Assembly: GCF_014651235.1 (NCBI RefSeq)
Contig: NZ_BMWM01000002.1
Span: 1-64,000, forward strand
Length of the DNA stretch: 64,000 nt
Direction of reading: 5' to 3'
Source: Leuconostoc lactis KCTC 3528 = DSM 20202
GTDB lineage: Bacteria > Bacillota > Bacilli > Lactobacillales > Lactobacillaceae
A model generated the notes under the pieces. It made no database searches. It had not been told where the DNA came from and saw only the letters and a list, made by a program, of their open reading frames with translations. The position numbers and the translations under genes were made by a program. Positions 1 to 64,000 of this stretch are shown here, piece by piece (positions within the stretch are counted from its first letter, which is position 1; every line of letters begins with the position of its first letter).

Positions 1-57
1 TAACACCATTAAAGACCTTGATGGGTTTTTCTGTCCACTTAAATGTTCAACTTAAAT

Positions 58-89
58 TTTACAATCTGCCAAAAATTAATAATTATAAT
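58..89 (+). promoter_or_regulatory. Probable promoter of the first LysM-CAP gene
   Basis: A perfect TATAAT lies at 84-89, about 30 bases before the start codon. The -35 region is weak (TTTACA at 58-63 or TTACAA at 59-64, spacer 19-20). The ribosome binding site GGAG follows near 105-108. Bases 1-57 hold no gene. Confidence 0.5.
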
Positions 90-119
90 GAAATCTAAAT
101 CTTTGGAGTAAATATCGCA

Positions 120-1493
120 ATGGTTAACAAATTAAAGAAAACAATGTTGGCAACAGCTGCAGGTGTTGCAGCACTTGTTGGCGGTCACGCTGCTGCTTCA
201 GCTGATACAGTGGAAGTTAAGGCAGGCGACACTTTGAGTGGTATTGCTCAAGCAAATAACACAACAACAGATGAATTAGCTAAGACAAACAATATTAGTG
301 AGCAAAACTTGATCATTGCCGGACAAACATTGACAGTTGCTGACACAAAGCCAGCAGCGATTTCAGCTGATGGCACAACTTATACTGTGCAAGCTGGTGA
401 TTCATTGTCAAAGGTTGCCGAACACACAGGTGTGAATGTGGCGACACTTAAGGCATTGAACGGTTTGTCAGCAACTGATTTGATCGTGACTGGTCAAACA
501 TTGGCATTGAAAGCAGCGCCAGCAGCAACTGCACCAACAGTAACGGCAGCTGAACAAGCGCAAGATTTGACATACATCGCTGCTGCCGACGCTAACAAAG
601 ACGGCTTCATGTCACTTGACGAATACAACACATTTAAGGCAAATGGTGGTGATGTGAATCAAACAGCTGCCAAGCCAGCCGAAACAGTGACAGTTCCTGA
701 AAACGTAGCTTACATCGCTGCCGCTGATACAAACAAGGATGGCTTCATGTCAGCTGCTGAATACCAAGCTTATCAAGCTAACGGTGGCGCAGCAGCGGTT
801 GCTGCACAATCACAACAAGCAACAGTTAGTGTCCCTGAAAACGTGACTTACATCGCCGCCGGTGATACAAACAAGGATGGCTTTATGTCAACTGCTGAAT
901 ACCAAGCTTACCAAGCTAATGGTGGCGCAGCAGCAGCTGCTGCACAACCACAACAAGCAGCGCCAGCAGCAGCTAGTGTGCCTGAGAATGTGACTTACAT
1001 CGCTGCTGCTGACACAAACAAAGATGGCTTCATGTCAGCTGCTGAATACCAAGCTTATAAGGCTAATGGTGGCGCAACGGCTACACCTGCACAACCAGCT
1101 GCCCGTGTTACAAATGTTTCAACACAAGCAGCGGCACCAGTCGCTTCTTCAGCTGTTCAAACGATTTTGAACTCATTGAACGCAAAGCGTGCAGCGCTTG
1201 GTTTGGCGCCTGTTCGTTTGGATGCTGGTTTGTCAGCGCGTGCCCAAGCGCGTGCCTATAACGCTGTGAATAATGGCGGATTACCATCAAATCACTTCAG
1301 TACAAATGGTGAAGTTGTTGCCATTGGTTGGAGTGCTGGTACCGTGATCAACGCTTGGTACAACGAAACCAACATGATGACAAATGGCACACCAGGACAC
1401 CAAATGTGGGTTGCTAACGCACGTGCCTCAGCTGTTGGCTTTGGTATTGTGGGTAACACAATTGTCGGTGTATCTGACGCCGGTCAATATTAA
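120..1493 (+). CDS. Secreted LysM / EF-hand repeat / CAP-domain protein
   Basis: A 457-residue exported protein predicted to bind peptidoglycan outside the cell. Residues 1-28 form a signal peptide ending in an Ala-rich cleavage site. Two LysM domains follow (about 30-73 and 87-130). Four near-identical repeats come next, each carrying an EF-hand-type loop D-x-N-K-D-G-F-M-S-x-x-E (residues 157-168, 203-214, 249-260, 298-309), separated by Ala/Gln/Pro-rich linkers. A CAP/SCP-like domain ends the protein (about 345-457). LysM binds glycan chains. The loops predict calcium binding, which is an inference. The CAP role in bacteria is poorly known. The paralogue at 2059-3075 has only one EF-type loop. 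A GGAG about 11 bases upstream supports this start. Confidence 0.85.
   Translation: MVNKLKKTMLATAAGVAALVGGHAAASADTVEVKAGDTLSGIAQANNTTTDELAKTNNISEQNLIIAGQTLTVADTKPAAISADGTTYTVQAGDSLSKVAEHTGVNVATLKALNGLSATDLIVTGQTLALKAAPAATAPTVTAAEQAQDLTYIAAADANKDGFMSLDEYNTFKANGGDVNQTAAKPAETVTVPENVAYIAAADTNKDGFMSAAEYQAYQANGGAAAVAAQSQQATVSVPENVTYIAAGDTNKDGFMSTAEYQAYQANGGAAAAAAQPQQAAPAAASVPENVTYIAAADTNKDGFMSAAEYQAYKANGGATATPAQPAARVTNVSTQAAAPVASSAVQTILNSLNAKRAALGLAPVRLDAGLSARAQARAYNAVNNGGLPSNHFSTNGEVVAIGWSAGTVINAWYNETNMMTNGTPGHQMWVANARASAVGFGIVGNTIVGVSDAGQY
562..1075 (+). repeat. In-gene tandem repeat encoding EF-hand-type loops
   Basis: Four copies of a unit of about 138-147 bases. Each encodes a tyrosine-isoleucine-alanine lead, the 12-residue acidic loop and an A-E-Y-x-A-Y tail. 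The last three units are nearly identical at the DNA level, so copy number could change by slippage or recombination. The units are in frame and coding, so this is not a CRISPR array. Confidence 0.85.
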
Positions 1494-1503
1494 TACATGA
1501 CGC

Positions 1504-1854
1504 ATGGCTAATAATTGGCTAGATATCGCACTAACGCAGTTGGGGAAAACATACCAGTCCTCAGGTGCGTTTGTTGCTTTTGTCATGAACACGTCCAACA
1601 TCAAAGCTGATGGTCAAACGGGTCATTGGTCACAAGACCTGATTGATTTACTTTATGATGTGTATGAACTCAATACTGTTGAAAATACGCGGCCGGGAGA
1701 TTTGTTGTTTTGGGGGATTCCTGAACAGCCTTATAGTGTTGGCATCTATGTCGGTGGCAGCCATTATGTTGCTGTTGATGAAAATGACGCCCAGGTTAAG
1801 ATTCAGACGCTGAATCAGAGTTGGTGTCCGACATTTGCTGGCACAGTGCTTTAG
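1504..1854 (+). CDS. NlpC/P60-like protein lacking catalytic Cys and His
   Basis: A 116-residue protein with the outline of an NlpC/P60 peptidase: an L-G-K-x-Y lead, a helix with G-A-F-V-A-F-V where active enzymes have D-C-S-G-F-V, a R-P-G-D-L-L-F-W strand, and V-G-I-Y-V-G-G where active enzymes place the catalytic His just before VGIY. The Cys position reads Ser/Gly and the His position reads Ser, so hydrolysis looks impossible. It has no signal peptide. It starts 10 bases after the LysM-CAP stop with no Shine-Dalgarno, so translation is probably coupled. It may be a binding module or an inhibitor. A degrading remnant is the alternative. Confidence 0.55.
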   Translation: MANNWLDIALTQLGKTYQSSGAFVAFVMNTSNIKADGQTGHWSQDLIDLLYDVYELNTVENTRPGDLLFWGIPEQPYSVGIYVGGSHYVAVDENDAQVKIQTLNQSWCPTFAGTVL

Positions 1855-1884
1855 ATTTGGTTTGAAACCAAAAAGAAATGTAAT

Positions 1885-2019
1885 TGTCACAAAAGACATT
1901 TAAAATCCTTTTTTGTGACATGTTTGTATTCTTGATAACGAAGTGAAAAGAATGCACAACATCTACGTTATGCTAATTTGGTACACTTATCATTGTCGAG
2001 AAGACCTCAAACAATGATA
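1885..2019 (+). other. Intergenic region with two inverted repeats
   Basis: The 204-base gap between genes holds a perfect 10-base inverted repeat (TGTCACAAAA at 1885-1894, complement at 1911-1920) and a perfect 9-base one (TATCATTGT at 1988-1996, complement at 2011-2019). The first may terminate the upstream operon or be an operator. The second lies in the probable 5' UTR of the next gene. Confidence 0.5.
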
Positions 2020-2058
2020 CTTAATCAAGTCTTTAACTTTTAAGGAGTTACCTATATT

Positions 2059-3075
2059 ATGAAAACATCTACTATGCTTAAATCTGCTGTTGCTGCCGGC
2101 GCATTTGCTGTTGCTGGTGTGGCAACTGCCAATGCTGATACAATTACTGTTCAAGCTGGTGATACTTTATCAAAGTTAGCGCGTGCCAATGGTACAACTG
2201 TTGATGCCTTAGCAAAGGCCAACGGTATTTCAAATCCTAACTTGATTTTTGTTGGGCAACAATTACAAACTGAAGGGACTGCTAACGCTGCAGCGCCAGC
2301 CCAACCGGCTGCAACGCAACCTGCAGCTTCAGCCCCAGCATCATCCGCTAATGGGACTTATACAGTGAAGGCTGGCGACACGTTGAACCGTATCGCTGCT
2401 GCTAACGGCACATCAGTTGCCGCACTTGCTGCTGCTAACGGGATTCAAAACATTAACTTGATCGCGGTTGGTCAAGTATTGAAGTTGTCTGCTGATACAA
2501 CTGCCCCAGCAGCAACACCAGCGCCGGCTCAACCAGCTGCGCCAGCCCAACCAGCTGCTTCTGGTAGTGTCCCTGATGACGTGAAGTACATTGCAGCGGC
2601 TGATACAAACCGTGATGGCTTTATGACAGCTGCTGAATACTTGGCTTATCAAGCTAATGGTGGCACAACTGCCCCAGCAGCTCCTGCAGCCGCAGCACCA
2701 CAAGTGACACAAGTTTCAACAGCTGGTAACTCAGCTGCAGCAACGATGTTGAATTCATTGAACGCCTTTCGTGCGTCATTGGGACTACGTCCAGTAACTT
2801 TGGATGCTGGTTTGTCAGCGCAAGCACAATCACGTGCTTACAACGCTGTTGCAAATGGTGGCTTGCCAACAAACCACTTCCGCACAAATGGTGAAGTCGT
2901 TGCCATTGGCTTTGGTTTCAACCAAGTAATTAGTGCTTGGTATAACGAAACAGGCATGATGACAAATGGTACACCAGGTCACCGTATGTGGGTCACTAAC
3001 CCACGCGCAACATCAGTTGGTTTTGGTGTTGTTGGTGGCACAATTGTTGCCGTATCTAACGTTGGTCAATACTAA
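2059..3075 (+). CDS. Secreted LysM / CAP-domain protein, paralogue of the first gene
   Basis: A 338-residue exported protein. It has a signal peptide (1-27), LysM domains at about 28-71 and 100-143, Ala/Pro/Gln-rich linkers, a single EF-hand-type loop D-T-N-R-D-G-F-M-T-A-A-E at residues 182-193, and a C-terminal CAP-like domain (about 228-338) strongly similar to that of the gene at 120-1493. The two probably arose by duplication, with repeat gain or loss since. AAGGAG ahead of the start fits the ATG at 2059. An intrinsic terminator follows. The predicted location is the cell wall or outside the cell. The enzymatic role is unknown. Confidence 0.85.
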   Translation: MKTSTMLKSAVAAGAFAVAGVATANADTITVQAGDTLSKLARANGTTVDALAKANGISNPNLIFVGQQLQTEGTANAAAPAQPAATQPAASAPASSANGTYTVKAGDTLNRIAAANGTSVAALAAANGIQNINLIAVGQVLKLSADTTAPAATPAPAQPAAPAQPAASGSVPDDVKYIAAADTNRDGFMTAAEYLAYQANGGTTAPAAPAAAAPQVTQVSTAGNSAAATMLNSLNAFRASLGLRPVTLDAGLSAQAQSRAYNAVANGGLPTNHFRTNGEVVAIGFGFNQVISAWYNETGMMTNGTPGHRMWVTNPRATSVGFGVVGGTIVAVSNVGQY

Positions 3076-3085
3076 TAAAATCCTT

Positions 3086-3114
3086 AAAGACGCCCTTGCC
3101 GGCGTCTTTTTTTT
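3086..3114 (+). terminator. Intrinsic terminator after LysM-CAP gene 2
   Basis: Stem AAAGACGCC (3086-3094) pairs perfectly with 3101-3109 across a six-base loop and runs into a T tract. Confidence 0.9.
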
Positions 3115-3144
3115 GTATAATAGTAGGTAGAGGATCATAGTCTT

Positions 3145-4398
3145 ATGACATTAGTTTTTACAACACTAACACCAGAAGAATATAACCAATTTGAATTACA
3201 GCAACCATTAGGTAGCTATACGCAATCTGTTTTACAATATCACCTTTTGCGTCAACGCCAGCGTGACGCATTTTTGTTGGGTGTTAAAGATGACGACACA
3301 ATCGTTGCGGCGGCATTAGTCACCACCGAAATGACACGTTTTGGACAGGTCTATCTATTTGATCGTGGGCCATTGATGGACTTTAGTGATCGTGAGTTGC
3401 TGGTATTTTTCGCCCGGTCAGTGCGTCATTTTGCTAAAAAGCAAGGGGCGCTCTATATCATTTGGCGTCCGAATGTTACTTATGCCAATACGGATGATAA
3501 GGGGCAATTAATTGGTAGTACAAATGATCAATTCTTAACGATGATGACGACTGCGTGCTTCACGCACGAACCATTCCAATTTGGTATGTCAACAACGGGG
3601 TCGCCAACTTGGGAATATGTGAAACCATTAGCTGGCTTAGATAATGAACGGGCGATTCGCCAATCTTACACGAAGAACGCGCAATATTATTTAAAGAAAA
3701 ATCAGCAGTTTGGCATCCAATTGCGCGAACTATCACGGGAAGAGTTACCAGCGTTTAAGCAGTTAACCCAAACGACGGCGGATCGGCTACATTATCACGA
3801 TAAGGACTTATCGTTTTATGAAGCGATTTATGATAATTATGGTGACGACGCCACTTTTATTTTTGCAGAATTGAACTTTGAACGTTACATAGCAGAAGAA
3901 AGCGCCAAGATTGCAGCGTTGGATCAAAAGTTAGCTAAAATTCAAGAAAAAATTGATAAATACCCGCATCAAGATAAGTTTAAGCGCCAATTTGCCGAAT
4001 TTGATGATCAAAAGCAACATCACATTAAGCGTGTTGAAAAGGCCAACCAACAATTTGCAGCCGCTGGTCAAGCAACGGTTGTTGTTGCTGGGGCACTGTT
4101 TATTGCGCAACCACAGGAAATGACTTACTTGTATTCTGGCACGTATGAGGCTTATATGGATTATTATGCGCCGTATCAGATTCAAGATGCGATGATCCAA
4201 CGGGCAGTGGCACAGGGGATACCGCTTTATAATTTTTATGGTATTTCAGGTCGGTTTGATGGTTCTGATGGTGTGTTAGGCTTTAAAACAGCATTTGCTG
4301 GACATGCGCGTCAGTTAGTCGGTGACTTTATTTTACCGGTGAATGGCACAAAATACCGGCTTTATCGGTTATTAAAGCGTTTAACAGGACGCGGTTAA
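3145..4398 (+). CDS. FemABX-family peptidoglycan interpeptide bridge aminoacyltransferase
   Basis: A 417-residue cytoplasmic or membrane-associated protein of the FemA/FemX/MurM family. These proteins use aminoacyl-tRNA to add bridge amino acids to lipid-linked muropeptide. Two GNAT-like halves are visible, the second ending in Y-N-F-Y-G-I-S-G-R-F, a typical FemABX signature. The half-domains are separated by a charged coiled coil at about 250-300, the arm found in FemA/MurM but missing in the shortest FemX. The GAGGAT site about 10 bases upstream fits this ATG. Which amino acid it adds (Ala or Ser would be usual for the group) cannot be read from sequence. Confidence 0.85.
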   Translation: MTLVFTTLTPEEYNQFELQQPLGSYTQSVLQYHLLRQRQRDAFLLGVKDDDTIVAAALVTTEMTRFGQVYLFDRGPLMDFSDRELLVFFARSVRHFAKKQGALYIIWRPNVTYANTDDKGQLIGSTNDQFLTMMTTACFTHEPFQFGMSTTGSPTWEYVKPLAGLDNERAIRQSYTKNAQYYLKKNQQFGIQLRELSREELPAFKQLTQTTADRLHYHDKDLSFYEAIYDNYGDDATFIFAELNFERYIAEESAKIAALDQKLAKIQEKIDKYPHQDKFKRQFAEFDDQKQHHIKRVEKANQQFAAAGQATVVVAGALFIAQPQEMTYLYSGTYEAYMDYYAPYQIQDAMIQRAVAQGIPLYNFYGISGRFDGSDGVLGFKTAFAGHARQLVGDFILPVNGTKYRLYRLLKRLTGRG

Positions 4399-4460
4399 AC
4401 AGTGCTTTGAGATTAGTCGCGATGACATCATTGGTTTTATCTGTATGAGGAGGCAATTTT

Positions 4461-5138
4461 ATGGAATTGACACATTTTGGACATGCCGCATTACGAATTG
4501 TGTCGGATGGCACAACTATCTTAGTGGATCCGTTTATCACGCAAAATCCTTTTTTAAATCACGCTGATGAACTAGTTGAGACACTGGCGGCTGATTTTAT
4601 TATCGTGACCCATCCGCATGCAGATCATGTCGGCGACACGTTGGCGATTGCACAACGTACAGGGGCCACAATTGTTGTCTTAGCAGATACGCACTATGAG
4701 TTTTTGGCGACTAATGATTTACCGGTTATTGCCCCGAATTTTGGCGGTGAGGTGCAACTTACCCCAACCATTAAAGTTAAATTCTACCCAGCCTGGCATG
4801 CGGTGACAACTGATGGAAATGCTAGTATGTCGGCAGGATTTGCCTTAACTATTGAAGGCAAATTATTGTATTTTGCAGGTGATACGGGCTTGTATTACGA
4901 TTTGAAACTGGTGGCATTGCGGCAACCGGTTGATATGGCGTTTTTACCAATTGGTGGCTATTATACAATGACACAAGATGATGCCCTGATTGCAGCGAGT
5001 TTCTTAACGGCGGCGCACGTGCTGCCAATCCACTATGATACTTTTCCAAAAATTAAAGCTGATGTGACACGTTTTATTGCTGATTTACCGGATGGTGTTG
5101 GCTTCAAACCAGCTATTGGTCAACCCTTTAATTTTTAG
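4461..5138 (+). CDS. Metallo-beta-lactamase-fold metal-dependent hydrolase (UPF0173 type)
   Basis: A 225-residue protein with the metal-binding motif T-H-P-H-A-D-H-V-G-D near residue 50 and later F-A-G-D-T-G and L-P-I-H-Y-D strands, as in the UPF0173 / YtkL family. Length matches the family. The substrate is not known for this family. GAGGAGGC just upstream fixes the start. It sits between femX and the LCP gene with short gaps but no obvious functional link. Confidence 0.85.
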   Translation: MELTHFGHAALRIVSDGTTILVDPFITQNPFLNHADELVETLAADFIIVTHPHADHVGDTLAIAQRTGATIVVLADTHYEFLATNDLPVIAPNFGGEVQLTPTIKVKFYPAWHAVTTDGNASMSAGFALTIEGKLLYFAGDTGLYYDLKLVALRQPVDMAFLPIGGYYTMTQDDALIAASFLTAAHVLPIHYDTFPKIKADVTRFIADLPDGVGFKPAIGQPFNF

Positions 5139-5173
5139 TGGTATAATGATTAAATATTTAATTGGGGGCCAGT

Positions 5174-6358
5174 ATGGACAATGAAATCATGAGCCGGTCA
5201 GCACGGCGTGAACAACAGCAACAAACACCACAGATGCCAAATGGTGGCGGGCAGCCACCAAAAAAGCCACGCCGTCGCCGTAAATGGTGGCGTTGGGTAT
5301 TGGGACTGGTGGTGTTACTCGGCATTATTGGTGGGATCGTCTTTGCTATGATTTTGGGTAACGTCCACAAATCAGTGGATAAAATGTATCGTAGTGCTAA
5401 TGTCACTAAAGCACGTAATGTCACGGATCTCTTGAAAGCGGGAAAGCCGTTTTCAATGCTTGTCTTAGGGACTGATACTGGGGCGTTAAAGCGAGATCGT
5501 ACGGGCTTAACTGACTCCATGATGATCATTACGGTGAACCCAAAGACGAAAACAACGACGATGATGTCGATTCCACGTGATATCATGGTCGCCATTGCTG
5601 GGGCAGAATCAACTTTCCCACAAAAGTTAAACGCAGCCTTTCCAATTGCTGGCGTGGGTGCGACAATCACGACTTTGCAAAACTATCTAAACGTGCCGAT
5701 TGACTTTTATGTGTTGGTGAACATGGGTGGTTTAGAAAAGTTGATTGATCAAGTTGGCGGTGTTCAAGTGGTCTCCCCATTGACTTTTACTTATACGCCG
5801 GAAGCAGATACAACCCCTGAAACCTTTAAATACTTTAAGGGCAAGTCACAGTTTGAATATGCTAAGGACGGTAAAAATTTCAAGTCCTATACGACGATGG
5901 ATGGTAATGCCGCTTTGTCATTTTCACGGATGCGTTATGATGATCCGCAAGGCGATTATGGTCGCCAGTTACGGCAACGTCTCGTTTTGCAAGCATTACT
6001 GAAAAAGTCAGCTAGTGTATCAACGCTGTTGAACGACAAGTTTATGGCCTCAATTGCAACCAACGTTGAAACGGATATGACTTACAATGATCTGATGAAT
6101 CTGGCCAAGAAATATATGCCGGCAACTAAAAATCAAGTGTCTGAACATATGCAAGGTGTTGGTGACATGTATGCTGGGGTGAGTTACCAAATGGTGCCTG
6201 AATCTGAGAAACAACGTGTGACGAATAAATTACGACAATCACTGGACTTACCGGCTAAAAAGACTGGGACGCAGTTTGGAAGTGCGGTACCCGCATCTGA
6301 TTACTGGATTGCTGAGCGAAATCTTAACGTGATTAACGAAACACTAGATCCGCAATAA
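5174..6358 (+). CDS. LytR-CpsA-Psr (LCP) family cell-wall ligase
   Basis: About 394 residues: a basic, Gln-rich cytoplasmic tail, one membrane helix (about residues 40-62) and an extracellular LCP domain with the typical T-D-S-M-M-I...S-I-P-R-D block. LCP enzymes move glycopolymers such as teichoic acid or capsule from the lipid carrier to peptidoglycan. I chose ATG 5174 because a GGGGG Shine-Dalgarno (5164-5168) sits 5 bases upstream; a TTG at 5162 would overlap that site. An intrinsic terminator follows directly. Confidence 0.88.
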   Translation: MDNEIMSRSARREQQQQTPQMPNGGGQPPKKPRRRRKWWRWVLGLVVLLGIIGGIVFAMILGNVHKSVDKMYRSANVTKARNVTDLLKAGKPFSMLVLGTDTGALKRDRTGLTDSMMIITVNPKTKTTTMMSIPRDIMVAIAGAESTFPQKLNAAFPIAGVGATITTLQNYLNVPIDFYVLVNMGGLEKLIDQVGGVQVVSPLTFTYTPEADTTPETFKYFKGKSQFEYAKDGKNFKSYTTMDGNAALSFSRMRYDDPQGDYGRQLRQRLVLQALLKKSASVSTLLNDKFMASIATNVETDMTYNDLMNLAKKYMPATKNQVSEHMQGVGDMYAGVSYQMVPESEKQRVTNKLRQSLDLPAKKTGTQFGSAVPASDYWIAERNLNVINETLDPQ

Positions 6359-6360
6359 AC

Positions 6361-6390
6361 AAAAAACGATTACGTCTGTAATCGTTTTTT
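6361..6390 (+). terminator. Intrinsic terminator after the LCP gene
   Basis: A 13-base perfect stem (6361-6373 with 6378-6390), four-base loop, T-rich 3' arm. Confidence 0.92.
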
Positions 6391-6475
6391 TACGTCTTCT
6401 AGATATATTGCTGACGTAATAACGATAATGCTTGGTTACAATAAAGGTGTTGAATAAAAGAAATGGAGATGGCTC

Positions 6476-7492
6476 ATGCAGGTAGCAGGGGATACTTTAC
6501 AACACCACGACGTTCAATTTGGTGAACGAAACAAACGGCACATTTTTCATACGACACCGGCGGAAAAACGGGTGGTGCTCGTTTTGTTAGGTATCGGGGC
6601 GTTATCATTAGTAATCGCAACATTTTTTGATAAAAATTTGACGCAAGTGATCATGAATCAAAACTCAATTTTTGGTAATTTGTTCCAAAACTATGCGGAT
6701 CAAGGGGCACAAGTCGTGACGTTCACTTCTGCTGAAGTGATTGCGTGGTTTATTTGGCGCCGGATCGATGATGTGGTGATTAAGTACATCATGACTGCCG
6801 GTATGCTTATCTTGGCATTTAACCAAATGCTAGCGTTATTACAAGATGCGCTAAGTTACACTTTCTCAATGTTAAATAATATTCAAAAAGGTGTCCCAAT
6901 GGGGATTGCTAACAATACCGCAGCGGTACAAAATTACCCCGAAGCGTTACGTTGGGGGTTGGCAATTATCTTGACCGCGGTATTATCACTGATCTTTGCC
7001 AATTGGCTGAACAAAAAGTCAGATGACGATATGAACTATCTGATTGTTGTGGCTATTGTCGGCATTGCAACTGTCTTCATTGTGCAAACAATGATCGGCG
7101 AAATGAAAACGTTGTGGGGGCGCTTCCGACCTTACGAAATGACCACCGTTTCTGGGCACGCGTTTAGCGAATTTACGCCTTGGTATCATATGAATGGCGC
7201 CAACGGCCATAATTCATTCCCGTCAGGGCATACAATGTCGGGTTGGTTATTCTTATATTTGGCCTTGTTTGTCCCCCGAGAAAACATTTCCGCACAAAAG
7301 AAAATGACGATTTTTGGGATTGCGATGGGCATTTTAACTGGCTTGAGCCGCGTGCGAATTGGGGCGCACTGGTTGAGTGATTTGACAGTTTCTAGCATTT
7401 TGACCGGTCTATTAATCTTTGCGGCCAGTCGCTTAATCGGGGCACATTTTGTTGAAAACCAGTCAACATTACGTCAGTTATCCTACGAATAA
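6476..7492 (+). CDS. PAP2-family membrane phosphatase
   Basis: A 338-residue integral membrane protein with about six hydrophobic helices. All three PAP2 signatures are present: K-T-L-W-G-R-F-R-P, F-P-S-G-H-T and S-R-V-R-I-G-A-H-W-L-S-D, so it should be active. Likely substrates are undecaprenyl pyrophosphate or phosphatidylglycerol phosphate; sequence alone does not decide. The cell-wall neighbourhood favours lipid-carrier recycling. A GGAG site upstream supports ATG 6476. Confidence 0.85.
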   Translation: MQVAGDTLQHHDVQFGERNKRHIFHTTPAEKRVVLVLLGIGALSLVIATFFDKNLTQVIMNQNSIFGNLFQNYADQGAQVVTFTSAEVIAWFIWRRIDDVVIKYIMTAGMLILAFNQMLALLQDALSYTFSMLNNIQKGVPMGIANNTAAVQNYPEALRWGLAIILTAVLSLIFANWLNKKSDDDMNYLIVVAIVGIATVFIVQTMIGEMKTLWGRFRPYEMTTVSGHAFSEFTPWYHMNGANGHNSFPSGHTMSGWLFLYLALFVPRENISAQKKMTIFGIAMGILTGLSRVRIGAHWLSDLTVSSILTGLLIFAASRLIGAHFVENQSTLRQLSYE

Positions 7493-7509
7493 GCAATCAA
7501 CATTACCCT

Positions 7510-7539
7510 AACGACAGATCATAAAGGTCTGTCGTTTTT
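7510..7539 (+). terminator. Intrinsic terminator after the PAP2 gene
   Basis: AACGACAGA (7510-7518) pairs with 7528-7536 and ends in TTTTT. Confidence 0.88.
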
Positions 7540-7648
7540 AATATTGTGCCAAACTGTCTTCATAACGAGATTGTAATATGCTTAAATGCCCGTTTGATAG
7601 GCTTATTTGTTATACTAGTAAGTAATAAATTATATCTAGGATAGGCAC

Positions 7649-8569
7649 ATGAGCTATTTAGCTATTGTTGATCTCGGTAGTAATTCAGCCAGAATGGTTG
7701 TGGAAGCACTACACGAAGATGGGACGTATACGGAAATTATCCGTGAAAAACAAGATACGCGCATTGCCCAGGGGATGGGAGCAGAGCAGATTTTAAAAGA
7801 AGTTCCCATAGCGCGCACGATTGCGGCACTCAAACATTTTCAATCGGTCTATGCACCGTTTGCGCCAACCGTGATTGCCATTACGACGGCTGCTGTTCGC
7901 GTGGCGAAAAATCAAGCTGCGTTCTTAGCGCGCGTTGAACGTGAAACCGGTCTCCAATTTCGCGTATTGACAGGAGAAGAAGAAGCCTACTATGATTATT
8001 TGGGTGTGGTGTCAACGTTACCAATCCACGATGCCGTCATATTAGATACAGGTGGCGCTTCAGTTGAACTAATTGGCGTGTCAGCTGGTCAAGACAAAGC
8101 GGCCATTAGTTTGCCTTTTGGGGCGGTGACGCTATCAGAAAAGTTTCATTTGGCAAATGACATCGAACAAGCCAATATCACGGCGGCATGTGATGATATC
8201 TTATCACAGTATCAGACGTTACCTTGGTTGAAAAAATATGTCGGGCAACCAGTGGTTTTGTTAGGTGGGGCTAATCGCTCACTGGCGCGGATGGGTCAAA
8301 AATTGTCGCCTGATCAAGCAACGACGACATTACAAGGGTTTGATATGTCGATTGAGAAAGTACAACAAATCTTTTCCCGCTTACGGCAAATGAGTCGGCC
8401 AGAACGGGAACGTATGGCTGGTTTGGAAGTATCACGGGCTGATATTATTGTCAGTGGCCTATTGCCATTGTTAAATTTAATGACGGTGATACAGTCACCA
8501 CGCGTTATTTTTTCGGAAAGTGGCGTGCGTGAGGGGTTAATTGCAGAAATGATGAAAAATAATGCCTAA
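7649..8569 (+). CDS. Ppx/GppA-family exopolyphosphatase
   Basis: A 306-residue cytoplasmic phosphatase of the ASKHA fold. The first phosphate motif V-D-L-G-S-N-S-A-R is at the N terminus and a second, L-D-T-G-G-A-S-V-E, is near residue 135. It is the short form without the C-terminal HD-like domain, as is common in lactic acid bacteria. Its substrate may be polyphosphate or (p)ppGpp. It is the first gene of a tightly packed four-gene operon: its 3' end overlaps the HMG-CoA reductase start by 8 bases. Confidence 0.85.
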   Translation: MSYLAIVDLGSNSARMVVEALHEDGTYTEIIREKQDTRIAQGMGAEQILKEVPIARTIAALKHFQSVYAPFAPTVIAITTAAVRVAKNQAAFLARVERETGLQFRVLTGEEEAYYDYLGVVSTLPIHDAVILDTGGASVELIGVSAGQDKAAISLPFGAVTLSEKFHLANDIEQANITAACDDILSQYQTLPWLKKYVGQPVVLLGGANRSLARMGQKLSPDQATTTLQGFDMSIEKVQQIFSRLRQMSRPERERMAGLEVSRADIIVSGLLPLLNLMTVIQSPRVIFSESGVREGLIAEMMKNNA

Positions 8570-9776
8570 AAAATATTACGAATTGACGCCAGATGAACGT
8601 TTGGCGTCTTTGAATTTAGATGAACAAGCCATGCAAGCGTGGCGTGATAATCAAAGTGCGACCAATGCACAAATTGTGGAAAACTATATTAGTGATTTTC
8701 GTGTGCCGATGGGGGTACTAAAAGATATTATCGTTGCTGATCGACATGTGACGGTGCCAATGGCCACAGAAGAACCGAGTGTGATTGCCGCGGCTAATCA
8801 CGGCGCCAAGCTACTGAACCAAGGTGGCGGTGTTGCGGTGAGTTTACCAGAGCGAACAGCACTCATTGGCCAATTGTTATTTTCTGGGGTGGCTTATGAT
8901 GAATTGGCGGCGTTTGTTGCGCGTCAACAAACGGCGTTTTTTACTGTTGCGCAAGAAGCGAAACCCTCTATTTATCGGCGTGGTGGTGGGTTACTATCGG
9001 TGACCGCCCGTGCGGTGTCGGCTACAAGTGTGAGTGTTGATTTTACAATTGATACCCGTGATGCCATGGGGGCTAACATTGTCAATACAATTTTAGAAGC
9101 TGAGCAAGCGCTATTTGCAGATTTTCAGGCGCAGTTTGTCGGGGCGATCTTATCAAATTACGCTACGGCGCAATGTGTGACGGTGACCGGACGGGTGCCG
9201 ATTGCTAGTATTGGCGGCCGCACGGTTGCAAAACGGCTCGTGCAACTCAATCAATTCGGTCATCAAGATGTTTACCGCGCCACAACTGAAAATAAAGGTT
9301 TATTTAATGGTATCGGGGCGGTGACGCTGGCAACAGGTAATGATTGGCGCGCGGTTGAAGCGGTTGGGCATGCTTTTGCCAGTCAGAACGGACGCTATCA
9401 GTCCTTAACGACCTGGACCATTGCTGGGGACTTTTTGGAAGGGCGGTTAACGATGCCGATTTCGGTTGGGACTGTTGGTGGTGCCATTTCGGCAATGCCA
9501 CAAGCCCAGCGGGCTTTGGCGATTGTGGCACCGCAAACGGCTGATGAGCTACGCGGCATTATTTTGGCCGTTGGGTTGGCTCAAAATTTGGCGGCACTCA
9601 AAGCGATTGCGGATGGGGGTATTCAAAAAGGCCACATGAAAATGCACTATCGCGCCCTAGCTTTGCAGGTTGGCGCACGTGACGATGAAATTGCCACTTT
9701 GGTTACACAATTACAGGCGGCGGAACAAGTAGATGCAGCCGTCGCAACAAACCTACTAAGGGAGATGAGAAAATGA
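8562..9776 (+). CDS. mvaA: Hydroxymethylglutaryl-CoA reductase, class II
   Basis: A 404-residue enzyme that reduces HMG-CoA to mevalonate for isoprenoid synthesis. Class II signatures are clear: E-N-Y-I-S-D-F-R-V-P near residue 40, A-T-E-E-P-S-V-I-A-A-A with the catalytic Glu near residue 70, and T-R-D-A-M-G-A-N in the middle. Length matches bacterial class II enzymes. It overlaps the upstream ppx gene by 8 bases and the downstream gene by 4, so the three are co-translated. Confidence 0.92.
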   Translation: MPKKYYELTPDERLASLNLDEQAMQAWRDNQSATNAQIVENYISDFRVPMGVLKDIIVADRHVTVPMATEEPSVIAAANHGAKLLNQGGGVAVSLPERTALIGQLLFSGVAYDELAAFVARQQTAFFTVAQEAKPSIYRRGGGLLSVTARAVSATSVSVDFTIDTRDAMGANIVNTILEAEQALFADFQAQFVGAILSNYATAQCVTVTGRVPIASIGGRTVAKRLVQLNQFGHQDVYRATTENKGLFNGIGAVTLATGNDWRAVEAVGHAFASQNGRYQSLTTWTIAGDFLEGRLTMPISVGTVGGAISAMPQAQRALAIVAPQTADELRGIILAVGLAQNLAALKAIADGGIQKGHMKMHYRALALQVGARDDEIATLVTQLQAAEQVDAAVATNLLREMRK

Positions 9777-10714
9777 ATCCAAAAATTCAAACATTATTAA
9801 CGGCGGTCAATGACCTTTATCCAGGGACGGTGATGACGCGTATCGGTGGTCCGGTGACCGATGAACTGCATATTGATCGTGTGTCACAAGAACTATTTGA
9901 AGATCGTTTATTGATTGAATTGGCAGAAGGGACCGAAAGCGATTTTCTATTTGGTAATGAATTATTAAAAATGTTACTGACGCTTAATGGTGTAACACCA
10001 CAACTATTTTTTACGTTGACCTTCCAAGATGATGCATTAGATCAGCAACTCATTCAAATCGCCACACGGATGCACCGTACGGTTGTACATGCCATTACGT
10101 ATCGTGAATTACAACAAAAAGGGATTTTAACTGACGCGACCCAACGGGCTTATTTGGCTGGTGTGAAGTCAGAATTAACGGTTGAAAACGGCGAATTAGA
10201 TGATGAAAGTCTCTGGCGCTTGTTGGCTTTGCTAGACGCTCTTGTATTTGCTGACGCGAGTGGGGCAGACTTTTCCGAATTGGCAACACTGTACCCATTG
10301 GCGTATACAGCGGCGACCAAGTTGGTCGCACCAATTCTAGCTGCTGACTTAAAGCAACCACGGCACATCCGGCGTCAAATGACAGCGCTATTTGGTGGTG
10401 TTGATGAGGTGTTAACAGCTTGGGGTAAGCCAACAGTGAACGCTAAGGAATATGTCACGTTAATGAGTGTCCTATCTGAACGTCAACTATCATTGCCGGT
10501 CAGCCAAGTCTTTACGATTTATCATTCAGAAATGATTGATTTCCAAACAAAGAAGTCTGCCTATGTTGGCTTGGGAAAAATCGATTCACAAAATAGCTTT
10601 GTTGTGTCAAAGCCAGATGATCAAGATTCAGCGACATTCTTTAAAGCACTTTATCAAATGAAAGTCGGTGACCTCTTTAATAAGCTTGCTTTGCCATACA
10701 TTCAACGGCGCTAA
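9773..10714 (+). CDS. IpaB/EvcA-like protein of lactic acid bacteria, function unknown
   Basis: A 313-residue soluble protein with no signal peptide or membrane segment and no motif I can assign. From memory, similar proteins in lactic acid bacteria carry the name IpaB/EvcA family; that name does not reflect a tested role. It starts within the HMG-CoA reductase stop (ATGA overlap) after a GGGAG site and is followed 12 bases on by the sirtuin, so it belongs to the ppx-mvaA-sir2 operon. A role in metabolism or stress is possible but unproven. Confidence 0.6.
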   Translation: MNPKIQTLLTAVNDLYPGTVMTRIGGPVTDELHIDRVSQELFEDRLLIELAEGTESDFLFGNELLKMLLTLNGVTPQLFFTLTFQDDALDQQLIQIATRMHRTVVHAITYRELQQKGILTDATQRAYLAGVKSELTVENGELDDESLWRLLALLDALVFADASGADFSELATLYPLAYTAATKLVAPILAADLKQPRHIRRQMTALFGGVDEVLTAWGKPTVNAKEYVTLMSVLSERQLSLPVSQVFTIYHSEMIDFQTKKSAYVGLGKIDSQNSFVVSKPDDQDSATFFKALYQMKVGDLFNKLALPYIQRR

Positions 10715-10726
10715 GGGGTGAGCAAG

Positions 10727-11431
10727 ATGTTGGTCACACCAGAAATTCAAGCACAATTTGATACGGCTAAAAACATTGTTTTCATGACTGGTGCGGGTAT
10801 TTCCACACCATCGGGGATTCCGGATTATCGCTCAAAAAATGGGTTATACCAAGGTAATACATTACAACCGGAATACTTATTGTCAGCGACTGCGTTTCAA
10901 GTGGCACCGGAAATGCAGTATCAATTTATGAAAGAGAATATGTATTTCCCGGATGCTGCCCCGAACGTCATCCATGACAAAATGGCACAGTTTACCCAAA
11001 AAGGCCAAGCGCGCATTATCACCCAAAATGTGGATGATTTACATGTGAAAGCCAACACGGTAGCATCACGCTTAATTCGATTTCATGGGTCATTGTATGA
11101 CATTTATGCGCCAGTTGACCAACAACCGGCAACGGTGGCTGAGTATTTGACAAGTATGCACCGTGCTGATGGGGCGCTACTGCGACCACGGATCACGTTT
11201 TATGAAGAAATGCCGTTTGAGGTTGATCAGGCTGTGACGTGGGTCAACCAAGCTGATTTGATTGTGATTGTCGGGACGAGTTTTCAAGTGTATCCCTTTG
11301 CTGGGCTATTGCAGTATGCTGCCGCTGGCACACCGATATTAGCCATTAATCTGACACCAATTGAGACATCTTATCCCGTCACGCAAATCATTGGGGATGC
11401 CACGACCTTTTTTGATACACTGACAGTATAG
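10727..11431 (+). CDS. Sir2-family NAD-dependent deacylase without zinc-binding cysteines
   Basis: About 234 residues with the NAD-binding motifs G-A-G-I-S-T-P-S-G-I-P-D-Y-R and T-Q-N-V-D-D-L-H and the catalytic His in F-H-G-S-L. The protein contains no cysteine at all, so the four-Cys zinc module of classical sirtuins is absent, although the catalytic Asn, Asp and His are kept. I chose ATG 10727 because AAGGGG (10713-10718) lies 8 bases upstream; the GTG at 10718 would overlap it. It is the last gene of the operon and is followed by a terminator. Its substrate is unknown. Confidence 0.8.
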   Translation: MLVTPEIQAQFDTAKNIVFMTGAGISTPSGIPDYRSKNGLYQGNTLQPEYLLSATAFQVAPEMQYQFMKENMYFPDAAPNVIHDKMAQFTQKGQARIITQNVDDLHVKANTVASRLIRFHGSLYDIYAPVDQQPATVAEYLTSMHRADGALLRPRITFYEEMPFEVDQAVTWVNQADLIVIVGTSFQVYPFAGLLQYAAAGTPILAINLTPIETSYPVTQIIGDATTFFDTLTV

Positions 11432-11452
11432 CCAACAGTGTTGGCTTTTTTT
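11430..11452 (+). terminator. Intrinsic terminator after the sirtuin gene
   Basis: AGCCAAC (11430-11436) pairs with GTTGGCT (11440-11446) and runs into T residues. The stem begins at the stop codon. Confidence 0.82.
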
Positions 11453-11630
11453 AATGTCGTGGCGTGGATATAACGCAAAATTTAGGGATCAAAGGCCGTT
11501 AATGACGCTTTGTTACACAAATGTAATTATTTAATGAAAGGGCTTACGGTTCCAGTTGTTATAAGTTAGGTTTATCATTTTAGCCAAAGATACATCAAAA
11601 AAACGTCGGTGAGCCATGACCGGCGTTTTT
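11453..11630 (+). other. Intergenic segment ending in a second, orphan terminator
   Basis: About 180 bases with no convincing protein gene end in a strong hairpin: AAAAACGTCGGT (11599-11610) with ACCGGCGTTTTT (11619-11630), one G-U pair, then T residues. A terminator with no gene ahead of it suggests either a back-up for the sirtuin operon or a small RNA made from this segment. No clear promoter was found. Confidence 0.45.
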
Positions 11631-11636
11631 ATTGTG

Positions 11637-11665
11637 TTGACGAACAGGGGGAAAAGTGGTATATT
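11637..11665 (+). promoter_or_regulatory. Promoter of the mntH-usp operon
   Basis: TTGACG (11637-11642), a 17-base spacer and TATATT (11660-11665) make a near-consensus vegetative promoter. Predicted transcription start is about 11672, giving a 5' UTR of about 205 bases. Confidence 0.75.
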
Positions 11666-11671
11666 TAATAT

Positions 11672-11877
11672 ATATTAGGGCGTAAATAGCCGAGTTAGAT
11701 ACCTTTCATAAGCTTTCAACAACTGAGTTGAATGAAACCCTTTATGAAAAATATTTAGCACTTTAATACGCGTTTAGCTCACGGTTAAGCTGCGCCAAAA
11801 AAAGTGAATACTAAATGCGTACTTTAGTCGGAATTCGTATGTTTTTGTCCTGAAGAGAAATCCAAAGGAGAAGTAGA
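11672..11877 (+). ncRNA. Structured 5' leader of mntH-usp (possible metal- or stress-sensing RNA)
   Basis: Two extended hairpins are visible. The first pairs TTTCATAA (11704-11711) with 11742-11749 and encloses an inner stem TTCAAC/GTTGAA. The second pairs an 11-base arm (11767-11777) with 11811-11821 with one G-U, and holds an inner TCAC/GTGA pairing. I could not match it to the M-box or yybP-ykoY manganese riboswitch. A conserved Lacto-usp RNA has been reported upstream of usp operons in lactic acid bacteria; this could be related, but I cannot confirm it. Confidence 0.5.
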
Positions 11878-13281
11878 ATGCAAGATTCAACAAAAGATCA
11901 AGCAAACACTAAGAAACATTTCGTCGAATCAACTGAGGAGCAACTCAGTTTAGGCGATGTAAATGGTTCAATCGAAGCCCCAAAGGACGGCTCATTTTGG
12001 CGCAAACTTTTAGCCTTTTCGGGGCCAGGTGCGTTAGTTGCCGTTGGGTATATGGATCCCGGTAACTGGGTGACATCTGTTAATGGTGGTGCTCAGTACC
12101 ACTACGTTTTGTTGTCGATTGTTTTGATTTCCTCACTGATTGCCATGATGTTGCAATATATGGCGGGTAAGTTGGGGATGGTTAAGCAAGAAGACTTGGC
12201 ACAAGCCACACGTGCTCGCACAAATAAAGCGGGTGGTTATGCGTTATGGGTGATTACGGAATTGGCCTTGATGGCAACTGATATCGCTGAAGTTATTGGT
12301 GCGGCCATTGCCTTGCACTTGTTGTTTGGCTGGTCAATGATTGCCTCAGTGCTGACCACGGCCTTTGATGTCCTCCTCTTGTTGTTACTGATGAAATTTG
12401 GTTTCCGTAAGATTGAGGCGATTGTCATGACATTGATTTTGACAATCTTATTGATTTTCGCTTATCTTGTGATTTTATCAAAGCCAGATGTTGTGGCGAT
12501 GTTTGGCGGATATTTGCCACAATTGCAAGCAGTATCAACCCATGGGCCAGCTGGCCTCGATTCACCATTGCTGATGTCACTTGGTATTATTGGTGCGACC
12601 GTTATGCCGCATAATTTATACCTCCATTCATCAATTGCCCAAACGCGTAAAATTGATCGTGAAAATCCAGGTGAATTAAAAGAAGCTGTCCGTCTGATGA
12701 CGTGGGATTCAAACATTCAATTGTCATTAGCCTTTGTGATCAATTCATTGTTGTTGGTATTAGGTGCGGCCTTGTTCTTTGGCCATGCCGATCAAGTGGG
12801 AACGTTTGGCGCTATGTATGATGCGTTGGACAATAAGGCCATTGCTGGGGCGGTTGCGTCACCAGTATTGTCAACGTTGTTTGCGGTAGCCTTGCTGGCC
12901 TCTGGTCAGAACTCAACAATCACAGGGACGCTAACGGGTGAAATTGTCATGGAAGGCTTTATCCGGTTGCGTATTCCAATGTGGATCCGTCGTGTTATCA
13001 CGCGTGGCTTAGCATTGATTCCAGTAATTATCTTTACGTTGTTGTATGGTGGTGCCGAAGCTGAGTTAGATCAACTTCTGGTTTATTCACAAGTCTTCTT
13101 ATCACTTGCCCTACCGTTTGCGATGGCACCGTTGATTTACTTTACGTCATCAAAGAAAATCATGGGCGAGTTTGCTAACCCACGTTGGATGGCCATTTTA
13201 GGTTGGATTATCTTTGCTGTCTTGACGATTTTAAACCTTCAGATTATTATTGATTTAGTGACAAAGGTAATGAGTCGTTAA
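11878..13281 (+). CDS. mntH: NRAMP-family divalent metal ion transporter
   Basis: A 467-residue membrane protein with about 11 helices. Both ion-binding helices are intact: Y-M-D-P-G-N-W in TM1 and V-M-P-H-N-L-Y-L-H in TM6. These are the NRAMP signatures for proton-coupled manganese or iron uptake. An acidic N-terminal tail of about 45 residues precedes TM1. AAAGGAG 9 bases upstream sets the start. It is co-transcribed with the usp gene 26 bases downstream and sits behind a long structured leader, which suggests metal- or stress-dependent control. Confidence 0.92.
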   Translation: MQDSTKDQANTKKHFVESTEEQLSLGDVNGSIEAPKDGSFWRKLLAFSGPGALVAVGYMDPGNWVTSVNGGAQYHYVLLSIVLISSLIAMMLQYMAGKLGMVKQEDLAQATRARTNKAGGYALWVITELALMATDIAEVIGAAIALHLLFGWSMIASVLTTAFDVLLLLLLMKFGFRKIEAIVMTLILTILLIFAYLVILSKPDVVAMFGGYLPQLQAVSTHGPAGLDSPLLMSLGIIGATVMPHNLYLHSSIAQTRKIDRENPGELKEAVRLMTWDSNIQLSLAFVINSLLLVLGAALFFGHADQVGTFGAMYDALDNKAIAGAVASPVLSTLFAVALLASGQNSTITGTLTGEIVMEGFIRLRIPMWIRRVITRGLALIPVIIFTLLYGGAEAELDQLLVYSQVFLSLALPFAMAPLIYFTSSKKIMGEFANPRWMAILGWIIFAVLTILNLQIIIDLVTKVMSR

Positions 13282-13307
13282 TTGTGTGTTAAAAAAGGAG
13301 AGACTGT

Positions 13308-13769
13308 ATGAGTGAATTAAACCTAAACATCGAACCAATACAATTTAAGCGCATTTTGGTTGGTGTTGATGAGTCTGAACAAGGGTATGTTGCGTTGGCA
13401 AATGCTATTCATCAAGCAAGTGAAGATGATGCGCACTTGATTATTGCCTCAGTACTAGAAATGGATGACCTATCAACCATTGATGCCCTCCACTTAGATG
13501 CCATTAAAGAACGTCGTGCGACGATCGAAGCTAATTTAGCCAAGTATGCTGCTTATGCCAAGTCAAAAGGCGCTGAAAACGTTACAACTATCTTTGCGGA
13601 TGGTGACAAGGCTGGTGAAGTACTGTTGCAAGACGTGGCACCAAAAGTTCAGGCAGACTTGATTATTGTTGGCGCACATTCGCGTGAAGGGTTCTGGGAA
13701 TCATTAGGTTCTCAAGCCGCTTATATCGCACGTCATGCCAAGATTTCATCAATGGTAGCCCGTAAGTAA
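13308..13769 (+). CDS. Universal stress protein, UspA family
   Basis: A 153-residue cytoplasmic Usp domain. It starts with K-R-I-L-V-G-V-D-E-S-E and ends with an I-I-V-G-A-H-S-R segment followed by the G-S-Q-A helix of the nucleotide-binding loop, so it probably binds ATP. It follows mntH by 26 bases with an AAGGAGAG site, and two terminators close the operon. The pairing of NRAMP and Usp is common in lactobacilli. Confidence 0.9.
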   Translation: MSELNLNIEPIQFKRILVGVDESEQGYVALANAIHQASEDDAHLIIASVLEMDDLSTIDALHLDAIKERRATIEANLAKYAAYAKSKGAENVTTIFADGDKAGEVLLQDVAPKVQADLIIVGAHSREGFWESLGSQAAYIARHAKISSMVARK

Positions 13770-13775
13770 TATAAT

Positions 13776-13804
13776 AAAAAAATCGCCGATCGGCGATTTT
13801 TTTT
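13776..13804 (+). terminator. Intrinsic terminator after usp
   Basis: A near-perfect palindrome centred on GATC (13788-13791) with A-rich 5' and T-rich 3' flanks. Confidence 0.9.
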
Positions 13805-13814
13805 TACACACGAA

Positions 13815-13851
13815 ACCCCAGTAGCCTAACGCGGCTGCTGGGGTCTTTTTT
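13815..13851 (+). terminator. Second, tandem terminator after usp
   Basis: ACCCCAGTAGCC (13815-13826) pairs with GGCTGCTGGGGT (13833-13844), one G-U, followed by a T tract on the plus strand. Confidence 0.85.
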
Positions 13852-13852
13852 G

Positions 13853-14070
13853 AGAGATTTATTTAAGAGAAAAGAATATTTGGGAGAGATTATTCGATGA
13901 GAAGTGTGACCCGTACGGGGTTTCGTGCGTTGATGGGACCCATCAACTGGTGCCAAACATGGCAAATACCTACCTTCCTAAACGCGTCGTTGTTTGAGAT
14001 GACTTGTTTTTGATTGTCTATACTATAACGTCGAGAGATTAAATCAGTATAAAATAGCGTTGTTTTTAAC
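13853..14070. other. Gene-poor segment rich in perfect palindromes
   Basis: No convincing gene. It contains CCCGTACGGG (about 13911-13920), a perfect 19-base palindrome at 13929-13947 (nine-base arms around one A), and TGCC/GGCA around 13950-13963. A 60-codon open frame on the minus strand has no recognisable features. This could be a structured RNA or a regulator-binding region upstream of cadD. Confidence 0.4.
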
Positions 14071-14117
14071 ACATGAAATAAATTTCATGTTATAATATAT
14101 GAAAAATAATTCATATA
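14071..14117 (+). promoter_or_regulatory. cadD promoter with two ArsR-type operators
   Basis: Operator 1 is ACATGAAAT-AA-ATTTCATGT (14071-14090). Operator 2 is TATATGAA-N6-TTCATATA (14096-14117). Between them lies an extended -10, TGTTATAAT (14088-14096). Such A/T-rich palindromes are classic for SmtB/ArsR repressors, so metal release should open the promoter. The repressor gene is the second gene of the same operon. Confidence 0.75.
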
Positions 14118-14134
14118 AAAATTGGGGGATCCTT

Positions 14135-14746
14135 ATGGTTGAAACATTATTAACAGCTTTAACATCATATATTGGGACCACGTCAGATTATTTCGTAGTA
14201 CTACTCTTACTATTTGCGCAATTCCGTACGCAACCGCAACGACAAGCCATTATGTGGGGTGCTTATCTGGGGAATGCGTTGCTGGTGTTTGTGGCGGTCG
14301 CGATTGCGCTCTTGCTAAAGCGCGTGCCGGAAGAATGGGTGCTTGGTTTGTTGGGCTTTGTACCAATTGCAATGGGCTTACAAAAGTTTTTCTCATCAAA
14401 GGATGAGGGGGAAGAGGTCGCTGAAAAGTTAGCACGATTAGATAAGCGTAAAATTGTGATGACTGTCATTGGACTCACGGCGGTCACTTGTGGTGCCGAT
14501 AACTTAGCGCTTTATATTCCTTACTTTACGATGGCTAATTTTGCCTACTTACCAGCTATTTTGGTGATCTTCATCATCGTTTTGACGGTTGTGATTTATT
14601 TGGCTAAAAAGTTTACTGATTTTGCGCCAGTTCATCGTCTTATGAACAAGTATGGTGATTGGATTCAATTGATTATTTATGTTTTGTTAGGTAGTTATGT
14701 CTTATTTGATGCCGGTACCATCCAGCATTTGCTTAGCCTGTTATAA
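14135..14746 (+). CDS. cadD: CadD-family cadmium/divalent metal efflux membrane protein
   Basis: About 203 residues with five to six membrane helices, matching the CadD family of cadmium resistance transporters (LysE-like superfamily). The T-T-S-D-Y lead in helix 1 and the C-G-A-D-N-L-A-L-Y-I-P motif in the middle are typical. I chose ATG 14135 because GGGGG lies 6 bases upstream; the in-frame ATG at 14099 lies inside operator 2. An ArsR regulator follows at once. Cadmium or zinc export is inferred from family and context. Confidence 0.8.
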   Translation: MVETLLTALTSYIGTTSDYFVVLLLLFAQFRTQPQRQAIMWGAYLGNALLVFVAVAIALLLKRVPEEWVLGLLGFVPIAMGLQKFFSSKDEGEEVAEKLARLDKRKIVMTVIGLTAVTCGADNLALYIPYFTMANFAYLPAILVIFIIVLTVVIYLAKKFTDFAPVHRLMNKYGDWIQLIIYVLLGSYVLFDAGTIQHLLSLL

Positions 14747-14753
14747 TAGGAGT

Positions 14754-15086
14754 ATGAACAAGAAATCGATTACTGAACTAGAAAAAATTTTTAAAGTCTT
14801 AGGCAATCGCCAACGTTTGACCATTTTGGCATTGTTGCAGGAACGCTCGTATACCGTTTTGGAAATTGTGGCACAGCTTGATATGGAACAATCCGCCGTG
14901 TCACATCAACTAAAGGTGTTGCGTGAAGCGCAGCTGGTGACAACGCAACGTCAAGGGCGTTTAGTTTTGTATTGCCTGAGTGATTCGCACATTTTGATTT
15001 TGTTAGATAACGCGCTCAAGCACGTTGATCACGTATTTCACAACGATCAAGAAAAATCTGAGATTAAATTTGAAAAAAAGGGTTGA
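14754..15086 (+). CDS. ArsR/SmtB-family metal-sensing repressor
   Basis: About 110 residues forming a winged helix. The DNA-reading helix region is V-S-H-Q-L-K-V-L-R. No cysteine motif is seen in the alpha-3 region, unlike CadC. The last helix carries D-S-H...H-V-D-H, matching the alpha-5 zinc site (D-x-H and H-x-x-H) of SmtB/CzrA, so zinc or cobalt sensing is predicted. It starts 7 bases after cadD and should repress the operon through the two palindromes upstream. Confidence 0.82.
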   Translation: MNKKSITELEKIFKVLGNRQRLTILALLQERSYTVLEIVAQLDMEQSAVSHQLKVLREAQLVTTQRQGRLVLYCLSDSHILILLDNALKHVDHVFHNDQEKSEIKFEKKG

Positions 15087-15111
15087 CGAATTTGTTAATT
15101 CTTGGTATTCT
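15083..15111 (+). promoter_or_regulatory. tRNA-Leu promoter
   Basis: TTGACG (15083-15088), 17-base spacer, TATTCT (15106-15111). The -35 overlaps the stop codon of the ArsR gene. Confidence 0.65.
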
Positions 15112-15152
15112 TATATAGTTGTTTGATACGAAAAAACAGCATAAGAATACAT

Positions 15153-15236
15153 GCCGTTGTGGCGGAATTGGCAGACGCGCTGGACTCAAAATCCAGTGGT
15201 GGCAACACCGTGTGGGTTCGACTCCCACCGACGGCA
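15153..15236 (+). tRNA. tRNA-Leu (anticodon CAA)
   Basis: An 84-base class II tRNA. Acceptor GCCGTTG pairs with CGACGGC (one G-U). The D-arm, the anticodon loop CTCAAAA with CAA, a long variable arm and the T-loop GTTCGACTC are all visible. CCA is not encoded. A terminator follows. Confidence 0.96.
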
Positions 15237-15241
15237 TCCTT

Positions 15242-15274
15242 AAAAAAGCTATCTCTTAATGAGATAGCTTTTTT
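15242..15274 (+). terminator. Intrinsic terminator after tRNA-Leu
   Basis: A 14-base stem (15242-15255 with 15261-15274), five-base loop, A/T flanks. Confidence 0.92.
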
Positions 15275-15291
15275 GTCGCAATACAGCTCAT

Positions 15292-15319
15292 AAAAAACAC
15301 GCCAATAAGTTGGCGTGTT
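15292..15319 (-). terminator. Intrinsic terminator of the DUF2075 gene
   Basis: AACACGCCAA (15296-15305) pairs with 15310-15319. On the minus strand the stem is followed by six T residues. It sits just past the stop codon at 15324. Confidence 0.88.
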
Positions 15320-15323
15320 GTGA

Positions 15324-16484
15324 TTAATTTTGTAGTTCTAACAGTCGCTTGCGCAAAGCGTCATCGTAAGCAGTCAGGTAAAGGCCGTACTTACCACGCT
15401 TGATGAGGACGTTTAAGACATTAGCAATGAAATCTTGGTATTGTGCCGGCGTAAATTGCATATCTTGGCGCTTCTTAAAAATTTCCTTGTGGGAATATTT
15501 TTCTGGGATAATGGTCATTTGATCGGTTTTGGGATCATAACCAAAGGATGGGCCAACAATCATGCCGACATAATTCAAATCAAAGCCTTGCAAAGTATAA
15601 ATTGTGCCAACCTGGGTAATGGATGATTCACGTTTTGCCCAGTGCGTGCGTTGCGGATCCCATTCATCCCAAGGCAAGGAGAAGGTATCCATTTCAACGT
15701 TGTGCCGCCCATCAATACGTGGGAAACCAGAAGTGGCGACCACGCGACTTAGGCCAACGGCTTTGTTTTGTGCCTTGATTTTTTCATAGAGTTCGCCAGC
15801 CGTAGCAAACACTTCAAATTCAAAATCGCTGTCTTTGGGGAAGGGTGTCAGTGGCTGCTGTGCCGTGAGGCGATCCATCCAGTCCACTTGGGCTTGGCTG
15901 GCTACCATACGATACTGGAAATCCATATCGAATTGGCGATAAGGATGTTGGCCAATCGTTTTGCGTAGTAATTCTTGTGACCAATACATTTTAGATTGGA
16001 ACACTTGGTTGAAATCGTAAACGACGACAACGACTTTGGCTAAATTCATTAAATCAGTCAACTGATTATTGCCGCGGTAATGTGCGTAAGGTTCAGACTT
16101 TGAATAGAGTAAATGGGCTTCGTCGACAAAAATCACATCGTATTGGCGGTGATTTTTCTGGGCGTCGTTAATGAGTGCCGTTGGTCGGCGGATCGCTTTA
16201 GGATTGAGGCCAGGAAAATCTTTGGCCATATCTTGGTAGGCTTTATACAGCTCAGGATGATTCACAACGAGCGCGGTTTTAAACCGTTTGTCTGTCATGT
16301 ATTGTTTGACAAGTTGCATGAGGACTACGGATTTACCGGTACCAGCAGCACCTTGGATAACTGCTACGGCATGTTCTTTACCGGCTAAATGTTGCTTAAT
16401 GTAGGTGTTCATGTCGGCAATGACATGTTTTTGATCATCAGAAAGATTGTCAATGAGAAATTGTTCTTTTAAAATTTTATTCAT
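15324..16484 (-). CDS. DUF2075-family P-loop ATPase (AAA/helicase-like)
   Basis: A 386-residue protein with Walker A G-A-A-G-T-G-K-S near residue 47, Walker B V-I-F-V-D-E-A-H near 120 and a late T-L-Q-G-F-D segment as in UvrD/Schlafen-like helicase cores. This pattern fits the DUF2075 family. Some members are fused to a GIY-YIG nuclease; this one is not. Function is unknown and may involve nucleic-acid processing or defence. It is a single gene with its own promoter (TATAAT-like box near 16505) and a TTGGAG site 7 bases from the start. Confidence 0.75.
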   Translation of the reverse strand: MNKILKEQFLIDNLSDDQKHVIADMNTYIKQHLAGKEHAVAVIQGAAGTGKSVVLMQLVKQYMTDKRFKTALVVNHPELYKAYQDMAKDFPGLNPKAIRRPTALINDAQKNHRQYDVIFVDEAHLLYSKSEPYAHYRGNNQLTDLMNLAKVVVVVYDFNQVFQSKMYWSQELLRKTIGQHPYRQFDMDFQYRMVASQAQVDWMDRLTAQQPLTPFPKDSDFEFEVFATAGELYEKIKAQNKAVGLSRVVATSGFPRIDGRHNVEMDTFSLPWDEWDPQRTHWAKRESSITQVGTIYTLQGFDLNYVGMIVGPSFGYDPKTDQMTIIPEKYSHKEIFKKRQDMQFTPAQYQDFIANVLNVLIKRGKYGLYLTAYDDALRKRLLELQN

Positions 16485-16581
16485 GATTACGCTCCAATAC
16501 GCTCTATTATACTATAATTGCCTGATCATCATGAAGTAGCCGGTTAGCATGTGTATAATATAAGATATGAGAGATGAAAAA

Positions 16582-17436
16582 ATGAGTGAAGTGATGACAA
16601 CGCAGGCAACGATAGACCTGCTCGTGACGGTTGATGATCACTATGTGAAGCCGTTAAAAGTGTTACTATTTTCGATTAAACAAACCAATCCTGGGCAGCA
16701 CTTTGATGTTTGGTTGTTGCATGCCAATATTACGCCATCAGTCTTGCAGGCGCTGGCGAATTTTGTTGACCAGTTGGGGTTTAACTTGCACGCGATTAAG
16801 GTACCGCTTGCCGCGTGGGCCGAAGCACCTACTGCTAAATTCAAACAATATCCACCAGAAATGTATTTCCGGCTGTTGTGCGGGGATTATTTACCGGACA
16901 CTTTACATCGGGTCATTTATTTAGATCCAGATATTTTAGTGATCAACCCGATCAAACCGTTATTTGACATGCCGCTGGCAGGGCATATGTTGGCGGCCGC
17001 CAGTCACATGGGATTGACGGGTATTACGCAAACAATTAATCATGTGCGTCTCGGGACGCGCCAAGCCTATTTTAATTCTGGTGTGATGTTGATGGATTTG
17101 GATAAAATGCGCCAACGGGTGCGGTTGCAAGATATTTTTGATGTCATTGCATCGCGCGGTCGGGAACTGATTTTACCCGATCAAGATATCTTAAATTATC
17201 TATACGGGGCAGATATTTTGCCAATTCCAGAGGAAGTTTGGAACTATGATACGCGTGACAACATTGTGCATTATGCTAAGAGTTTTGGCGAAGTGGATAT
17301 GCAGTGGGTGATGAAAAATACAGTCATTCTCCATTTTTGTGGCCGACCAAAGCCGTGGGAGAAGAGTATTATTAATCGCTATGCCGTGCTTTACCAACAT
17401 TATGAACAGTTATTGGTCAATACACAATTTGAATAA
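16582..17436 (+). CDS. Glycosyltransferase family 8 protein
   Basis: About 284 residues. An N-terminal nucleotide-sugar fold begins with L-L-V-T-V-D-D-H-Y. The D-P-D metal motif lies in V-I-Y-L-D-P-D-I-L-V and a later H-F-C-G-R-P-K-P-W matches the His-containing C-terminal motif of GT8 galactosyl/glucosyltransferases. The acceptor is unknown; lipopolysaccharide-like or wall glycans are typical. I prefer ATG 16582, which has GAGAG upstream, over ATG 16567, which overlaps the promoter -10 region. Confidence 0.85.
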   Translation: MSEVMTTQATIDLLVTVDDHYVKPLKVLLFSIKQTNPGQHFDVWLLHANITPSVLQALANFVDQLGFNLHAIKVPLAAWAEAPTAKFKQYPPEMYFRLLCGDYLPDTLHRVIYLDPDILVINPIKPLFDMPLAGHMLAAASHMGLTGITQTINHVRLGTRQAYFNSGVMLMDLDKMRQRVRLQDIFDVIASRGRELILPDQDILNYLYGADILPIPEEVWNYDTRDNIVHYAKSFGEVDMQWVMKNTVILHFCGRPKPWEKSIINRYAVLYQHYEQLLVNTQFE

Positions 17437-17439
17437 TAT

Positions 17440-17496
17440 AAAAAGGCAATCTCATCAGCTAGCGTTTCGACGCACTGGCTGATGATATTGCCTTTT
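17440..17496. terminator. Long bidirectional terminator
   Basis: A multi-part stem with outer AAAAAGGCAAT/ATTGCCTTTTTT and inner TCATCAGC/GCTGATGA closes with a TTCG loop. A and T tracts on both sides serve the GT8 gene and the convergent small gene. Confidence 0.9.
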
Positions 17497-17503
17497 TTGC
17501 TGT

Positions 17504-17713
17504 TTAAGCAGACCATTGATTGGTTTGGAAATCGGTTAAAATACGATCAAATTCTAAGATTTGAGCCGCGTTTGAGAGATGATAGGCCTGATGAAAGTCA
17601 TCCCACAGTTGTTGGACGCGCGCAGGCACGTGTTCCAGTAAAGTGTCGCCGGTAGCTTGGCTATAAGCGTTACGGCTCCACTCTGCAATAATGTTGTATT
17701 CTTGTCCGAGCAT
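17504..17713 (-). CDS. Small protein of unknown function
   Basis: A 69-residue acidic soluble protein, predicted helical, with no motif I recognise. Its stop lies next to the shared terminator, which supports a real gene. The Shine-Dalgarno is weak (AAAGG about 11 bases upstream). It may be a short stress or regulatory protein. Confidence 0.55.
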   Translation of the reverse strand: MLGQEYNIIAEWSRNAYSQATGDTLLEHVPARVQQLWDDFHQAYHLSNAAQILEFDRILTDFQTNQWSA

Positions 17714-17960
17714 AAAATGTCATACCTTTAGTGTAAAAAATTTATTAGATATCTAATATAACATATAAAACCTTACACACCTATTTTTTGCTTCCTAAAA
17801 GTAATAGGTTAGTATATTTCAAGTTAAATCAAATAATAATTTCATTTTATCATAGCGTTAAAAAGTTGCACAAGTGGTATTGTTTTTAAAATAATGAGCT
17901 TGTCATATCATTTAGGTTATATTATAATTAGTTTTATTAAGTAATAAGGAAATAGGATGT
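17714..17960. other. A/T-rich intergenic region
   Basis: About 250 A/T-rich bases between the small minus-strand gene and the oppA remnant. They probably hold divergent promoters; TATAAT-like boxes occur near 17930. No gene and no strong repeat is seen. Confidence 0.5.
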
Positions 17961-19595
17961 ATGAAAAATTAGCAAAAATTTGCAGCGGGTGGCGCAGTTG
18001 TCGTCGTTGCATTAGCAGGAACGCGTGCCGCTGGTCTCTGGGGCACATCACAAACAAAAGATCGTCAGGTATTACACTTTTCACTACCGACACCACTGAA
18101 CGGATTAGATACCGCAACTGTCACGGATGAGTATTCAATGGATATTGTTGGTAATGCTGGGGAAGGTCTGATGCGTGCTGATAAAAACGGCACGCCACAA
18201 CAAGCATAAGCAAAGTCGGTTAAGGCGTCTGCTGATGGTAAAACTTGGACCATCACGTTGCGACCGGACTTGAAGTGGTCAGATGGTTCAGCATTGACAG
18301 CAGATGATTTTGTTTATGGTTGGCAACGCGCTAACGACCCGGCAACAAAGTCAGAATATGCGTATTTGTATAGTGGGATTAAAAATGCCGATAAAATCCA
18401 AAGCGGTGACGCTGACAAGAAAACTTTGGGCATTAGCGCTAAAGGCAACGTTTTGACCGTCACCTTAGAAAAGCCGCTTCCGCAGTTTGAAAGTCTATTG
18501 ACCTTCCCAACATTTTTCCCACAGCAGCAAAAGTTTGTGGAAAAGCAGGGCAAGCAATTTGCGACAACCGCAGCCAAGTCTTTGTATAATGGCCCATACA
18601 AGTTTGAAGGTTGGCAAGGGACGAACAACCAGTTTAAGCTTGTGAAGAATGAGCATTATTGGGATGCCAAAAACGTTAAAACACCAGAAATTGATTTCCA
18701 GGTCATTCAAAAACCTGAAGTGGCTGTACAAATGTACAAGACTGGTAAGCTAGATGCAGCGCTAGTGAATACGCCGCAGTTAGCGCAGGCCAACAAAAAC
18801 AATAAGGGCTATCGCGTTACGCCACAAGCAACAACTGTTTATTTAGCTTATAACCAAAGTGGCAGCGTGAAAGCCTTGACGAATGCTAAAATCCGACAAG
18901 CGTTGAATTTGGCGACAAATCGTTCTGAATTGAACTCACAAGTGCTATCTGGTACGTCAACAGCAGCAAATTCCTTTACACCAAAGGGTTTGAGTCAAGC
19001 TAACGGAGAAGATTTTGCAACGTATGCCAAGCAAGATTATACATATAATCCAACTAAGGCACGCGAATTGTTCAAGGAAGGGCTGGCTGAACTTGGGGTC
19101 AACGCTGTCACGTTGGAAATTGAAGCAGACACTGACCGTGTGGCCAATGCCAAAGATGTCGTGAACTACTTGCAAGGCCAGTGGAGTAAGACGTTACCAG
19201 GTTTGACCGTGACCCAAAAGTTTGTGCCATTTAAGCAACGTTTGCAAGATGGTAGCAATAAGAACTTCCAAGTGATGCTGACGCAGTGGGGTGCTGATTA
19301 CGCTGAACCAACAACCTTCTTGGATTTGGCCGCCACTGACAACCCGAATAACTATAATCACAATAGCACACCGGCCTATGATGCCTTGTTAGCCAATGCT
19401 AAGGGCGTTGATGCGACTGATGATAAGCAACGGTCGGCTGATGAGTTGGGATTGGAAAAAATTATCCATGAACAAGCATTGTTGAACCCGCTTTATTATC
19501 GGGCACAAACAGAATTGGTAAATCCAAATATCAGGGGCTTCTACCACCATGCGGTAGGCGTGTCGCTTGATTTCAAGACGGCTGTGCGCCAATAA
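17961..19595 (+). pseudogene. oppA-like peptide ABC transporter substrate-binding protein, two nonsense codons
   Basis: A full-length frame of 544 codons encodes an OppA-type (SBP_bac_5) protein. A Lys-start signal region leads into the conserved L-R-P-D-L-K-W-S-D-G-S segment, a W-Q-R-A-N-D-P motif and a long intact C-terminal part (18258-19595). Two in-frame stops break it: TAG at codon 4 (17970-17972) and TAA at codon 83 (18207-18209). The frame is otherwise kept, so these look like recent point mutations (TGG to TAG and perhaps TTA to TAA) or base-calling errors. No lipobox Cys is seen. A GGA-rich site precedes ATG 17961. No opp permease genes are nearby, so it is an orphan binding protein. 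Confidence 0.8.
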
Positions 19596-19601
19596 AAAAT
19601 G

Positions 19602-19640
19602 AAAAAGAACAGGTAGCGATAATGCAACCTGTTCTTTTTT
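19602..19640. terminator. Bidirectional terminator after the oppA remnant
   Basis: AAAAAGAACAGGT (19602-19614) pairs with 19627-19639, with T or A tracts on both sides. Confidence 0.88.
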
Positions 19641-19754
19641 CAGGATAAGAAAAGCCATGCTAACCCAATTGTTAACATGGCTGCTGCAATCGTAATGACC
19701 GCTTTTCCTTTAAGCGGCCAAAACAATTGCGCGATACATTGCTGTATGACTCAA
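19640..19754 (-). pseudogene. Possible remnant of a tiny membrane-protein gene
   Basis: On the minus strand a GGGGG site (19764-19768) precedes TTG 19754, which opens a 14-codon frame. In another frame about 28 codons (19640-19726) encode a basic lead L-K-G-K-A followed by one clear membrane helix ending W-L-F-L-S and a stop that abuts the shared terminator. A single frameshift would join the two parts. It could also be chance. Confidence 0.3.
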
Positions 19755-19864
19755 AAGTTATGACCCCCTTTCCTAGATTGTTTACAGTGTACAAGTTCAT
19801 GCCGCTAAAATCAAATCATTTGCTTGAGATGAGTTTGTTATAATGAAAGATATCAAGTTAAAAA

Positions 19865-19902
19865 ATGGAGGCGCGGCGTGACGAACACGCCCATGATCGA
19901 TG
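19865..19902 (+). promoter_or_regulatory. Shine-Dalgarno / hairpin / start leader of nucleoside hydrolase 1
   Basis: GGAGG (19867-19871) lies about 28 bases before ATG 19900. Between them is a perfect hairpin GGCGTG-ACGAA-CACGCC (19875-19891). Folding it out leaves about 11 bases. A 10-codon mini-ORF starts at GTG 19878 and ends at 19910, overlapping the real start. Confidence 0.6.
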
Positions 19903-20853
19903 ACAAATAAAATACCGGTAATTTTTGATACAGATCCAGGGATTGATGATGCGGCGGCACTCACGGTGCTGTTAACGGATGATCGTTTTGACGTGAAATT
20001 AATCACTGCCGTTGCTGGTAACGTCTCTGTGGATAAAACAACCAAAAATGTTCTAAAATTAACCCATTTCTTTAACCGGCCAGATGTTGCGGTTGCACGT
20101 GGTGCTGAAAAGCCACTTGTGAAAGCCTATCAAGATGCCGCCAATATTCATGGTGTCGATGGTTTAGCTGGGTATCACTTTACCGAACCATCAACTAAAA
20201 TCGTGTCCTTATCAGCGGTTGAAGCGATGCGGGCAACGTTGCTGGCGAGTGATGAAAAAATCACTTTGGTCGCTGTTGGCGCCTATACAAATATTGCCAT
20301 GTTACTGCACAGCTATCCAGAAGTAACTGATAAAATTGCGCGCATTGTGGTGATGGGGGGCAGTTTGTCCGGTGGTAATATGACGTCTGTTGCTGAATTT
20401 AATGTTTTCACGGATCCAGATGCAGCTAAAATCGTGTTCAATAGTGGGTTGGATGTGACGATGATTGGTTTGGACGTGACGCTAAAGGCGCTGCTGACGG
20501 CTGAATCAATGGCAACACTTGCGACAATGAATAAAACGGGTGAAATGCTAACGGCGTTGTTTAATGCTTATGGGGATGGCTCCATGGCAACAGGAAAACC
20601 CATGCATGATGTGAACACGTTATTTTATTTACTTTCGCCGGAAAAGTACACAATTAAGGACTATTGGGTTGATGTGGTGACTGACGGACCAGCCATCGGG
20701 GCGACAGTGGCAGATAGCCATGCGAGAACCCATACGACCACGAATGTCCATGTGGCGACCGACATTGATGTGGCTGCCTTTAATGCGTGGTATTTATTAG
20801 AAATTGCGCAAATTAATGATGCGGCTGTGAATGCTGGAAAGCTTGAAAATTAG
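19900..20853 (+). CDS. Nucleoside hydrolase, IunH family
   Basis: A 317-residue cytoplasmic enzyme that splits ribonucleosides into base and ribose. The calcium-binding signature is V-I-F-D-T-D-P-G-I-D-D-A near the N terminus, with V-V-M-G-G in the middle and a late H-D-V-N segment. Substrate range is not clear. A second family member lies at 53274-54230. ATG 19900 begins the conserved part but has no adjacent Shine-Dalgarno; see the leader entry. It has its own upstream region and is not in an obvious operon. Confidence 0.88.
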   Translation: MTNKIPVIFDTDPGIDDAAALTVLLTDDRFDVKLITAVAGNVSVDKTTKNVLKLTHFFNRPDVAVARGAEKPLVKAYQDAANIHGVDGLAGYHFTEPSTKIVSLSAVEAMRATLLASDEKITLVAVGAYTNIAMLLHSYPEVTDKIARIVVMGGSLSGGNMTSVAEFNVFTDPDAAKIVFNSGLDVTMIGLDVTLKALLTAESMATLATMNKTGEMLTALFNAYGDGSMATGKPMHDVNTLFYLLSPEKYTIKDYWVDVVTDGPAIGATVADSHARTHTTTNVHVATDIDVAAFNAWYLLEIAQINDAAVNAGKLEN

Positions 20854-20929
20854 GCTTTTTTCAGGTATTCTAGTATTAGTTGTAATTGGCGCTTTTCGTG
20901 CTGCAAAAACTTGAAAACGGAGTAAGAAA

Positions 20930-21649
20930 TTGACAGTCGATGAGTTTGTTTCAGCTTTGAAAAACGCTGGTATCCAGTTAACTGAAAATCAAATCCAACA
21001 ATTTGAACAATACTTTGATATGTTGGTGGCCACGAATGCGCATGTGAATCTCACGGCGATCACAGAGAAAAAGGATGCGTACTTAAAACACTTCTATGAT
21101 TCTTTGACGGTGGCGCAATATGAGAAAGCCCTACAGCAGACAACTGGGACGCTGATTGATGTGGGTACGGGGGCAGGTTTCCCGTCACTACCGCTTAAAA
21201 TTGCCTTTCCAAACTTGCAAATTACCATGGTTGACGCGTTGCAAAAGCGTGTGAAATTCTTGCAAGATGTGGTCACAACGCTGGGCTTAACAGGCGTGAC
21301 AATTGTGCATGGCCGTGCAGAAGATATTGGCCAAGACCCAAAGTATCGTGAACAATTTGACTACGCCACGGCACGGGCTGTGGCACGGACGAGTGTGCTT
21401 GCCGAATATACCTTGCCATTTGTAAAAATTGGTGGGGAATTCTTGGTGATGAAGGGTTCTGCTGCAGAGCAAGAACTAGCGGATGGCCAAAAAGCCTTAG
21501 CCACGTTAGGTGGTCAGTTACGTGAATCATTTGAATTCACACTGCCTAATGGCGATACACGCTACGTACAAATTGTTGATAAAAATAAAAAAACACCAAA
21601 GAAGTATCCACGACAAGCTGGTACCCCTAGCAAAAAACCGATTGGATAA
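20930..21649 (+). CDS. rsmG: 16S rRNA (guanine527-N7)-methyltransferase
   Basis: A 239-residue SAM-dependent methyltransferase of the GidB family. It carries the SAM-binding block D-V-G-T-G-A-G-F-P-S-L-P-L, an upstream N-L-T-A-I-T motif and R-A-V-A in the active-site region. It starts with TTG after a GGAG site 8 bases upstream. It is followed by parA-parB, the usual oriC-proximal order in Firmicutes. Confidence 0.93.
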   Translation: MTVDEFVSALKNAGIQLTENQIQQFEQYFDMLVATNAHVNLTAITEKKDAYLKHFYDSLTVAQYEKALQQTTGTLIDVGTGAGFPSLPLKIAFPNLQITMVDALQKRVKFLQDVVTTLGLTGVTIVHGRAEDIGQDPKYREQFDYATARAVARTSVLAEYTLPFVKIGGEFLVMKGSAAEQELADGQKALATLGGQLRESFEFTLPNGDTRYVQIVDKNKKTPKKYPRQAGTPSKKPIG

Positions 21650-21725
21650 TCTTAAAAACGCTTGGCGCCGATGCGTGCCGATCGGAACAAATAATTAGTG
21701 TTGACAGAAAGGACGTCAAAACCAA

Positions 21726-22487
21726 ATGGCACAAATAATCGCATTAGCCAACCAAAAAGGTGGCGTCGGCAAAACGACGACGAGTGTAAACTTAGGTGCA
21801 GCGCTTGCCCAGGCCGGACAACGTGTTTTACTTGTGGATATTGATGCGCAAGGGAACGCAACCAGTGGTTCAGGCATTGATAAATCAGAACTTGAACGTG
21901 ATAGTTATGATGTCATCGTTGATGGTGCGCCGTTACACGAAGTGATTGTGCCAACGGATAACTATGATTTGGTGCCAGCAACGATTCAATTGTCAGGTGC
22001 TGAAATTGAACTGGCTGATACAAAAGAACGTGAATATCGCCTCAAAGCAGCACTTGCCACTGTGGCTGATGATTATGATTTCATTTTGATTGATAATCCA
22101 CCAGCTTTAGGGTTACTGACGGTTAATGCTTTCACGGCAGCAGATGCAATTTTGATCCCTGTGCAAACGGAATTTTATGCCTTAGAAGGTTTGGGGCAAT
22201 TGCTCAACACCATCGAACTGGTACGTCAGCAGTTTAATCCGGACTTAGATATTGCGGGTATCTTATTGACAATGTATGACGGCCGGACGAATTTAGCCAA
22301 GCAAGTTGCCGAAGAAGTGCGTAATTATTTTGTTGATAAGGTCTATGAGACCGTGATTCCACGCACAGTGCGGTTGAGTGAGGCGCCATCATATGGCCAA
22401 GCAATTATTGATTTCGATCCACGCTCAGTTGGTGCACAAGTCTATACAGAACTGGCACAGGAGGTCTTGAAGCAATATGGCAACTAA
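21726..22487 (+). CDS. parA: Chromosome-partitioning ATPase ParA/Soj
   Basis: A 253-residue ATPase of the MinD/ParA class. The deviant Walker A K-G-G-V-G-K-T-T-T is at the N terminus, followed by V-D-I-D-A-Q-G-N and later I-D-N-P-P-A-L-G. It works with ParB on the chromosome or origin. It overlaps parB by 11 bases. The Shine-Dalgarno AAAGGA lies about 12-14 bases upstream, slightly long. Confidence 0.94.
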   Translation: MAQIIALANQKGGVGKTTTSVNLGAALAQAGQRVLLVDIDAQGNATSGSGIDKSELERDSYDVIVDGAPLHEVIVPTDNYDLVPATIQLSGAEIELADTKEREYRLKAALATVADDYDFILIDNPPALGLLTVNAFTAADAILIPVQTEFYALEGLGQLLNTIELVRQQFNPDLDIAGILLTMYDGRTNLAKQVAEEVRNYFVDKVYETVIPRTVRLSEAPSYGQAIIDFDPRSVGAQVYTELAQEVLKQYGN

Positions 22488-23376
22488 AAAAGGTGGTCTG
22501 GGAAAAGGGCTTGGTGGCTTGTTTAATGCCAACAATGTGACGGAAGAAGCTTTAGAACATACCAAGTCAGTGACAAAAAAAGCGAGTGATACTGAGCAAG
22601 TTGAACGGTTGGCATTAGATAAAATTACCCCTAATCCGTTTCAGCCACGGCATCATTTTGATGCGGCTAAGTTAAACGAACTCGCCAAGTCGATTAAGGC
22701 TTCAGGGGTTCTGACACCAATCATTGTGCGCCGTTCGGGACGCGAATACCAAATTATTGCGGGTGAACGACGGGTGCGGGCTTCAAAGTTGGCCGGCCTA
22801 ACGACAATTAGCGCCATTGTTCGGACAGTTGATGACGAGACGATGGCGGCAGTGGCTTTAATTGAAAACTTGCAGCGCGATGATTTGGATGCGATTGAAG
22901 AAGCGCAAGCTTACCAAGCATTAATGACGCAACTGCAATTAACCCAAGCTCAAGTCGCTGAAAAGGTTGGTAAAGAACGGACAACTGTGGCCAATGCCGT
23001 CAGATTGTTGAATTTACCAACGTCAGTTCAAGATTTGGTGCAAGCTGGTGACCTATCAATGGGGCAAGCGCGGGCCATTTTGGGCTTGAAAGCGAAGTCA
23101 CAAATTGAAAAAACCGCTGCGCTTGTTGTGGCACGACAATTAAGTGTTCGCCAAGTTGAAGCGCTCGTGAAGCAAATGAATGCGGGCGCCAGTGACAAAC
23201 CAGAAAAGGTTGTGTCACCTTATGTGGTGGCCATTGCCTCACAATTAGAAGAAAAATTTGGGACAAAAGTCAAAGTCAATGCCGGTGCTAAAGGTAACGG
23301 GAAAATTGAAATTAACTATGTTTCTAACGATGATTTGAATCGCATTTTAGATTTATTAGACATTGAGGTCGAGTAA
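22477..23376 (+). CDS. parB: Chromosome-partitioning protein ParB/Spo0J
   Basis: A 299-residue DNA-binding protein. It begins with K-K-G-G-L-G-K-G-L-G-G-L-F, then the P-N-P-F-Q-P-R segment, the CTP-binding A-G-E-R-R-V-R-A-S-K motif, and an HTH around V-A-E-K-V-G-K-E-R-T-T-V. It binds parS sites and loads SMC in related bacteria. I saw no consensus parS in this window. It is translationally coupled to parA, and the DUF951 gene begins 2 bases after its stop. Confidence 0.94.
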   Translation: MATKKGGLGKGLGGLFNANNVTEEALEHTKSVTKKASDTEQVERLALDKITPNPFQPRHHFDAAKLNELAKSIKASGVLTPIIVRRSGREYQIIAGERRVRASKLAGLTTISAIVRTVDDETMAAVALIENLQRDDLDAIEEAQAYQALMTQLQLTQAQVAEKVGKERTTVANAVRLLNLPTSVQDLVQAGDLSMGQARAILGLKAKSQIEKTAALVVARQLSVRQVEALVKQMNAGASDKPEKVVSPYVVAIASQLEEKFGTKVKVNAGAKGNGKIEINYVSNDDLNRILDLLDIEVE

Positions 23377-23377
23377 T

Positions 23378-23584
23378 ATGGTGCAACCATTAGACTACAA
23401 GTTAAATGACATTGTTGAAATGAAAAAGCCACACGCTTGCGGTGCTAATGCTTGGCGTATTACCCGCGTAGGTGCGGATATTAAGTTAAGCTGCACGCAG
23501 TGTGGCCGTGGCGTTATGATGTCACGCTTTGACTTCAATAAACGTTTAAAGAAAATTTTACACTCAGCAGATGCTGAGATGTAA
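23378..23584 (+). CDS. DUF951 family protein
   Basis: A 68-residue protein with the DUF951 pattern: H-x-C-G near residue 21, W-x-I-x-R-x-G-A-D-I-K in the middle and C-x-x-C-G-R before a basic tail, suggesting a zinc-binding or nucleic-acid-associated role. I chose ATG 23378, 9 bases after GAGG; the earlier in-frame TTG would overlap that site. It lies between parB and ychF, as in many Firmicutes. Confidence 0.85.
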   Translation: MVQPLDYKLNDIVEMKKPHACGANAWRITRVGADIKLSCTQCGRGVMMSRFDFNKRLKKILHSADAEM

Positions 23585-23598
23585 TGGGTTTGATTAAG

Positions 23599-23663
23599 AA
23601 AGGAAACGTGCTCCAAAGATGCTAACGATGACGTGGGTATCTTTGTCACATACTTAAGATATG
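23599..23663 (+). promoter_or_regulatory. Shine-Dalgarno / hairpin / start leader of ychF
   Basis: AAAGGA (23599-23604) is 56 bases before ATG 23661. GTG-N3-CAAAGAT (23608-23620) pairs with ATCTTTG-N-CAC (23639-23649). Two mini-ORFs lie in between (23608-23625 and 23628-23657); the second stops 3 bases before ychF. Confidence 0.5.
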
Positions 23664-24761
23664 GCACTTACTGCTGGAATCGTCGGCTTACCAAACGTCG
23701 GCAAATCAACACTTTTTAATGCAATCACTAAAGCGGGCGCTGAAATGGCGAACTATCCCTTTGCCACGATTGAACCTAACGTGGGGATGGTTGAAGTCCC
23801 AGATGATCGTTTAGCACGGATTCAAGAACTCGTGCCTGCTGATAAGATCATTCCAACAACGTTTGAATTCACTGATATTGCTGGTATTGTAAAAGGGGCT
23901 TCACAAGGTGAAGGCTTGGGTAACAAGTTCTTAGAAAATATTCGTCAAGTGAACGCCATTGTGCACGTGGTGCGTGCGTTTGATGGCGATGATATTATTC
24001 ACGTTAATGGGGTAGTTAATCCATTAGACGACATTGATACCATTAACACCGAGTTGATCTTGGCTGATTTGGAAACAGTGGAAAAGCGCTACGCAAAAGT
24101 TGCGCGTGCCGCCAAAGGGCAAGATAAAGGTGCCAAAGCGGAATTTGCCGTGTTGGAAAAAATCAAGCCCGTGTTAGAAGCCGGTAAGTCAGTCCGCTCA
24201 ATCACGTTTAATGATGATGAACAAAAAATCGTTAAAGGGTTATTCCTATTAACGACGAAGCCTGTCTTGTATGTTGCCAACTTAGCAGAAGACGACATGG
24301 CTGATCCAGAAGGTTCAAAGTACTTTAATGACATTAAAGCCTTTGCGGCAAGTGAAGGCGCAGATGTGATTGGTTTGTCAGCTAGTGCAGAAGAAGAAAT
24401 TGCCCAATTAGCTGATGAAGATAAGGCTGAATTCTTAGAAATGGCTGGGGTCACAGAACCAGGCTTGAACAAGTTGATTCGGGCTGCCTATCATTTGTTG
24501 GACTTGCGGACATTCTTTACTGCTGGTGGTAAGGAAACACGCGCATGGACGTTTAAAGCAGGGATGAAGGCACCACAAACTGCGGGTGTAATCCATTCCG
24601 ATTTTGAACGTGGCTTTATTCGTGCCGAAACAATCGCTTTTGATGACCTGGATGCTTTGGGTTCAGTTACAGCGGTGAAAGAAGCGGGTAAGTTGCGTTC
24701 AGAAGGTAAAGAATATGTTGTCAATGATGGCGACATTATCGAATTTAGATTTAACGTGTAA
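23661..24761 (+). CDS. ychF: Redox-regulated ATPase YchF (Obg/OLA1 family)
   Basis: A 366-residue cytoplasmic P-loop protein. The P-loop is G-L-P-N-V-G-K-S-T at the start, then the D-I-A-G-I-V-K-G-A-S-Q-G-E-G-L-G-N block, a coiled-coil insert and a C-terminal TGS domain ending I-I-E-F-R-F-N-V. It binds ATP more readily than GTP and acts in ribosome-linked stress responses in other bacteria. No Shine-Dalgarno lies next to the start. Confidence 0.95.
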   Translation: MALTAGIVGLPNVGKSTLFNAITKAGAEMANYPFATIEPNVGMVEVPDDRLARIQELVPADKIIPTTFEFTDIAGIVKGASQGEGLGNKFLENIRQVNAIVHVVRAFDGDDIIHVNGVVNPLDDIDTINTELILADLETVEKRYAKVARAAKGQDKGAKAEFAVLEKIKPVLEAGKSVRSITFNDDEQKIVKGLFLLTTKPVLYVANLAEDDMADPEGSKYFNDIKAFAASEGADVIGLSASAEEEIAQLADEDKAEFLEMAGVTEPGLNKLIRAAYHLLDLRTFFTAGGKETRAWTFKAGMKAPQTAGVIHSDFERGFIRAETIAFDDLDALGSVTAVKEAGKLRSEGKEYVVNDGDIIEFRFNV

Positions 24762-24825
24762 GCATCACGGCCTGATGTGATGAAGCGGTGAGATGCCGCG
24801 TACATAATTGCCGGAGGAAGCAAAA

Positions 24826-25530
24826 ATGTCAGAAGAAAAACAGCGACTAACGAAAAAAAATGAAGATTTTATATTTCACTTTAAAAAGCTATTGGCCCAA
24901 AACGGCCAATTGTCGCCTGAAAAAATTGAATCAGTGACAAATGAAGTCACTGAAAAATTACTTGAAGCACAACGAACTGGGACAACGGCTGCGCAATTGT
25001 ATGGGACACCTACACAAGCGGTGGCACAGTTCCTTGATCCAAAGCAAACAGCGCGCAAGTTGCATGAGTATAAGTTCTGGGAATTAGCACTTGATACGTC
25101 AATGGCAATTTTGATGTTATTTGCTGGTGTTTTTGGATTGTCATTATTCTTTTCAAAGCAAGCAGGTGGTCAAGGTGCCGGTATTGTCTCACTCTTGTTG
25201 ATTGCGTTCTTGGGTGGCTCACTTTATACGGCGGTTGTGTTGAAGTTAACGCCTAATTCAAAAGCACAAACAGCGGAACCAAGATCACGACGTTGGTTGT
25301 ATCTTGGACTAGCGTTGGTGGCTTGGGTTGTTGGCTTCATCGTCCTTGGTTTGTTACCACCAGTGATTAATCCAACTTTGCCACCAGTGGCTTACATCGT
25401 TGTTGCGGCTGGGGCTTATGGTGTTTTCCGTTGGAATCGACAACAAGCTGGCCTAAAGGGTGGCGGCTTCTTAGCCATCAGCCTATTGTCTCAGCAAGCC
25501 CGTTTAGAGGCTGCCCAAACTAAGAAGTAG
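24826..25530 (+). CDS. DUF1129 family membrane protein
   Basis: About 234 residues: a soluble, charged N-terminal half (about 85 residues) followed by four to five membrane helices, fitting the DUF1129 family of lactic acid bacteria. GGAGGAA 7 bases upstream selects ATG 24826 rather than the TTG at 24808. It is followed after 12 bases by the response regulator, so it may be linked to that two-component system. Confidence 0.8.
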   Translation: MSEEKQRLTKKNEDFIFHFKKLLAQNGQLSPEKIESVTNEVTEKLLEAQRTGTTAAQLYGTPTQAVAQFLDPKQTARKLHEYKFWELALDTSMAILMLFAGVFGLSLFFSKQAGGQGAGIVSLLLIAFLGGSLYTAVVLKLTPNSKAQTAEPRSRRWLYLGLALVAWVVGFIVLGLLPPVINPTLPPVAYIVVAAGAYGVFRWNRQQAGLKGGGFLAISLLSQQARLEAAQTKK

Positions 25531-25542
25531 AAGGAGCCGAAG

Positions 25543-26232
25543 ATGAAGATTTTAGTTGTCGACGATGATATTGAAATTGCTGAATTACTTGAAATTTATC
25601 TCAAAAATGAAGGCTATGAACCTATCATGGCAACTGATGGTAAAGAAGCACTTTCAAAGCTCAATACCAATCCGGATATTGCGTTGATGATTCTGGATGT
25701 CATGATGCCAAATATGAATGGTTTGGAAGTGGTCAAGACAGTCCGTAAAGATAGTCGAATCCCAATTTTGATGTTATCTGCCAAATCAGGGGATATGGAT
25801 AAGATTCAAGGTTTGATTACTGGCGCTGATGATTATGTGACGAAGCCATTTAATCCGTTGGAAGTGATGGCCCGTGTTCGATCACTTTTGCGTCGTGCGG
25901 AAAATGCGGTGCAAGATCAAACACCGGATGTCTTAGATATTGGGTCATTGATCATTAATAAAGATAGCCACGAAGTGAAGACATCTGATGGCGATTTGGT
26001 GAATTTAACAGCGTTAGAATTTGGTATTTTGTATCTTTTGGCGTCACACCCAAATCGTGTCTTTTCAGCAGATGATATTTTTGAACGCGTTTGGCAACAA
26101 GAATCAGTTGTGTCGGCAAAAACGGTCATGGTTCACGTGTCCCACTTACGTGATAAGATTGAAGAAGCAACGAACGGAGATCAAGTTATTCAAACCGTTT
26201 GGGGCGTTGGCTATAAGATTGAAGTAAATTAA
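25543..26232 (+). CDS. OmpR-family response regulator (VanR/PhoB-like)
   Basis: A 229-residue DNA-binding regulator. The receiver domain has acidic pair V-V-D-D-D at the start, phosphorylation Asp52 in L-D-V-M-M-P-N, and a conserved T-K-P-F. The C-terminal winged helix ends with T-V-W-G-V-G-Y-K-I. Its stop overlaps the kinase ATG by one base. The pair most resembles VanRS/PhoPR-type systems; the regulon is not known. I saw no van resistance genes nearby. Confidence 0.9.
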   Translation: MKILVVDDDIEIAELLEIYLKNEGYEPIMATDGKEALSKLNTNPDIALMILDVMMPNMNGLEVVKTVRKDSRIPILMLSAKSGDMDKIQGLITGADDYVTKPFNPLEVMARVRSLLRRAENAVQDQTPDVLDIGSLIINKDSHEVKTSDGDLVNLTALEFGILYLLASHPNRVFSADDIFERVWQQESVVSAKTVMVHVSHLRDKIEEATNGDQVIQTVWGVGYKIEVN

Positions 26233-27344
26233 TGAAAAAATTGGCGTTGTTTTTAAAGCACAATCGCACAAAACTCTATTATGCGGTAGTGACAACTTTG
26301 TTACTACTGCTTTTTAGTTGGTCAATTTTTGCGGCGGCAATGCTGATGCAAGGTGATTTACAAAGTGCCCCAACGATCTGGCAATGGGGGACGTGGTCAT
26401 TGATTGGTGTTGGTGATGTCGTGATTATCATTTGGCAATATGTGCGAATGCGACAAGTCGAAAGTCTCACACGCCTGATTCATGATATGCAGCAAATTGC
26501 GAGTGAAAATTCAGATCGCTTGATTGATTGGCAAGCTATGTATGCGCCAAAAACCCAAGCATTAATTGATGTGACCAATACCATTGCCAAACAAACACAA
26601 AAAATTCGTGAAGAGGAACGAGAAAGTGAACGTTCTAAAGACGAAATGATTACGAATATTTCGCATGATTTAAGAACACCACTGACAGCCATTATCGGGT
26701 ATCTCGGTTTAGTTGAAATGAATGGTAAGCAATTAAGTGAAGCCGATCGCGCCAAATACATCCACACCGCCTATAGCAAATCCAATCAGATGAAAGTGTT
26801 AGTGGAAGATTTGTTTGAATTTTCCAAGACACAGGCGCATGATGCCGTGTTGAACTTGACGACTTTAAGCTTGAGTGACTTATTTGCGCAGTTAATTGCC
26901 AGTTATGAAATTGAAGCACAAGAACATAACGTGGCGCTAACACAAATTGTGAAACCGGAGTTAATCGTTTTAGAAGCAGACTCCGATAAATTGGCACGCG
27001 CATTGATGAATTTAATCAGTAACGCCTTTAAGTATGGGGATGGCGCAACATTTATCAAATTGACGGCACAAGTTAAAGGTACTGATGTGGAAATTCGTGT
27101 TATTAATGATGGTATCAAAATTCCAAGTGAGGCGCTAACCGATATTTTTGATCGTTTCTACCGTGTTGAAAGTTCACGGAATAGTCAAACGGGTGGAACG
27201 GGACTTGGCTTAGCCATTGTAAAAGGCATTATTGCACAACACCATGGGCAAGTGCGGGCCACATCAGATGATGAACTCACAACTTTTATCGTGACATTGC
27301 CTTTACGACAAACGGATATGACCACAGCGTCACCGGAAGTATAG
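26232..27344 (+). CDS. Sensor histidine kinase (VanS-like)
   Basis: A 370-residue membrane kinase. Two helices (about 13-38 and 52-71) frame a short outside loop of only about 13 residues, too small for a large sensor domain. An H-box follows with His145 in N-I-S-H-D-L-R-T-P, then the N-box N-L-I-S-N-A-F-K-Y and G-box T-G-L-G-L-A-I. Envelope stress through the membrane is a likely signal, an inference from topology. It forms a two-gene unit with the upstream regulator and ends at a terminator. Confidence 0.9.
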   Translation: MKKLALFLKHNRTKLYYAVVTTLLLLLFSWSIFAAAMLMQGDLQSAPTIWQWGTWSLIGVGDVVIIIWQYVRMRQVESLTRLIHDMQQIASENSDRLIDWQAMYAPKTQALIDVTNTIAKQTQKIREEERESERSKDEMITNISHDLRTPLTAIIGYLGLVEMNGKQLSEADRAKYIHTAYSKSNQMKVLVEDLFEFSKTQAHDAVLNLTTLSLSDLFAQLIASYEIEAQEHNVALTQIVKPELIVLEADSDKLARALMNLISNAFKYGDGATFIKLTAQVKGTDVEIRVINDGIKIPSEALTDIFDRFYRVESSRNSQTGGTGLGLAIVKGIIAQHHGQVRATSDDELTTFIVTLPLRQTDMTTASPEV

Positions 27345-27370
27345 CAACAGGTCTATTGGCCTGTTTTTTT
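27345..27370 (+). terminator. Intrinsic terminator after the histidine kinase gene
   Basis: CAACAGG/CCTGTTT stem with an eight-base loop and a run of seven T residues. Confidence 0.8.
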
Positions 27371-27426
27371 ATTTGGCTAAAAATAATGATTAACTATTTC
27401 CAAAATGGCAAAAGTGTGTTATTATA

Positions 27427-27455
27427 TTGGTATAGACCAAAGTGGTATAGACCAA
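27427..27455 (+). promoter_or_regulatory. Two tandem NagR/DasR-type operators upstream of nagB
   Basis: TGGTATAGACCA occurs twice (27428-27439 and 27443-27454), 15 bases apart. This matches the known dre-site consensus of the GntR-family amino-sugar repressor NagR (YvoA) of Bacillus. The first copy lies next to a TATATT box and should block the promoter unless glucosamine-6-phosphate is present. The repressor gene is not in this window. Confidence 0.85.
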
Positions 27456-27468
27456 TAAGGAGAGTATG

Positions 27469-28170
27469 ATGCGGATTATTAAAGTAAACAATCCAGATGT
27501 TGGCGCACAGCGTGCGTTTGAAATTTATGAAGACGCACTTGCCAAGGGCACGCAGGTACTTGGCTTAGCAACCGGCGCCACGCCTATTAAATTATACGAA
27601 AAGTTTGTGGATAGTTCACTGGACTTTTCCGATTTGACAGCAATTAATCTTGATGAGTACGTGGGCTTGACGCCACAAGACCCACAAAGTTACCATTATT
27701 TTATGCAGCAACACTTGTTTCAATACAAGCCGTTCAAGCAAACTTTTATCCCAGATGGTGCCAGTGATGATATTGAACAAGCCGCTAAGGCTTATGATGA
27801 CATCATTGCGCAACATCCCATTGATTTACAATTATTAGGTTTAGGGCAAAATGGCCATATTGGCTTTAATGAACCTGGGACGCCGTTTAATTCAACGACG
27901 CACGTGGTGAATCTAACTGAATCCACAATCGCTGCTAATGCGCGGTTCTTTGATAATCCGGCATCAGTGCCGACGCAAGCCATTTCAATGGGCATTGCGT
28001 CAGTCATGTCGGCTAAAAAGATTCTCTTGCTAGCCTTTGGAGAAGCTAAGGCAGCGGCCGTGGCAGCAATGGTTAATGGTCCAGTGACTGAGGCTTTGCC
28101 GGCATCAATTCTACAAGAACATGCCGATGTGACCATTATCATTGATGACGCAGCGGCATCAAAATTGTGA
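27469..28170 (+). CDS. nagB: Glucosamine-6-phosphate deaminase
   Basis: About 233 residues. It converts glucosamine-6-phosphate to fructose-6-phosphate and ammonia, feeding wall-sugar salvage into glycolysis. Motifs are L-A-T-G-A-T-P, N-L-D-E-Y and [15 protein letters not shown]. Two adjacent ATG codons (27466, 27469) follow AAGGAG; the second has better spacing. Control by NagR is predicted from the twin operators. pgi lies downstream, so product would flow to it. Confidence 0.93.
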
Positions 28171-28180
28171 TAAAATAAAA

Positions 28181-28197
28181 TTGTAAGCGCTTAACAA
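28181..28197 (+). promoter_or_regulatory. cre (CcpA) site upstream of pgi
   Basis: TTGTAAGCGCTTAACAA matches the catabolite-responsive element consensus with a central GCGC. It lies 10 bases after the nagB stop and just before the pgi leader. Confidence 0.6.
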
Positions 28198-28202
28198 ATT
28201 TT

Positions 28203-28257
28203 AAGGAGGAAATGCGCCGCCATCTTATTTTGATGGGGACGCTTGGCTAACGCTATG
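28203..28257 (+). promoter_or_regulatory. Shine-Dalgarno / hairpin / start leader of pgi
   Basis: A perfect AAGGAGG (28203-28209) is 46 bases before ATG 28255. GCG (28214-28216) and CCATC (28220-28224) pair with GATGG (28232-28236) and CGC (28240-28242). A 12-codon mini-ORF (28212-28250) ends 4 bases before the real start. An in-frame TTG at 28243 would start directly after the hairpin. Confidence 0.6.
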
Positions 28258-29607
28258 GCACACATCACACTTGATACAAAAAACATCGAAAATTTCGTCG
28301 GCGAACACGAATTTTCTGAAATGCAACCATTAATTACGATGGCGGATCAACAACTACGCAATCGGACGGGTGCAGGCGCTGAATATTCGGATTGGCTCAC
28401 ATTGCCAACGGATTATGACAAGGCAGAATTTGCGCGGATTAAAGCAGCCGCAAAACGCATTCAAAGCGAGTCAAAGATTCTTGTTGTCATTGGTATTGGT
28501 GGCTCATATCTTGGGGCTAAGATGGCAGTGGATTTCTTGAATCCAATGTTTAACAATGAATTACCAGATGACCAACGTCAAGGTGTCAAGATTTACTTTG
28601 CCGGTAACTCAACGTCAGCCGCATACCTTAACGATTTGGTACGTGTTATTGGGGACCAAGACTTCTCAGTGAATGTGATTTCAAAGTCTGGGACAACAAC
28701 AGAACCTTCAATTGCCTTCCGTGTGTTCAAGCAATTACTTGAAAAGAAGTATGGTGCTGAGGCTGCTAAGCAACGTATTTATGCCACGACTGATGCCAAT
28801 CGTGGGGCACTGCATGACGAAGCTGTGGCAGCTGGCTATGAAACTTTCACGATTCCAGATGGTGTCGGTGGGCGTTTCTCAGTCTTGACGGCTGTTGGGC
28901 TATTGCCAATTGCTGCTAGCGGTGCTGACATTGATCCATTGATGGCGGGGGCCAAGGATGCGCAAGAGGCTTACTCAGATGCTGATTTGAATAAAAACGC
29001 GGCTTATAAGTATGCCGCTGCCCGTCGTATTTTGTATGATAAGGGTTATACAACAGAACTTTTAATTAACTGGGAACCTTCAATGCAATATCTATCTGAA
29101 TGGTGGAAGCAATTGATGGGTGAATCAGAAGGTAAGAACCAAAAGGGTATTTATCCCTCATCAGCCAATTATTCAACTGACTTACATTCACTTGGTCAAT
29201 ATATTCAAGAAGGTCGTCGTGACTTGTTTGAAACAGTTATTAAGCTTGATAATCCGGTTTCAAATTTGGATTTGCCACGCGAAGCAGATAACAATGATGG
29301 CTTGCAATATCTTGAAGGCATTACCATTGATGACGTTAACACAAAGGCGTCACAAGGCGTTATCTTAGCGCATGTCGATGGTGGTGTGCCTAACTTGGCT
29401 GTGCACTTACCTGCACAAGACGCCTACACGTTGGGCTACATGATTTACTTCTTTGAACTAGCAGTGGGCGCATCAGGTTATCTATTTGGCATTAATCCAT
29501 TTAACCAACCTGGCGTTGAAGCCTATAAGACAGCCATGTTTGCCTTACTGGGTAAGCCAGGCTATGAAGCAGAAACGCAAGCATTCCGTGCGCGTTTAGG
29601 TGAATAA
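28255..29607 (+). CDS. pgi: Glucose-6-phosphate isomerase
   Basis: About 450 residues. It interconverts glucose-6-phosphate and fructose-6-phosphate in the cytoplasm. Visible signatures are [18 protein letters not shown] and G-G-R-F-S-V-L, with the catalytic Glu in M-G-E-S-E and a late N-Q-P-G-V-E-A-Y-K. The conserved N terminus begins at ATG 28255, though an in-frame TTG start at 28243 is possible. A cre site lies upstream. Confidence 0.95.
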
Positions 29608-29613
29608 TGATTT

Positions 29614-29642
29614 AAGCACTCAAGGATTGAGTGCTTTTTTTG
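29614..29642 (+). terminator. Intrinsic terminator after pgi
   Basis: AAGCACTCAA (29614-29623) pairs with 29627-29636, GGA loop, T tract. Confidence 0.9.
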
Positions 29643-29693
29643 TGAGCAAATATCGGTGTCTGCGTATCATAATGATGTGACAGAGGGAGTAAT

Positions 29694-30650
29694 ATGGAGA
29701 CTATTTTAGAAGCAGCCATTGCAAACCATGCCAATGATATTTATCTATTACCACTTTCCGAAACGCACTATAGCGTTAAATTTCATATTGATGGCCGTGC
29801 GACACAGCATGTCACATTGACTACGGTTGCTGCCCAACAGATGATTGCTGCGGTGAAATATCGTGCCAAGATGAACATCTCTGAGCGTCGGCGCCCGCAA
29901 CTTGGGCGGTTTAGCCACAAGGATATTTGGATTCGTGTCTCGACAGTCGGTGACTTTCTCAATCGCGAAACCTTGGTATTACGACTGATTTATCAAAAAG
30001 GTCAGCGACAGAACTGGTTAGCAGCAACGCAATTTGAACAGCTTTATCAGCATATGCCGAGTGCCGGCTTGTTTTTAATTGCTGGTCCAACTGGGTCCGG
30101 CAAAACTACAACACTCTATCGGCTACTTGAACGGCTAGCAGAGGATAAGTTAGTCCTAACCATTGAGGATCCAGTTGAGATTCAGCAATCAAAATTTGTG
30201 CAACTACAAGTCAATGACGATGCGGGTATCCATTATGATGATCTCATCAAAGTGGCCTTACGGCATCGACCGGAAATTTTATTGGTTGGTGAAATTAGAG
30301 ATCAATTAACAGCTGCGGCCGTAGTCAGAGCTGCCTTAAGTGGGCACTTGGTATTGAGTACGATTCATGCCATGTCGGCACGTGACGTTATTTTACGCCT
30401 ACGCGACTTAGGCGTTGAACCGGCACAATTAGCGGTTGCTTTAACAGATGTCGTTTACCAGCGACTGGTCACGACCACGCAGCAACAACAGGCGGCAATT
30501 ATTGATCATTTAGGCAGTGATGATATTGCGCGCGTACTACAAGGACAAACAGTCCCAAAGTTTTCAAGTCAGTGGCAGGAGGTATTAGCACATGCATTGG
30601 CGACCAATAAAATTTCCAAAGCACATTATTACCACTTCACGCAACTTTAA
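29694..30650 (+). CDS. comGA: Competence pilus assembly ATPase ComGA
   Basis: A 318-residue type II/IV secretion ATPase (GspE/PilB class, short form). Walker A is G-P-T-G-S-G-K-T-T-T, the Asp box I-E-D-P-V-E, and the His box with L-S-T-I-H-A. It powers assembly of the DNA-uptake pilus at the inner face of the membrane. First gene of the comG operon; its end overlaps comGB by 59 bases. No standard vegetative promoter is obvious upstream, fitting control by a competence factor. Confidence 0.94.
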   Translation: METILEAAIANHANDIYLLPLSETHYSVKFHIDGRATQHVTLTTVAAQQMIAAVKYRAKMNISERRRPQLGRFSHKDIWIRVSTVGDFLNRETLVLRLIYQKGQRQNWLAATQFEQLYQHMPSAGLFLIAGPTGSGKTTTLYRLLERLAEDKLVLTIEDPVEIQQSKFVQLQVNDDAGIHYDDLIKVALRHRPEILLVGEIRDQLTAAAVVRAALSGHLVLSTIHAMSARDVILRLRDLGVEPAQLAVALTDVVYQRLVTTTQQQQAAIIDHLGSDDIARVLQGQTVPKFSSQWQEVLAHALATNKISKAHYYHFTQL

Positions 30651-31638
30651 ACGTCAGCATCAAGTGTTGTTTTTTCAAGAGCTTGGCGAGCTATTACAGT
30701 CAGGCTATAGTATTGCGCATAGTTTAGATATTCTTGCTGCTGCGCACACACCATGGACAACTTGGTTAGCAACTGTCAATGCGCGTTTAAATCAAGGGGT
30801 GCCGTTGCACGTTGTGTTAGATCAAACCGTTTCACAAGCCATTTTGTTACAAATTAAGCTGGCGGATCAGCATGGTAATTTGTCTGAAACGTTGGTCACA
30901 ATTGGTCGGCATCTAGCCAAAGTGCAACAACAGCAACAAAAAATTAAGCAAGTATTGCAATATCCAATCGTTTTAATTGGATTGCTGGGACTGATGCTGA
31001 TTGGTATGAAGCTTTTTTTATATCCGATTCTACAACAGTGGCAAGATACAGCAGTGTTAGATTCGGGTGAAACACAGCAGGTGATGTGGTATGTCATCGG
31101 CATGATTGTCGTGGCGTTGTGTTTTGGTATCTGGCATTGGCGTCGGTTGCCGGCACGTCAGCGATTGAAAATGCTATCACGATTATGGTTGATTGGACCA
31201 ATTGTGAAAACAATTGTGACTTATCAAGTCGCGCAACAACTGGCGGTGTTACTGGCTAATGGTTTGACGGTACCAGAAATTTTAGCAGAAATGTGTGGTA
31301 TTCAGGGTCAGAAAAATCAGCAGTTGGCGATTCTATTAGCTGAAGATGCACATATAGCCTTACAATCAGGCTGTACGTTATCTGAATATATTCTTAAACA
31401 ACCTTACTTTAATCGGGCATTAGCAGGCTATTTTGTTCGTGGTCACGAACCCAAACGCCTCGCAGGTTATCTCGCGTATTATGCCAAGTTACAGTATCAT
31501 CAAGTGATGCAACGGACGAATCGGTTGATTGACATGTTGCAACCTATCTTTTTTGGCGTGATCGGCATTGCTATCATTGCGGTCTATTTGTCGATGTTGT
31601 TACCCATGTACCAAACGATTGGCGGTTTATATCAATGA
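30592..31638 (+). CDS. comGB: Competence pilus membrane platform protein ComGB
   Basis: A 348-residue GspF/PilC-type polytopic protein. It has two repeated GspF modules, with membrane helices near residues 125-145, 165-185 and 315-340. It anchors ComGA and guides pseudopilin assembly. Start 30592 has AGGAGG 8 bases upstream inside the comGA end, so the large overlap is real. The stop overlaps the comGC start by 4 bases. Confidence 0.92.
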   Translation: MHWRPIKFPKHIITTSRNFKRQHQVLFFQELGELLQSGYSIAHSLDILAAAHTPWTTWLATVNARLNQGVPLHVVLDQTVSQAILLQIKLADQHGNLSETLVTIGRHLAKVQQQQQKIKQVLQYPIVLIGLLGLMLIGMKLFLYPILQQWQDTAVLDSGETQQVMWYVIGMIVVALCFGIWHWRRLPARQRLKMLSRLWLIGPIVKTIVTYQVAQQLAVLLANGLTVPEILAEMCGIQGQKNQQLAILLAEDAHIALQSGCTLSEYILKQPYFNRALAGYFVRGHEPKRLAGYLAYYAKLQYHQVMQRTNRLIDMLQPIFFGVIGIAIIAVYLSMLLPMYQTIGGLYQ

Positions 31639-31946
31639 CATTTTTTAAACGTAAGCATCCAGGATTTACATTAATTGAAACAGCAATTGTTCTTTTTATC
31701 ATCAGTTTACTCATGTTACTGATCTTGCCCAATTTAAATACGCAACGTAAAAAAGCGGTTGCAACTCATGCAACCGCAATGGTATCAACCGTGCAATCGC
31801 AAATTGATTTATATATTAACGAGCATCCGGATGATAAAATTATGACGTATTCAGACTTAGTAGCTGCAGGTTATTTATCGCCTAAGCAAGTTCAAAAGGC
31901 GAAAGAACTACATATCAGCCTTGATAATAATGAAGCACATCAGTAA
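31635..31946 (+). CDS. comGC: Major competence pseudopilin ComGC
   Basis: A 103-residue prepilin. The processing site G-F-T-L-I-E follows a short basic leader (residues 1-10), and the next 20 residues form the membrane and assembly helix. It is cut and methylated by a type IV prepilin peptidase (not in this window) and is the main pilus subunit. It overlaps comGB by 4 bases and comGD by about 17. Confidence 0.92.
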   Translation: MTFFKRKHPGFTLIETAIVLFIISLLMLLILPNLNTQRKKAVATHATAMVSTVQSQIDLYINEHPDDKIMTYSDLVAAGYLSPKQVQKAKELHISLDNNEAHQ

Positions 31947-32322
31947 AGGCTATACCTTACTCGAATCACTGGTTGTACTCGGGATTGTGGCTGGTTTATT
32001 TTTAATCAGTAGCCGGATGCCAGTGTCAGCACCAAATATGTCACAATGGTCTGCGACGTTCAAATCAAGTTGGCAACAAGAACGGATATCGGCGCAAACA
32101 CAGCAATGTCGGCGGACGGTTCGCTTTCGAGAAAATGGCATTGTTTTTAATCATACGCAACTGGCCTATCCCAAAGGGTATCATCACGACAAGACACAGA
32201 CAATCCAAATTTTACCAACAGGTTATGTTGCCCCGACGACAGTGACGCTCAGTAATGGTCAGCATGTGATCAAAATTATTTTTAGTTTAGGAGGTGGGGC
32301 GTATCGTATTACACAGTCGTAG
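31930..32322 (+). CDS. comGD: Minor competence pseudopilin ComGD
   Basis: About 130 residues. Prepilin motif G-Y-T-L-L-E follows a five-residue leader, then a hydrophobic helix. The rest is a small basic pseudopilin head. I chose ATG 31930 (the earlier TTG adds only three residues). It overlaps the comGC end and the comGE start. Confidence 0.87.
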   Translation: MKHISKGYTLLESLVVLGIVAGLFLISSRMPVSAPNMSQWSATFKSSWQQERISAQTQQCRRTVRFRENGIVFNHTQLAYPKGYHHDKTQTIQILPTGYVAPTTVTLSNGQHVIKIIFSLGGGAYRITQS

Positions 32323-32506
32323 ATCAGCCTTTATTCTTGGCGAAGCTTTAGTCACCTTTGGCTTATTAAATGGGTTACTTTTATTAGAATATGAACAAGT
32401 AACTCAATATAAACAACAGGTACAACGTTTAGAAAAACGGTATCAAGTGGCCCAACAAGAACGCTTAGCGGCGATGAAAGCATGGCACACCTATGATCAA
32501 CCGTAA
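32294..32506 (+). CDS. comGE: Minor competence pseudopilin ComGE
   Basis: About 70 residues. A basic lead and A-F-I-L-G-E-A-L form a prepilin-like site followed by a hydrophobic stretch and a Gln-rich coiled tail. It is shorter than many ComGE proteins but sits in the right operon position. The start is uncertain: GTG 32294 is almost on top of AGGAG, so initiation may rely on coupling with the comGD stop. Confidence 0.75.
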   Translation: MGRIVLHSRRSAFILGEALVTFGLLNGLLLLEYEQVTQYKQQVQRLEKRYQVAQQERLAAMKAWHTYDQP

Positions 32507-32917
32507 ATTACCGGCGTTTACCATATTGGAAACATTGATTGCGTTGGGCGTAACTGGTTTGTTATTTGTCACGATTCAATTACTGTTACCTTGTTTTCGT
32601 GTGTCGCATGAACCGCCTTTAGATATGGCGTTACGTGCAGCTTCTACCAAATCACGACACAAAAATACGCGTTAAAGGGGATTTTGCCACATGAATTACA
32701 GCTGATGAGTCATGATGGCAAAAAAATGACACTCAGTATTGTTAAAAATCGCCTGCAATTGTCGGGTGAGGGCGCCGGCCAAGTTATTTTTATTTCCGAG
32801 GTAACAGCATTTCATGTTAAAGATTATGCAGCATATGTACAACTTGAATTATCAGGACAACAGCATCAGCAAGCAACAGAAGTTCTCTACCTACTGCGTG
32901 CGCAGATGGGTGATTAA
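32493..32917 (+). pseudogene. comGF: comGF, frameshifted
   Basis: The first frame (32493-32675) gives a prepilin start A-F-T-I-L-E and hydrophobic helix, then leaves the family after L-R-A near 32640. The next frame resumes exactly with S-F-Y-Q-I-T-T-Q-K-Y-A-L-K-G and runs to 32917, giving the rest of a normal ComGF head. Losing one base (probably an A in a GCAAGC context near 32640) explains it. This would disable a minor pseudopilin needed for transformation, unless it is a sequencing error. Confidence 0.82.
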
Positions 32918-33206
32918 GCGTCAACGCGGGGAGGTTTTTGGCTCAGCGTTGATTATTTTGGCGCTCCTTGGCAGCCTAATGGTGTTACAAAACGTTGCCT
33001 GGCATGCGCAATTACAAACGCGTCAACAATTAACGGTGATGGCACAGTTGGACACGATCCAATTTAAGGCAAGTATCCTGTATGCTAAAACACAGCAAAC
33101 CACGTTTAATTTAGCAGGCGCTAGCGTAACCGTTCAAGATGATAACCTTCGTATTCGCTTGGGGCAAACAATCTATACACGGTCGTTGCTCAGGCACGCG
33201 CCTTGA
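32898..33206 (+). CDS. comGG: ComGG-like minor pseudopilin
   Basis: About 100 residues with a basic lead and a single hydrophobic helix near the N terminus, located last in the comG operon where comGG belongs. Sequence alone would not identify it; position does. The start is unclear: the frame is open from 32814, but GTG 32898 or 32910, overlapping the comGF end, fits the operon style. Confidence 0.65.
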   Translation: MRRWVIKRQRGEVFGSALIILALLGSLMVLQNVAWHAQLQTRQQLTVMAQLDTIQFKASILYAKTQQTTFNLAGASVTVQDDNLRIRLGQTIYTRSLLRHAP

Positions 33207-33237
33207 AAACCTTATCAAAACACGTTAAAATAGGGCT

Positions 33238-34248
33238 ATGACACAAGATAAAATAGCACAATATTTCGATGATTTAACAACAAACTCACAGGCCTTAGCC
33301 AAGGATGCCGACACCAGTCTCACAGATGCGTTGATTGAACTTTTAGAAGATGTCGCAAACGGGCAAGTAGCCATTGAAGATGGTAAGCCAACCCCAGCAG
33401 TTGCTGAACAGATTGAAAAGTTTATTGCAGCGTTTGACTGGCGCAGTATGTCGCCAGCTGATCTCCGAAAGACGTTGCAATTAGCAATCTTAAAAGTAAC
33501 TCGGGATGACCATACGCAGGCTAATTTCCAAATTACACCTGACGGTATTGGTTATTTGTTGGCTGATTTTTTGTTGCAAACGGCAGACCTTAAATCAGGG
33601 GATACAATTCTGGACATGACAGTTGGTGCTGGGAACTTATTGCAGACCGTCAATGACGTCTTGAAAATGAATGACCTAGATGTTAAGCGTATTGGAATTG
33701 ATAACGATGAGACACAATTGGCCTTGGCAACGGCGGTTGATCAGTTATTGACTAAAGGGACAACGACTTTTTATGAGTCAGATGTTGTCGCATTGACTGA
33801 AATGCCAAAGGCCAAGGCTGTTATCGCTGACTTACCAGTTGGTTATTATCCATTAGAGCCAGCAGAAAGTTATCAAACACGTAACCAAGATGACCGCTCA
33901 TTTGTTCACCATTTGTTGATTGAAAAAAGCTTGGAATTTGCAACTGATGATGGCTGGGTCTACTTGATTGTACCGGCCAATGTCATGATGGGCGACCAAG
34001 CAAAAGATCTGTTGAAATTTTTGACACAAAAAGCACAGCTTAAAGCATTTTTGCAATTACCAGCAGCCTTCTTCAAAGACCCAAGCGCTGCCAAGGCGAT
34101 TCTTGTACTTCGTAAACATGGGGCAGGCAGTCATGGCGAAGTGTTAATGGGGCAATACCCACCACTAAAAGATATTGAAGCGCTACAGAAGTTTTTGCAA
34201 GATATCAAAGCTTGGGTTAAACTGGATAAAGAGCAGAACAAAGCCTGA
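33238..34248 (+). CDS. Class I SAM-dependent methyltransferase (YtxK-like, N6-adenine type)
   Basis: A 336-residue protein. An N-terminal helical part precedes a Rossmann fold with D-M-T-V-G-A-G-N-L-L (SAM motif I) and D-L-P-V-G-Y-Y-P at the position of the N-P-P-Y catalytic motif of DNA adenine methylases. The D-L-P-V-G-Y variant is typical of the YtxK family beside comG and ackA in Firmicutes; its substrate is unknown. It starts 31 bases after comGG and precedes ackA as usual. Confidence 0.85.
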   Translation: MTQDKIAQYFDDLTTNSQALAKDADTSLTDALIELLEDVANGQVAIEDGKPTPAVAEQIEKFIAAFDWRSMSPADLRKTLQLAILKVTRDDHTQANFQITPDGIGYLLADFLLQTADLKSGDTILDMTVGAGNLLQTVNDVLKMNDLDVKRIGIDNDETQLALATAVDQLLTKGTTTFYESDVVALTEMPKAKAVIADLPVGYYPLEPAESYQTRNQDDRSFVHHLLIEKSLEFATDDGWVYLIVPANVMMGDQAKDLLKFLTQKAQLKAFLQLPAAFFKDPSAAKAILVLRKHGAGSHGEVLMGQYPPLKDIEALQKFLQDIKAWVKLDKEQNKA

Positions 34249-34274
34249 TGTTGTGACAATGCACTAAATATTAG

Positions 34275-34296
34275 AGTGTTTACATAACGAAACACT
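34275..34296 (+). other. Hairpin in the ackA leader
   Basis: AGTGTTT (34275-34281) pairs perfectly with AAACACT (34290-34296) across an eight-base loop and is not followed by T residues. It is likely a 5' UTR structure or weak terminator. Confidence 0.4.
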
Positions 34297-34365
34297 ACCA
34301 TATCTGATATTTTAAACATGTCGCGGATCAGTACACGTTTAAGAAAGACAGGTAGAAATTTAATC

Positions 34366-35628
34366 ATGGCTAAAACAATGGCTGTAAATGCTGGTAGTTC
34401 TTCATTGAAATTTCAATTATTAGAAATGCCGGCAGAACAGGTACTTGCACAAGGATTGATCGAGCGGATTGGCATGGATGATGCCATTGTGACGATTAAG
34501 TACGACGCCAAAGCGATGAATCAAGGCGGACGCTTGGACGATCAGTCGGTGGATGACAGCAATATTACAATTTCGAAAGATGGGCAAACACGAAAATATG
34601 AAACTGTTTTGCCAATCAAAGATCATCAACAAGCCATCAACTTTATGCTACAAAAATTAACTGATTTGGGCATTATCGTTGATTTCAATGAAATTACTGG
34701 TGTTGGACACCGTGTCGTGGCAGGTGGTGAGTGGTTTAATCATTCTGTTAAAGTGACAAAGGCGGTCTTGGAAAAGATTGATCGTCTAGCGGATTATGCC
34801 CCTTTGCACAATCCGGCGAATGCTATGGGCATTCGGGCCTTTCAAAAGTTATTACCAGATGCTGTTTCAGTTGCTGTGTTTGATACTTCTTTTTATCAAA
34901 CGATGCCTGAAGAAAATTATTTATATGCGATACCGTATCAGTATTACACACGTTATGGTGCGCGTAAATACGGTGCGCACGGCACATCGCATCGCTATGT
35001 TGCCAATCGCGCGGCTGACATGTTACGACAACCGCTTAAAGATTTGAAAGTCATCACGATGCACTTAGGTGCTGGCGATTCCATTACGGCAGTGAAAGAT
35101 GGGAAAGCATTGGATACGTCAATGGGCTTCACGCCACTAGCTGGTGTGGCGATGGCTACGCGGGCTGGGGATGTCGATACGTCGTTGATTTACTATATTC
35201 AAGAACGTGAAGGTCTAACAAACGACCAGATGTTGAACATCTTAAATAAAAAGTCTGGCTTGTTAGGATTATCAACGATTTCGTCTGATATGCGCGACTT
35301 ATTGGCAGTTTACGATACCAATGACCACGCACGATTAGCGATTAAAGTATTCGTGAATCGCATTGTCAAATATGTTGGTCAATATATTGCCGAAATGGGT
35401 GGTGTTGATGCCTTAGTCTTTACTGCGGGTATTGGTGAAAATTCAGCCCCAATTCGTCAAATGATTGCCGATAAGTTAGCCTATTTCGGGGTGGCTTTGG
35501 ATGAAGCGGCCAACCAAAAACGCGGCGAAGAAATTGATATTTCTGCCAAAGATGCTCGGGTTAAAACGTTGGTTATTCCGACGAACGAAGAATTAATGAT
35601 TGCGCGCGATGTGGAGTTATTCAAGTAA
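34366..35628 (+). CDS. ackA: Acetate kinase
   Basis: About 420 residues. It makes ATP and acetate from acetyl phosphate. Signatures are N-A-G-S-S-S-L-K-F at the start, G-H-R-V-V-A-G-G, F-D-T-S-F, G-A-H-G-T-S-H and F-T-A-G-I-G-E-N. It is longer than usual (about 395-400) because of an extra segment at about residues 50-75. I chose ATG 34366, where the conserved N terminus begins, over the in-frame ATG 34318. The Shine-Dalgarno is weak. Confidence 0.93.
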   Translation: MAKTMAVNAGSSSLKFQLLEMPAEQVLAQGLIERIGMDDAIVTIKYDAKAMNQGGRLDDQSVDDSNITISKDGQTRKYETVLPIKDHQQAINFMLQKLTDLGIIVDFNEITGVGHRVVAGGEWFNHSVKVTKAVLEKIDRLADYAPLHNPANAMGIRAFQKLLPDAVSVAVFDTSFYQTMPEENYLYAIPYQYYTRYGARKYGAHGTSHRYVANRAADMLRQPLKDLKVITMHLGAGDSITAVKDGKALDTSMGFTPLAGVAMATRAGDVDTSLIYYIQEREGLTNDQMLNILNKKSGLLGLSTISSDMRDLLAVYDTNDHARLAIKVFVNRIVKYVGQYIAEMGGVDALVFTAGIGENSAPIRQMIADKLAYFGVALDEAANQKRGEEIDISAKDARVKTLVIPTNEELMIARDVELFK

Positions 35629-35676
35629 TCTCCTTTTAATCTTTCGTCAAACGAAATATGATAGAATAAAATAAGT

Positions 35677-35702
35677 CGACTAGTGTGTCAGCACGCTAGT
35701 CG
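35677..35702 (+). other. Stem-loop between ackA and the GH73 gene
   Basis: CGACTAG (35677-35683) pairs with CTAGTCG (35696-35702). No T tract follows, so it may be a weak terminator of ackA or a 5' UTR structure of the next gene. Confidence 0.4.
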
Positions 35703-35736
35703 CTTTAATATTGAAGACATTTTTAGAAGGTGAATT

Positions 35737-37065
35737 ATGGAATCGAGAAAAGAACGGCATCAGCACGAAATTCAAGCTGCTGAAGCACTTGATGCGGCGC
35801 AAAATAAGGCATCGTATGATCCCAAAAATCCATTTAATGACGTATATGGTAATGGGCCTCGCCGTAAAAAGCGTGGACCAGTGAAACGATTCGTAGCGAT
35901 GTTGGCGTTGCTTTTGATTCTATTAGGCGTTGCGTTTGCCCTTAAAGCATTGTTTACGGATAAGTACGCGGCCTTAGATCCTAAAGATACAACGTTTATT
36001 ACAGTCAAAATTCCGGCAGGCGCGACGGCGTTGCAGATGGGACAAACGTTACAAGATAAAAAGGTAATTACTGACGGCAAGGTATTCTATAAGTACGCTA
36101 TGTCACAAGGGGCAGAAAAGCTACAAGCAGGGACGTACCGTTTGTCACCAGCCCAACCGATGCAACTCATTTTTAATCAAATGGCGGCTGGCCCATCATC
36201 AGCACCAATATTGCCAAAGGGTTATGGTTATGTGAGTGTTGGGCAAACACCAGATGAAGTTGCGGTGAATTTAGCTGATCAGGTGAAATCTGTTTCAGTC
36301 CAAGACATCTTGACAGCGTTTAATGACAAGCAATTAATCAACAAGATGTACCAAAAATACCCTGACTTACTACGCGGTGTGAAGCAATCAAGTACGAAGG
36401 ATGCCAAGTTATTAGATTATGTGTATCCGCAAGCCTTTGACTTAAGACAAGCCAAGACAGCTGATGATATTGTTGGCGTTTTGCTTGAAACATCGAATAA
36501 GACAATGACGCCTTACTATAAGACCTTACGGGCCAATGGTATGGCAACACCAAACGTCATGGCGCTTATTGCAACATCAGGTAAGGGTGAATTCGAACGA
36601 CGCTTAGCTTTCATTAATAAGATTGCCCCTTATGCACAGCAATTGGCTAAGCAATATGGTATTTTGGCTTCAATCTCAATTGCCCAAGCAGCCCATGAAT
36701 CCAACTGGGATAATTCAAAATTGTCGTCAAAGTATAATAACTTTTACGGCGTTAAGACACAGGATACGACGCCTGGCAAGTCAGTGGTCTTGGATACAAC
36801 TGAATATGTCGACGGTAAGCCACAAACTGAACAAGCACGTTTTGCAGTGTATGATAGTTGGAAAGACAGTATGAAGGAACATGCGGAAACAATTGTTAAC
36901 GGTAATACTTGGAATCCAGATCAGTTTAAAGACGTCTTAGCAGCAAAAAATTATAAAGAAGCAGCAAAAGCCTTGTATGAAGATCATTATGCGACAGACA
37001 TCAACTATACAAAATTGTTGATTAATTTGATTGAAACATGGAATTTACAACGCTTTGATAAGTAA
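35737..37065 (+). CDS. Membrane-anchored MltG-like / GH73 glucosaminidase fusion
   Basis: A 442-residue type II membrane protein. An acidic then basic cytoplasmic tail (1-48) and a membrane helix (about 49-68) are followed by a region like the LysM-like and early catalytic parts of MltG/YceG (about 80-285, with D-Y-V-Y-P-Q-A-F matching the usual L-F-P-D-T-Y). The MltG catalytic A-S-I-I-E-K-E segment reads A-L-I-A-T-S-G-K-G, so its Glu is missing. A GH73 domain follows (about 290-435) with Glu in A-Q-A-A-H-E-S-N-W. It should cut glycan strands by the GH73 part. AGAAGGTG upstream fixes the start. Confidence 0.75.
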   Translation: MESRKERHQHEIQAAEALDAAQNKASYDPKNPFNDVYGNGPRRKKRGPVKRFVAMLALLLILLGVAFALKALFTDKYAALDPKDTTFITVKIPAGATALQMGQTLQDKKVITDGKVFYKYAMSQGAEKLQAGTYRLSPAQPMQLIFNQMAAGPSSAPILPKGYGYVSVGQTPDEVAVNLADQVKSVSVQDILTAFNDKQLINKMYQKYPDLLRGVKQSSTKDAKLLDYVYPQAFDLRQAKTADDIVGVLLETSNKTMTPYYKTLRANGMATPNVMALIATSGKGEFERRLAFINKIAPYAQQLAKQYGILASISIAQAAHESNWDNSKLSSKYNNFYGVKTQDTTPGKSVVLDTTEYVDGKPQTEQARFAVYDSWKDSMKEHAETIVNGNTWNPDQFKDVLAAKNYKEAAKALYEDHYATDINYTKLLINLIETWNLQRFDK

Positions 37066-37089
37066 AACTACCAAAATTTTGGTAGTTTT
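37064..37089 (+). terminator. Intrinsic terminator after the MltG/GH73 gene
   Basis: Perfect palindrome AAAACTACCAAAA/TTTTGGTAGTTTT overlapping the stop codon, followed by a T-rich run. Confidence 0.85.
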
Positions 37090-37219
37090 ATTTTTTTTGA
37101 GATGATGACGATTTATCGCAATAACGTCATATTCATTGATGGATGCTTGATAAAACGGTAATATTCGGATAGTTATTATGATAATTACGTGTGAAAATGT
37201 TGAAAAATAAATAAAAAAA

Positions 37220-37279
37220 TGAAAACGTTTACAAAAAGTAACAAAAAGACTTGTGTAAACGTTTTCATTCGTGTAAAAT
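37220..37279 (+). promoter_or_regulatory. Sugar-uptake promoter with two cre-type operators
   Basis: TGAAAACGTTTACA (37220-37233) and TGTAAACGTTTTCA (37254-37267) are inverted copies, both fitting the CcpA cre consensus. TTGTGT (37251-37256), 17 bases, TAAAAT (37274-37279) form the promoter, so the second site overlaps the -35. Repression by CcpA or a LacI-type regulator, perhaps with looping, is likely. Confidence 0.78.
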
Positions 37280-37339
37280 AGTTCTAGTAAATATGTTATG
37301 CAATCAATGCATGATCAGAAATAAGGAGCGATTTAAAAA

Positions 37340-38305
37340 ATGAATGCAGCACTTTTGTTGGCGCTTGTGCCAGCACTAGCATGGGGCTCAGTTGGCCTTG
37401 TTAATACTAAAATGGGTGGCTCAGCCGGTCAACAAACACTGGGAATGACTTTTGGTGCGTTGATCTTTGGTTTGGCCACAATGTTTTTCTACGTGATGCC
37501 AAACCACGCTTACTTGGGGTCACAAATTTGGATCGTTGGGATTCTTTCTGGTTTGGTTTGGGCAGTTGGAACTGCCGGCCAATTCTTAGCAATTAAGGAT
37601 TTGGGTGTGTCACTTGCCATTCCGTTGTCAACTGCGGGTCAAATTGTTAGCAACGCTTTGATGGCCGCTGTGGTCCTTGGCGACTGGAAGACAGGTAAGA
37701 TGTGGGCGATTGGTATTATCTCAATCGTTGCCGTGGTGATCGGGGCAACTTTGATTTCTGCCCGTGATAAGGCACAAAAGTCAGACGTTGCAGCGCAACA
37801 AGCCGCAACAAAGAGCATGACCAAAGGGTTGGTTTATCTGGTTATTTCAACTGCTGGTTATATGTTCTACTTCGTTTTGCCAAACTTCTTGAACAAAATT
37901 GGTTACATTTCAGATGCGATCAAGGCAAAGAATAACGGTGTTGACTATATGACAGCAATCGTTGGCCCACAAGCCATCGGTCAAGTTATCGGTGCTTTCT
38001 TGATTGTGATCTTTGTTTTGAAAGAAGCAGATCAAATGTTTGAAAAGCCAACTTGGAAGAATATTTTGACTGGTTTGGTTTGGGCAACAGGTAACATCTT
38101 TATGTTCATCTCAGCCGCTAACCCAGCCGTTGGGCAAACAATTGCCACAACGTTCTCACAACTTGGTATCATTGTTGCAACATTCGGTGGTATCTACTTG
38201 CTTGGTGAAAAGAAGTCAAGCTACCAAATGAAGATGATTATTGTCGGTACAATTCTTGTTGTCATCGGTGCAATCATCATCGGCAATATCAACCAATTTG
38301 CATAA
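37340..38305 (+). CDS. GRP-family sugar uptake protein (GlcU/RbsU-like)
   Basis: A 321-residue membrane protein with ten hydrophobic helices of the drug/metabolite transporter superfamily, in the glucose/ribose porter group. It starts with L-V-P-A-L-A-W-G-S-V-G. Proton-linked glucose or ribose uptake is the family role; the real sugar is unknown. AAGGAG precedes the start. Catabolite repression is suggested by the paired cre sites. Codon use is strongly biased, as for a highly expressed gene. Confidence 0.88.
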   Translation: MNAALLLALVPALAWGSVGLVNTKMGGSAGQQTLGMTFGALIFGLATMFFYVMPNHAYLGSQIWIVGILSGLVWAVGTAGQFLAIKDLGVSLAIPLSTAGQIVSNALMAAVVLGDWKTGKMWAIGIISIVAVVIGATLISARDKAQKSDVAAQQAATKSMTKGLVYLVISTAGYMFYFVLPNFLNKIGYISDAIKAKNNGVDYMTAIVGPQAIGQVIGAFLIVIFVLKEADQMFEKPTWKNILTGLVWATGNIFMFISAANPAVGQTIATTFSQLGIIVATFGGIYLLGEKKSSYQMKMIIVGTILVVIGAIIIGNINQFA

Positions 38306-38312
38306 GATACTT

Positions 38313-38340
38313 AAAAACCAGCTGCGTCTGGTTTTTTTTG
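38313..38340 (+). terminator. Intrinsic terminator after the sugar uptake gene
   Basis: AAAAACCAG (38313-38321) with CTGGTTTTT (38328-38336), then more T. Confidence 0.9.
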
Positions 38341-38343
38341 ATC

Positions 38344-38381
38344 AAAAAAAAAGACTAGCGACATGTTGTCGTTAGTCTTTT
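38344..38381 (-). terminator. Intrinsic terminator of greA
   Basis: A 14-base stem (38349-38362 with 38368-38381). On the minus strand it ends in a T tract. Confidence 0.88.
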
Positions 38382-38387
38382 GAGTGA

Positions 38388-38870
38388 TTACTTTTCAACT
38401 TTTAGAATTTCAACTTCAATACTGTCACCACTTGGCAATGGCACAGCAACTTTGTCGCCAACCTTTTTACCAAGTAAGGCCACAGCCATAGCTGATTCGT
38501 TTGAAATCTTACCAGCAAGTGGATCTGATTCTGTTGACCCAACAATCGCATATGTTTCAGGTTCTTCGTCGGGTAATTCCTTGAAGGTTACTGTCTTACC
38601 GAGTGATACTTCATCAGAAGCCGTAGCATTTGGATCGATGATTTGAGCATTTTCAATCATCTTCTTCAAAGTTAAGATACGACCTTCAACGAAGGCTTGT
38701 TCATCTTTGGCAGATTGATATTCAGAGTTTTCAGACAAGTCACCGTATGAACGGGCGATTTGGATACGATTGGTAATTTCAGGACGTTGATTTGAGATGA
38801 GATCTTCCAATTCAGCTTGTAGCTTTTCACGACCCTCAGCTGTCATTGGAAATACTTTTTCTTCTGACAT
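38388..38870 (-). CDS. greA: Transcription elongation factor GreA
   Basis: A 160-residue protein that rescues backtracked RNA polymerase. An N-terminal coiled coil has the acidic tip (G-D-L-S-E-N-S-E-Y), followed by the FKBP-like domain with V-G-S-T-E-S-D-P and P-L-G-K-K-V-G-D. Length is typical. A GAAAGGA site lies about 10 bases upstream of the ATG. Confidence 0.96.
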
Positions 38871-38928
38871 AAAAAATAATTCCTTTCAATTTTGCTTATT
38901 ATCGCAAATAATAAGCAAAATGAGCATA

Positions 38929-41544
38929 TCATGCAGGCTTTGAACTTGCAAGCTTTTTTTGCCGGGCAAATGAGAAAATAAGCCCAAGTAGTGCGACACT
39001 AGAAATGGCAACGCCTAGCCACCAAAGTGGCGGCGTATAGCGCCAAGTGACGATATGCCGACCAGGGGTTGTTTTAATGGCAATAAAGTAATCAGCCACT
39101 AGCGCGGGTTTAACGGGTTGACCATCAAGGGTAATGTGCCAACCTGGCGCTTTTGGAATGGTGGTCATGATTAAGGGTTGGTCGGCTGTTGTCGTGATAG
39201 TACCGGTTAATTGACGTGGACTAGATGCCGTGATGTGTAATGGTTGCTTGGCCAATGTGGCAGCTTGTTGCTGGAATAGGTTTTGATCAATATGGTATAA
39301 GGTCACGTTATTGAGCACTAAAAACTTCGTTTGTTTAAATCGAATAGTGACGGTTTTTGGTTGTGATTTAGCGTTAGCGGCGAGGTTAATCACAATCGTA
39401 TGACGATAGGAGCTGAATTGTTTAATCACTTGACCATTGAGCAGCAAATCGAAATCTTTGATTTGCAGGCCGCTACCAATTGTTAGATAGTAACTGTCAT
39501 TGGTTGTTGGCGTGAATTGCAAATCTAAGCTGGCAGGTCGCGTGGGATCTTTTTTGGTAATGACGGCGTCGGTAATGATCGTTGGTGGCGTCGTGATGTT
39601 ATGGCCAATAACCTGATTAAAATTAGCAACTTGCAAAGGCGATGTTGTTGCCCCAGTCAAGTTTTGCCATAAATTGGCTTGGTTTTGCATTGGATTATTG
39701 GTGAGTAATTTTGTTGAAAGCGCTGCGTTGTTTGCTGCAAAGGCAACTGGCAGGGCGTAGGAATTTTGCCACACAGCGGTTGTCTGATTGCGCGCTTTTA
39801 GATGGTAAAAACTAGTATCTGGCCGGTGGCCAATCCGCAAGTTTTGTGGATCACCAGGTTGTCCTGGCGTTTGTGCACTCGGGGTAATGACGTATTTCAT
39901 GCCTAACAAAGCATCCGATAATAGGCTACCGTTACTATAGTTGACGAAATTATCCCCATCTGGCTGACCAAAATAGCCAAAGAACGTTGGCGTTGATTTT
40001 GAGATGGATGAACTGAAATGGGCGCCACTATTATAGTTGAACATCATGGCATCCCCGCGCGTGCGTTGAAAGGTTTGGGCGACACGATACCAAGTTTTGT
40101 CTTGCTTTAGGGTTTTATCGGCGCCCTGTAGGGATTGAATGGCGCGTTGATATTCGGTATTTGTTAAATAAGAAAAATGATTAAGCGTTGCATAGACATT
40201 GACAGTGAGGCTGCCAAGGGTTACCAAAAATAAGAGGGGCAAGCGCAGACGGTCAGATGATTGGAAGAGCAATAGGGCTAGCGTGATTAAGAAGAGCCCG
40301 GCAAAAATGGCGATGGTGCGGTGGTTGATATAAGAAACGTGCTGATTTGACATCAGTGCGTAACTGACAATTGCCATCATGACAGCGAGGTATCCAACGA
40401 CTGTGACGGCTTGCGGTTGCCAAGTTGGTTGCCATGAGAGCGCTGCAAGATAAATAATGAAAAAACTAATAATGAAACTAAACCGGTAAGGATACCACAC
40501 AGGGTACTGGAACCCGTGAAAGAGTAACGTCAACGGCGCCCAGGTTGTGGCCACGATTAAGAAGACGATAATGATAAAACCGCCGACTTTCACGCGCCAG
40601 TGCCATAAGTTGGTTGTTAAAAAGGTAATAAAAGTAATCAACACGAAGGCTGACACATAAAAGTTTGCTAAACCGGTCTGCATTTGATCAAAATCAAAGC
40701 TGCCAGGCATGAGTTTAAAAACAAGCTGTAGTGGATTGTTATCAAATCGCCAAGTCAGTGGTGAGTTATACTGCGATTTACCGATGCGTAATTGATAAAT
40801 CGTGGGTAAGAGTAACCAGGCGCTTAGGGCACCAGCCGTTAAGCTCCCGTAAACAAAGCGTTTAAAAATTTGCCAGCGCGGCTGAACTTGTTGTGGCCAA
40901 GTGAGGCGCCAGAAAAAATAAAGGACAAGGAAAATAGCAATCATGTAACCAATATAGTAGTTACAAATAATGGTGGCGCCTAACAGTAGTGCATAACGCC
41001 ACCAAGTGGCTTGTACAAATAGGCGTTCAAGCTGGAGAATAACCAGTGGCAACAAAATCGCTGCGTCCAGCCAAAGGAGATTTAAATCATTGGCCACAAA
41101 CCAACCAGACAGGGCATAGTTGACGGCAAAAAGCGGCACGTAATAGCCTCGTTGTAGGTTTAAGCGCGCTAGCAAGTAGGCCATGGTGAGGCCAGCGGCG
41201 CCAAATTTCAGAACGGTGACGCCTAAAATGGCTGCCGGTAAGTTGATGTTGGGGACGACTAAAAAAATGAGATTAAAAGGGCTCATTAAACAATAAGCCC
41301 ATTCACTAATCATATCGCCACCAAGGCCGTTACTAAATGAATAAAAGAAGCTGCTTGGATGGGCCAAAAAAACCGTTTTAAAGGCAGCAAATTGGTCAAT
41401 ATATTGTTGTCCCAGATCAACCGTTAAGATGGAGTTCGTACCAAAAGGTGCCATCCCGCGATAAGCATAATAAGTCAGCATGATCACGGCCGGGAACCAA
41501 AAACTTAACGCGATTGGGGAAATAAAAAATCGTTTAATCGTCAT
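38929..41544 (-). CDS. YfhO-family polytopic membrane glycosyltransferase
   Basis: About 871 residues: 12 or more membrane helices, a large outside region (about residues 440-830) and a final helix before a basic tail. This fits the YfhO family of GT-C glycosyltransferases, which transfer sugars from a lipid carrier onto lipoteichoic acid or similar polymers outside the cell. I placed the start at ATG 41544; the TTG start farther upstream would overlap the divergent PBP gene. No strong Shine-Dalgarno is seen. Confidence 0.8.
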   Translation of the reverse strand: MTIKRFFISPIALSFWFPAVIMLTYYAYRGMAPFGTNSILTVDLGQQYIDQFAAFKTVFLAHPSSFFYSFSNGLGGDMISEWAYCLMSPFNLIFLVVPNINLPAAILGVTVLKFGAAGLTMAYLLARLNLQRGYYVPLFAVNYALSGWFVANDLNLLWLDAAILLPLVILQLERLFVQATWWRYALLLGATIICNYYIGYMIAIFLVLYFFWRLTWPQQVQPRWQIFKRFVYGSLTAGALSAWLLLPTIYQLRIGKSQYNSPLTWRFDNNPLQLVFKLMPGSFDFDQMQTGLANFYVSAFVLITFITFLTTNLWHWRVKVGGFIIIVFLIVATTWAPLTLLFHGFQYPVWYPYRFSFIISFFIIYLAALSWQPTWQPQAVTVVGYLAVMMAIVSYALMSNQHVSYINHRTIAIFAGLFLITLALLLFQSSDRLRLPLLFLVTLGSLTVNVYATLNHFSYLTNTEYQRAIQSLQGADKTLKQDKTWYRVAQTFQRTRGDAMMFNYNSGAHFSSSISKSTPTFFGYFGQPDGDNFVNYSNGSLLSDALLGMKYVITPSAQTPGQPGDPQNLRIGHRPDTSFYHLKARNQTTAVWQNSYALPVAFAANNAALSTKLLTNNPMQNQANLWQNLTGATTSPLQVANFNQVIGHNITTPPTIITDAVITKKDPTRPASLDLQFTPTTNDSYYLTIGSGLQIKDFDLLLNGQVIKQFSSYRHTIVINLAANAKSQPKTVTIRFKQTKFLVLNNVTLYHIDQNLFQQQAATLAKQPLHITASSPRQLTGTITTTADQPLIMTTIPKAPGWHITLDGQPVKPALVADYFIAIKTTPGRHIVTWRYTPPLWWLGVAISSVALLGLIFSFARQKKLASSKPA

Positions 41545-41640
41545 ATTACTAATATACCAAATTATCGGGATATTTTTAGCGCAAAAACTGGATTTGTGGT
41601 AATCTAGTTTAAGTAGTTTATTGTTAAATTGGGGATAAAT

Positions 41641-43695
41641 ATGCAACGAAATCCGTATTTAGAAGATCGGGATAAAAAAAATAGCGTCAGTGCTAACTTG
41701 CCAGTACGCTTAAATATATTATTAGGCATTGCGCTAACGTTGATGATTGCCTTAGTCATCCAGTTAGCGTTTTTAACGATTCAACAAGGGTCCTACTACC
41801 AAGGCGAAGTCAATCGTAGTGATGAAACGATTGAAAAAGGTAACGTTCCGCGTGGGATGTTTTACGATTCAACCGGCCGCGTGATTGTTGGTAATAAAGC
41901 ACAAGCGGCGATTACCTTTACTCGTGGGACGTCCGTTACAGCAGCGAGTATGCGGCAAACTGCTATTAAGTTGAGCCGATTTTTAACGGTTGATACGCAA
42001 CGTTTGAGCGAGCGTGCCAAAGCGGAATTTTACTTGGCTGATGACAAACAAAGTCAAAAGGTTGCCAAGCAAGTCACAAAGGCAAATGCTAAAAAAGGGG
42101 CAACCCTGACACCTGCTGAAGTGAATAATTTGATGGTTAATTACGTCCTCACCCATCATTTGACGGATAATGTGGATGATAACGCTGCGATGATTTTCCA
42201 ACGGATGAGTGGGGCTTACACATTGTCGACCACCTTCATTAAAGAATCTGACGTGTCAAATCAGGAATTAGCCGAAATTGGTGAACGTCTGAGTGAGTTC
42301 CCAGGGGTTAAATTAGGTACGAGTTGGACGCGTCAATACCCAGAAGGGGATGCCTTTAAAGCGCTTGTTGGGACAGTGACGAATGAAGCAACTGGTTTGC
42401 CAGAAAACCGCTTGCATACTTTGCTAGCGCAAGGTTATTCACAAAATGAACCAGTAGGTAATTCAAGTCTTGAGATGGATTATGAATCGATCTTGAAAGG
42501 ATCAGCCTCTCAGACGTTGGTCACGACAAATAGTGATGGCCAAGTGAAGTCGTCACAAGTTAAATATAATGGGCAAGCTGGGGATAACATTAAGCTGACA
42601 ATTAATGCACGTTTCCAAAGTGAAGTCCAAAAGATTTTGGAAGATAACCTACCAGGCGGTGATGTGCAAGGTGCTTACGCCACAGTAATTAATCCCTATA
42701 CTGGTGGGATTTACGCCATGGCCGGGGTTGATCGTGATGCCGCGACAGGTAAGAAAACAGCCAATCCCCTGGGGAACATTAATCGTGGAATTGTCATGGG
42801 ATCGGTAGTGAAGCCAGCGGTGCTTGCAACGGCCTTCCAAAAAGGGGTTATCTCAGCGAACAACACGGTCTTAAATGACCAAGCCATTAAGATCGCTGGG
42901 ACCCCAGAAATTACGTCTTACTGGAACCGTGGCGGAAAAGCCATTCCAATTGATGCACAAACTGCGCTAGAACGATCATCCAACACGTACTTTGTGCAGT
43001 TGGGGATGAAGATTGGTGGCCAGACTTATAGTCCTGGCTCACCATTAGCGTTACATGCGGACGCTTTCCAGACGTTACGTAATGGGTTAGCTCAGTTTGG
43101 TCTAGGCACTAAGACTGGCATTGACATTACGGGGGAAACGGCCGGTTATCGTGGCCCAACTACCGGTGAAGCACGTGGTAAATATTTGTATGAGTCATTT
43201 GGACAATATGATACTTACACGACATTACAACTCGCCCGATATGTCGCAACGATTGCTAACGGCGGTTACTTAGTACAACCACATGTGGTTGGTTCAATTT
43301 TGCAAAGTCAGCCCAATAGTGATCGTGCCAAGACAGTTTGGACAGCGTCACCGATCGTTCAAGGCCAGGTTAATCTCTCACCAAGTGAGTGGTCAATCAT
43401 CAAAGAAGGGATGAATCGTGTTGCCAATGGGTCGGATTCTTGGAACACGGGTGGTTCCGACATGCATAAATTAGTACCAAAAGTTTATGCTAAAACAGGA
43501 ACAGCGGAAACTAAGACTAACGGCCATGATACGTTTACTGAATCGATGGTCGCTTATGTGCCCGGTCAGCCTTTTGCTGTTGCGATGGCCATTCCGGGGA
43601 TGAACAATTACTTGGATGGTACGAACGGTAAAATATCAGCTAAAATCATTGATGCTTATTGGCAGTATGTTGAAGCGAAACCAGATGCAAAATAA
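41641..43695 (+). CDS. Class B penicillin-binding protein (PBP2B/PbpA type transpeptidase)
   Basis: About 684 residues. A short cytoplasmic tail and one membrane helix (about 22-45) lead to an N-terminal dimerisation domain beginning R-G-M-F-Y-D and a transpeptidase domain with Ser388 in S-V-V-K, S-S-N about 57 residues later and Lys618 in K-T-G-T. It cross-links peptidoglycan, probably at the septum or side wall. GGGGAT 6 bases upstream supports ATG 41641 rather than TTG 41629. No PASTA domain is present. Confidence 0.92.
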   Translation: MQRNPYLEDRDKKNSVSANLPVRLNILLGIALTLMIALVIQLAFLTIQQGSYYQGEVNRSDETIEKGNVPRGMFYDSTGRVIVGNKAQAAITFTRGTSVTAASMRQTAIKLSRFLTVDTQRLSERAKAEFYLADDKQSQKVAKQVTKANAKKGATLTPAEVNNLMVNYVLTHHLTDNVDDNAAMIFQRMSGAYTLSTTFIKESDVSNQELAEIGERLSEFPGVKLGTSWTRQYPEGDAFKALVGTVTNEATGLPENRLHTLLAQGYSQNEPVGNSSLEMDYESILKGSASQTLVTTNSDGQVKSSQVKYNGQAGDNIKLTINARFQSEVQKILEDNLPGGDVQGAYATVINPYTGGIYAMAGVDRDAATGKKTANPLGNINRGIVMGSVVKPAVLATAFQKGVISANNTVLNDQAIKIAGTPEITSYWNRGGKAIPIDAQTALERSSNTYFVQLGMKIGGQTYSPGSPLALHADAFQTLRNGLAQFGLGTKTGIDITGETAGYRGPTTGEARGKYLYESFGQYDTYTTLQLARYVATIANGGYLVQPHVVGSILQSQPNSDRAKTVWTASPIVQGQVNLSPSEWSIIKEGMNRVANGSDSWNTGGSDMHKLVPKVYAKTGTAETKTNGHDTFTESMVAYVPGQPFAVAMAIPGMNNYLDGTNGKISAKIIDAYWQYVEAKPDAK

Positions 43696-43698
43696 AAC

Positions 43699-43728
43699 AC
43701 CTGAAAATAACTTTCAGGTATTTTTTTA
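43699..43728. terminator. Terminator between the PBP and SDR genes
   Basis: ACCTGAAA (43699-43706) pairs with 43712-43719, then a T tract. It can serve both converging genes. Confidence 0.82.
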
Positions 43729-44337
43729 TTGCTGTGAAATCGCAACGGATTGGGCGATATAAGTATCAGGGTGTAAAATAAGTTGCGTGATAAATTCGGC
43801 AACGCTTGTGCGGGTAATTGGGCCACCAACAATTTGTTCGTGGGGATCAGTTTGCACGTGAATGGTCTGCATGATGTTATCATCAAGTAGCTCATTAGGC
43901 CGAATAATCGTATAATCGAGTGCCGACGACATAATCCGTGCAACGGCAGCGGCTTGATCGCCCATATAGGTGTTTTCGTTATCGGTTGTGCCGAGTAGAT
44001 TGGCCCAAAGATCACGCTTGTCATCGGGTAGTTCATTATGGACACCGATTGTGGCCACCCAAATTAAACGCTGCACACCAGCAGTGTGCATGGCATTAAC
44101 CACACTATTTGCAGCTGATTTTTGGCGGCCTTCAGCACCAATATTGGCATAAACGATGTCCACATCCTTCATCGCTGTGACGAGGGCATCTTCGTTAACG
44201 GCATCTAAGGCTCGAATGTCATGATCCGGCCGTGCGTGAAGTGAGGTTAAGATCGTGTCGGTATTGGTATGGGCAAGCATCGGCACCACAAGTTTTGCGA
44301 TTTGGCCATTGGCCCCTAAAATTAGTAGTTTTGTCAT
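43726..44337 (-). CDS. NAD(P)-binding Rossmann-fold protein (NmrA/SDR-like)
   Basis: A 203-residue atypical short-chain dehydrogenase. G-A-N-G-Q-I-A is the dinucleotide loop near the start. Later Y-T-I-I-R-P-N-E replaces the Y-x-x-x-K catalytic pair, as in NmrA-like proteins that bind NAD(P) without classic dehydrogenase activity. The role is unknown; redox sensing is possible. No Shine-Dalgarno is present, and a TAAAAT box lies a few bases before the ATG, so the mRNA may be leaderless. Confidence 0.8.
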   Translation of the reverse strand: MTKLLILGANGQIAKLVVPMLAHTNTDTILTSLHARPDHDIRALDAVNEDALVTAMKDVDIVYANIGAEGRQKSAANSVVNAMHTAGVQRLIWVATIGVHNELPDDKRDLWANLLGTTDNENTYMGDQAAAVARIMSSALDYTIIRPNELLDDNIMQTIHVQTDPHEQIVGGPITRTSVAEFITQLILHPDTYIAQSVAISQQ

Positions 44338-44346
44338 GATTTTATT

Positions 44347-44551
44347 TTAGCATGAAACGCCCAGAAGGGGTACAATGGTTATTAGTAATGGCAGCATGAC
44401 AGTGTGCTATTTGATCGACAATACTGGATACCCGTCTCCTGGCAGCAGACGGGTGGGTGCAACTGATCATTGTTGAAAAGATGGGGGTCAACTAGTACGA
44501 ACTGATCATGCCACCACGAACCGAAAAAAGTTATTTAAAGGAGCCATACTC
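44347..44551 (+). promoter_or_regulatory. Promoter and structured leader of the ABM-like gene
   Basis: TTAGCA-N18-TACAAT (44347-44376) predicts a start near 44383 and a UTR of about 170 bases. It contains a perfect hairpin ACCCGTCT/AGACGGGT (44430-44454, nine-base loop) and a direct repeat AACTGATCAT (44461-44470 and 44500-44509). It does not match a riboswitch I know. Confidence 0.5.
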
Positions 44552-45061
44552 ATGGAAATTAATTTAGTTCTAGCACCTGAACAATCGCCAGCTACATTAT
44601 TAGAGATGCAGGCTGCGCATCCTCAAAATTTCTTTTATTTGGGGAAAGTGTCGCAACTATCCGGCACGAATCTTTTGATTGTTGGTGAACCGGCATTAGT
44701 TCAGCAATTTAAGCGACCAATGCCTTTTAACAGTCGCGTCATTAATGGAGAATTGCACGGTAATTTTATCCATCAAATTGCGTTCCAAAGTAAGGAACAT
44801 AATGATGAATTGATTGGTCAATTGGTGTCAGCCAATGCCATTTTGGCACAAAGTGCGGATGGTAAGTCTGAGTATATGTTATGGACTTTTTGGCCAAATC
44901 AAGAAGCACTTGTTGAATTTTTGGAAAGTGATACTTATAAGCAAATGCAACGGTTGATGCGCAATGCTTATACGACGACTTATGCCCATGTGCTGTCAGA
45001 AGATCATCTCTCATTGATGCATAAAAAAGATGATGACAACAATCAAACGCAAAGCGTTTAA
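44552..45061 (+). CDS. ABM-like (dimeric ferredoxin fold) protein, possible heme- or antibiotic-type monooxygenase
   Basis: A 169-residue soluble protein. The C-terminal half (W-T-F-W-P-N-Q-E-A-L-V-E-F and the S-D-T-Y-K-Q helix) resembles antibiotic-biosynthesis-monooxygenase or TRAP-like proteins of similar length in Firmicutes. The N-terminal half is not recognised. The tail is acidic and Asn/Gln rich. Real function is unknown. AAGGAG upstream is clear, and a long structured leader precedes the gene. Confidence 0.5.
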   Translation: MEINLVLAPEQSPATLLEMQAAHPQNFFYLGKVSQLSGTNLLIVGEPALVQQFKRPMPFNSRVINGELHGNFIHQIAFQSKEHNDELIGQLVSANAILAQSADGKSEYMLWTFWPNQEALVEFLESDTYKQMQRLMRNAYTTTYAHVLSEDHLSLMHKKDDDNNQTQSV

Positions 45062-45070
45062 AACCGTTGC

Positions 45071-45099
45071 TTGCAATCCCTAAATTTCTACGCTAAAAT
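45071..45099 (+). promoter_or_regulatory. Promoter of the thiamine operon
   Basis: TTGCAA (45071-45076), 17-base spacer, TAAAAT (45094-45099). The transcript would begin just before the TPP riboswitch. Confidence 0.7.
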
Positions 45100-45117
45100 G
45101 ATGTCATAACTAAATAA

Positions 45118-45195
45118 CACGATCTGGGGTGCCGAGTTGGCTGAGAAATACCCATTGAACCTGATCGCGGTAATGCGCGCGAAGGGAGATTCATT
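45118..45195 (+). promoter_or_regulatory. TPP riboswitch
   Basis: Conserved parts are GGGGTGCC, CTGAGA (45141-45146), ACCTGATC (45159-45166) and GCGCGAAGGGA. ATCT (45122-45125) and AGAT (45187-45190) close P1. It precedes a terminator and thi genes, so thiamine pyrophosphate should switch transcription off. Confidence 0.95.
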
Positions 45196-45234
45196 GATGA
45201 AGACTAATAAGTGGGTTAAACCATACTTTTTATG

Positions 45235-45278
45235 ACCGTCACCTGTTTTTCCTGTGCGAAAAAAGGTGACGGTTTTTT
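45235..45278 (+). terminator. Riboswitch-controlled terminator
   Basis: ACCGTCACCT (45235-45244) pairs with AGGTGACGGT (45264-45273). An inner TTTTTC/GAAAAA extends the stem, and T residues follow. It lies between the TPP aptamer and thiW. Confidence 0.92.
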
Positions 45279-45321
45279 ATTTTTCTCGATCAGCAGCCCC
45301 AGTTCAGCAGAGGAGACGATT

Positions 45322-45846
45322 GTGGCAACAACGACAACAGCAAGGCTTGGTTCTCGGCGAACCGTACGAAAAATGGCGTTAGCAGGCGTGCTAACAGCCT
45401 TATCATTTGCGACATCTAGCGTCGTGGTGCTCCCCAATATGGCACCGTTTCAACATTTTTTTAATGTCATCACAGCGGTGTTGTTAGGCCCTTGGTATGC
45501 GATTGCCGTGGCGTTTTTGACCGGCAGCTTGCGGATGATTTTAGCAGGACGTCCGATTTTGGCAATTGTTGGTGCGGTGATTGGTGCGGGCTTGGCCGGT
45601 TTTTTATATCGCTGGACTGGCAAGTATAGCGCGGCGGTGATTGGTGAAGTGATTGGGACTGGGGTGATTTCAGCGATAGTTGCCGTACCGCTGATGAATG
45701 TGCTATACCATGCTCATGTGCCAAGCCTTTTCTTCTATATCCCTTTCTTTATGCCGGCCGCAACCTTCGGGGCTGTGTTAGGCTACTTATTCTTAAAAGT
45801 GACCCAAAAAACTGGTTTGTTGGGTCGTTTAATGGATCGTTTCTAA
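45322..45846 (+). CDS. thiW: ECF transporter substrate-binding component ThiW
   Basis: About 174 residues and five to six membrane helices: the S component of an energy-coupling-factor transporter, predicted to import the thiazole precursor hydroxyethylthiazole. I chose GTG 45322, with AGGAG 6 bases upstream; an open frame reaches back to ATG 45232 but that part is the riboswitch terminator. The shared EcfA/EcfT module must be elsewhere. It leads a TPP-regulated operon. Confidence 0.88.
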   Translation: MATTTTARLGSRRTVRKMALAGVLTALSFATSSVVVLPNMAPFQHFFNVITAVLLGPWYAIAVAFLTGSLRMILAGRPILAIVGAVIGAGLAGFLYRWTGKYSAAVIGEVIGTGVISAIVAVPLMNVLYHAHVPSLFFYIPFFMPAATFGAVLGYLFLKVTQKTGLLGRLMDRF

Positions 45847-45867
45847 ACAAAATGAACGAGGTTAATC

Positions 45868-46644
45868 ATGGATTTAAAAACTTTAAAAACAACATCGCCT
45901 TTAGTATTTAACTATGCTAACTATGTAACACCCCAATTTGTGGCTAACGTTGTCAATGTGGTTGGTGGCTCACCAATTATGGCCCGCGAAATTGCTGAAT
46001 TTCCAGATTTAGTGGGCGTCAGTGATGCCGTGGTGATTAATACAGGCACTTGGCGTCGGGCGGAATTACTGGAAACCATTAAATTAGCGCAATTGGCTAA
46101 CCAAGCTAAAAAAGTTGTAGTCTTGGACCCAGTGGCGGTTGGGATACCATCGCGTAGTGTGCCTGTTAAAGCGGTGATGGCAGATGCCAAAATTGATATT
46201 ATTCGCGGTAATGCAGCGGAAATTGCCTGGTTTGCCGGCATTGATTTTGCCAGTCATGGCATTGATGCTACTGGTGAGGGGGATTTGCTCATGATTGCAC
46301 AGCAGGCTGCCAAGAAAACTGGTGCTATTATTGCGATGAGTGGCGCCACGGATGTGGTGAGTGATGGGATGACAACGCAAACGATTGCCGTCGATGTCCC
46401 GTTATTGGCCACAAATGTGGGAACGGGCGATGCGCTGTCTGCTTTGATTGGTGCTTTTAACGGCGATGAAGTTTCAGTCACCAATACGGTGCGGGCCATG
46501 GCGATGATGAAATTAGCTGGTGTACAGGCTGCAAAAAAAGTTACGACTCCTGGTTATTTTGCCAATCAGATTTTAGATGAACTCTATTTATTAACAGCAG
46601 AAGCATTAGAAACATTTATGGCACAAGAGGTAAAAAATGGTTAA
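45868..46644 (+). CDS. thiM: Hydroxyethylthiazole kinase
   Basis: A 258-residue ribokinase-like enzyme that phosphorylates 4-methyl-5-hydroxyethylthiazole. Seen motifs are V-N-V-V-G-G-S-P-I-M early, V-V-L-D-P-V-A-V-G in the middle and N-V-G-T-G-D-A-L-S near the active site. It follows thiW by 21 bases with GAGG, and overlaps thiD by 8. It is a salvage route, fitting the ThiW importer. Confidence 0.93.
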   Translation: MDLKTLKTTSPLVFNYANYVTPQFVANVVNVVGGSPIMAREIAEFPDLVGVSDAVVINTGTWRRAELLETIKLAQLANQAKKVVVLDPVAVGIPSRSVPVKAVMADAKIDIIRGNAAEIAWFAGIDFASHGIDATGEGDLLMIAQQAAKKTGAIIAMSGATDVVSDGMTTQTIAVDVPLLATNVGTGDALSALIGAFNGDEVSVTNTVRAMAMMKLAGVQAAKKVTTPGYFANQILDELYLLTAEALETFMAQEVKNG

Positions 46645-47470
46645 TGAAACCCCACAAGTCATGACAGTTGCAGGCACTGATTCTAGCGGTGGCGCGGGTA
46701 TGACCGCTGATTTAAATACATTTGCGGCCCACGGCATTTATGGTGCGAATGTTGTCGTATCCGTGACTGCTCAAAATACATTGGGTGTCCAACACGTGCA
46801 CATGCTACCCCCTGACATGGTGATGGCGCAACTCCAATCGGTAGCAGACGATTTGGCAATTCGCGCGGTAAAAACAGGGATGCTCGGTGATGCAGCCACG
46901 GTTAAAACAGTCGCACAAGGACTGCAGCAATTTAATTTTGGGCCATTAATTTTAGATCCCGTGATGGTGGCTAAAGGTGGTGCCCAGTTACTGTCGGATG
47001 AAGCTGTGGCATCTGTACGGACGACATTGATGCCGTTAGCCACGTTAATTACCCCAAATATTCCTGAAGCTGAGGTCTTAACCGGTCGCACAATTCAATC
47101 GCCGAGTGATATTATGGCAGCAGCTGACAGGTTGCACAGTTTTGGGACGAAAAATATTTTAATCAAAGGTGGCCATGGCAATGCGCGCGTGGTGACAGAT
47201 TATGTGCGCTTAGAAAATGGCGAACATTTTTGGTTACAAACAACACGATTTGATACGCCTAGAACCCATGGTACTGGCGATACAATTTCAGCAGCAATTA
47301 CTGCCCAACTAGGGTTGGGCGTAACGCTGAAAACAGCGATTATGCATGCCAAAGCGTATGTCGATGCCACAATTCGCGATGGTATTGCGGTCGGTCATGG
47401 GCATGGGCCATTGAACCATTTTCCAAAAGTGACGCCTGAAAATCAGCCAGAGGTGTACGATGAAATTTGA
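46637..47470 (+). CDS. thiD: Bifunctional hydroxymethylpyrimidine kinase / phosphomethylpyrimidine kinase
   Basis: A 277-residue ribokinase-fold enzyme. It begins V-A-G-T-D-S-S-G-G-A-G with later L-D-P-V-M-V-A-K-G-G, K-G-G-H-G and H-G-T-G-D-T. It gives the pyrimidine diphosphate used by ThiE. It overlaps thiM by 8 bases and thiE by 11, so the operon is translationally coupled. Confidence 0.94.
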   Translation: MVNETPQVMTVAGTDSSGGAGMTADLNTFAAHGIYGANVVVSVTAQNTLGVQHVHMLPPDMVMAQLQSVADDLAIRAVKTGMLGDAATVKTVAQGLQQFNFGPLILDPVMVAKGGAQLLSDEAVASVRTTLMPLATLITPNIPEAEVLTGRTIQSPSDIMAAADRLHSFGTKNILIKGGHGNARVVTDYVRLENGEHFWLQTTRFDTPRTHGTGDTISAAITAQLGLGVTLKTAIMHAKAYVDATIRDGIAVGHGHGPLNHFPKVTPENQPEVYDEI

Positions 47471-48113
47471 TCCAGCAGTATTAGCACGCTATTTTGTCTG
47501 TGGCACACAAGACGTGGTCAATGAGACAGTTTTTTTTGATGTGTTGACCCAAGCACTACAGTCAGGCATTACGCTGTTTCAATATCGGGAAAAAGGGCCC
47601 GTTGCTTTGACGGGGAAGGATAAATTACGGGTGGCACAGCAGGTACGTGATTTAACCCAGCAGTACGATGTGCCGTTAATCATCGATGATGATGTGGCTT
47701 TGGCGCATGCCGTTCATGCGGATGGGGTGCATTTTGGTCAGGGAGATGGCGAACCAGCCGAAAATATCCAAACTGCCGGTAATCTTGTGGTTGGTATTTC
47801 GGTATCCAATCAGCAAGAATATGCCCGAATTGCGCACCTAGCCGGTATTGATCATATCGGAGTTGGGCCGGTTTATCCAACAACTAGTAAGGCTGATGCG
47901 AAACCGGCTATTGGCGTTACGAGATTACAGACATTAGTGGCGACAAGTCAATGGCCGAGTGTGGCCATTGGTGGGATTCAAACAGATAATTTAGCGGCTG
48001 TCTTAGCCACTGGTGTTGATGGTGCGGCAGTAATTAGTATGATTAGTCAGAGCCAAAATATTGCAGCAACACTGGCGTTTTGGCAACAAATCACCACAAA
48101 AAAAGAGCCATAA
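47460..48113 (+). CDS. thiE: Thiamine-phosphate synthase
   Basis: A 217-residue TIM-barrel enzyme joining the pyrimidine and thiazole parts. Signatures are Q-Y-R-E-K, I-I-D-D-D-V-A-L-A, D-G-V-H-F-G-Q-G-D and G-V-G-P-V-Y-P-T-T-S-K. It is the last gene of the thiamine operon and ends at a bidirectional terminator. No thiC or thiG is seen here, so thiamine is probably made by salvage of both halves. Confidence 0.94.
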   Translation: MKFDPAVLARYFVCGTQDVVNETVFFDVLTQALQSGITLFQYREKGPVALTGKDKLRVAQQVRDLTQQYDVPLIIDDDVALAHAVHADGVHFGQGDGEPAENIQTAGNLVVGISVSNQQEYARIAHLAGIDHIGVGPVYPTTSKADAKPAIGVTRLQTLVATSQWPSVAIGGIQTDNLAAVLATGVDGAAVISMISQSQNIAATLAFWQQITTKKEP

Positions 48114-48125
48114 GGCTCTTTTTTT
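48098..48125. terminator. Bidirectional terminator between thiE and pepF
   Basis: A run of A and GAGCC (48098-48109) pairs with GGCTC and a T run (48114-48125), ATAA loop. Confidence 0.9.
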
Positions 48126-49923
48126 AAACGAATTGTTCTGATAGTTGCAGGAATTCATCGATATCTTGTTGAATTAAGTCAGCACCCGCTTGCCAGAAGT
48201 CAGGTTGTGTCAAATCAACGTCGAGATGCTTTTTGGCAAGTTCTTCAGCTGTCATATTAGCTGTGTCCCGTAGCAATGCGATGTATTTATCTTCAAAGTT
48301 AGCCCCATCTTGTTGGGCACGTGCGTAAATACCCGCTGAGAAGAGATAGCCGAAGGTATAAGGGAAGTTGTAGAATGGCACAGAATCAATGAAGAAGTGG
48401 AGTTTTGATGACCAGAAGTGAGAATGGCGGACATCTAACATACCATCAAAAGCAGCCTCTTGCGCAGCATCCATCAATTCGTTCAAACGTTGTGGCGTCA
48501 CAACCCCGTTTTGACGTTCGGTATAAAAAGCATCTTCAAATAGGAAGCGGGCATGGATATTTAAAAACATCGCAATCGGATTGGTCATTTTAGCATCTAA
48601 CAGTACCAGCTTTTCAGCATCAGACTTTGCACCGCGAACATTGGCATCATTGACAATGAGTTCAGCGAACGTAGATGCCGTTTCGGCCACGTTCATGGCA
48701 TAGGCATCACGCCAAAGTGGTAGGTCAACAAGTTGTGCCGAGTGGAAGGCATGTCCCAACTCATGGGCAATCGTTGCGGCATCATTAACAGAACCCGTAT
48801 ATGTTAAGAAAATACGTGATTCATGTAAGTCCGGCACAGATTCCATGTAACCGCCAGGCTGTTTGCCTGGTCGGTTTTCCGCTTCAATCCAACGCTTCTC
48901 AAAAGCCATTTTGGCAAAATCAGCCATTTTAGGTGAGAATTGTCCGAATTGTTCAATAATGAAAGCTGCGGCATCATCATAAGACACATCGGTTGGTTGG
49001 TAATCACCAACATGCGTTAAGGGCGCAACTTGGTCTTGCCAGCCGAGCTTTTCAAGACCCAAAAGTTGCTTCTTTCGTTCAAAGTAGGGTTTAAACATCG
49101 CCTTGTTGTCATCTACGACGGCCCACATCGCATCCAAAGTGGCTTGTGACATGCGGTTCATTTCGAGTGGTTGTTCAAGATGTGACTGGTAACCATGAGC
49201 TTTTTGGTTCGTTAAACGGAAACCGGCTAAATGATTGAGCGTATCAGCGGTGAGATTTTCGGCACTGGCCCACATTTTTTCGTAGCTCGCCATAATGTTG
49301 GCACGTGTTTCGTTGTTAGGCTCACCATCTAACATGTTCAAAGCTTGACCAGCAGAAATCTGTCGCTTTTGGCCATCTTCGGCATCCGTATAAGTTAGGG
49401 ATAGACCAGCAGAAATCGTATCATAATGTTGGGACCAAGCTTGTTGTCCATCTAAATCAAATTGATTAATTAAGGCCTCGGTGTGATCATCTAGTAAGCG
49501 CTTGGCATCGGTGCGTAGCTCGGTGAGGTAGAATTGAATGGGACGCAAACGTTCGGTTGCGAGAGCGGCTGCAAATTCAGTGTCATCAAGTTGTAATAGC
49601 AGTTTTTTAAATTGATTCATGGGTGCCGCGAAAGCGACAAAGAGTTGCCCAAGTTTGTCAAAGTGAGGGCCGTAGGCGCTGTTACCGTAATCAACTGATG
49701 CCCAACCATTAATAAAAATACTAATCGTCCCTAAACCAGCACCGATTTTTTGTGCTAAATCAGACAAGTCAGCAATTGTCTCGGCAGATGGTTGGGCTTG
49801 AGCGACTTGTTGTGCAAAAGTTTGAATATCTTGCGCAACAGTTTGGTACTTATTTGCCAGTTCTGGAGACGTAATGCCGCCGGGATAAATGCTGTCTAAA
49901 TCCCATGTCTGTGAATACACCAT
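48124..49923 (-). CDS. pepF: Oligoendopeptidase F
   Basis: About 599 residues, an M3-family zinc peptidase acting on short peptides in the cytoplasm. The zinc site is A-H-E-L-G-H-A-F-H-S, with the downstream Glu in a helix near A-E-T-A-S-T-F-A-E-L. Length matches lactococcal PepF. I chose the ATG at 49923, which has AAGAGGT 6-7 bases upstream and starts M-V-Y-S-Q-T-W. The open frame extends farther to 50103 but would overlap the next gene. Confidence 0.92.
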   Translation of the reverse strand: MVYSQTWDLDSIYPGGITSPELANKYQTVAQDIQTFAQQVAQAQPSAETIADLSDLAQKIGAGLGTISIFINGWASVDYGNSAYGPHFDKLGQLFVAFAAPMNQFKKLLLQLDDTEFAAALATERLRPIQFYLTELRTDAKRLLDDHTEALINQFDLDGQQAWSQHYDTISAGLSLTYTDAEDGQKRQISAGQALNMLDGEPNNETRANIMASYEKMWASAENLTADTLNHLAGFRLTNQKAHGYQSHLEQPLEMNRMSQATLDAMWAVVDDNKAMFKPYFERKKQLLGLEKLGWQDQVAPLTHVGDYQPTDVSYDDAAAFIIEQFGQFSPKMADFAKMAFEKRWIEAENRPGKQPGGYMESVPDLHESRIFLTYTGSVNDAATIAHELGHAFHSAQLVDLPLWRDAYAMNVAETASTFAELIVNDANVRGAKSDAEKLVLLDAKMTNPIAMFLNIHARFLFEDAFYTERQNGVVTPQRLNELMDAAQEAAFDGMLDVRHSHFWSSKLHFFIDSVPFYNFPYTFGYLFSAGIYARAQQDGANFEDKYIALLRDTANMTAEELAKKHLDVDLTQPDFWQAGADLIQQDIDEFLQLSEQFV

Positions 49924-50086
49924 GTGAATACCTCTTTTATGATTTTCTTTCAAGTATACCATTTTATCATTTAAACATTGCAACATGATGAAGAAATTAT
50001 CATGAAATGACGTGAAAATAATAGAAAAATTGTTTGCGGGGATGTCAGCGGTAGTGTAAAATTGTTGTTTTAAGGGGTAAACAACT

Positions 50087-51016
50087 ATGCAAAACTTAGT
50101 CAAATGGCTACTCGGCTTTGTATTGGTGATGATTGTGATTTTGGTAGTCGCCGGACAATATTTTTTCCACGTCGCCCAAGTGCGAGATCCAAAATCGAAT
50201 CAGCCGGATGCATTACGTCAAAAAGATGATCCACTGTATCGCTATGAACATGATTTTTTAGCACGTGACAAGCAAGTTTGGTATGAAACGACTGCTGATG
50301 GGCTTAAGCTTGATGCTTGGTATGTGCTAGCGGCGCAAAAAACCAATAAAACGGCCATTTTGGCACATGGTTGGCATAATAATAAAACGACCATGGCGAT
50401 TTATGGTGAGTTATTCCATGAATTAGGTTATAACGTGTTAATTCCAGATAACCGCGCGCACGGGCAATCACAAGGTAAAATCATTGGCTATGGCTGGCTA
50501 GATCGGCGTGATTATATTCAATGGTTGAACCAAATCATTGCCCGTAATGGCCAGGATTCAGATATTGTCATGTATGGGATGAGCATGGGTGCAGCCACGG
50601 TCCTATCCACTTCTGGTGAGGCTGACTTGCCTAAGCAAGTCAAGGCCGTGATTGCTGATTCGTCGTACACGAGTTTACTTGAAGAAATCAAACATGAAGC
50701 CGGCGAAATGTATCATTTACCGTGGTTCCCGCTGGTGAATGTGGTTTCCGGTATTTCTAAGTTACGAGCTGGTTACTTTTATGCAGAGGCGAGTCCGCTT
50801 AAGCAAGTAGCTAAAAGCAAGACGCCGACGTTCCTGATTCATGGCGACGCGGATACGTTTGTCCCAACTAAAATGGTCTATCCATTTTACGAGGCCCTCA
50901 AGGTACCGAAAGCACTATGGGTCACGTCTGGTTCAAAGCACGTGCAAAGTTTCCACGATCACCCACAGGCCTATCGTGATAAGATTCAAGCCTTCTTAGC
51001 TCAGTATGATCAATAA
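50087..51016 (+). CDS. Membrane-anchored alpha/beta hydrolase
   Basis: A 309-residue serine hydrolase. One N-terminal membrane helix (about 6-26) suggests it faces outside. The oxyanion region is A-I-L-A-H-G-W-H-N-N, the nucleophile Ser in Y-G-M-S-M-G-A-A-T, Asp in I-H-G-D-A-D-T-F-V and His in S-K-H-V. Similar proteins in lactic acid bacteria are annotated as cell-surface hydrolases or esterases. Substrate unknown. AAGGGG fixes the start; a terminator follows. Confidence 0.83.
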   Translation: MQNLVKWLLGFVLVMIVILVVAGQYFFHVAQVRDPKSNQPDALRQKDDPLYRYEHDFLARDKQVWYETTADGLKLDAWYVLAAQKTNKTAILAHGWHNNKTTMAIYGELFHELGYNVLIPDNRAHGQSQGKIIGYGWLDRRDYIQWLNQIIARNGQDSDIVMYGMSMGAATVLSTSGEADLPKQVKAVIADSSYTSLLEEIKHEAGEMYHLPWFPLVNVVSGISKLRAGYFYAEASPLKQVAKSKTPTFLIHGDADTFVPTKMVYPFYEALKVPKALWVTSGSKHVQSFHDHPQAYRDKIQAFLAQYDQ

Positions 51017-51019
51017 TTT

Positions 51020-51058
51020 AAAAAACACCAGTCTATCGCCGATAGACTGGTGTTTTTT
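51020..51058 (+). terminator. Intrinsic terminator after the alpha/beta hydrolase
   Basis: An 18-base perfect stem (51020-51037 with 51041-51058) around a three-base loop. Confidence 0.93.
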
Positions 51059-51101
51059 ATCAAAGAGCTTAATGAACATGATATAATAATGGAGATTAAA
51101 T

Positions 51102-51131
51102 GAGGAAATAATGATGATGTGATATCATCAT
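51102..51131 (+). promoter_or_regulatory. Hairpin with tiny ORF in the proBA leader
   Basis: GAGGA (51102-51106) precedes a three-codon frame (Met-Met-Met-stop) inside a perfect hairpin ATGATGAT-N5-ATCATCAT (51111-51131). A TATAAT box lies at about 51081. The proB gene has its own AAAGGA site. Confidence 0.4.
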
Positions 51132-51168
51132 AAAAGCAACAAATAAGTTTACAAAGGATAAAATCAGC

Positions 51169-51984
51169 ATGTCAGAAGTGGTTGATCAAGCGCCAATAGC
51201 TAAGCAGTGGCGGCGTGTCGTGGTTAAAGTGGGCACGAGTAGTATTGTCGATGCGGCCGGTGAAATTAAATATCCTGTTATTAACCGGTTAGCTCAGACC
51301 TTAACGCAACTGGAACAAACCGGATATGAGGTGATTTTAGTTACGTCTGGTGCCATTGGCGTGGCGCTCAAACAAATGCATCAAACAAAACGCCCAACAG
51401 AAATTCCAGCCCAGCAGGCCTTAGCCGCGATTGGCCAAAGTTATTTGATGGCGATTTATAATCAAAGTTTTGCGTTTTATCAGCAACACGTGGGTCAAGT
51501 CCTGTTGACTTATGATGTGTTTCATAACAAGCAAATGTTACGCCATACCATCGATGCCATTGCGGCCATGTTGCAGCAGCGTGTGATTCCAATTATTAAC
51601 GAAAATGATGTGATCGCTGTCGATGAATTGGATCATCAACATTCATTTGGCGATAATGACCGCCTTGCCGCCATGGTAACGCATGAGACGAATGCTGATG
51701 CGCTGATTGTCTTAAGTGATATCGATGCGCTGTATACCGCTAATCCGCACGTTGACCCAACAGCACAACCCATTCCGTTGGTAACTGCGGTGACGGATAG
51801 TTTACGCGCCGGTGCACGGGGATCGTCAACGCTTGGGACAGGTGGGATGGCTACTAAGTTAGTGGCAGCCGATTACTTGTTGCAACATGGGCGACAAATG
51901 GTACTGATTAATGGTGAAAATCCGGCCACAATTTTAGAAGTCTTAGCGGGCGAGCCAGTTGGCACATTGTTTAAGGGAGAGTAA
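51169..51984 (+). CDS. proB: Glutamate 5-kinase
   Basis: A 271-residue amino-acid kinase without the C-terminal PUA domain. It begins V-V-K-V-G-T-S-S-I and has V-T-S-G-A-I-G-V-A, N-E-N-D-V and F-G-D-N-D-R-L-A-A, with L-G-T-G-G-M-A-T-K near the end. It makes glutamyl-5-phosphate for proline synthesis. proA starts 5 bases after the stop. AAAGGA lies about 10 bases before the ATG. Confidence 0.95.
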   Translation: MSEVVDQAPIAKQWRRVVVKVGTSSIVDAAGEIKYPVINRLAQTLTQLEQTGYEVILVTSGAIGVALKQMHQTKRPTEIPAQQALAAIGQSYLMAIYNQSFAFYQQHVGQVLLTYDVFHNKQMLRHTIDAIAAMLQQRVIPIINENDVIAVDELDHQHSFGDNDRLAAMVTHETNADALIVLSDIDALYTANPHVDPTAQPIPLVTAVTDSLRAGARGSSTLGTGGMATKLVAADYLLQHGRQMVLINGENPATILEVLAGEPVGTLFKGE

Positions 51985-51989
51985 ATGAC

Positions 51990-53237
51990 ATGGCATTAAG
52001 TGTACAAGAAATGGGGCAACGGGCCAAAAAGGCCACAGCACAAGTTGCGGGGTTGTCTTTGGCGACCCGAAACACCTTACTTAAAAATATGGGTGCCGCC
52101 TTGTTGATGCGCCAAGACGAAATTATCGCAGCTAACCAACAAGATTTGGTCGCGTATGGGGCGAGTTTGAGTCGGCCAATGCAAAAGCGACTAACACTGG
52201 ATTCAGATGCCTTAACGGCGATTGCTGAATCGTTGGCTGCTGTCGCGACCTTGCCAGATCCGCTCGCTGGTCCTTATGACACATGGGAAAATCATGCGGG
52301 TTTGAAGATTGTGAAAAAAATTGTGCCGTTGGGCGTGGTGGCGATGATTTATGAAGCACGGCCCAATGTCACCGTGGATGCAGCTGCCTTAGCTTTGAAG
52401 TCGGGCAATGCCGTCATTTTGCGTGGTGGTAAAGAAGCGATTCACAGTAACACAGTGCTCGCCACGATTTTACGGGATGTGCTGATTGATCATAACTTAA
52501 ACCCAGATATTATCCAACTTATCACAGATACGACCCACGAATCAGTTAACACGCTACTACATATGCGTGAGGCCATTGACGTTTTGATTCCACGGGGCTC
52601 AGCCGCCTTCATTGATTATGTGGTGGCCAATGCGACCGTCCCTGTGATTGAAACCGGTGCGGGGAACACGCATATTTTTGTGGATCCCTCTGCTGATCAA
52701 GCCGCTGCTTTACGGATTATTCATAATGCGAAAACGCAAAAACCAGCCGTTTGTAACGCGGCTGAAAAACTATTAATCCATGAAGCGATTGCTCAAGAAT
52801 TTTTACCAAAAATTGCGGATGCATTAATTGCCGCACGGGTGGCGTTGCGCGGTGATCAAGCCAGTTTGGGGATTGATGGCCGCCTTACCCCAGCCAGTGA
52901 CGCTGACTGGGATACGGAATATAATGATTTGGTGATGGGCATTAAGATTGTGCCGGACGTCACGGCGGCGATTGATTGGATAAACACGCATACGACGCAT
53001 CATTCAGAGACCATCATTAGCCAAGACCCTGATAACATTGCGGCGTTTATGAACCAAGTCGATGCGGCAGTGGTTTATCAAAACGCTTCTAGTCGCTTCA
53101 CTGATGGGTTTGAATTTGGTTTTGGGGCAGAGATTGGGATTTCAACGCAGAAGTTGTATGCGCGGGGACCAATGGGGTTGCCAGCTTTGACGACAATCAA
53201 ATACGAAGTCTTTGGCGATGGCCAAATTCGGGCATAA
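51990..53237 (+). CDS. proA: Glutamate-5-semialdehyde dehydrogenase
   Basis: A 415-residue NADPH-dependent reductase of the aldehyde dehydrogenase superfamily. Motifs are Y-E-A-R-P-N-V-T-V-D, L-R-G-G-K-E-A, catalytic Cys in K-P-A-V-C-N-A-A-E and a late S-S-R-F-T-D-G-F-E-F-G-F-G-A-E. With proB it makes the proline precursor; proC is not here. A terminator follows. Confidence 0.95.
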   Translation: MALSVQEMGQRAKKATAQVAGLSLATRNTLLKNMGAALLMRQDEIIAANQQDLVAYGASLSRPMQKRLTLDSDALTAIAESLAAVATLPDPLAGPYDTWENHAGLKIVKKIVPLGVVAMIYEARPNVTVDAAALALKSGNAVILRGGKEAIHSNTVLATILRDVLIDHNLNPDIIQLITDTTHESVNTLLHMREAIDVLIPRGSAAFIDYVVANATVPVIETGAGNTHIFVDPSADQAAALRIIHNAKTQKPAVCNAAEKLLIHEAIAQEFLPKIADALIAARVALRGDQASLGIDGRLTPASDADWDTEYNDLVMGIKIVPDVTAAIDWINTHTTHHSETIISQDPDNIAAFMNQVDAAVVYQNASSRFTDGFEFGFGAEIGISTQKLYARGPMGLPALTTIKYEVFGDGQIRA

Positions 53238-53271
53238 AAAAAGTGTTGCAGGATGACTGCAACACTTTTTT
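53237..53271. terminator. Terminator between proA and the minus-strand nucleoside hydrolase
   Basis: A 15-base stem (53237-53251 with 53257-53271), GATGA loop, A and T tracts on both sides. Confidence 0.92.
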
Positions 53272-53273
53272 GT

Positions 53274-54230
53274 TTAAGCTAATACCTTGAGCATGAGTTG
53301 TTGGAAATCAGTGACAAAACGATCGGTATCCACCAGAATGGCGGCTTTAGTTGTGGTTGGTTCTAAGAGTTTCTCTTTATCACCAATTGTACGACCATAA
53401 TCACCGCTTTCACGATCATACGTCACGTGCATGGCTAAAGGCATCGTTGTCACATAAGATGGGTCAATCCCAACAGCGACTGCCAATGGGTCGTGTAAGG
53501 CAGCGCCTTTCTTGTCGATGTCAAGATTGTAATAGGCATCAATATAGAAATCCATTAAATCAGCATATTTTGTGGCAGCGACCGTGCCCAAAGCGCGCCA
53601 AGCGGCTGTTTCTTTTTTGGTGAGTAACGTCCGCAATGTCACATCAAGGCCGACCATCGTCAAATTCTTTTGGTGCGTGAAGGCATAATCAGCGTCTTCT
53701 GGGTCTTGATGAATGTTGGCTTCGGTAAATGGTGTCACATTGCCCGGCACGGTCAAGGCACCACCCATTAAGGTCGTGTTGCCAATGAGTTGGGCCACTT
53801 CAGGGTCTTTTTTGATAGCTGTGGCTAAGTTGGTCAATGGGCCAGTTGGGATAAAGATCAAGTCATCACCGTATTGGTGTGCTGCTTCAATCAAAAAGTC
53901 GACGCCAGATTGAGCCTCAACAGCGCGTGGCGCCGTAGCTAAGGCCACTTCACCGACACCATTTTTACCATGAATTAGTTGTGAAATTTCCATGACGTCA
54001 AAATGATCAGTCGTTGATGAGTGGCTTTCGCCGAGGAAAACGGGGACATCATCTGCACCGAGGAGATGTAGTAAGTTTAATGAATTTTGGGCGGCTGTTG
54101 TCACCAACGTGTTACCGTAACTTGAAATAATACCAATCAAGTCAACGTTAGGATCGCCTACGGCATAAGCGAGTGCTAAAGCATCATCGATACCTGTATC
54201 CAAATCGAGGATCATTTTCTTTTGAGCCAT
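53274..54230 (-). CDS. Nucleoside hydrolase, second family member
   Basis: About 318 residues of the IunH fold. I-L-D-L-D-T-G-I-D-D-A-L-A near the start is the calcium-binding signature, with I-P-T-G-P-L-T-N-L-A, M-G-G-A and a late L-H-D-P-L-A motif. It shares the fold but not close sequence with the enzyme at 19900, so substrates may differ. The conserved part starts at the ATG at 54230. A GTG at 54269, four bases from GGAGG, is in frame and would add 13 residues; see the leader entry. Confidence 0.87.
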   Translation of the reverse strand: MAQKKMILDLDTGIDDALALAYAVGDPNVDLIGIISSYGNTLVTTAAQNSLNLLHLLGADDVPVFLGESHSSTTDHFDVMEISQLIHGKNGVGEVALATAPRAVEAQSGVDFLIEAAHQYGDDLIFIPTGPLTNLATAIKKDPEVAQLIGNTTLMGGALTVPGNVTPFTEANIHQDPEDADYAFTHQKNLTMVGLDVTLRTLLTKKETAAWRALGTVAATKYADLMDFYIDAYYNLDIDKKGAALHDPLAVAVGIDPSYVTTMPLAMHVTYDRESGDYGRTIGDKEKLLEPTTTKAAILVDTDRFVTDFQQLMLKVLA

Positions 54231-54278
54231 AATCGTGTTGTGCGCAGGCAGCTGGTGAACTGTGAGCACATTTCCTCC
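54228..54278 (-). promoter_or_regulatory. Shine-Dalgarno / hairpin / start leader of nucleoside hydrolase 2
   Basis: On the minus strand GGAGG (54274-54278) is followed by a stem TGTGC (54266-54270) with GCACA (54239-54243) and then 8 bases before ATG 54230. Unlike the other leaders, the intervening frame is open, so a simple GTG start at 54269 is also possible. Confidence 0.4.
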
Positions 54279-54371
54279 AATAAAATTGATACCTTTATTA
54301 TACGCACTCTGAAGAAATTTTGCGTGCCATGACGTATTTTGCGTATAATAAACTTTAAATACATTAGCGTT

Positions 54372-54410
54372 GAAAGGATGTGCGGGTCAAGCGCACAGTT
54401 TAAACAAATG
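54372..54410 (+). promoter_or_regulatory. Shine-Dalgarno / hairpin / start leader of the ferredoxin-NADP reductase gene
   Basis: GAAAGGA (54372-54378) is directly followed by a perfect hairpin TGTGCG-N7-CGCACA (54379-54397) and then 10 bases to ATG 54408. A mini-ORF GTG 54380 to TAA 54403 lies in the hairpin and ends 4 bases before the start. Confidence 0.6.
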
Positions 54411-55415
54411 ACACAAGAACCATACGATATTGCCATTATTGGCGGTGGCCCAGTGGGCATGTTTGCAGCGTTTTATGCCAGTTTGCGTGATACCAAGGTT
54501 GTTTTGATTGAAAGTTTGGCTATGCTAGGCGGTCAGGTTATGTCCTTATATCCTGAAAAACGTATTCTTGATGTGGCGGGCTTTCCAGGTGTGAAAGGGG
54601 CAGACTTTATTGCAGCCTTAGACCAGCAGTTAGGCATGTTTCCCGTCGATGTGAAGTTAAATACGACGGTGAGCAATGTTGAACAGGCAACCGATTTATT
54701 TCATTTGGCGACGAGTCAAGGGGAAACCATTCAAGCAAAAACGGTGATTATCACGACCGGAAAAGGCGCCTTTGAACCACGGAAAATGCAAGTTGATGGC
54801 GTGGATGAACTGGTGGGCCAAGGGGTGCATTATTTTGTGACTGATCCACAGATATTTAAGAATCACGACATCGCTATTGCCGGTGGTGGCGACTCAGCGG
54901 TTGATATGGCGGTTATGTTAAATGATGTCGCCGCCTCAACGCGTTTGATTCACCGCCGAGAAACTTTTCGTGCGATGGAACAAAGTGTTAACGCGTTGAA
55001 CGCCTCGGACGTTATCCAAGAAACACCCCAAAAAATCGTGGCGATTGAGAAGTTGGCAAATGGGCAATTACAGTTGACATTAGCGCATGTGAAAGACGAC
55101 CAAAAACCCCATGTTATCCGGGTTGATGATTTGATGATTAACTATGGGTTTATTTCGGAACGTCAAACAATTGAAAGTTGGACGATACAACCTGCATTAG
55201 CTGGGAACGGTTTTGCGGTTGATCAGGAAATGCGAACCAGTATTCCTGGCGTTTTTGCAATTGGGGATGCCAACCACTATGTCGGGAAAGCCGATTTAAT
55301 TGCGGTCGGGTTTGGTGAGGCACCAAACGCCGTTAATGCGGCTATTCGTTACTTTGATCCCCATCGTGGTGGCCCCGTACATTCCAGTTCTTTGACATTA
55401 AAAACGGATGATTGA
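54408..55415 (+). CDS. Ferredoxin/flavodoxin-NADP reductase (YumC/TrxB-like)
   Basis: About 335 residues, a flavoprotein of the thioredoxin-reductase-like FNR2 class. FAD-binding G-G-G-P-V-G-M-F-A-A and NADPH-binding G-G-G-D-S-A-V-D-M-A are clear, as is the late A-I-G-D-A-N. There is no C-x-x-C active site, so it is not a thioredoxin reductase. It probably supplies reduced ferredoxin or flavodoxin. ATG 54408 begins the conserved part. A longer frame exists upstream, but that region folds as a leader. Confidence 0.9.
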   Translation: MTQEPYDIAIIGGGPVGMFAAFYASLRDTKVVLIESLAMLGGQVMSLYPEKRILDVAGFPGVKGADFIAALDQQLGMFPVDVKLNTTVSNVEQATDLFHLATSQGETIQAKTVIITTGKGAFEPRKMQVDGVDELVGQGVHYFVTDPQIFKNHDIAIAGGGDSAVDMAVMLNDVAASTRLIHRRETFRAMEQSVNALNASDVIQETPQKIVAIEKLANGQLQLTLAHVKDDQKPHVIRVDDLMINYGFISERQTIESWTIQPALAGNGFAVDQEMRTSIPGVFAIGDANHYVGKADLIAVGFGEAPNAVNAAIRYFDPHRGGPVHSSSLTLKTDD

Positions 55416-55428
55416 GGTCACGCGTCAA

Positions 55429-55462
55429 AATAAAAAGCAGCCACACTTGGCTGCTTTTTATT
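55429..55462. terminator. Bidirectional terminator between FNR and the nuclease gene
   Basis: A 14-base stem (55429-55442 with 55449-55462) carrying AGCAGCC/GGCTGCT with A/T flanks. Confidence 0.9.
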
Positions 55463-56339
55463 TCACATGATTTTGGATCGTAACTTTACCAGTTTGATAA
55501 TCAATCGTGATCCCAGGTTGGACGTTGAAAATCCAGTAATTTAAGTTTAACGTTTTCCCGTTATCTTGCACAGATTTGGCCATATAATGGACACCACGCG
55601 CAATCCGTTCAGTGCCAACATACAAGGGGGTAACTTGTCCACGAATCGTGATATTGGGGTGTTGATTAATGGCTTGACGGATATCATCTTCCGGTACGAG
55701 CTGACCTGGATAAGCATTTTGAACACGTGTACCGGCAATCATGTTTTCCGTCACCATGGTTGGCATCCCAAAAAATTGGTAGCCGACAAGATGAGACTTG
55801 TTCCATAATGCTTGTTTGCCTTTGCCAAGTTTGACGTTTGGATTGCTGTGGTAGCCACCGACCCATTTCGTGCCATCAAAACGATCGTTGATGAACCAAC
55901 CAGAGGGCCTGACTTGATAATCAATCGTGTCTGGTCGTGGCGTTACCTTATTAATAGCGTCACGACTGGCCAAAAAGTTGGCTTGTTGGGTCCGACCCAG
56001 TGCGTCTAATGGTGATAGACTCAAACCATCCACTGGACGTAGTTTAGAGCCATGTGAGGGAAAGGTTTCCTGCATCTCGGCGGGGGTAAAAGTGGCCTTA
56101 TTTTGATTCACATGGACAAGGTCACCATCCAGCGTGCCATCCCATTGCAAGTTCAGCAAGGCTTGGTTGTCGGGTGCTAAAACTGTCGCATATTTGGATT
56201 GTTGGGTTGTGGGGGCTGGGTGTTGGGTTTGATTATTTTGCCAGAGATAAAAACCAATCAGCAGTAATAAGATGACTGATCCAATCAACTGTTGTTTAGG
56301 GGACGGGTTTTGTCGTCGCGTTGTGCGTTTTCTAGCCAT
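55458..56339 (-). CDS. Membrane-anchored DNA/RNA non-specific endonuclease (EndA-like)
   Basis: A 293-residue protein. A basic N-terminal tail and one membrane helix (about 17-34) lead to an outside beta-beta-alpha-metal nuclease domain. The usual D-R-G-H motif reads N-K-S-H-L-V-G-Y-Q, keeping the catalytic His, and the metal-binding Asn segment is N-M-I-A-G-T-R-V-Q-N. Streptococcal EndA of this family degrades one strand during DNA uptake; a nutritional or uptake role is possible here given the comG genes at 29.7-33.2 kb. Confidence 0.85.
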   Translation of the reverse strand: MARKRTTRRQNPSPKQQLIGSVILLLLIGFYLWQNNQTQHPAPTTQQSKYATVLAPDNQALLNLQWDGTLDGDLVHVNQNKATFTPAEMQETFPSHGSKLRPVDGLSLSPLDALGRTQQANFLASRDAINKVTPRPDTIDYQVRPSGWFINDRFDGTKWVGGYHSNPNVKLGKGKQALWNKSHLVGYQFFGMPTMVTENMIAGTRVQNAYPGQLVPEDDIRQAINQHPNITIRGQVTPLYVGTERIARGVHYMAKSVQDNGKTLNLNYWIFNVQPGITIDYQTGKVTIQNHVK

Positions 56340-56420
56340 GATTATTCTCCATTTTGAAGCTCATAACAGCATATCATTTTTCGACAAAAATGAAAAACAG
56401 TGTGGCAAACATCAACTGCA

Positions 56421-57155
56421 CTAAAAAGTCATGGCGTTTAAGAAGCGTTGAATCCGCGGATCTTGTGCTTGGAAAAAACCGGCTGATGGGCCATCATAAC
56501 CTATTTTACCATCTTCCATGAAAATGATTTTATCGGCAACGGCTTGTGCAAATGCTAAATTATGGGTGACAATCACCATGGATTTCTTTTGATTAGCAAG
56601 ATCGCGTAAGACACGTAAGACTTGGGCTTCTAACTCAGGGTCCAACGCACTGGTCGGTTCGTCAAGGAGCAGATAATCGGGCTGCATGGCCAAGGCACGG
56701 AGAATGGCGACGCGTTGTTGTTGCCCACCAGATAGTTGATACGGATAGCGAGGAGCGAGGTCGGCCATATCAAATTGGGTCAACAGATTGGTGGCTTGCG
56801 CAGTCGCTTGATCGGCTGGGATACCCTTGACTTTAATCGGCCCTTGGGTGAGGTTTTTAAGTACCGTTAAGTGAGTAAACAAAGCTTTTTCCTGGAAAAC
56901 CATGCCAAAATGCTGCCGAACGGCTAATAATTTTGGTGCGGTTAGTGGCTGACTCAAATCAAGCGTCTGTTCGTCAATGGTTAAAGTACCAGACGTTGGT
57001 TGCGCTAATAGATTCAAAGTGCGCAGTAACGTTGATTTACCCGAGCCGGATGGGCCAAGAATGACGGTTGTTTGTTCAGCGGGAAAAGTTGTGGATACTT
57101 GATCTAAGGCGCGGCGGTCGCCATATTGTTGGACTAAATTTTTGACAGTAATCAT
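56421..57155 (-). CDS. Polar amino acid ABC transporter ATP-binding protein (cystine type)
   Basis: A 244-residue ABC ATPase: Walker A G-P-S-G-S-G-K-S-T, Q-loop F-Q-E, signature L-S-G-G-Q-Q-Q-R, Walker B Y-L-L-L-D-E-P and switch His. It powers the importer made with the two genes upstream (permease and binding protein); the start overlaps the permease stop by 4 bases. Third gene of the operon. Confidence 0.9.
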   Translation of the reverse strand: MITVKNLVQQYGDRRALDQVSTTFPAEQTTVILGPSGSGKSTLLRTLNLLAQPTSGTLTIDEQTLDLSQPLTAPKLLAVRQHFGMVFQEKALFTHLTVLKNLTQGPIKVKGIPADQATAQATNLLTQFDMADLAPRYPYQLSGGQQQRVAILRALAMQPDYLLLDEPTSALDPELEAQVLRVLRDLANQKKSMVIVTHNLAFAQAVADKIIFMEDGKIGYDGPSAGFFQAQDPRIQRFLNAMTF

Positions 57156-57850
57156 TGAGCAAACCTCGAGGTATAGCGTTCTAACTGATGTTGGGCAAGC
57201 GATAAAATGGTGGTGAAGACAGCGTAAACAAATGCAGCTAAAATGTACATAGTCAAAATTTGATAATTTTCAGCAGCAATTTGTTGACTGAGGTAAAACA
57301 TTTCCACAATGGTAATTACGCTGGCGAGTGAGGTATCTTTTAACAAACCAATTAAAGCATTGCTTAACGGCGGGATTGAGATCCGCGCCGCTTGTGGCAA
57401 AATGACATCCGCAAAGACTTGCCAGCGATTCATCCCTAATGATTCAGCCGCTTCAATTTGGACGCGCGGGACCGACGAAATCGCGGCACGGACACTTTCC
57501 GAAGCATAGGCCCCTGTATTAAGGGAGAAAACGGTAATTGCTGATAGCCAAGCGTTGGCAAAGAGTGTCACATGCGCGCTGGGGAGACCATAAAACACAA
57601 TAAACAATTGCACAATCATGGGTGTTGACCGGAAAAGCCACACGTAAAAGCCGGCAATGGTTTTATGTCCTCGCAGTAGCAGTCGCGGAATCGGCGCTGC
57701 GGGTAACTTGGCTAAACGAATGAGCGCCGTGATGACGGCAAATACAAGTGCTAAAGCAAATGATATGACGGTCAGTGGTAATGTATAAATTAATGCGGCC
57801 CGAAAAAGTTGGGGCAGATATTGGCCGGCGAGGGGGATAAAATCAGACAT
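57152..57850 (-). CDS. Polar amino acid ABC transporter permease
   Basis: A 232-residue membrane subunit of the HisM/GlnP type with about five helices and the coupling motif near E-A-A-E-S-L-G-M. It carries the cystine-type importer's membrane channel. AAAGGA precedes the start. It lies between the binding-protein and ATPase genes. Confidence 0.9.
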   Translation of the reverse strand: MSDFIPLAGQYLPQLFRAALIYTLPLTVISFALALVFAVITALIRLAKLPAAPIPRLLLRGHKTIAGFYVWLFRSTPMIVQLFIVFYGLPSAHVTLFANAWLSAITVFSLNTGAYASESVRAAISSVPRVQIEAAESLGMNRWQVFADVILPQAARISIPPLSNALIGLLKDTSLASVITIVEMFYLSQQIAAENYQILTMYILAAFVYAVFTTILSLAQHQLERYTSRFAQ

Positions 57851-57912
57851 GGGTAGCGTTCCTTTTAGCGACGATATGGTTCAATTAACGTTTGAGCCGT
57901 GAACCGGTTGGT

Positions 57913-58704
57913 TTATGGCTGGGTGAGATCAGTATTGAAGTATTTAAGTGACAATTTTTTGAGTGTGCCATCAGCTTCTAAGTCTTTTAAGGCGTTATTA
58001 ATGGCCTTTTGAAGGGCTGTATTTTGTTTGTTAAGCAGTGGTGCGGCTGGGGTTGCGGGACTTTCTTGACTTAAATCAACGGCGGTTGTGGCAGCGTCAG
58101 GATTGGCCTTTTTCCATGTGGCATAAGCACCTAAGTCATTGAGCGCACCGTCAGCGCGCTTGGTTGTCACTAAATTCATGGCTTCAGTCATGCCAGGGAC
58201 AGCAACGATGTCAGCGCCGCTTTTTTTAGCCAGGGCACCAAAGTTCGAAGTGGTTGATTGCGCCATCTTTTTACCTTTAAGATCAGCTAACGTGTTGAGA
58301 TGGGTTTCATCGGTACGCTTGATGAGGACCGTTTTAGCATATAGATATGGTGTGGCAAATAAGTAAGCTTTTTGGCGTTCTGGTGTGATCCCGACATCGT
58401 TGAAAACGACATCGTAACGCTTAGCACCAAGGCCTGCAATGAGCGAATCCCACTTTGTTTGGACGTATTTGGGTTTCAAACCGAGTTTTTTGGCAATGGC
58501 AGTTGATAAGTCCACTTCAAAACCGGTCAATTGCCCATTTTGACGGTAAGAAAATGGCGCAAAAGTCCCTTCTAACCCAATAGTTAACGTGCCAGGGGTG
58601 ATCGTTTGTGAGGCTTCTTTTGGCCGGGCTTGGTGTTGGGTAAGGCCGATAGCTAAACCGGCTACAACAACGAGGCTGGCGACGATGATGATGATTTTTT
58701 TCAT
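57913..58704 (-). CDS. Amino acid ABC transporter substrate-binding protein, probably cystine
   Basis: A 263-residue secreted or membrane-anchored binding protein. The first 22 residues are a signal or anchor helix without a lipobox Cys. The domain begins with L-T-I-G-L-E-G-T-F-A-P-F-S-Y and has L-T-G-F-E-V-D and K-W-D-S-L-I-A-G-L, patterns of the TcyA/TcyJ/FliY cystine-binding group, with V-G-I-T-P-E-R-Q. Cystine is the best guess, supported by Cys in the upstream leader peptide. AGGAG sets the start. Confidence 0.85.
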   Translation of the reverse strand: MKKIIIIVASLVVVAGLAIGLTQHQARPKEASQTITPGTLTIGLEGTFAPFSYRQNGQLTGFEVDLSTAIAKKLGLKPKYVQTKWDSLIAGLGAKRYDVVFNDVGITPERQKAYLFATPYLYAKTVLIKRTDETHLNTLADLKGKKMAQSTTSNFGALAKKSGADIVAVPGMTEAMNLVTTKRADGALNDLGAYATWKKANPDAATTAVDLSQESPATPAAPLLNKQNTALQKAINNALKDLEADGTLKKLSLKYFNTDLTQP

Positions 58705-58730
58705 TTTGCTTCTCCTGTGGGCAAATAAAA

Positions 58731-58762
58731 AGCGCCAACTAGTGAAATACCTAGTTGGCGCT
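58731..58762 (-). terminator. Attenuator terminator ahead of the cystine-type ABC operon
   Basis: On the minus strand AGCGCCAACTAG (58762-58751) pairs perfectly with CTAGTTGGCGCT (58742-58731) across an eight-base loop, then TTTTATTT. It lies between the leader peptide and the first gene, so it must be bypassed for expression. Confidence 0.9.
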
Positions 58763-58804
58763 GCGTTAGTCCGTATGATAGTTTGATCAAATGTATGTCA
58801 AAAT

Positions 58805-58828
58805 ACCGGTGCTAAACAAAGCGCCGGT
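58805..58828 (-). promoter_or_regulatory. Leader-peptide hairpin competing with the attenuator
   Basis: On the minus strand ACCGGCGCT (58828-58820) pairs with AGCACCGGT (58813-58805), one C-A mismatch, six-base loop. Its GGCGCT (58825-58820) can instead pair with AGCGCC of the terminator arm (58762-58757), so the two states exclude each other. The 3' arm overlaps the leader stop codon. Confidence 0.65.
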
Positions 58829-58865
58829 GTGAGCAATATTCAGTTGCTGCGATTAACTTTAACAT
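58812..58865 (-). CDS. 17-residue leader peptide of the cystine-type ABC operon
   Basis: ATG 58865 follows GGAGG (58871-58875) with 5-base spacing. The peptide is MLKLIAATEYCSHRRFV and stops with TAG at 58812-58814. One Cys, one Ser, one His and two Arg codons lie in a row just before a hairpin. A ribosome stalled there would change RNA folding. This is the layout of an amino-acid attenuator; cysteine is the best candidate because of the downstream transporter. Confidence 0.75.
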   Translation of the reverse strand: MLKLIAATEYCSHRRFV

Positions 58866-58886
58866 AACATCCTCCAAAACAACTTC

Positions 58887-58915
58887 ATTCTAGCGATGAT
58901 TCAAGCACTTGTCAA
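58887..58915 (-). promoter_or_regulatory. Promoter of the attenuator and ABC operon
   Basis: On the minus strand TTGACA (58915-58910), 17-base spacer, TAGAAT (58892-58887). Transcription should start near 58880, only a few bases before the leader Shine-Dalgarno. Confidence 0.85.
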
Positions 58916-58920
58916 TGTTT

Positions 58921-59577
58921 TTACTTCGTCAGTTCCCATTCGGCCTTGAACTGGTCTAAGAAGTCTAACATGAATTGATGCCGGGTTTCGGCTATTTGAC
59001 GGGCTGTGTCGGTGTTGAGATGCGCTTTAATGTGCAATAGTTTTTCGTAAAAATGATTGATTGTTGTGCCGTCAGTTTGCCGATACTGAGTCTTGTCATG
59101 AATCGTACGTGGGGGAATGGCTGGATCGTAGAGCACGCGGTTTTTCACAGCACCATAGGTTATGGTGCGGGCAATCGCAATGGCGCCAATAGCTTCAAGG
59201 CGGTCGGCATCTTGAACGATTTGGCCGTTAATGTCTAGTGGGGCGGCTTTCCCATCAAGATGCTTGGACCAAGACATATTGTCAATAATATGAAAAATTT
59301 GCGCCTGAGTGTCTGGCGATACGGCAATGGTCGTTAAAAAATCAGCCAAGGCGTTTTTGGCTGCGGCCACCTCGGTGGGTGTATCAAATAATTTATCATC
59401 GTAGACATCATGCAATAAAGCAGCGGCTTGGACGATAAACGGGTCTGCAGTGGGTTCCTGAGCTAAAATTTTATTGGCTAAGGCAACCACGCGCTCAATG
59501 TGGTCAACACTATGGCCGGATTGATCAGCAGCTAGGGCTTGCTGCATATAATGAGTAATTTGGGTGAGTTGCGACAT
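58921..59577 (-). CDS. HD-domain phosphohydrolase (YpgQ/YedJ-like)
   Basis: A 218-residue cytoplasmic HD enzyme: first His in H-S-V-D-H, the H-D pair in L-L-H-D-V-Y-D-D, and D-A-D-R-L-E-A-I-G late, all as in the YpgQ group of nucleotide phosphohydrolases. AGGAGG precedes the ATG. It is monocistronic, divergent from metG. The substrate is not known, though YpgQ-type enzymes act on nucleoside triphosphates. Confidence 0.85.
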   Translation of the reverse strand: MSQLTQITHYMQQALAADQSGHSVDHIERVVALANKILAQEPTADPFIVQAAALLHDVYDDKLFDTPTEVAAAKNALADFLTTIAVSPDTQAQIFHIIDNMSWSKHLDGKAAPLDINGQIVQDADRLEAIGAIAIARTITYGAVKNRVLYDPAIPPRTIHDKTQYRQTDGTTINHFYEKLLHIKAHLNTDTARQIAETRHQFMLDFLDQFKAEWELTK

Positions 59578-59788
59578 AAAATAGCCTCCTGTTTAACCGA
59601 GCGGTTATCCCTTTACTTTAGCATTTTGGCTAGGATTTGCATAGCTAAACCAACGGTAGCGCCTGTCGGAAAACAACCTTAAAAAACTATGAAATACGGT
59701 TAAAATTCGTTATAATTAGCATAGTAGAGACTGCCTCATACGGCGCAAGTCACGTGACAAAACACGCGAATTAGAAAGAGAGACTCAT

Positions 59789-61894
59789 ATGTCAGAACCA
59801 AATAACGTCTTGTTTAACACAGCTAATCTCACCGATTCAGCTGTCATTTACGACAAGTTTTCCAAAGCGGAACAACAATTTTCCGTGAAGAAAGATCAAA
59901 CTTTTTATATCACCACGCCGATTTACTACCCATCTGGGAAGTTACAATTAGGTAATACTTATACGACCGTGTTAGCTGATGCCGCCGCACGTTACCACCG
60001 TTTGCTTGGTGAAGACGTGTTCTTCTTGACTGGGACTGACGAACATGGTCTTAAGATCCAACAAAAAGCGAAAGCAGCCGGTGTATCCGAAATCGCCTAT
60101 TTGGATGGTATGGCCGAACAGATTAAAGCACTCTGGGAATTGATGGACATTTCCTATGACGACTTTATTCGGACAACAGAACCACGTCATGAAAAAGCGG
60201 TGCAAAAAATCTTTACGACATTGCTTGAAAAGGGTGATATTTACAAAGGTGAGTATGAAGGTTGGTATTCTGTTTCCGACGAAGAATACTTTACTGAATC
60301 ACAATTAGCAGAAGTTTATCGTGATGAAAATGGTCAGGTAACAGGCGGAAAAGCCCCTTCTGGTCACGAAGTTGAATTAGTCAAGGAAGAAGCGTACTTC
60401 TTCAAGATGAGCAAGTATGCAGATTGGTTGCTTGATTATTACAAGACGCACCCAGAATTCATCCAACCAGAAGCACGGATGAATGAAATGATTAACAATT
60501 TCATTGCGCCTGGTTTGGAAGACTTGGCGGTGACGCGGACATCATTTGACTGGGGTATTCCTGTACCAGGGGATGAAAAGCACGTCATCTATGTGTGGAT
60601 TGATGCCTTGTCAAACTATATTACGGCTTTGGGTTACGATACTGACGATACGGCGCTGTTTGATAAGTTCTGGCCAGCCAATGTGCAATTGGTGGGTAAG
60701 GAAATTGTTCGCTTCCATACGATTTATTGGCCAATTATGTTACACGCCTTGGGCATTGATTTGCCAAAGACCATTATCGGCCACGGTTGGTTAGTCATGA
60801 AAGATGGCAAGATGTCAAAGTCAAAGGGAAATGTCATTTACCCTGAAGTGCTTGAAGAACGTTATGGCTTGGATGCCGTACGTTACTACTTACTACGCGC
60901 GATGCCATTTGGTAATGATGGGGTCTTTACACCAGAAGACTTTGTTGCCCGTGTGAACTTTGACTTGGCCAATGATTTGGGGAACTTGCTCAATCGCACA
61001 GTGGCAATGATTAATAAGTATGAAAACGGGATTGTGCCAGAATTGCATACTGGTAAGACCGACTTCGACGAAGGTTTGGTTCAAACAATTGAAGCAGCGA
61101 TTGTTGATTATAACAAGCATTTCCAAGCCATGCGAACAGCTGATGCCTTAGAAAGTGTTTGGACAATTATTCGCCGTGCTAATAAGTACATCGATGAAAC
61201 ACAACCATGGGTTTTGGCAAAGGGTGAGACACAAAAGGCTGTGTTATCAAATGTGATGGCGCATTTGGCTGGGGCCTTACGTGTGGCAGCTGTCTTGTTG
61301 CAACCGGTTTTGACGCAAGCGCCAAAGAAAATCTATGAACAGTTAGGCTTTGACTACCCTGAAAACGGTGTGAAAATTGCTGGCTTGACTTTTGGTAAGT
61401 TACCAACGGGTGGCCAAGTGGTGAAGAAGGGTGAGCCAATTTTCCCACGTCAAGATGTTGACGCTGAAGTAGCCTTTATTTCAGGCCTGGTGTCAAAAGA
61501 CACCAAGGGTAAGGGCCGTGCTGCCAAGGAAGCAGCTAAGAAGGCAGCCGCAGAACCAGCCCGTGAATTGATTACTTATGATGATTTTGCGAAAGTCGAA
61601 ATTTTGGCAGCTAAAATTACGGCTGGTGAAATCGTTGAAAAATCTGACAAATTGTTGAAGTTCACGCTCGATGATGGATCAGGTAAGCCACGTCAAATTT
61701 TGTCAGGTATTCGCAAGTGGTATGCTGATCCAGCTGTATTGGTTGGGAAAACAGTTGCGATTGTGGCGAACATGAAACCACGTAAGATGGCAGGTGAAGT
61801 TTCTGAAGGCATGATTTTGTCAGCGGAGAAAAACGACATTGTCACGGTAACAATCTTGCCAGACACAATTGAACCTGGTTCAGGGATCGAATAA
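59789..61894 (+). CDS. metG: Methionine-tRNA ligase
   Basis: A 701-residue class I synthetase with a C-terminal tRNA-binding (EMAP/Trbp111) domain at about 600-700. The K-M-S-K-S motif is present (D-G-K-M-S-K-S-K-G-N). The HIGH motif is divergent: G-K-L-Q-L-G-N-T-Y, so both His are changed to Gln and Asn. About 35 extra residues precede the usual N terminus. Ribosome site GAGAG lies 7-8 bases upstream. I found no T-box in the leader, so control is unclear. Confidence 0.95.
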   Translation: MSEPNNVLFNTANLTDSAVIYDKFSKAEQQFSVKKDQTFYITTPIYYPSGKLQLGNTYTTVLADAAARYHRLLGEDVFFLTGTDEHGLKIQQKAKAAGVSEIAYLDGMAEQIKALWELMDISYDDFIRTTEPRHEKAVQKIFTTLLEKGDIYKGEYEGWYSVSDEEYFTESQLAEVYRDENGQVTGGKAPSGHEVELVKEEAYFFKMSKYADWLLDYYKTHPEFIQPEARMNEMINNFIAPGLEDLAVTRTSFDWGIPVPGDEKHVIYVWIDALSNYITALGYDTDDTALFDKFWPANVQLVGKEIVRFHTIYWPIMLHALGIDLPKTIIGHGWLVMKDGKMSKSKGNVIYPEVLEERYGLDAVRYYLLRAMPFGNDGVFTPEDFVARVNFDLANDLGNLLNRTVAMINKYENGIVPELHTGKTDFDEGLVQTIEAAIVDYNKHFQAMRTADALESVWTIIRRANKYIDETQPWVLAKGETQKAVLSNVMAHLAGALRVAAVLLQPVLTQAPKKIYEQLGFDYPENGVKIAGLTFGKLPTGGQVVKKGEPIFPRQDVDAEVAFISGLVSKDTKGKGRAAKEAAKKAAAEPARELITYDDFAKVEILAAKITAGEIVEKSDKLLKFTLDDGSGKPRQILSGIRKWYADPAVLVGKTVAIVANMKPRKMAGEVSEGMILSAEKNDIVTVTILPDTIEPGSGIE

Positions 61895-61981
61895 TTGGTC
61901 TGCACAGTCGCTGACCGTGCGCAATTTTGTTCTGTGGCGGCCATTTTTCAATGAAGCGCTCACATTAATGTACATTTATTC

Positions 61982-62021
61982 ACAACCACTCACGCGATTA
62001 GCAGGTGAGTGGTTGTTTTTT
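61982..62021 (+). terminator. Intrinsic terminator downstream of metG
   Basis: ACAACCACTCAC (61982-61993) pairs with GTGAGTGGTTGT (62005-62016) and a T tract follows. Confidence 0.9.
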
Positions 62022-62074
62022 GATAAAGGATGTTAGCTATCGGTAACCGGATTTTATACATAAAATTTGTGATT

Positions 62075-62150
62075 TTATGAGCGAATACAAGTGCTTCTAT
62101 TCGCTCATAAACCAACTTTGTGCTATAATATTGGTGTTGACATAAGTCAA
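62075..62150 (+). promoter_or_regulatory. gap promoter with large inverted repeat
   Basis: A perfect 13-base inverted repeat TTATGAGCGAATA/TATTCGCTCATAA (62075-62110) is followed by an extended -10 TGCTATAAT (62121-62129). The right arm covers the -35 position. A second small palindrome TTGAC-N4-GTCAA (62137-62150) lies just after the start of transcription. The pattern fits a repressor site, possibly glycolytic; no CggR gene is in the window. Confidence 0.6.
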
Positions 62151-62173
62151 AAATTTTTGGAGGATCTAAACAC

Positions 62174-63193
62174 ATGACTGTTAAGATTGGTATTAACGGA
62201 TTTGGACGTATTGGCCGTTTGGCTTTCCGTCGTATTCTTGAGTTGTCAGACACAGCTTCAGACATCGAAGTTGTTGCGATTAACGATTTGACTTCACCAG
62301 AAATGTTGGCATACTTGTTGAAGTATGACTCAATTCATGGTGTATTGAAGGCTGATGTTTCATCTGATGAAACTGGTATTATCGTTAACGGTAAGCACTA
62401 CACAGTTTACGCAGAACGCAACGCAGCTGACTTGAAGTGGGTTGAAAACGATGGCGTTGAATATGTATTGGAAGCTACTGGTTTCTATACTTCAGCCGAA
62501 AAGTCACAAGCTCACTTGGATGCCGGTGCCAAGAAGGTTTTGATTTCAGCACCAGCTGGTAAGATTCCTACAGTTGTTTACGGTGTTAACCAAGACATCT
62601 TGAAGCCAGAAGACACAATCGTTTCTGCTGGTTCATGCACAACGCAATCATTGGCACCTATGGCAAATGCTTTGTCAAAGGAATTCGGTGTTAAGACTGG
62701 TTTGATGTTGACAGTCCACGCTTACACAGCTTCACAAAGCTTGCAAGATGGTCCTAAGACTTCAAACTTCGCAAAGCGTCAAGCTAACCGCGATGCTGCA
62801 TCAAACTCATTGCCACACTCATCAGGTGCTGCCAAGGCTATCGGTCTTGTTGTGCCTGAATTGGATGGTAAGTTGACTGGGTCAGCTATCCGTGTCCCAG
62901 TACCTGCTGGTTCAATTACTGAATTGTCAGTAATCTTGGACAAGGAAGTAACTGTTGACGAAGTGAACGCAGCAATGAAGAAGTACGAATCAGACTCATT
63001 TGGTTATAATGGTGATGGTTTGGTTTCAACTGATATCATTGGTGACACACACGGTACAGTCTTTGATCCAACACAAACTGAAATCGTTTCAGGTGACGGT
63101 GCACAACTTGTTAAGGTTGCTGCATGGTACGATAACGAATACGGTTTCACTTCAAACATGATCCGTACATTGTTGTACTTCGCAACTTTGTAA
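62174..63193 (+). CDS. gap: Glyceraldehyde-3-phosphate dehydrogenase
   Basis: A 339-residue glycolytic enzyme: [10 protein letters not shown] at the start, catalytic Cys in [10 protein letters not shown] and W-Y-D-N-E-Y-G near the end. The active-site segment reads T-T-Q-S where many enzymes have T-T-N-C; the Cys itself is kept. TTGGAGG gives a strong start. Codon bias is extreme, as for a highly expressed gene. It stands alone and ends at a terminator. Confidence 0.97.
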
Positions 63194-63210
63194 GATAAAT
63201 CGCAATTTTC

Positions 63211-63233
63211 AAACCTGCTTCGGCAGGTTTTTT
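63211..63233 (+). terminator. Intrinsic terminator after gap
   Basis: AAACCTGC (63211-63218), TTCG loop, GCAGGTTT (63223-63230), T tract. Confidence 0.92.
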
Positions 63234-63301
63234 GCGTTCTAACAGCCTTTTCAACGGATTTATGCTATACTTTATTCAGTAATTTGAAAGAGGATTCGCG
63301 T

Positions 63302-64000
63302 GTGAAGGTTGCATTTTCATCTGATAATCATTTTGATTTGAATAAAATAGATGTTCAACGGGCCATGCATGTGCAGGCACTTTATTTATTGAACCAAAAT
63401 GTCACATTGTATGTGATTGCCGGAGACTTGTTTAATGATTTTGAACAATCATTAGCTTTTGCACGAGACATGCAGGCCGCTTTGGCTGATAAAATCCAGA
63501 TTCGATTTTTAGCGGGCAACCATGACATGGGACGCGGGGTCACTTATGATGAATTGGAAAGTGATTTAGATCCGCTATATTTCCATAATAAATTTATTGA
63601 TTTAACACCGGATGTGCGCTTAATTGGTAATAATGGTTGGTATAATTACGATTTTGTGGGTCAAGATTATACAACAGAGCAGATTTTACAGTTTAAAAAT
63701 AATTTCTGGTTCGACCGTCGGATCCAACAACCAGTCTCGGATCAGGAACGTTTTGACCGTAATATGGCGCAATTGCAAGCACAGTTTGATGCCGCAGATC
63801 GGAAGCAAACCGTAGTGGTGTCACACTTTGTACCACGAACGGATTATATTAAACGCTTTCCATATGGCAATACACGGTTAGATATGGCCAATGCGTTATT
63901 AGGGAGCCAAGCGCTCGGAGATAAACTGGATCAATCGTATACGATTAATACGATTACTGGGCATCTTCATGTGCATCCAGCACCGTTGAAGGTTGGCAAT
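63302..64000 (+). CDS. Metallophosphoesterase (3' end outside the window)
   Basis: At least 233 residues of a calcineurin-like phosphoesterase: S-S-D-N-H-F-D for the first metal ligands, A-G-D-L-F, A-G-N-H-D, V-V-S-H-F and I-T-G-H-L-H near the window end. It starts with GTG 63302 after AGAGGA about 9 bases upstream. The substrate is unknown. The frame is still open at base 64000. Confidence 0.85.
   Translation, partial: MKVAFSSDNHFDLNKIDVQRAMHVQALYLLNQNVTLYVIAGDLFNDFEQSLAFARDMQAALADKIQIRFLAGNHDMGRGVTYDELESDLDPLYFHNKFIDLTPDVRLIGNNGWYNYDFVGQDYTTEQILQFKNNFWFDRRIQQPVSDQERFDRNMAQLQAQFDAADRKQTVVVSHFVPRTDYIKRFPYGNTRLDMANALLGSQALGDKLDQSYTINTITGHLHVHPAPLKVGN

Follow-up and report, generated by a model that had tools for sequence, protein, structure and literature searches.

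A putative cysteine leader-peptide attenuator ahead of a cystine-type ABC transporter operon in Leuconostoc lactis and related bacteria

Amino-acid leader-peptide transcription attenuators of the trp/his type are a known class, and their leader peptides mostly carry runs of sensor codons. T-boxes bind the tRNA directly, without translation. A title by Canestrari (2020) reportedly belongs with the Cys-rich short ORFs of Actinobacteria. The his attenuator of E. coli is described in PMC9413887 (this and the other papers are cited here from excerpts), and His leader attenuators have been predicted in Bacillales, Eubacteriales and Erysipelotrichales (PMC2965389, PMC9413887). Like the locus described here, these are predicted cases of ribosome-mediated attenuation in a group with wide T-box use; they differ in having runs of His codons and in preceding his genes or hisS paralogues. 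The his genes of Leuconostoc and Weissella have T-boxes (PMC9413887). In L. paracasei a Cys-specific T-box stands before an ABC transporter operon (PMC6004538), so that there too, within the Lactobacillaceae, an amino-acid ABC operon has a leader for premature termination linked to Cys; no T-box match was found in the stretch analysed here. Cys codons in short upstream ORFs before sulfur genes are found in Actinobacteria (PMC1262725, PMC4633059): their leader peptides have runs of Cys, in Mycobacterium without a conserved terminator hairpin (PMC1262725), mycobacteria have cysteine-rich uORFs (PMC4633059), and those of M. smegmatis are described as cases of translation attenuation in a citing sentence of PMC13236596. 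Among the matches listed in our literature search, taken as titles and beginnings of abstracts and with subscription papers mostly outside it, there was no Cys leader-peptide attenuator in Lactobacillales.

The locus that we describe here belongs to Leuconostoc lactis KCTC 3528 and lies within the first 64,000 nucleotides of contig NZ_BMWM01000002.1, the whole stretch that was analysed and that is called the window below. We consider it very probable that it is a classical ribosome-mediated transcription attenuator, in which Cys-tRNA is sensed via a Cys codon and which controls a cystine-type ABC importer; for this reading we computed the parts, their conservation, the position of the Cys and how the alternative helices covary. 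With the trp/his-type attenuators it has in common that the presumed sensed residue is in the leader peptide and that protector stem, antiterminator and terminator share strands. It differs from them in its Cys specificity, in a mostly single sensor codon, in its transporter target and in its lactic acid bacterium host, and from the actinobacterial cases, where the excerpts speak of runs or clusters of Cys, in having mostly one Cys, an intrinsic terminator and a cystine-type importer behind it. All the parts named in an initial annotation of this DNA were found on the minus strand at 58915-58705, and together with the neighbouring genes they are as follows.

59577-58921, minus strand: HD-domain gene, upstream neighbour of the promoter
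58915-58887, minus strand: promoter TTGACA-N17-TAGAAT, just 3' of the stop codon of the HD-domain gene, 11/12 consensus
58875-58871, minus strand: Shine-Dalgarno GGAGG of the leader peptide, from the sequence
58865-58812, minus strand: leader ORF MLKLIAATEYCSHRRFV, 17 codons plus stop, with counterparts in relatives
58833-58835, minus strand: putative sensor Cys codon TGC, codon 11, 8 nt before the CCGG of P1
58828-58805, minus strand: P1 hairpin (protector stem), ACCGGCGC/GCACCGGU, spanning the codons after Cys and the stop codon
58777-58807, minus strand: P2 hairpin, GGUAUUUUGA..UCAAACUAUC, within the antiterminator rod, from folds
58757-58825, minus strand: antiterminator, 58825-58812 (GGCGCUUUGUUUAG) pairing with 58769-58757 (CUAACGCAGCGCC), from truncated-transcript folds and own-partner permutations
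58762-58723, minus strand: intrinsic terminator, a 12-bp stem (58762-58731) followed by a T-run
58704-57913, minus strand: solute-binding protein (SBP_bac_3), cystine type
57850-57152, minus strand: ABC permease, best NCBIfam hit a cystine permease, below cut-off
57155-56421, minus strand: ABC ATPase, best NCBIfam hits ArtP and then TcyN, below cut-off

A translatable short ORF with its ribosome site thus lies between promoter and first gene, and this is retained in relatives. The initial annotation had been right about the ribosome site, the 17-codon peptide with Cys-Ser-His-Arg-Arg, the hairpin over those codons and the stop, and the intrinsic terminator before the binding-protein gene, whose stem ends 26 nt from the ATG at 58704. 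The promoter had been called perfect; it is present with the spacing given, but at 11/12 it is near-perfect, and since a scan of 57800-59700 found 1 promoter-like site against 3.0 expected in shuffles, the match alone is no evidence. The best promoter sites of 16 scored leaders, the window's included, reach 8-11/12 of the consensus (10 or 11 in 10 of them). The 178-nt leader RNA has a folding energy of -54.1 kcal/mol; 200 shuffles average -37.4 (sd 3.8), which gives z = -4.4, and none of them folds as stably.

The same design was read in 39 genomes: 7 of 19 Leuconostoc, 2 Convivina, 2 of a genus g53 and all 28 of a genus g32, which is probably Weissella. A DNA search of 41 genomes gave matches in 11, of which 8 were leaders (7 in the genus of the window, its own included, and 1 in another genus of the family). 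Relatives with the leader are Leuconostoc holzapfelii, L. pseudomesenteroides, L. falkenbergense, L. citreum, L. palmae, the two Convivina and two other Lactobacillaceae; at the remaining 27 of the 36 loci of this named collection no leader was seen by eye within 350 nt upstream of the match. A covariance model (R1) run over 397 genomes of the family found 13 genomes at E < 1e-9, every one with a leader, 12 of them being training leaders or near copies and one (G051) new. Its weaker matches, where read, were plain terminators, except one (L093): here a permease gene has a genuine leader in front of it, and this gave the entry to g32. Ten weak covariance-model matches (L092, L094-L096, L099, L110-L112, L116 and L117) look like plain terminators and were rejected, so that the tallies of 153/397 and 22/28 genomes are not leader counts. 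A second model (R3) found 19 of the 397 genomes, all in g32, while a one-mismatch motif search matched 39 of the 397; in the loci read, 11 genomes had a leader and most others resembled coding sequence. An order-level search of 295 genomes with stricter filters gave 5 at E<=1e-6, four of them known and the fifth (G114) with no leader visible, and so added none.

The leader goes with the transporter across differing upstream neighbourhoods. In Leuconostoc a close orthologue of the binding protein (at least 68% identity) is present in 7 of 19 genomes, the same 7 that have the leader; in four other Leuconostoc genomes, with a paralogue of 48-53% identity, no leader was found upstream either by eye or by the models. 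Over these four paralogues and 27 distant binding-protein loci no leader came to light: model R2 gave one weak match (E 0.003, in L072, away from the binding-protein gene) and R3 none, and 20 of the 31 loci compared with Rfam gave no match at cut-off. The permease occurs in all 28 g32 genomes, and before a copy of it or its operon the leader was read in 28 of 28: it precedes the binding-protein gene in five (G051, G389, G117, G364 and G337) and the permease in the rest. This amends the initial annotation, which knew the leader before the binding protein, as in the window. In G143, also of g32, the binding-protein gene is divergent and the leader still accompanies the transporter; in G229 a second permease copy stands behind a gene for a Cys/Met PLP enzyme, without leader. 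The stop codon of the leader lies further downstream in L006, L007, L049, L115 and L146.

The operon has the order binding protein, permease, ATPase and is most like cystine importers. The binding protein had been described as resembling cystine binders; cystine models are indeed the best hits for both it and the permease, but the scores stay below the curated NCBIfam cut-offs (165.7 of 312 and 184.4 of 300, respectively). The closest solved chain to the binding protein is 2yln (E 3e-53), which we take to be the gonococcal cystine receptor. A Leuconostoc paralogue with 52% identity (L171) lies straight behind a cystathionine-lyase/synthase-like gene, the only paralogue locus of its set that was read as ORFs. 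From the best model hits below cut-off, the Cys sensor and this sulfur-gene neighbourhood of the paralogue, we infer that the transporter carries cystine. Paralogous transporter genes directly 3' of cystathionine-lyase/synthase-like genes and without leader are seen at L171 314-2292 and L148 420-2400.

At Rfam cut-offs the whole window contains only a TPP riboswitch and tRNA, with nothing in the leader. The TPP riboswitch is at 45115-45204 on the plus strand, above its gathering score. The T-box model (RF00230) had no match in the window at the gathering score and none in nine relatives at E<=1; at this last threshold two chance-level Rfam matches overlap leaders of these relatives, SNORA77 in L004 (23.4 of 42 bits) and BTnc231 in L150 (23.4 of 80.4). 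Eight leader peptides gave no NCBIfam hit. A metabolite riboswitch or protein-bound RNA, the short ORF being incidental, would agree with the two alternative folds and with the RNA core CCGGUAUUUUGA, well conserved in Leuconostoc, Convivina and g53. We give it next to no credence: ribosome sites and in-frame Cys are retained in g32 though the RNA sequence there changes heavily, no Rfam family matches the window's leader at cut-off, and the matches in relatives are at chance level.

What recurs in the peptides is the Cys. In 38 of the 39 genomes, from four genera, an in-frame Cys stands 7-9 nt before P1; the one deviating genome is G314, in which a duplication of 8 nt puts the Cys of the leader (L141) out of frame. 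Over the 29 leaders measured, with the arm start set by hand for the CUUGG and UUUGG forms, the distance from Cys to the 5' arm of P1 was 8 nt in 26, 7 in one and 9 in two, and the Cys was always codon 11-13. It is written both TGC and TGT. Apart from the start no other residue is common to all leaders, as judged by eye, and the rest of the peptide varies. As Cys makes up 14 of 14,616 residues (about 0.1%) in the window's ORFs of 250 aa or more, this recurrence is not chance. The usual feature of several sensor codons in a row is absent from most leaders: 22 of the 29 have a single Cys, seven have two or three (L008, L018, L136, L138, L139, L140 and L145), and only in L140 are these adjacent.

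A single Cys codon in most leaders and its fixed place at codon 11-13 would also suit an arrest peptide, whose nascent chain would sense free cysteine or cystine in the exit tunnel rather than the charging of the tRNA (TnaC senses tryptophan). Arrest peptides, however, usually keep their key residues, and the residues before the Cys are little alike between lineages (MLKLIAATEY, MSLFNPTKLV, MASNAHTMRMQA, MIHITSHYIVA), bar a recurrent MLK or MFK start; we regard this as very unlikely.

The initial annotation had left room for Arg or His as the sensed residue, which would go with a transporter of basic amino acids. The tandem CGG CGC is present in 6 of 7 Leuconostoc leaders, the top NCBIfam hit of the ATPase is ArtP, and in the folds described below the terminator arm pairs in L004 and L005 no less with the ribosome at the Arg codons (0.28-0.33) than at Cys (0.24-0.30). 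Nevertheless, neither Convivina leader has an Arg, nor do 4 of the 5 g32 leaders that precede a binding protein; His is lacking in 3 of the 7 Leuconostoc leaders, and in the window's leader the pairing is 0.32 at Cys and 0.07-0.09 at the His and the two Arg codons. In relatives Cys-Ser-His-Arg-Arg is replaced by CSRRR, CSNRR and CSHWR. Because Trp replaces one Arg in L002, and Convivina reads the same CCGG-GCGC bases (CCGGGCGC) in another frame as Pro-Gly-Ala yet keeps the Cys, the RNA stem accounts best for the Arg pair. On these comparisons Arg and His are unlikely sensors, and an operon governed by them and carrying basic amino acids seems to us extremely improbable.

The stems change in a concerted way. 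An alignment of 14 leaders over P1, P2 and the terminator has 94.4% of its cells paired (shuffles, 80.7%; slid versions, 23-43%), and 16 of its 25 pairs changed on both sides; as it was fitted to the structure and relatedness was not removed from it, swap tests that need no alignment were used too. Two-sided changes affect each of the 12 pairs of the terminator in these 14 leaders and turn GC into AU or UA in P1 (e.g., ACCAG/CUGGU and ACCUA/UAGGU). P2 is almost invariant there, and no covariation evidence comes from it. In the swap test of P1 the own arms pair at -13.1 kcal/mol and foreign ones at -8.0 (0 of 50,000 permutations as good). The antiterminator pairing, which was part of no model, reaches -15.5 kcal/mol with the lineage's own terminator arm against -10.6 with those of other lineages (16 lineages, 0 of 100,000 permutations as good; with 8 lineages, 13 of 40,320). 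The own arm ranked first in only 4 of the 16 lineages, and second to fourth in the other 12, so that the signal is collective. The terminator arms AGCGCC, GGCGCUU, CCGCCC and GGGCAC each have a matching leader strand. The competition between GGCGCU and AGCGCC seen in the initial annotation is therefore real, although incomplete as stated, since it is part of a longer antiterminator rod. An intrinsic terminator precedes the first gene in the leaders with two exceptions, G189 (L192), where leader and P1 are present and no terminator was seen, and L. pseudomesenteroides (L006/L044), where its 5' arm is shortened. With the Cys codon kept in relatives and the stems changing on both sides there, which was the check suggested at the outset, the core of the first interpretation, a Cys leader-peptide attenuator before a cystine-type ABC transporter, is supported.

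The working of such a switch would be as follows. With cysteine plentiful, the ribosome would pass the Cys to the stop codon and cover the 5' strand of the antiterminator; the terminator would then form and transcription would end just before the binding-protein gene. With Cys-tRNA short, it would pause with its A site on the Cys codon, covering ACCGG (the outer 5' arm of P1) and leaving CGCUUUGUUUAG free to pair with CUAACGCAGCG once this is transcribed, so that the terminator would come too late and the operon would be read. P1 would be the default stem that occupies the antiterminator strand. The coupled timing of translation and transcription, Cys-tRNA as the signal, the kinetic action of P1 and cystine as the cargo are what we infer. 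In full-length equilibrium folds with a ribosome mask the terminator nearly always wins regardless of the ribosome (0.55-1.00, 13 leaders), which means that the switch must be kinetic and decided during RNA synthesis. Known attenuators decide while the RNA is being made. These folds being uninformative, they were replaced by transcripts truncated at the 5' arm of the terminator, with a footprint reaching 11 nt past the first A-site base (the trend is the same at 9 and 13). Averaged over 16 lineages, the pairing of arm and leader is then 0.44 when the Cys codon occupies the A site, and it drops to 0.31, 0.17 and 0.11 as the ribosome moves on by one, two and three codons. For the leader of the window the values are 0.50 (Tyr), 0.32 (Cys) and 0.12 (Ser), with those further on as given above. 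In this model the outer P1 arm would be covered and the antiterminator still open when the ribosome waits at Cys, and Cys would be roughly the last position that allows both.

A ribosome before the Cys also frees the antiterminator (means 0.56-0.58), and untranslated truncated RNA forms it too (0.29-0.97), which means that the fold does not set Cys apart from earlier codons and that P1 is not thermodynamically dominant. The 7-9 nt spacing and the mean profile, with an assumed footprint of 9-13 nt, fit a stall site at which the ribosome would free the antiterminator and block the protector stem, but stalls upstream fit as well and several leaders have no lasting fall: at some later codon the pairing equals or exceeds that at Cys in, for example, L004, L005, L006, L115, L138, L145 and L149, and in L093, L136 and L142-L144 other local pairings raise it once more, up to 0.58, as the stop codon is approached. 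In g32 a ribosome at Cys covers just the outer part of a longer P1. An antiterminator on average as available or more so with the ribosome upstream of Cys is what one would expect of an attenuator of translation stress, in which any slowing in the first dozen codons (by an antibiotic or a general amino-acid shortage) would open the operon and Cys would be just one trigger. We think this unlikely, as it leaves unexplained why Cys, at such a low frequency in the window's ORFs, recurs in frame at one position in 38 of the 39 genomes, and also the link to a cystine-type transporter.

Besides, the start region of the leader (58865-58856) can pair with 58804-58795 on the minus strand, just past P1, and there are counterparts in relatives. 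Over 16 lineages this pairing shows weak but measurable covariation (-6.7 kcal/mol for own partners, -5.2 for foreign ones; 182 of 50,000 permutations were as good), and it may limit repeated translation of the leader. One could imagine, as a tentative and rather doubtful extension, a Cys attenuator common to the whole Leuconostoc-Weissella family, mostly with one codon and with this pairing as a third layer, by which a finished round would stop further leader translation and fix the decision.

The mechanism itself is of a known class, and what appears new is intrinsic-terminator attenuation with Cys specificity, in a new lineage and mostly with one sensor codon. T-box matches occur at 17 places in the genome of the window, 2 of them scoring above the cut-off of Rfam; in this operon the genome thus departs from a device that it uses elsewhere. 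A leader with a terminator has been published before the cysteine-responsive operon cysK2-ctl1-cysE2 of L. paracasei (PMC6004538, excerpt), and this could be another leader-peptide attenuator; the exact pattern of its terminator motif is absent from 151 genomes of the family. If our reading is true, leader-peptide attenuation with an intrinsic terminator would extend to cysteine as a sensed amino acid, and this in bacteria that use T-boxes widely; it would suggest, too, that one codon can suffice. For Leuconostoc and its relatives, the signal itself would then be a reason to name this transporter a cystine importer. In bacteria of food fermentations, the supply of sulfur amino acids matters for growth and flavour.
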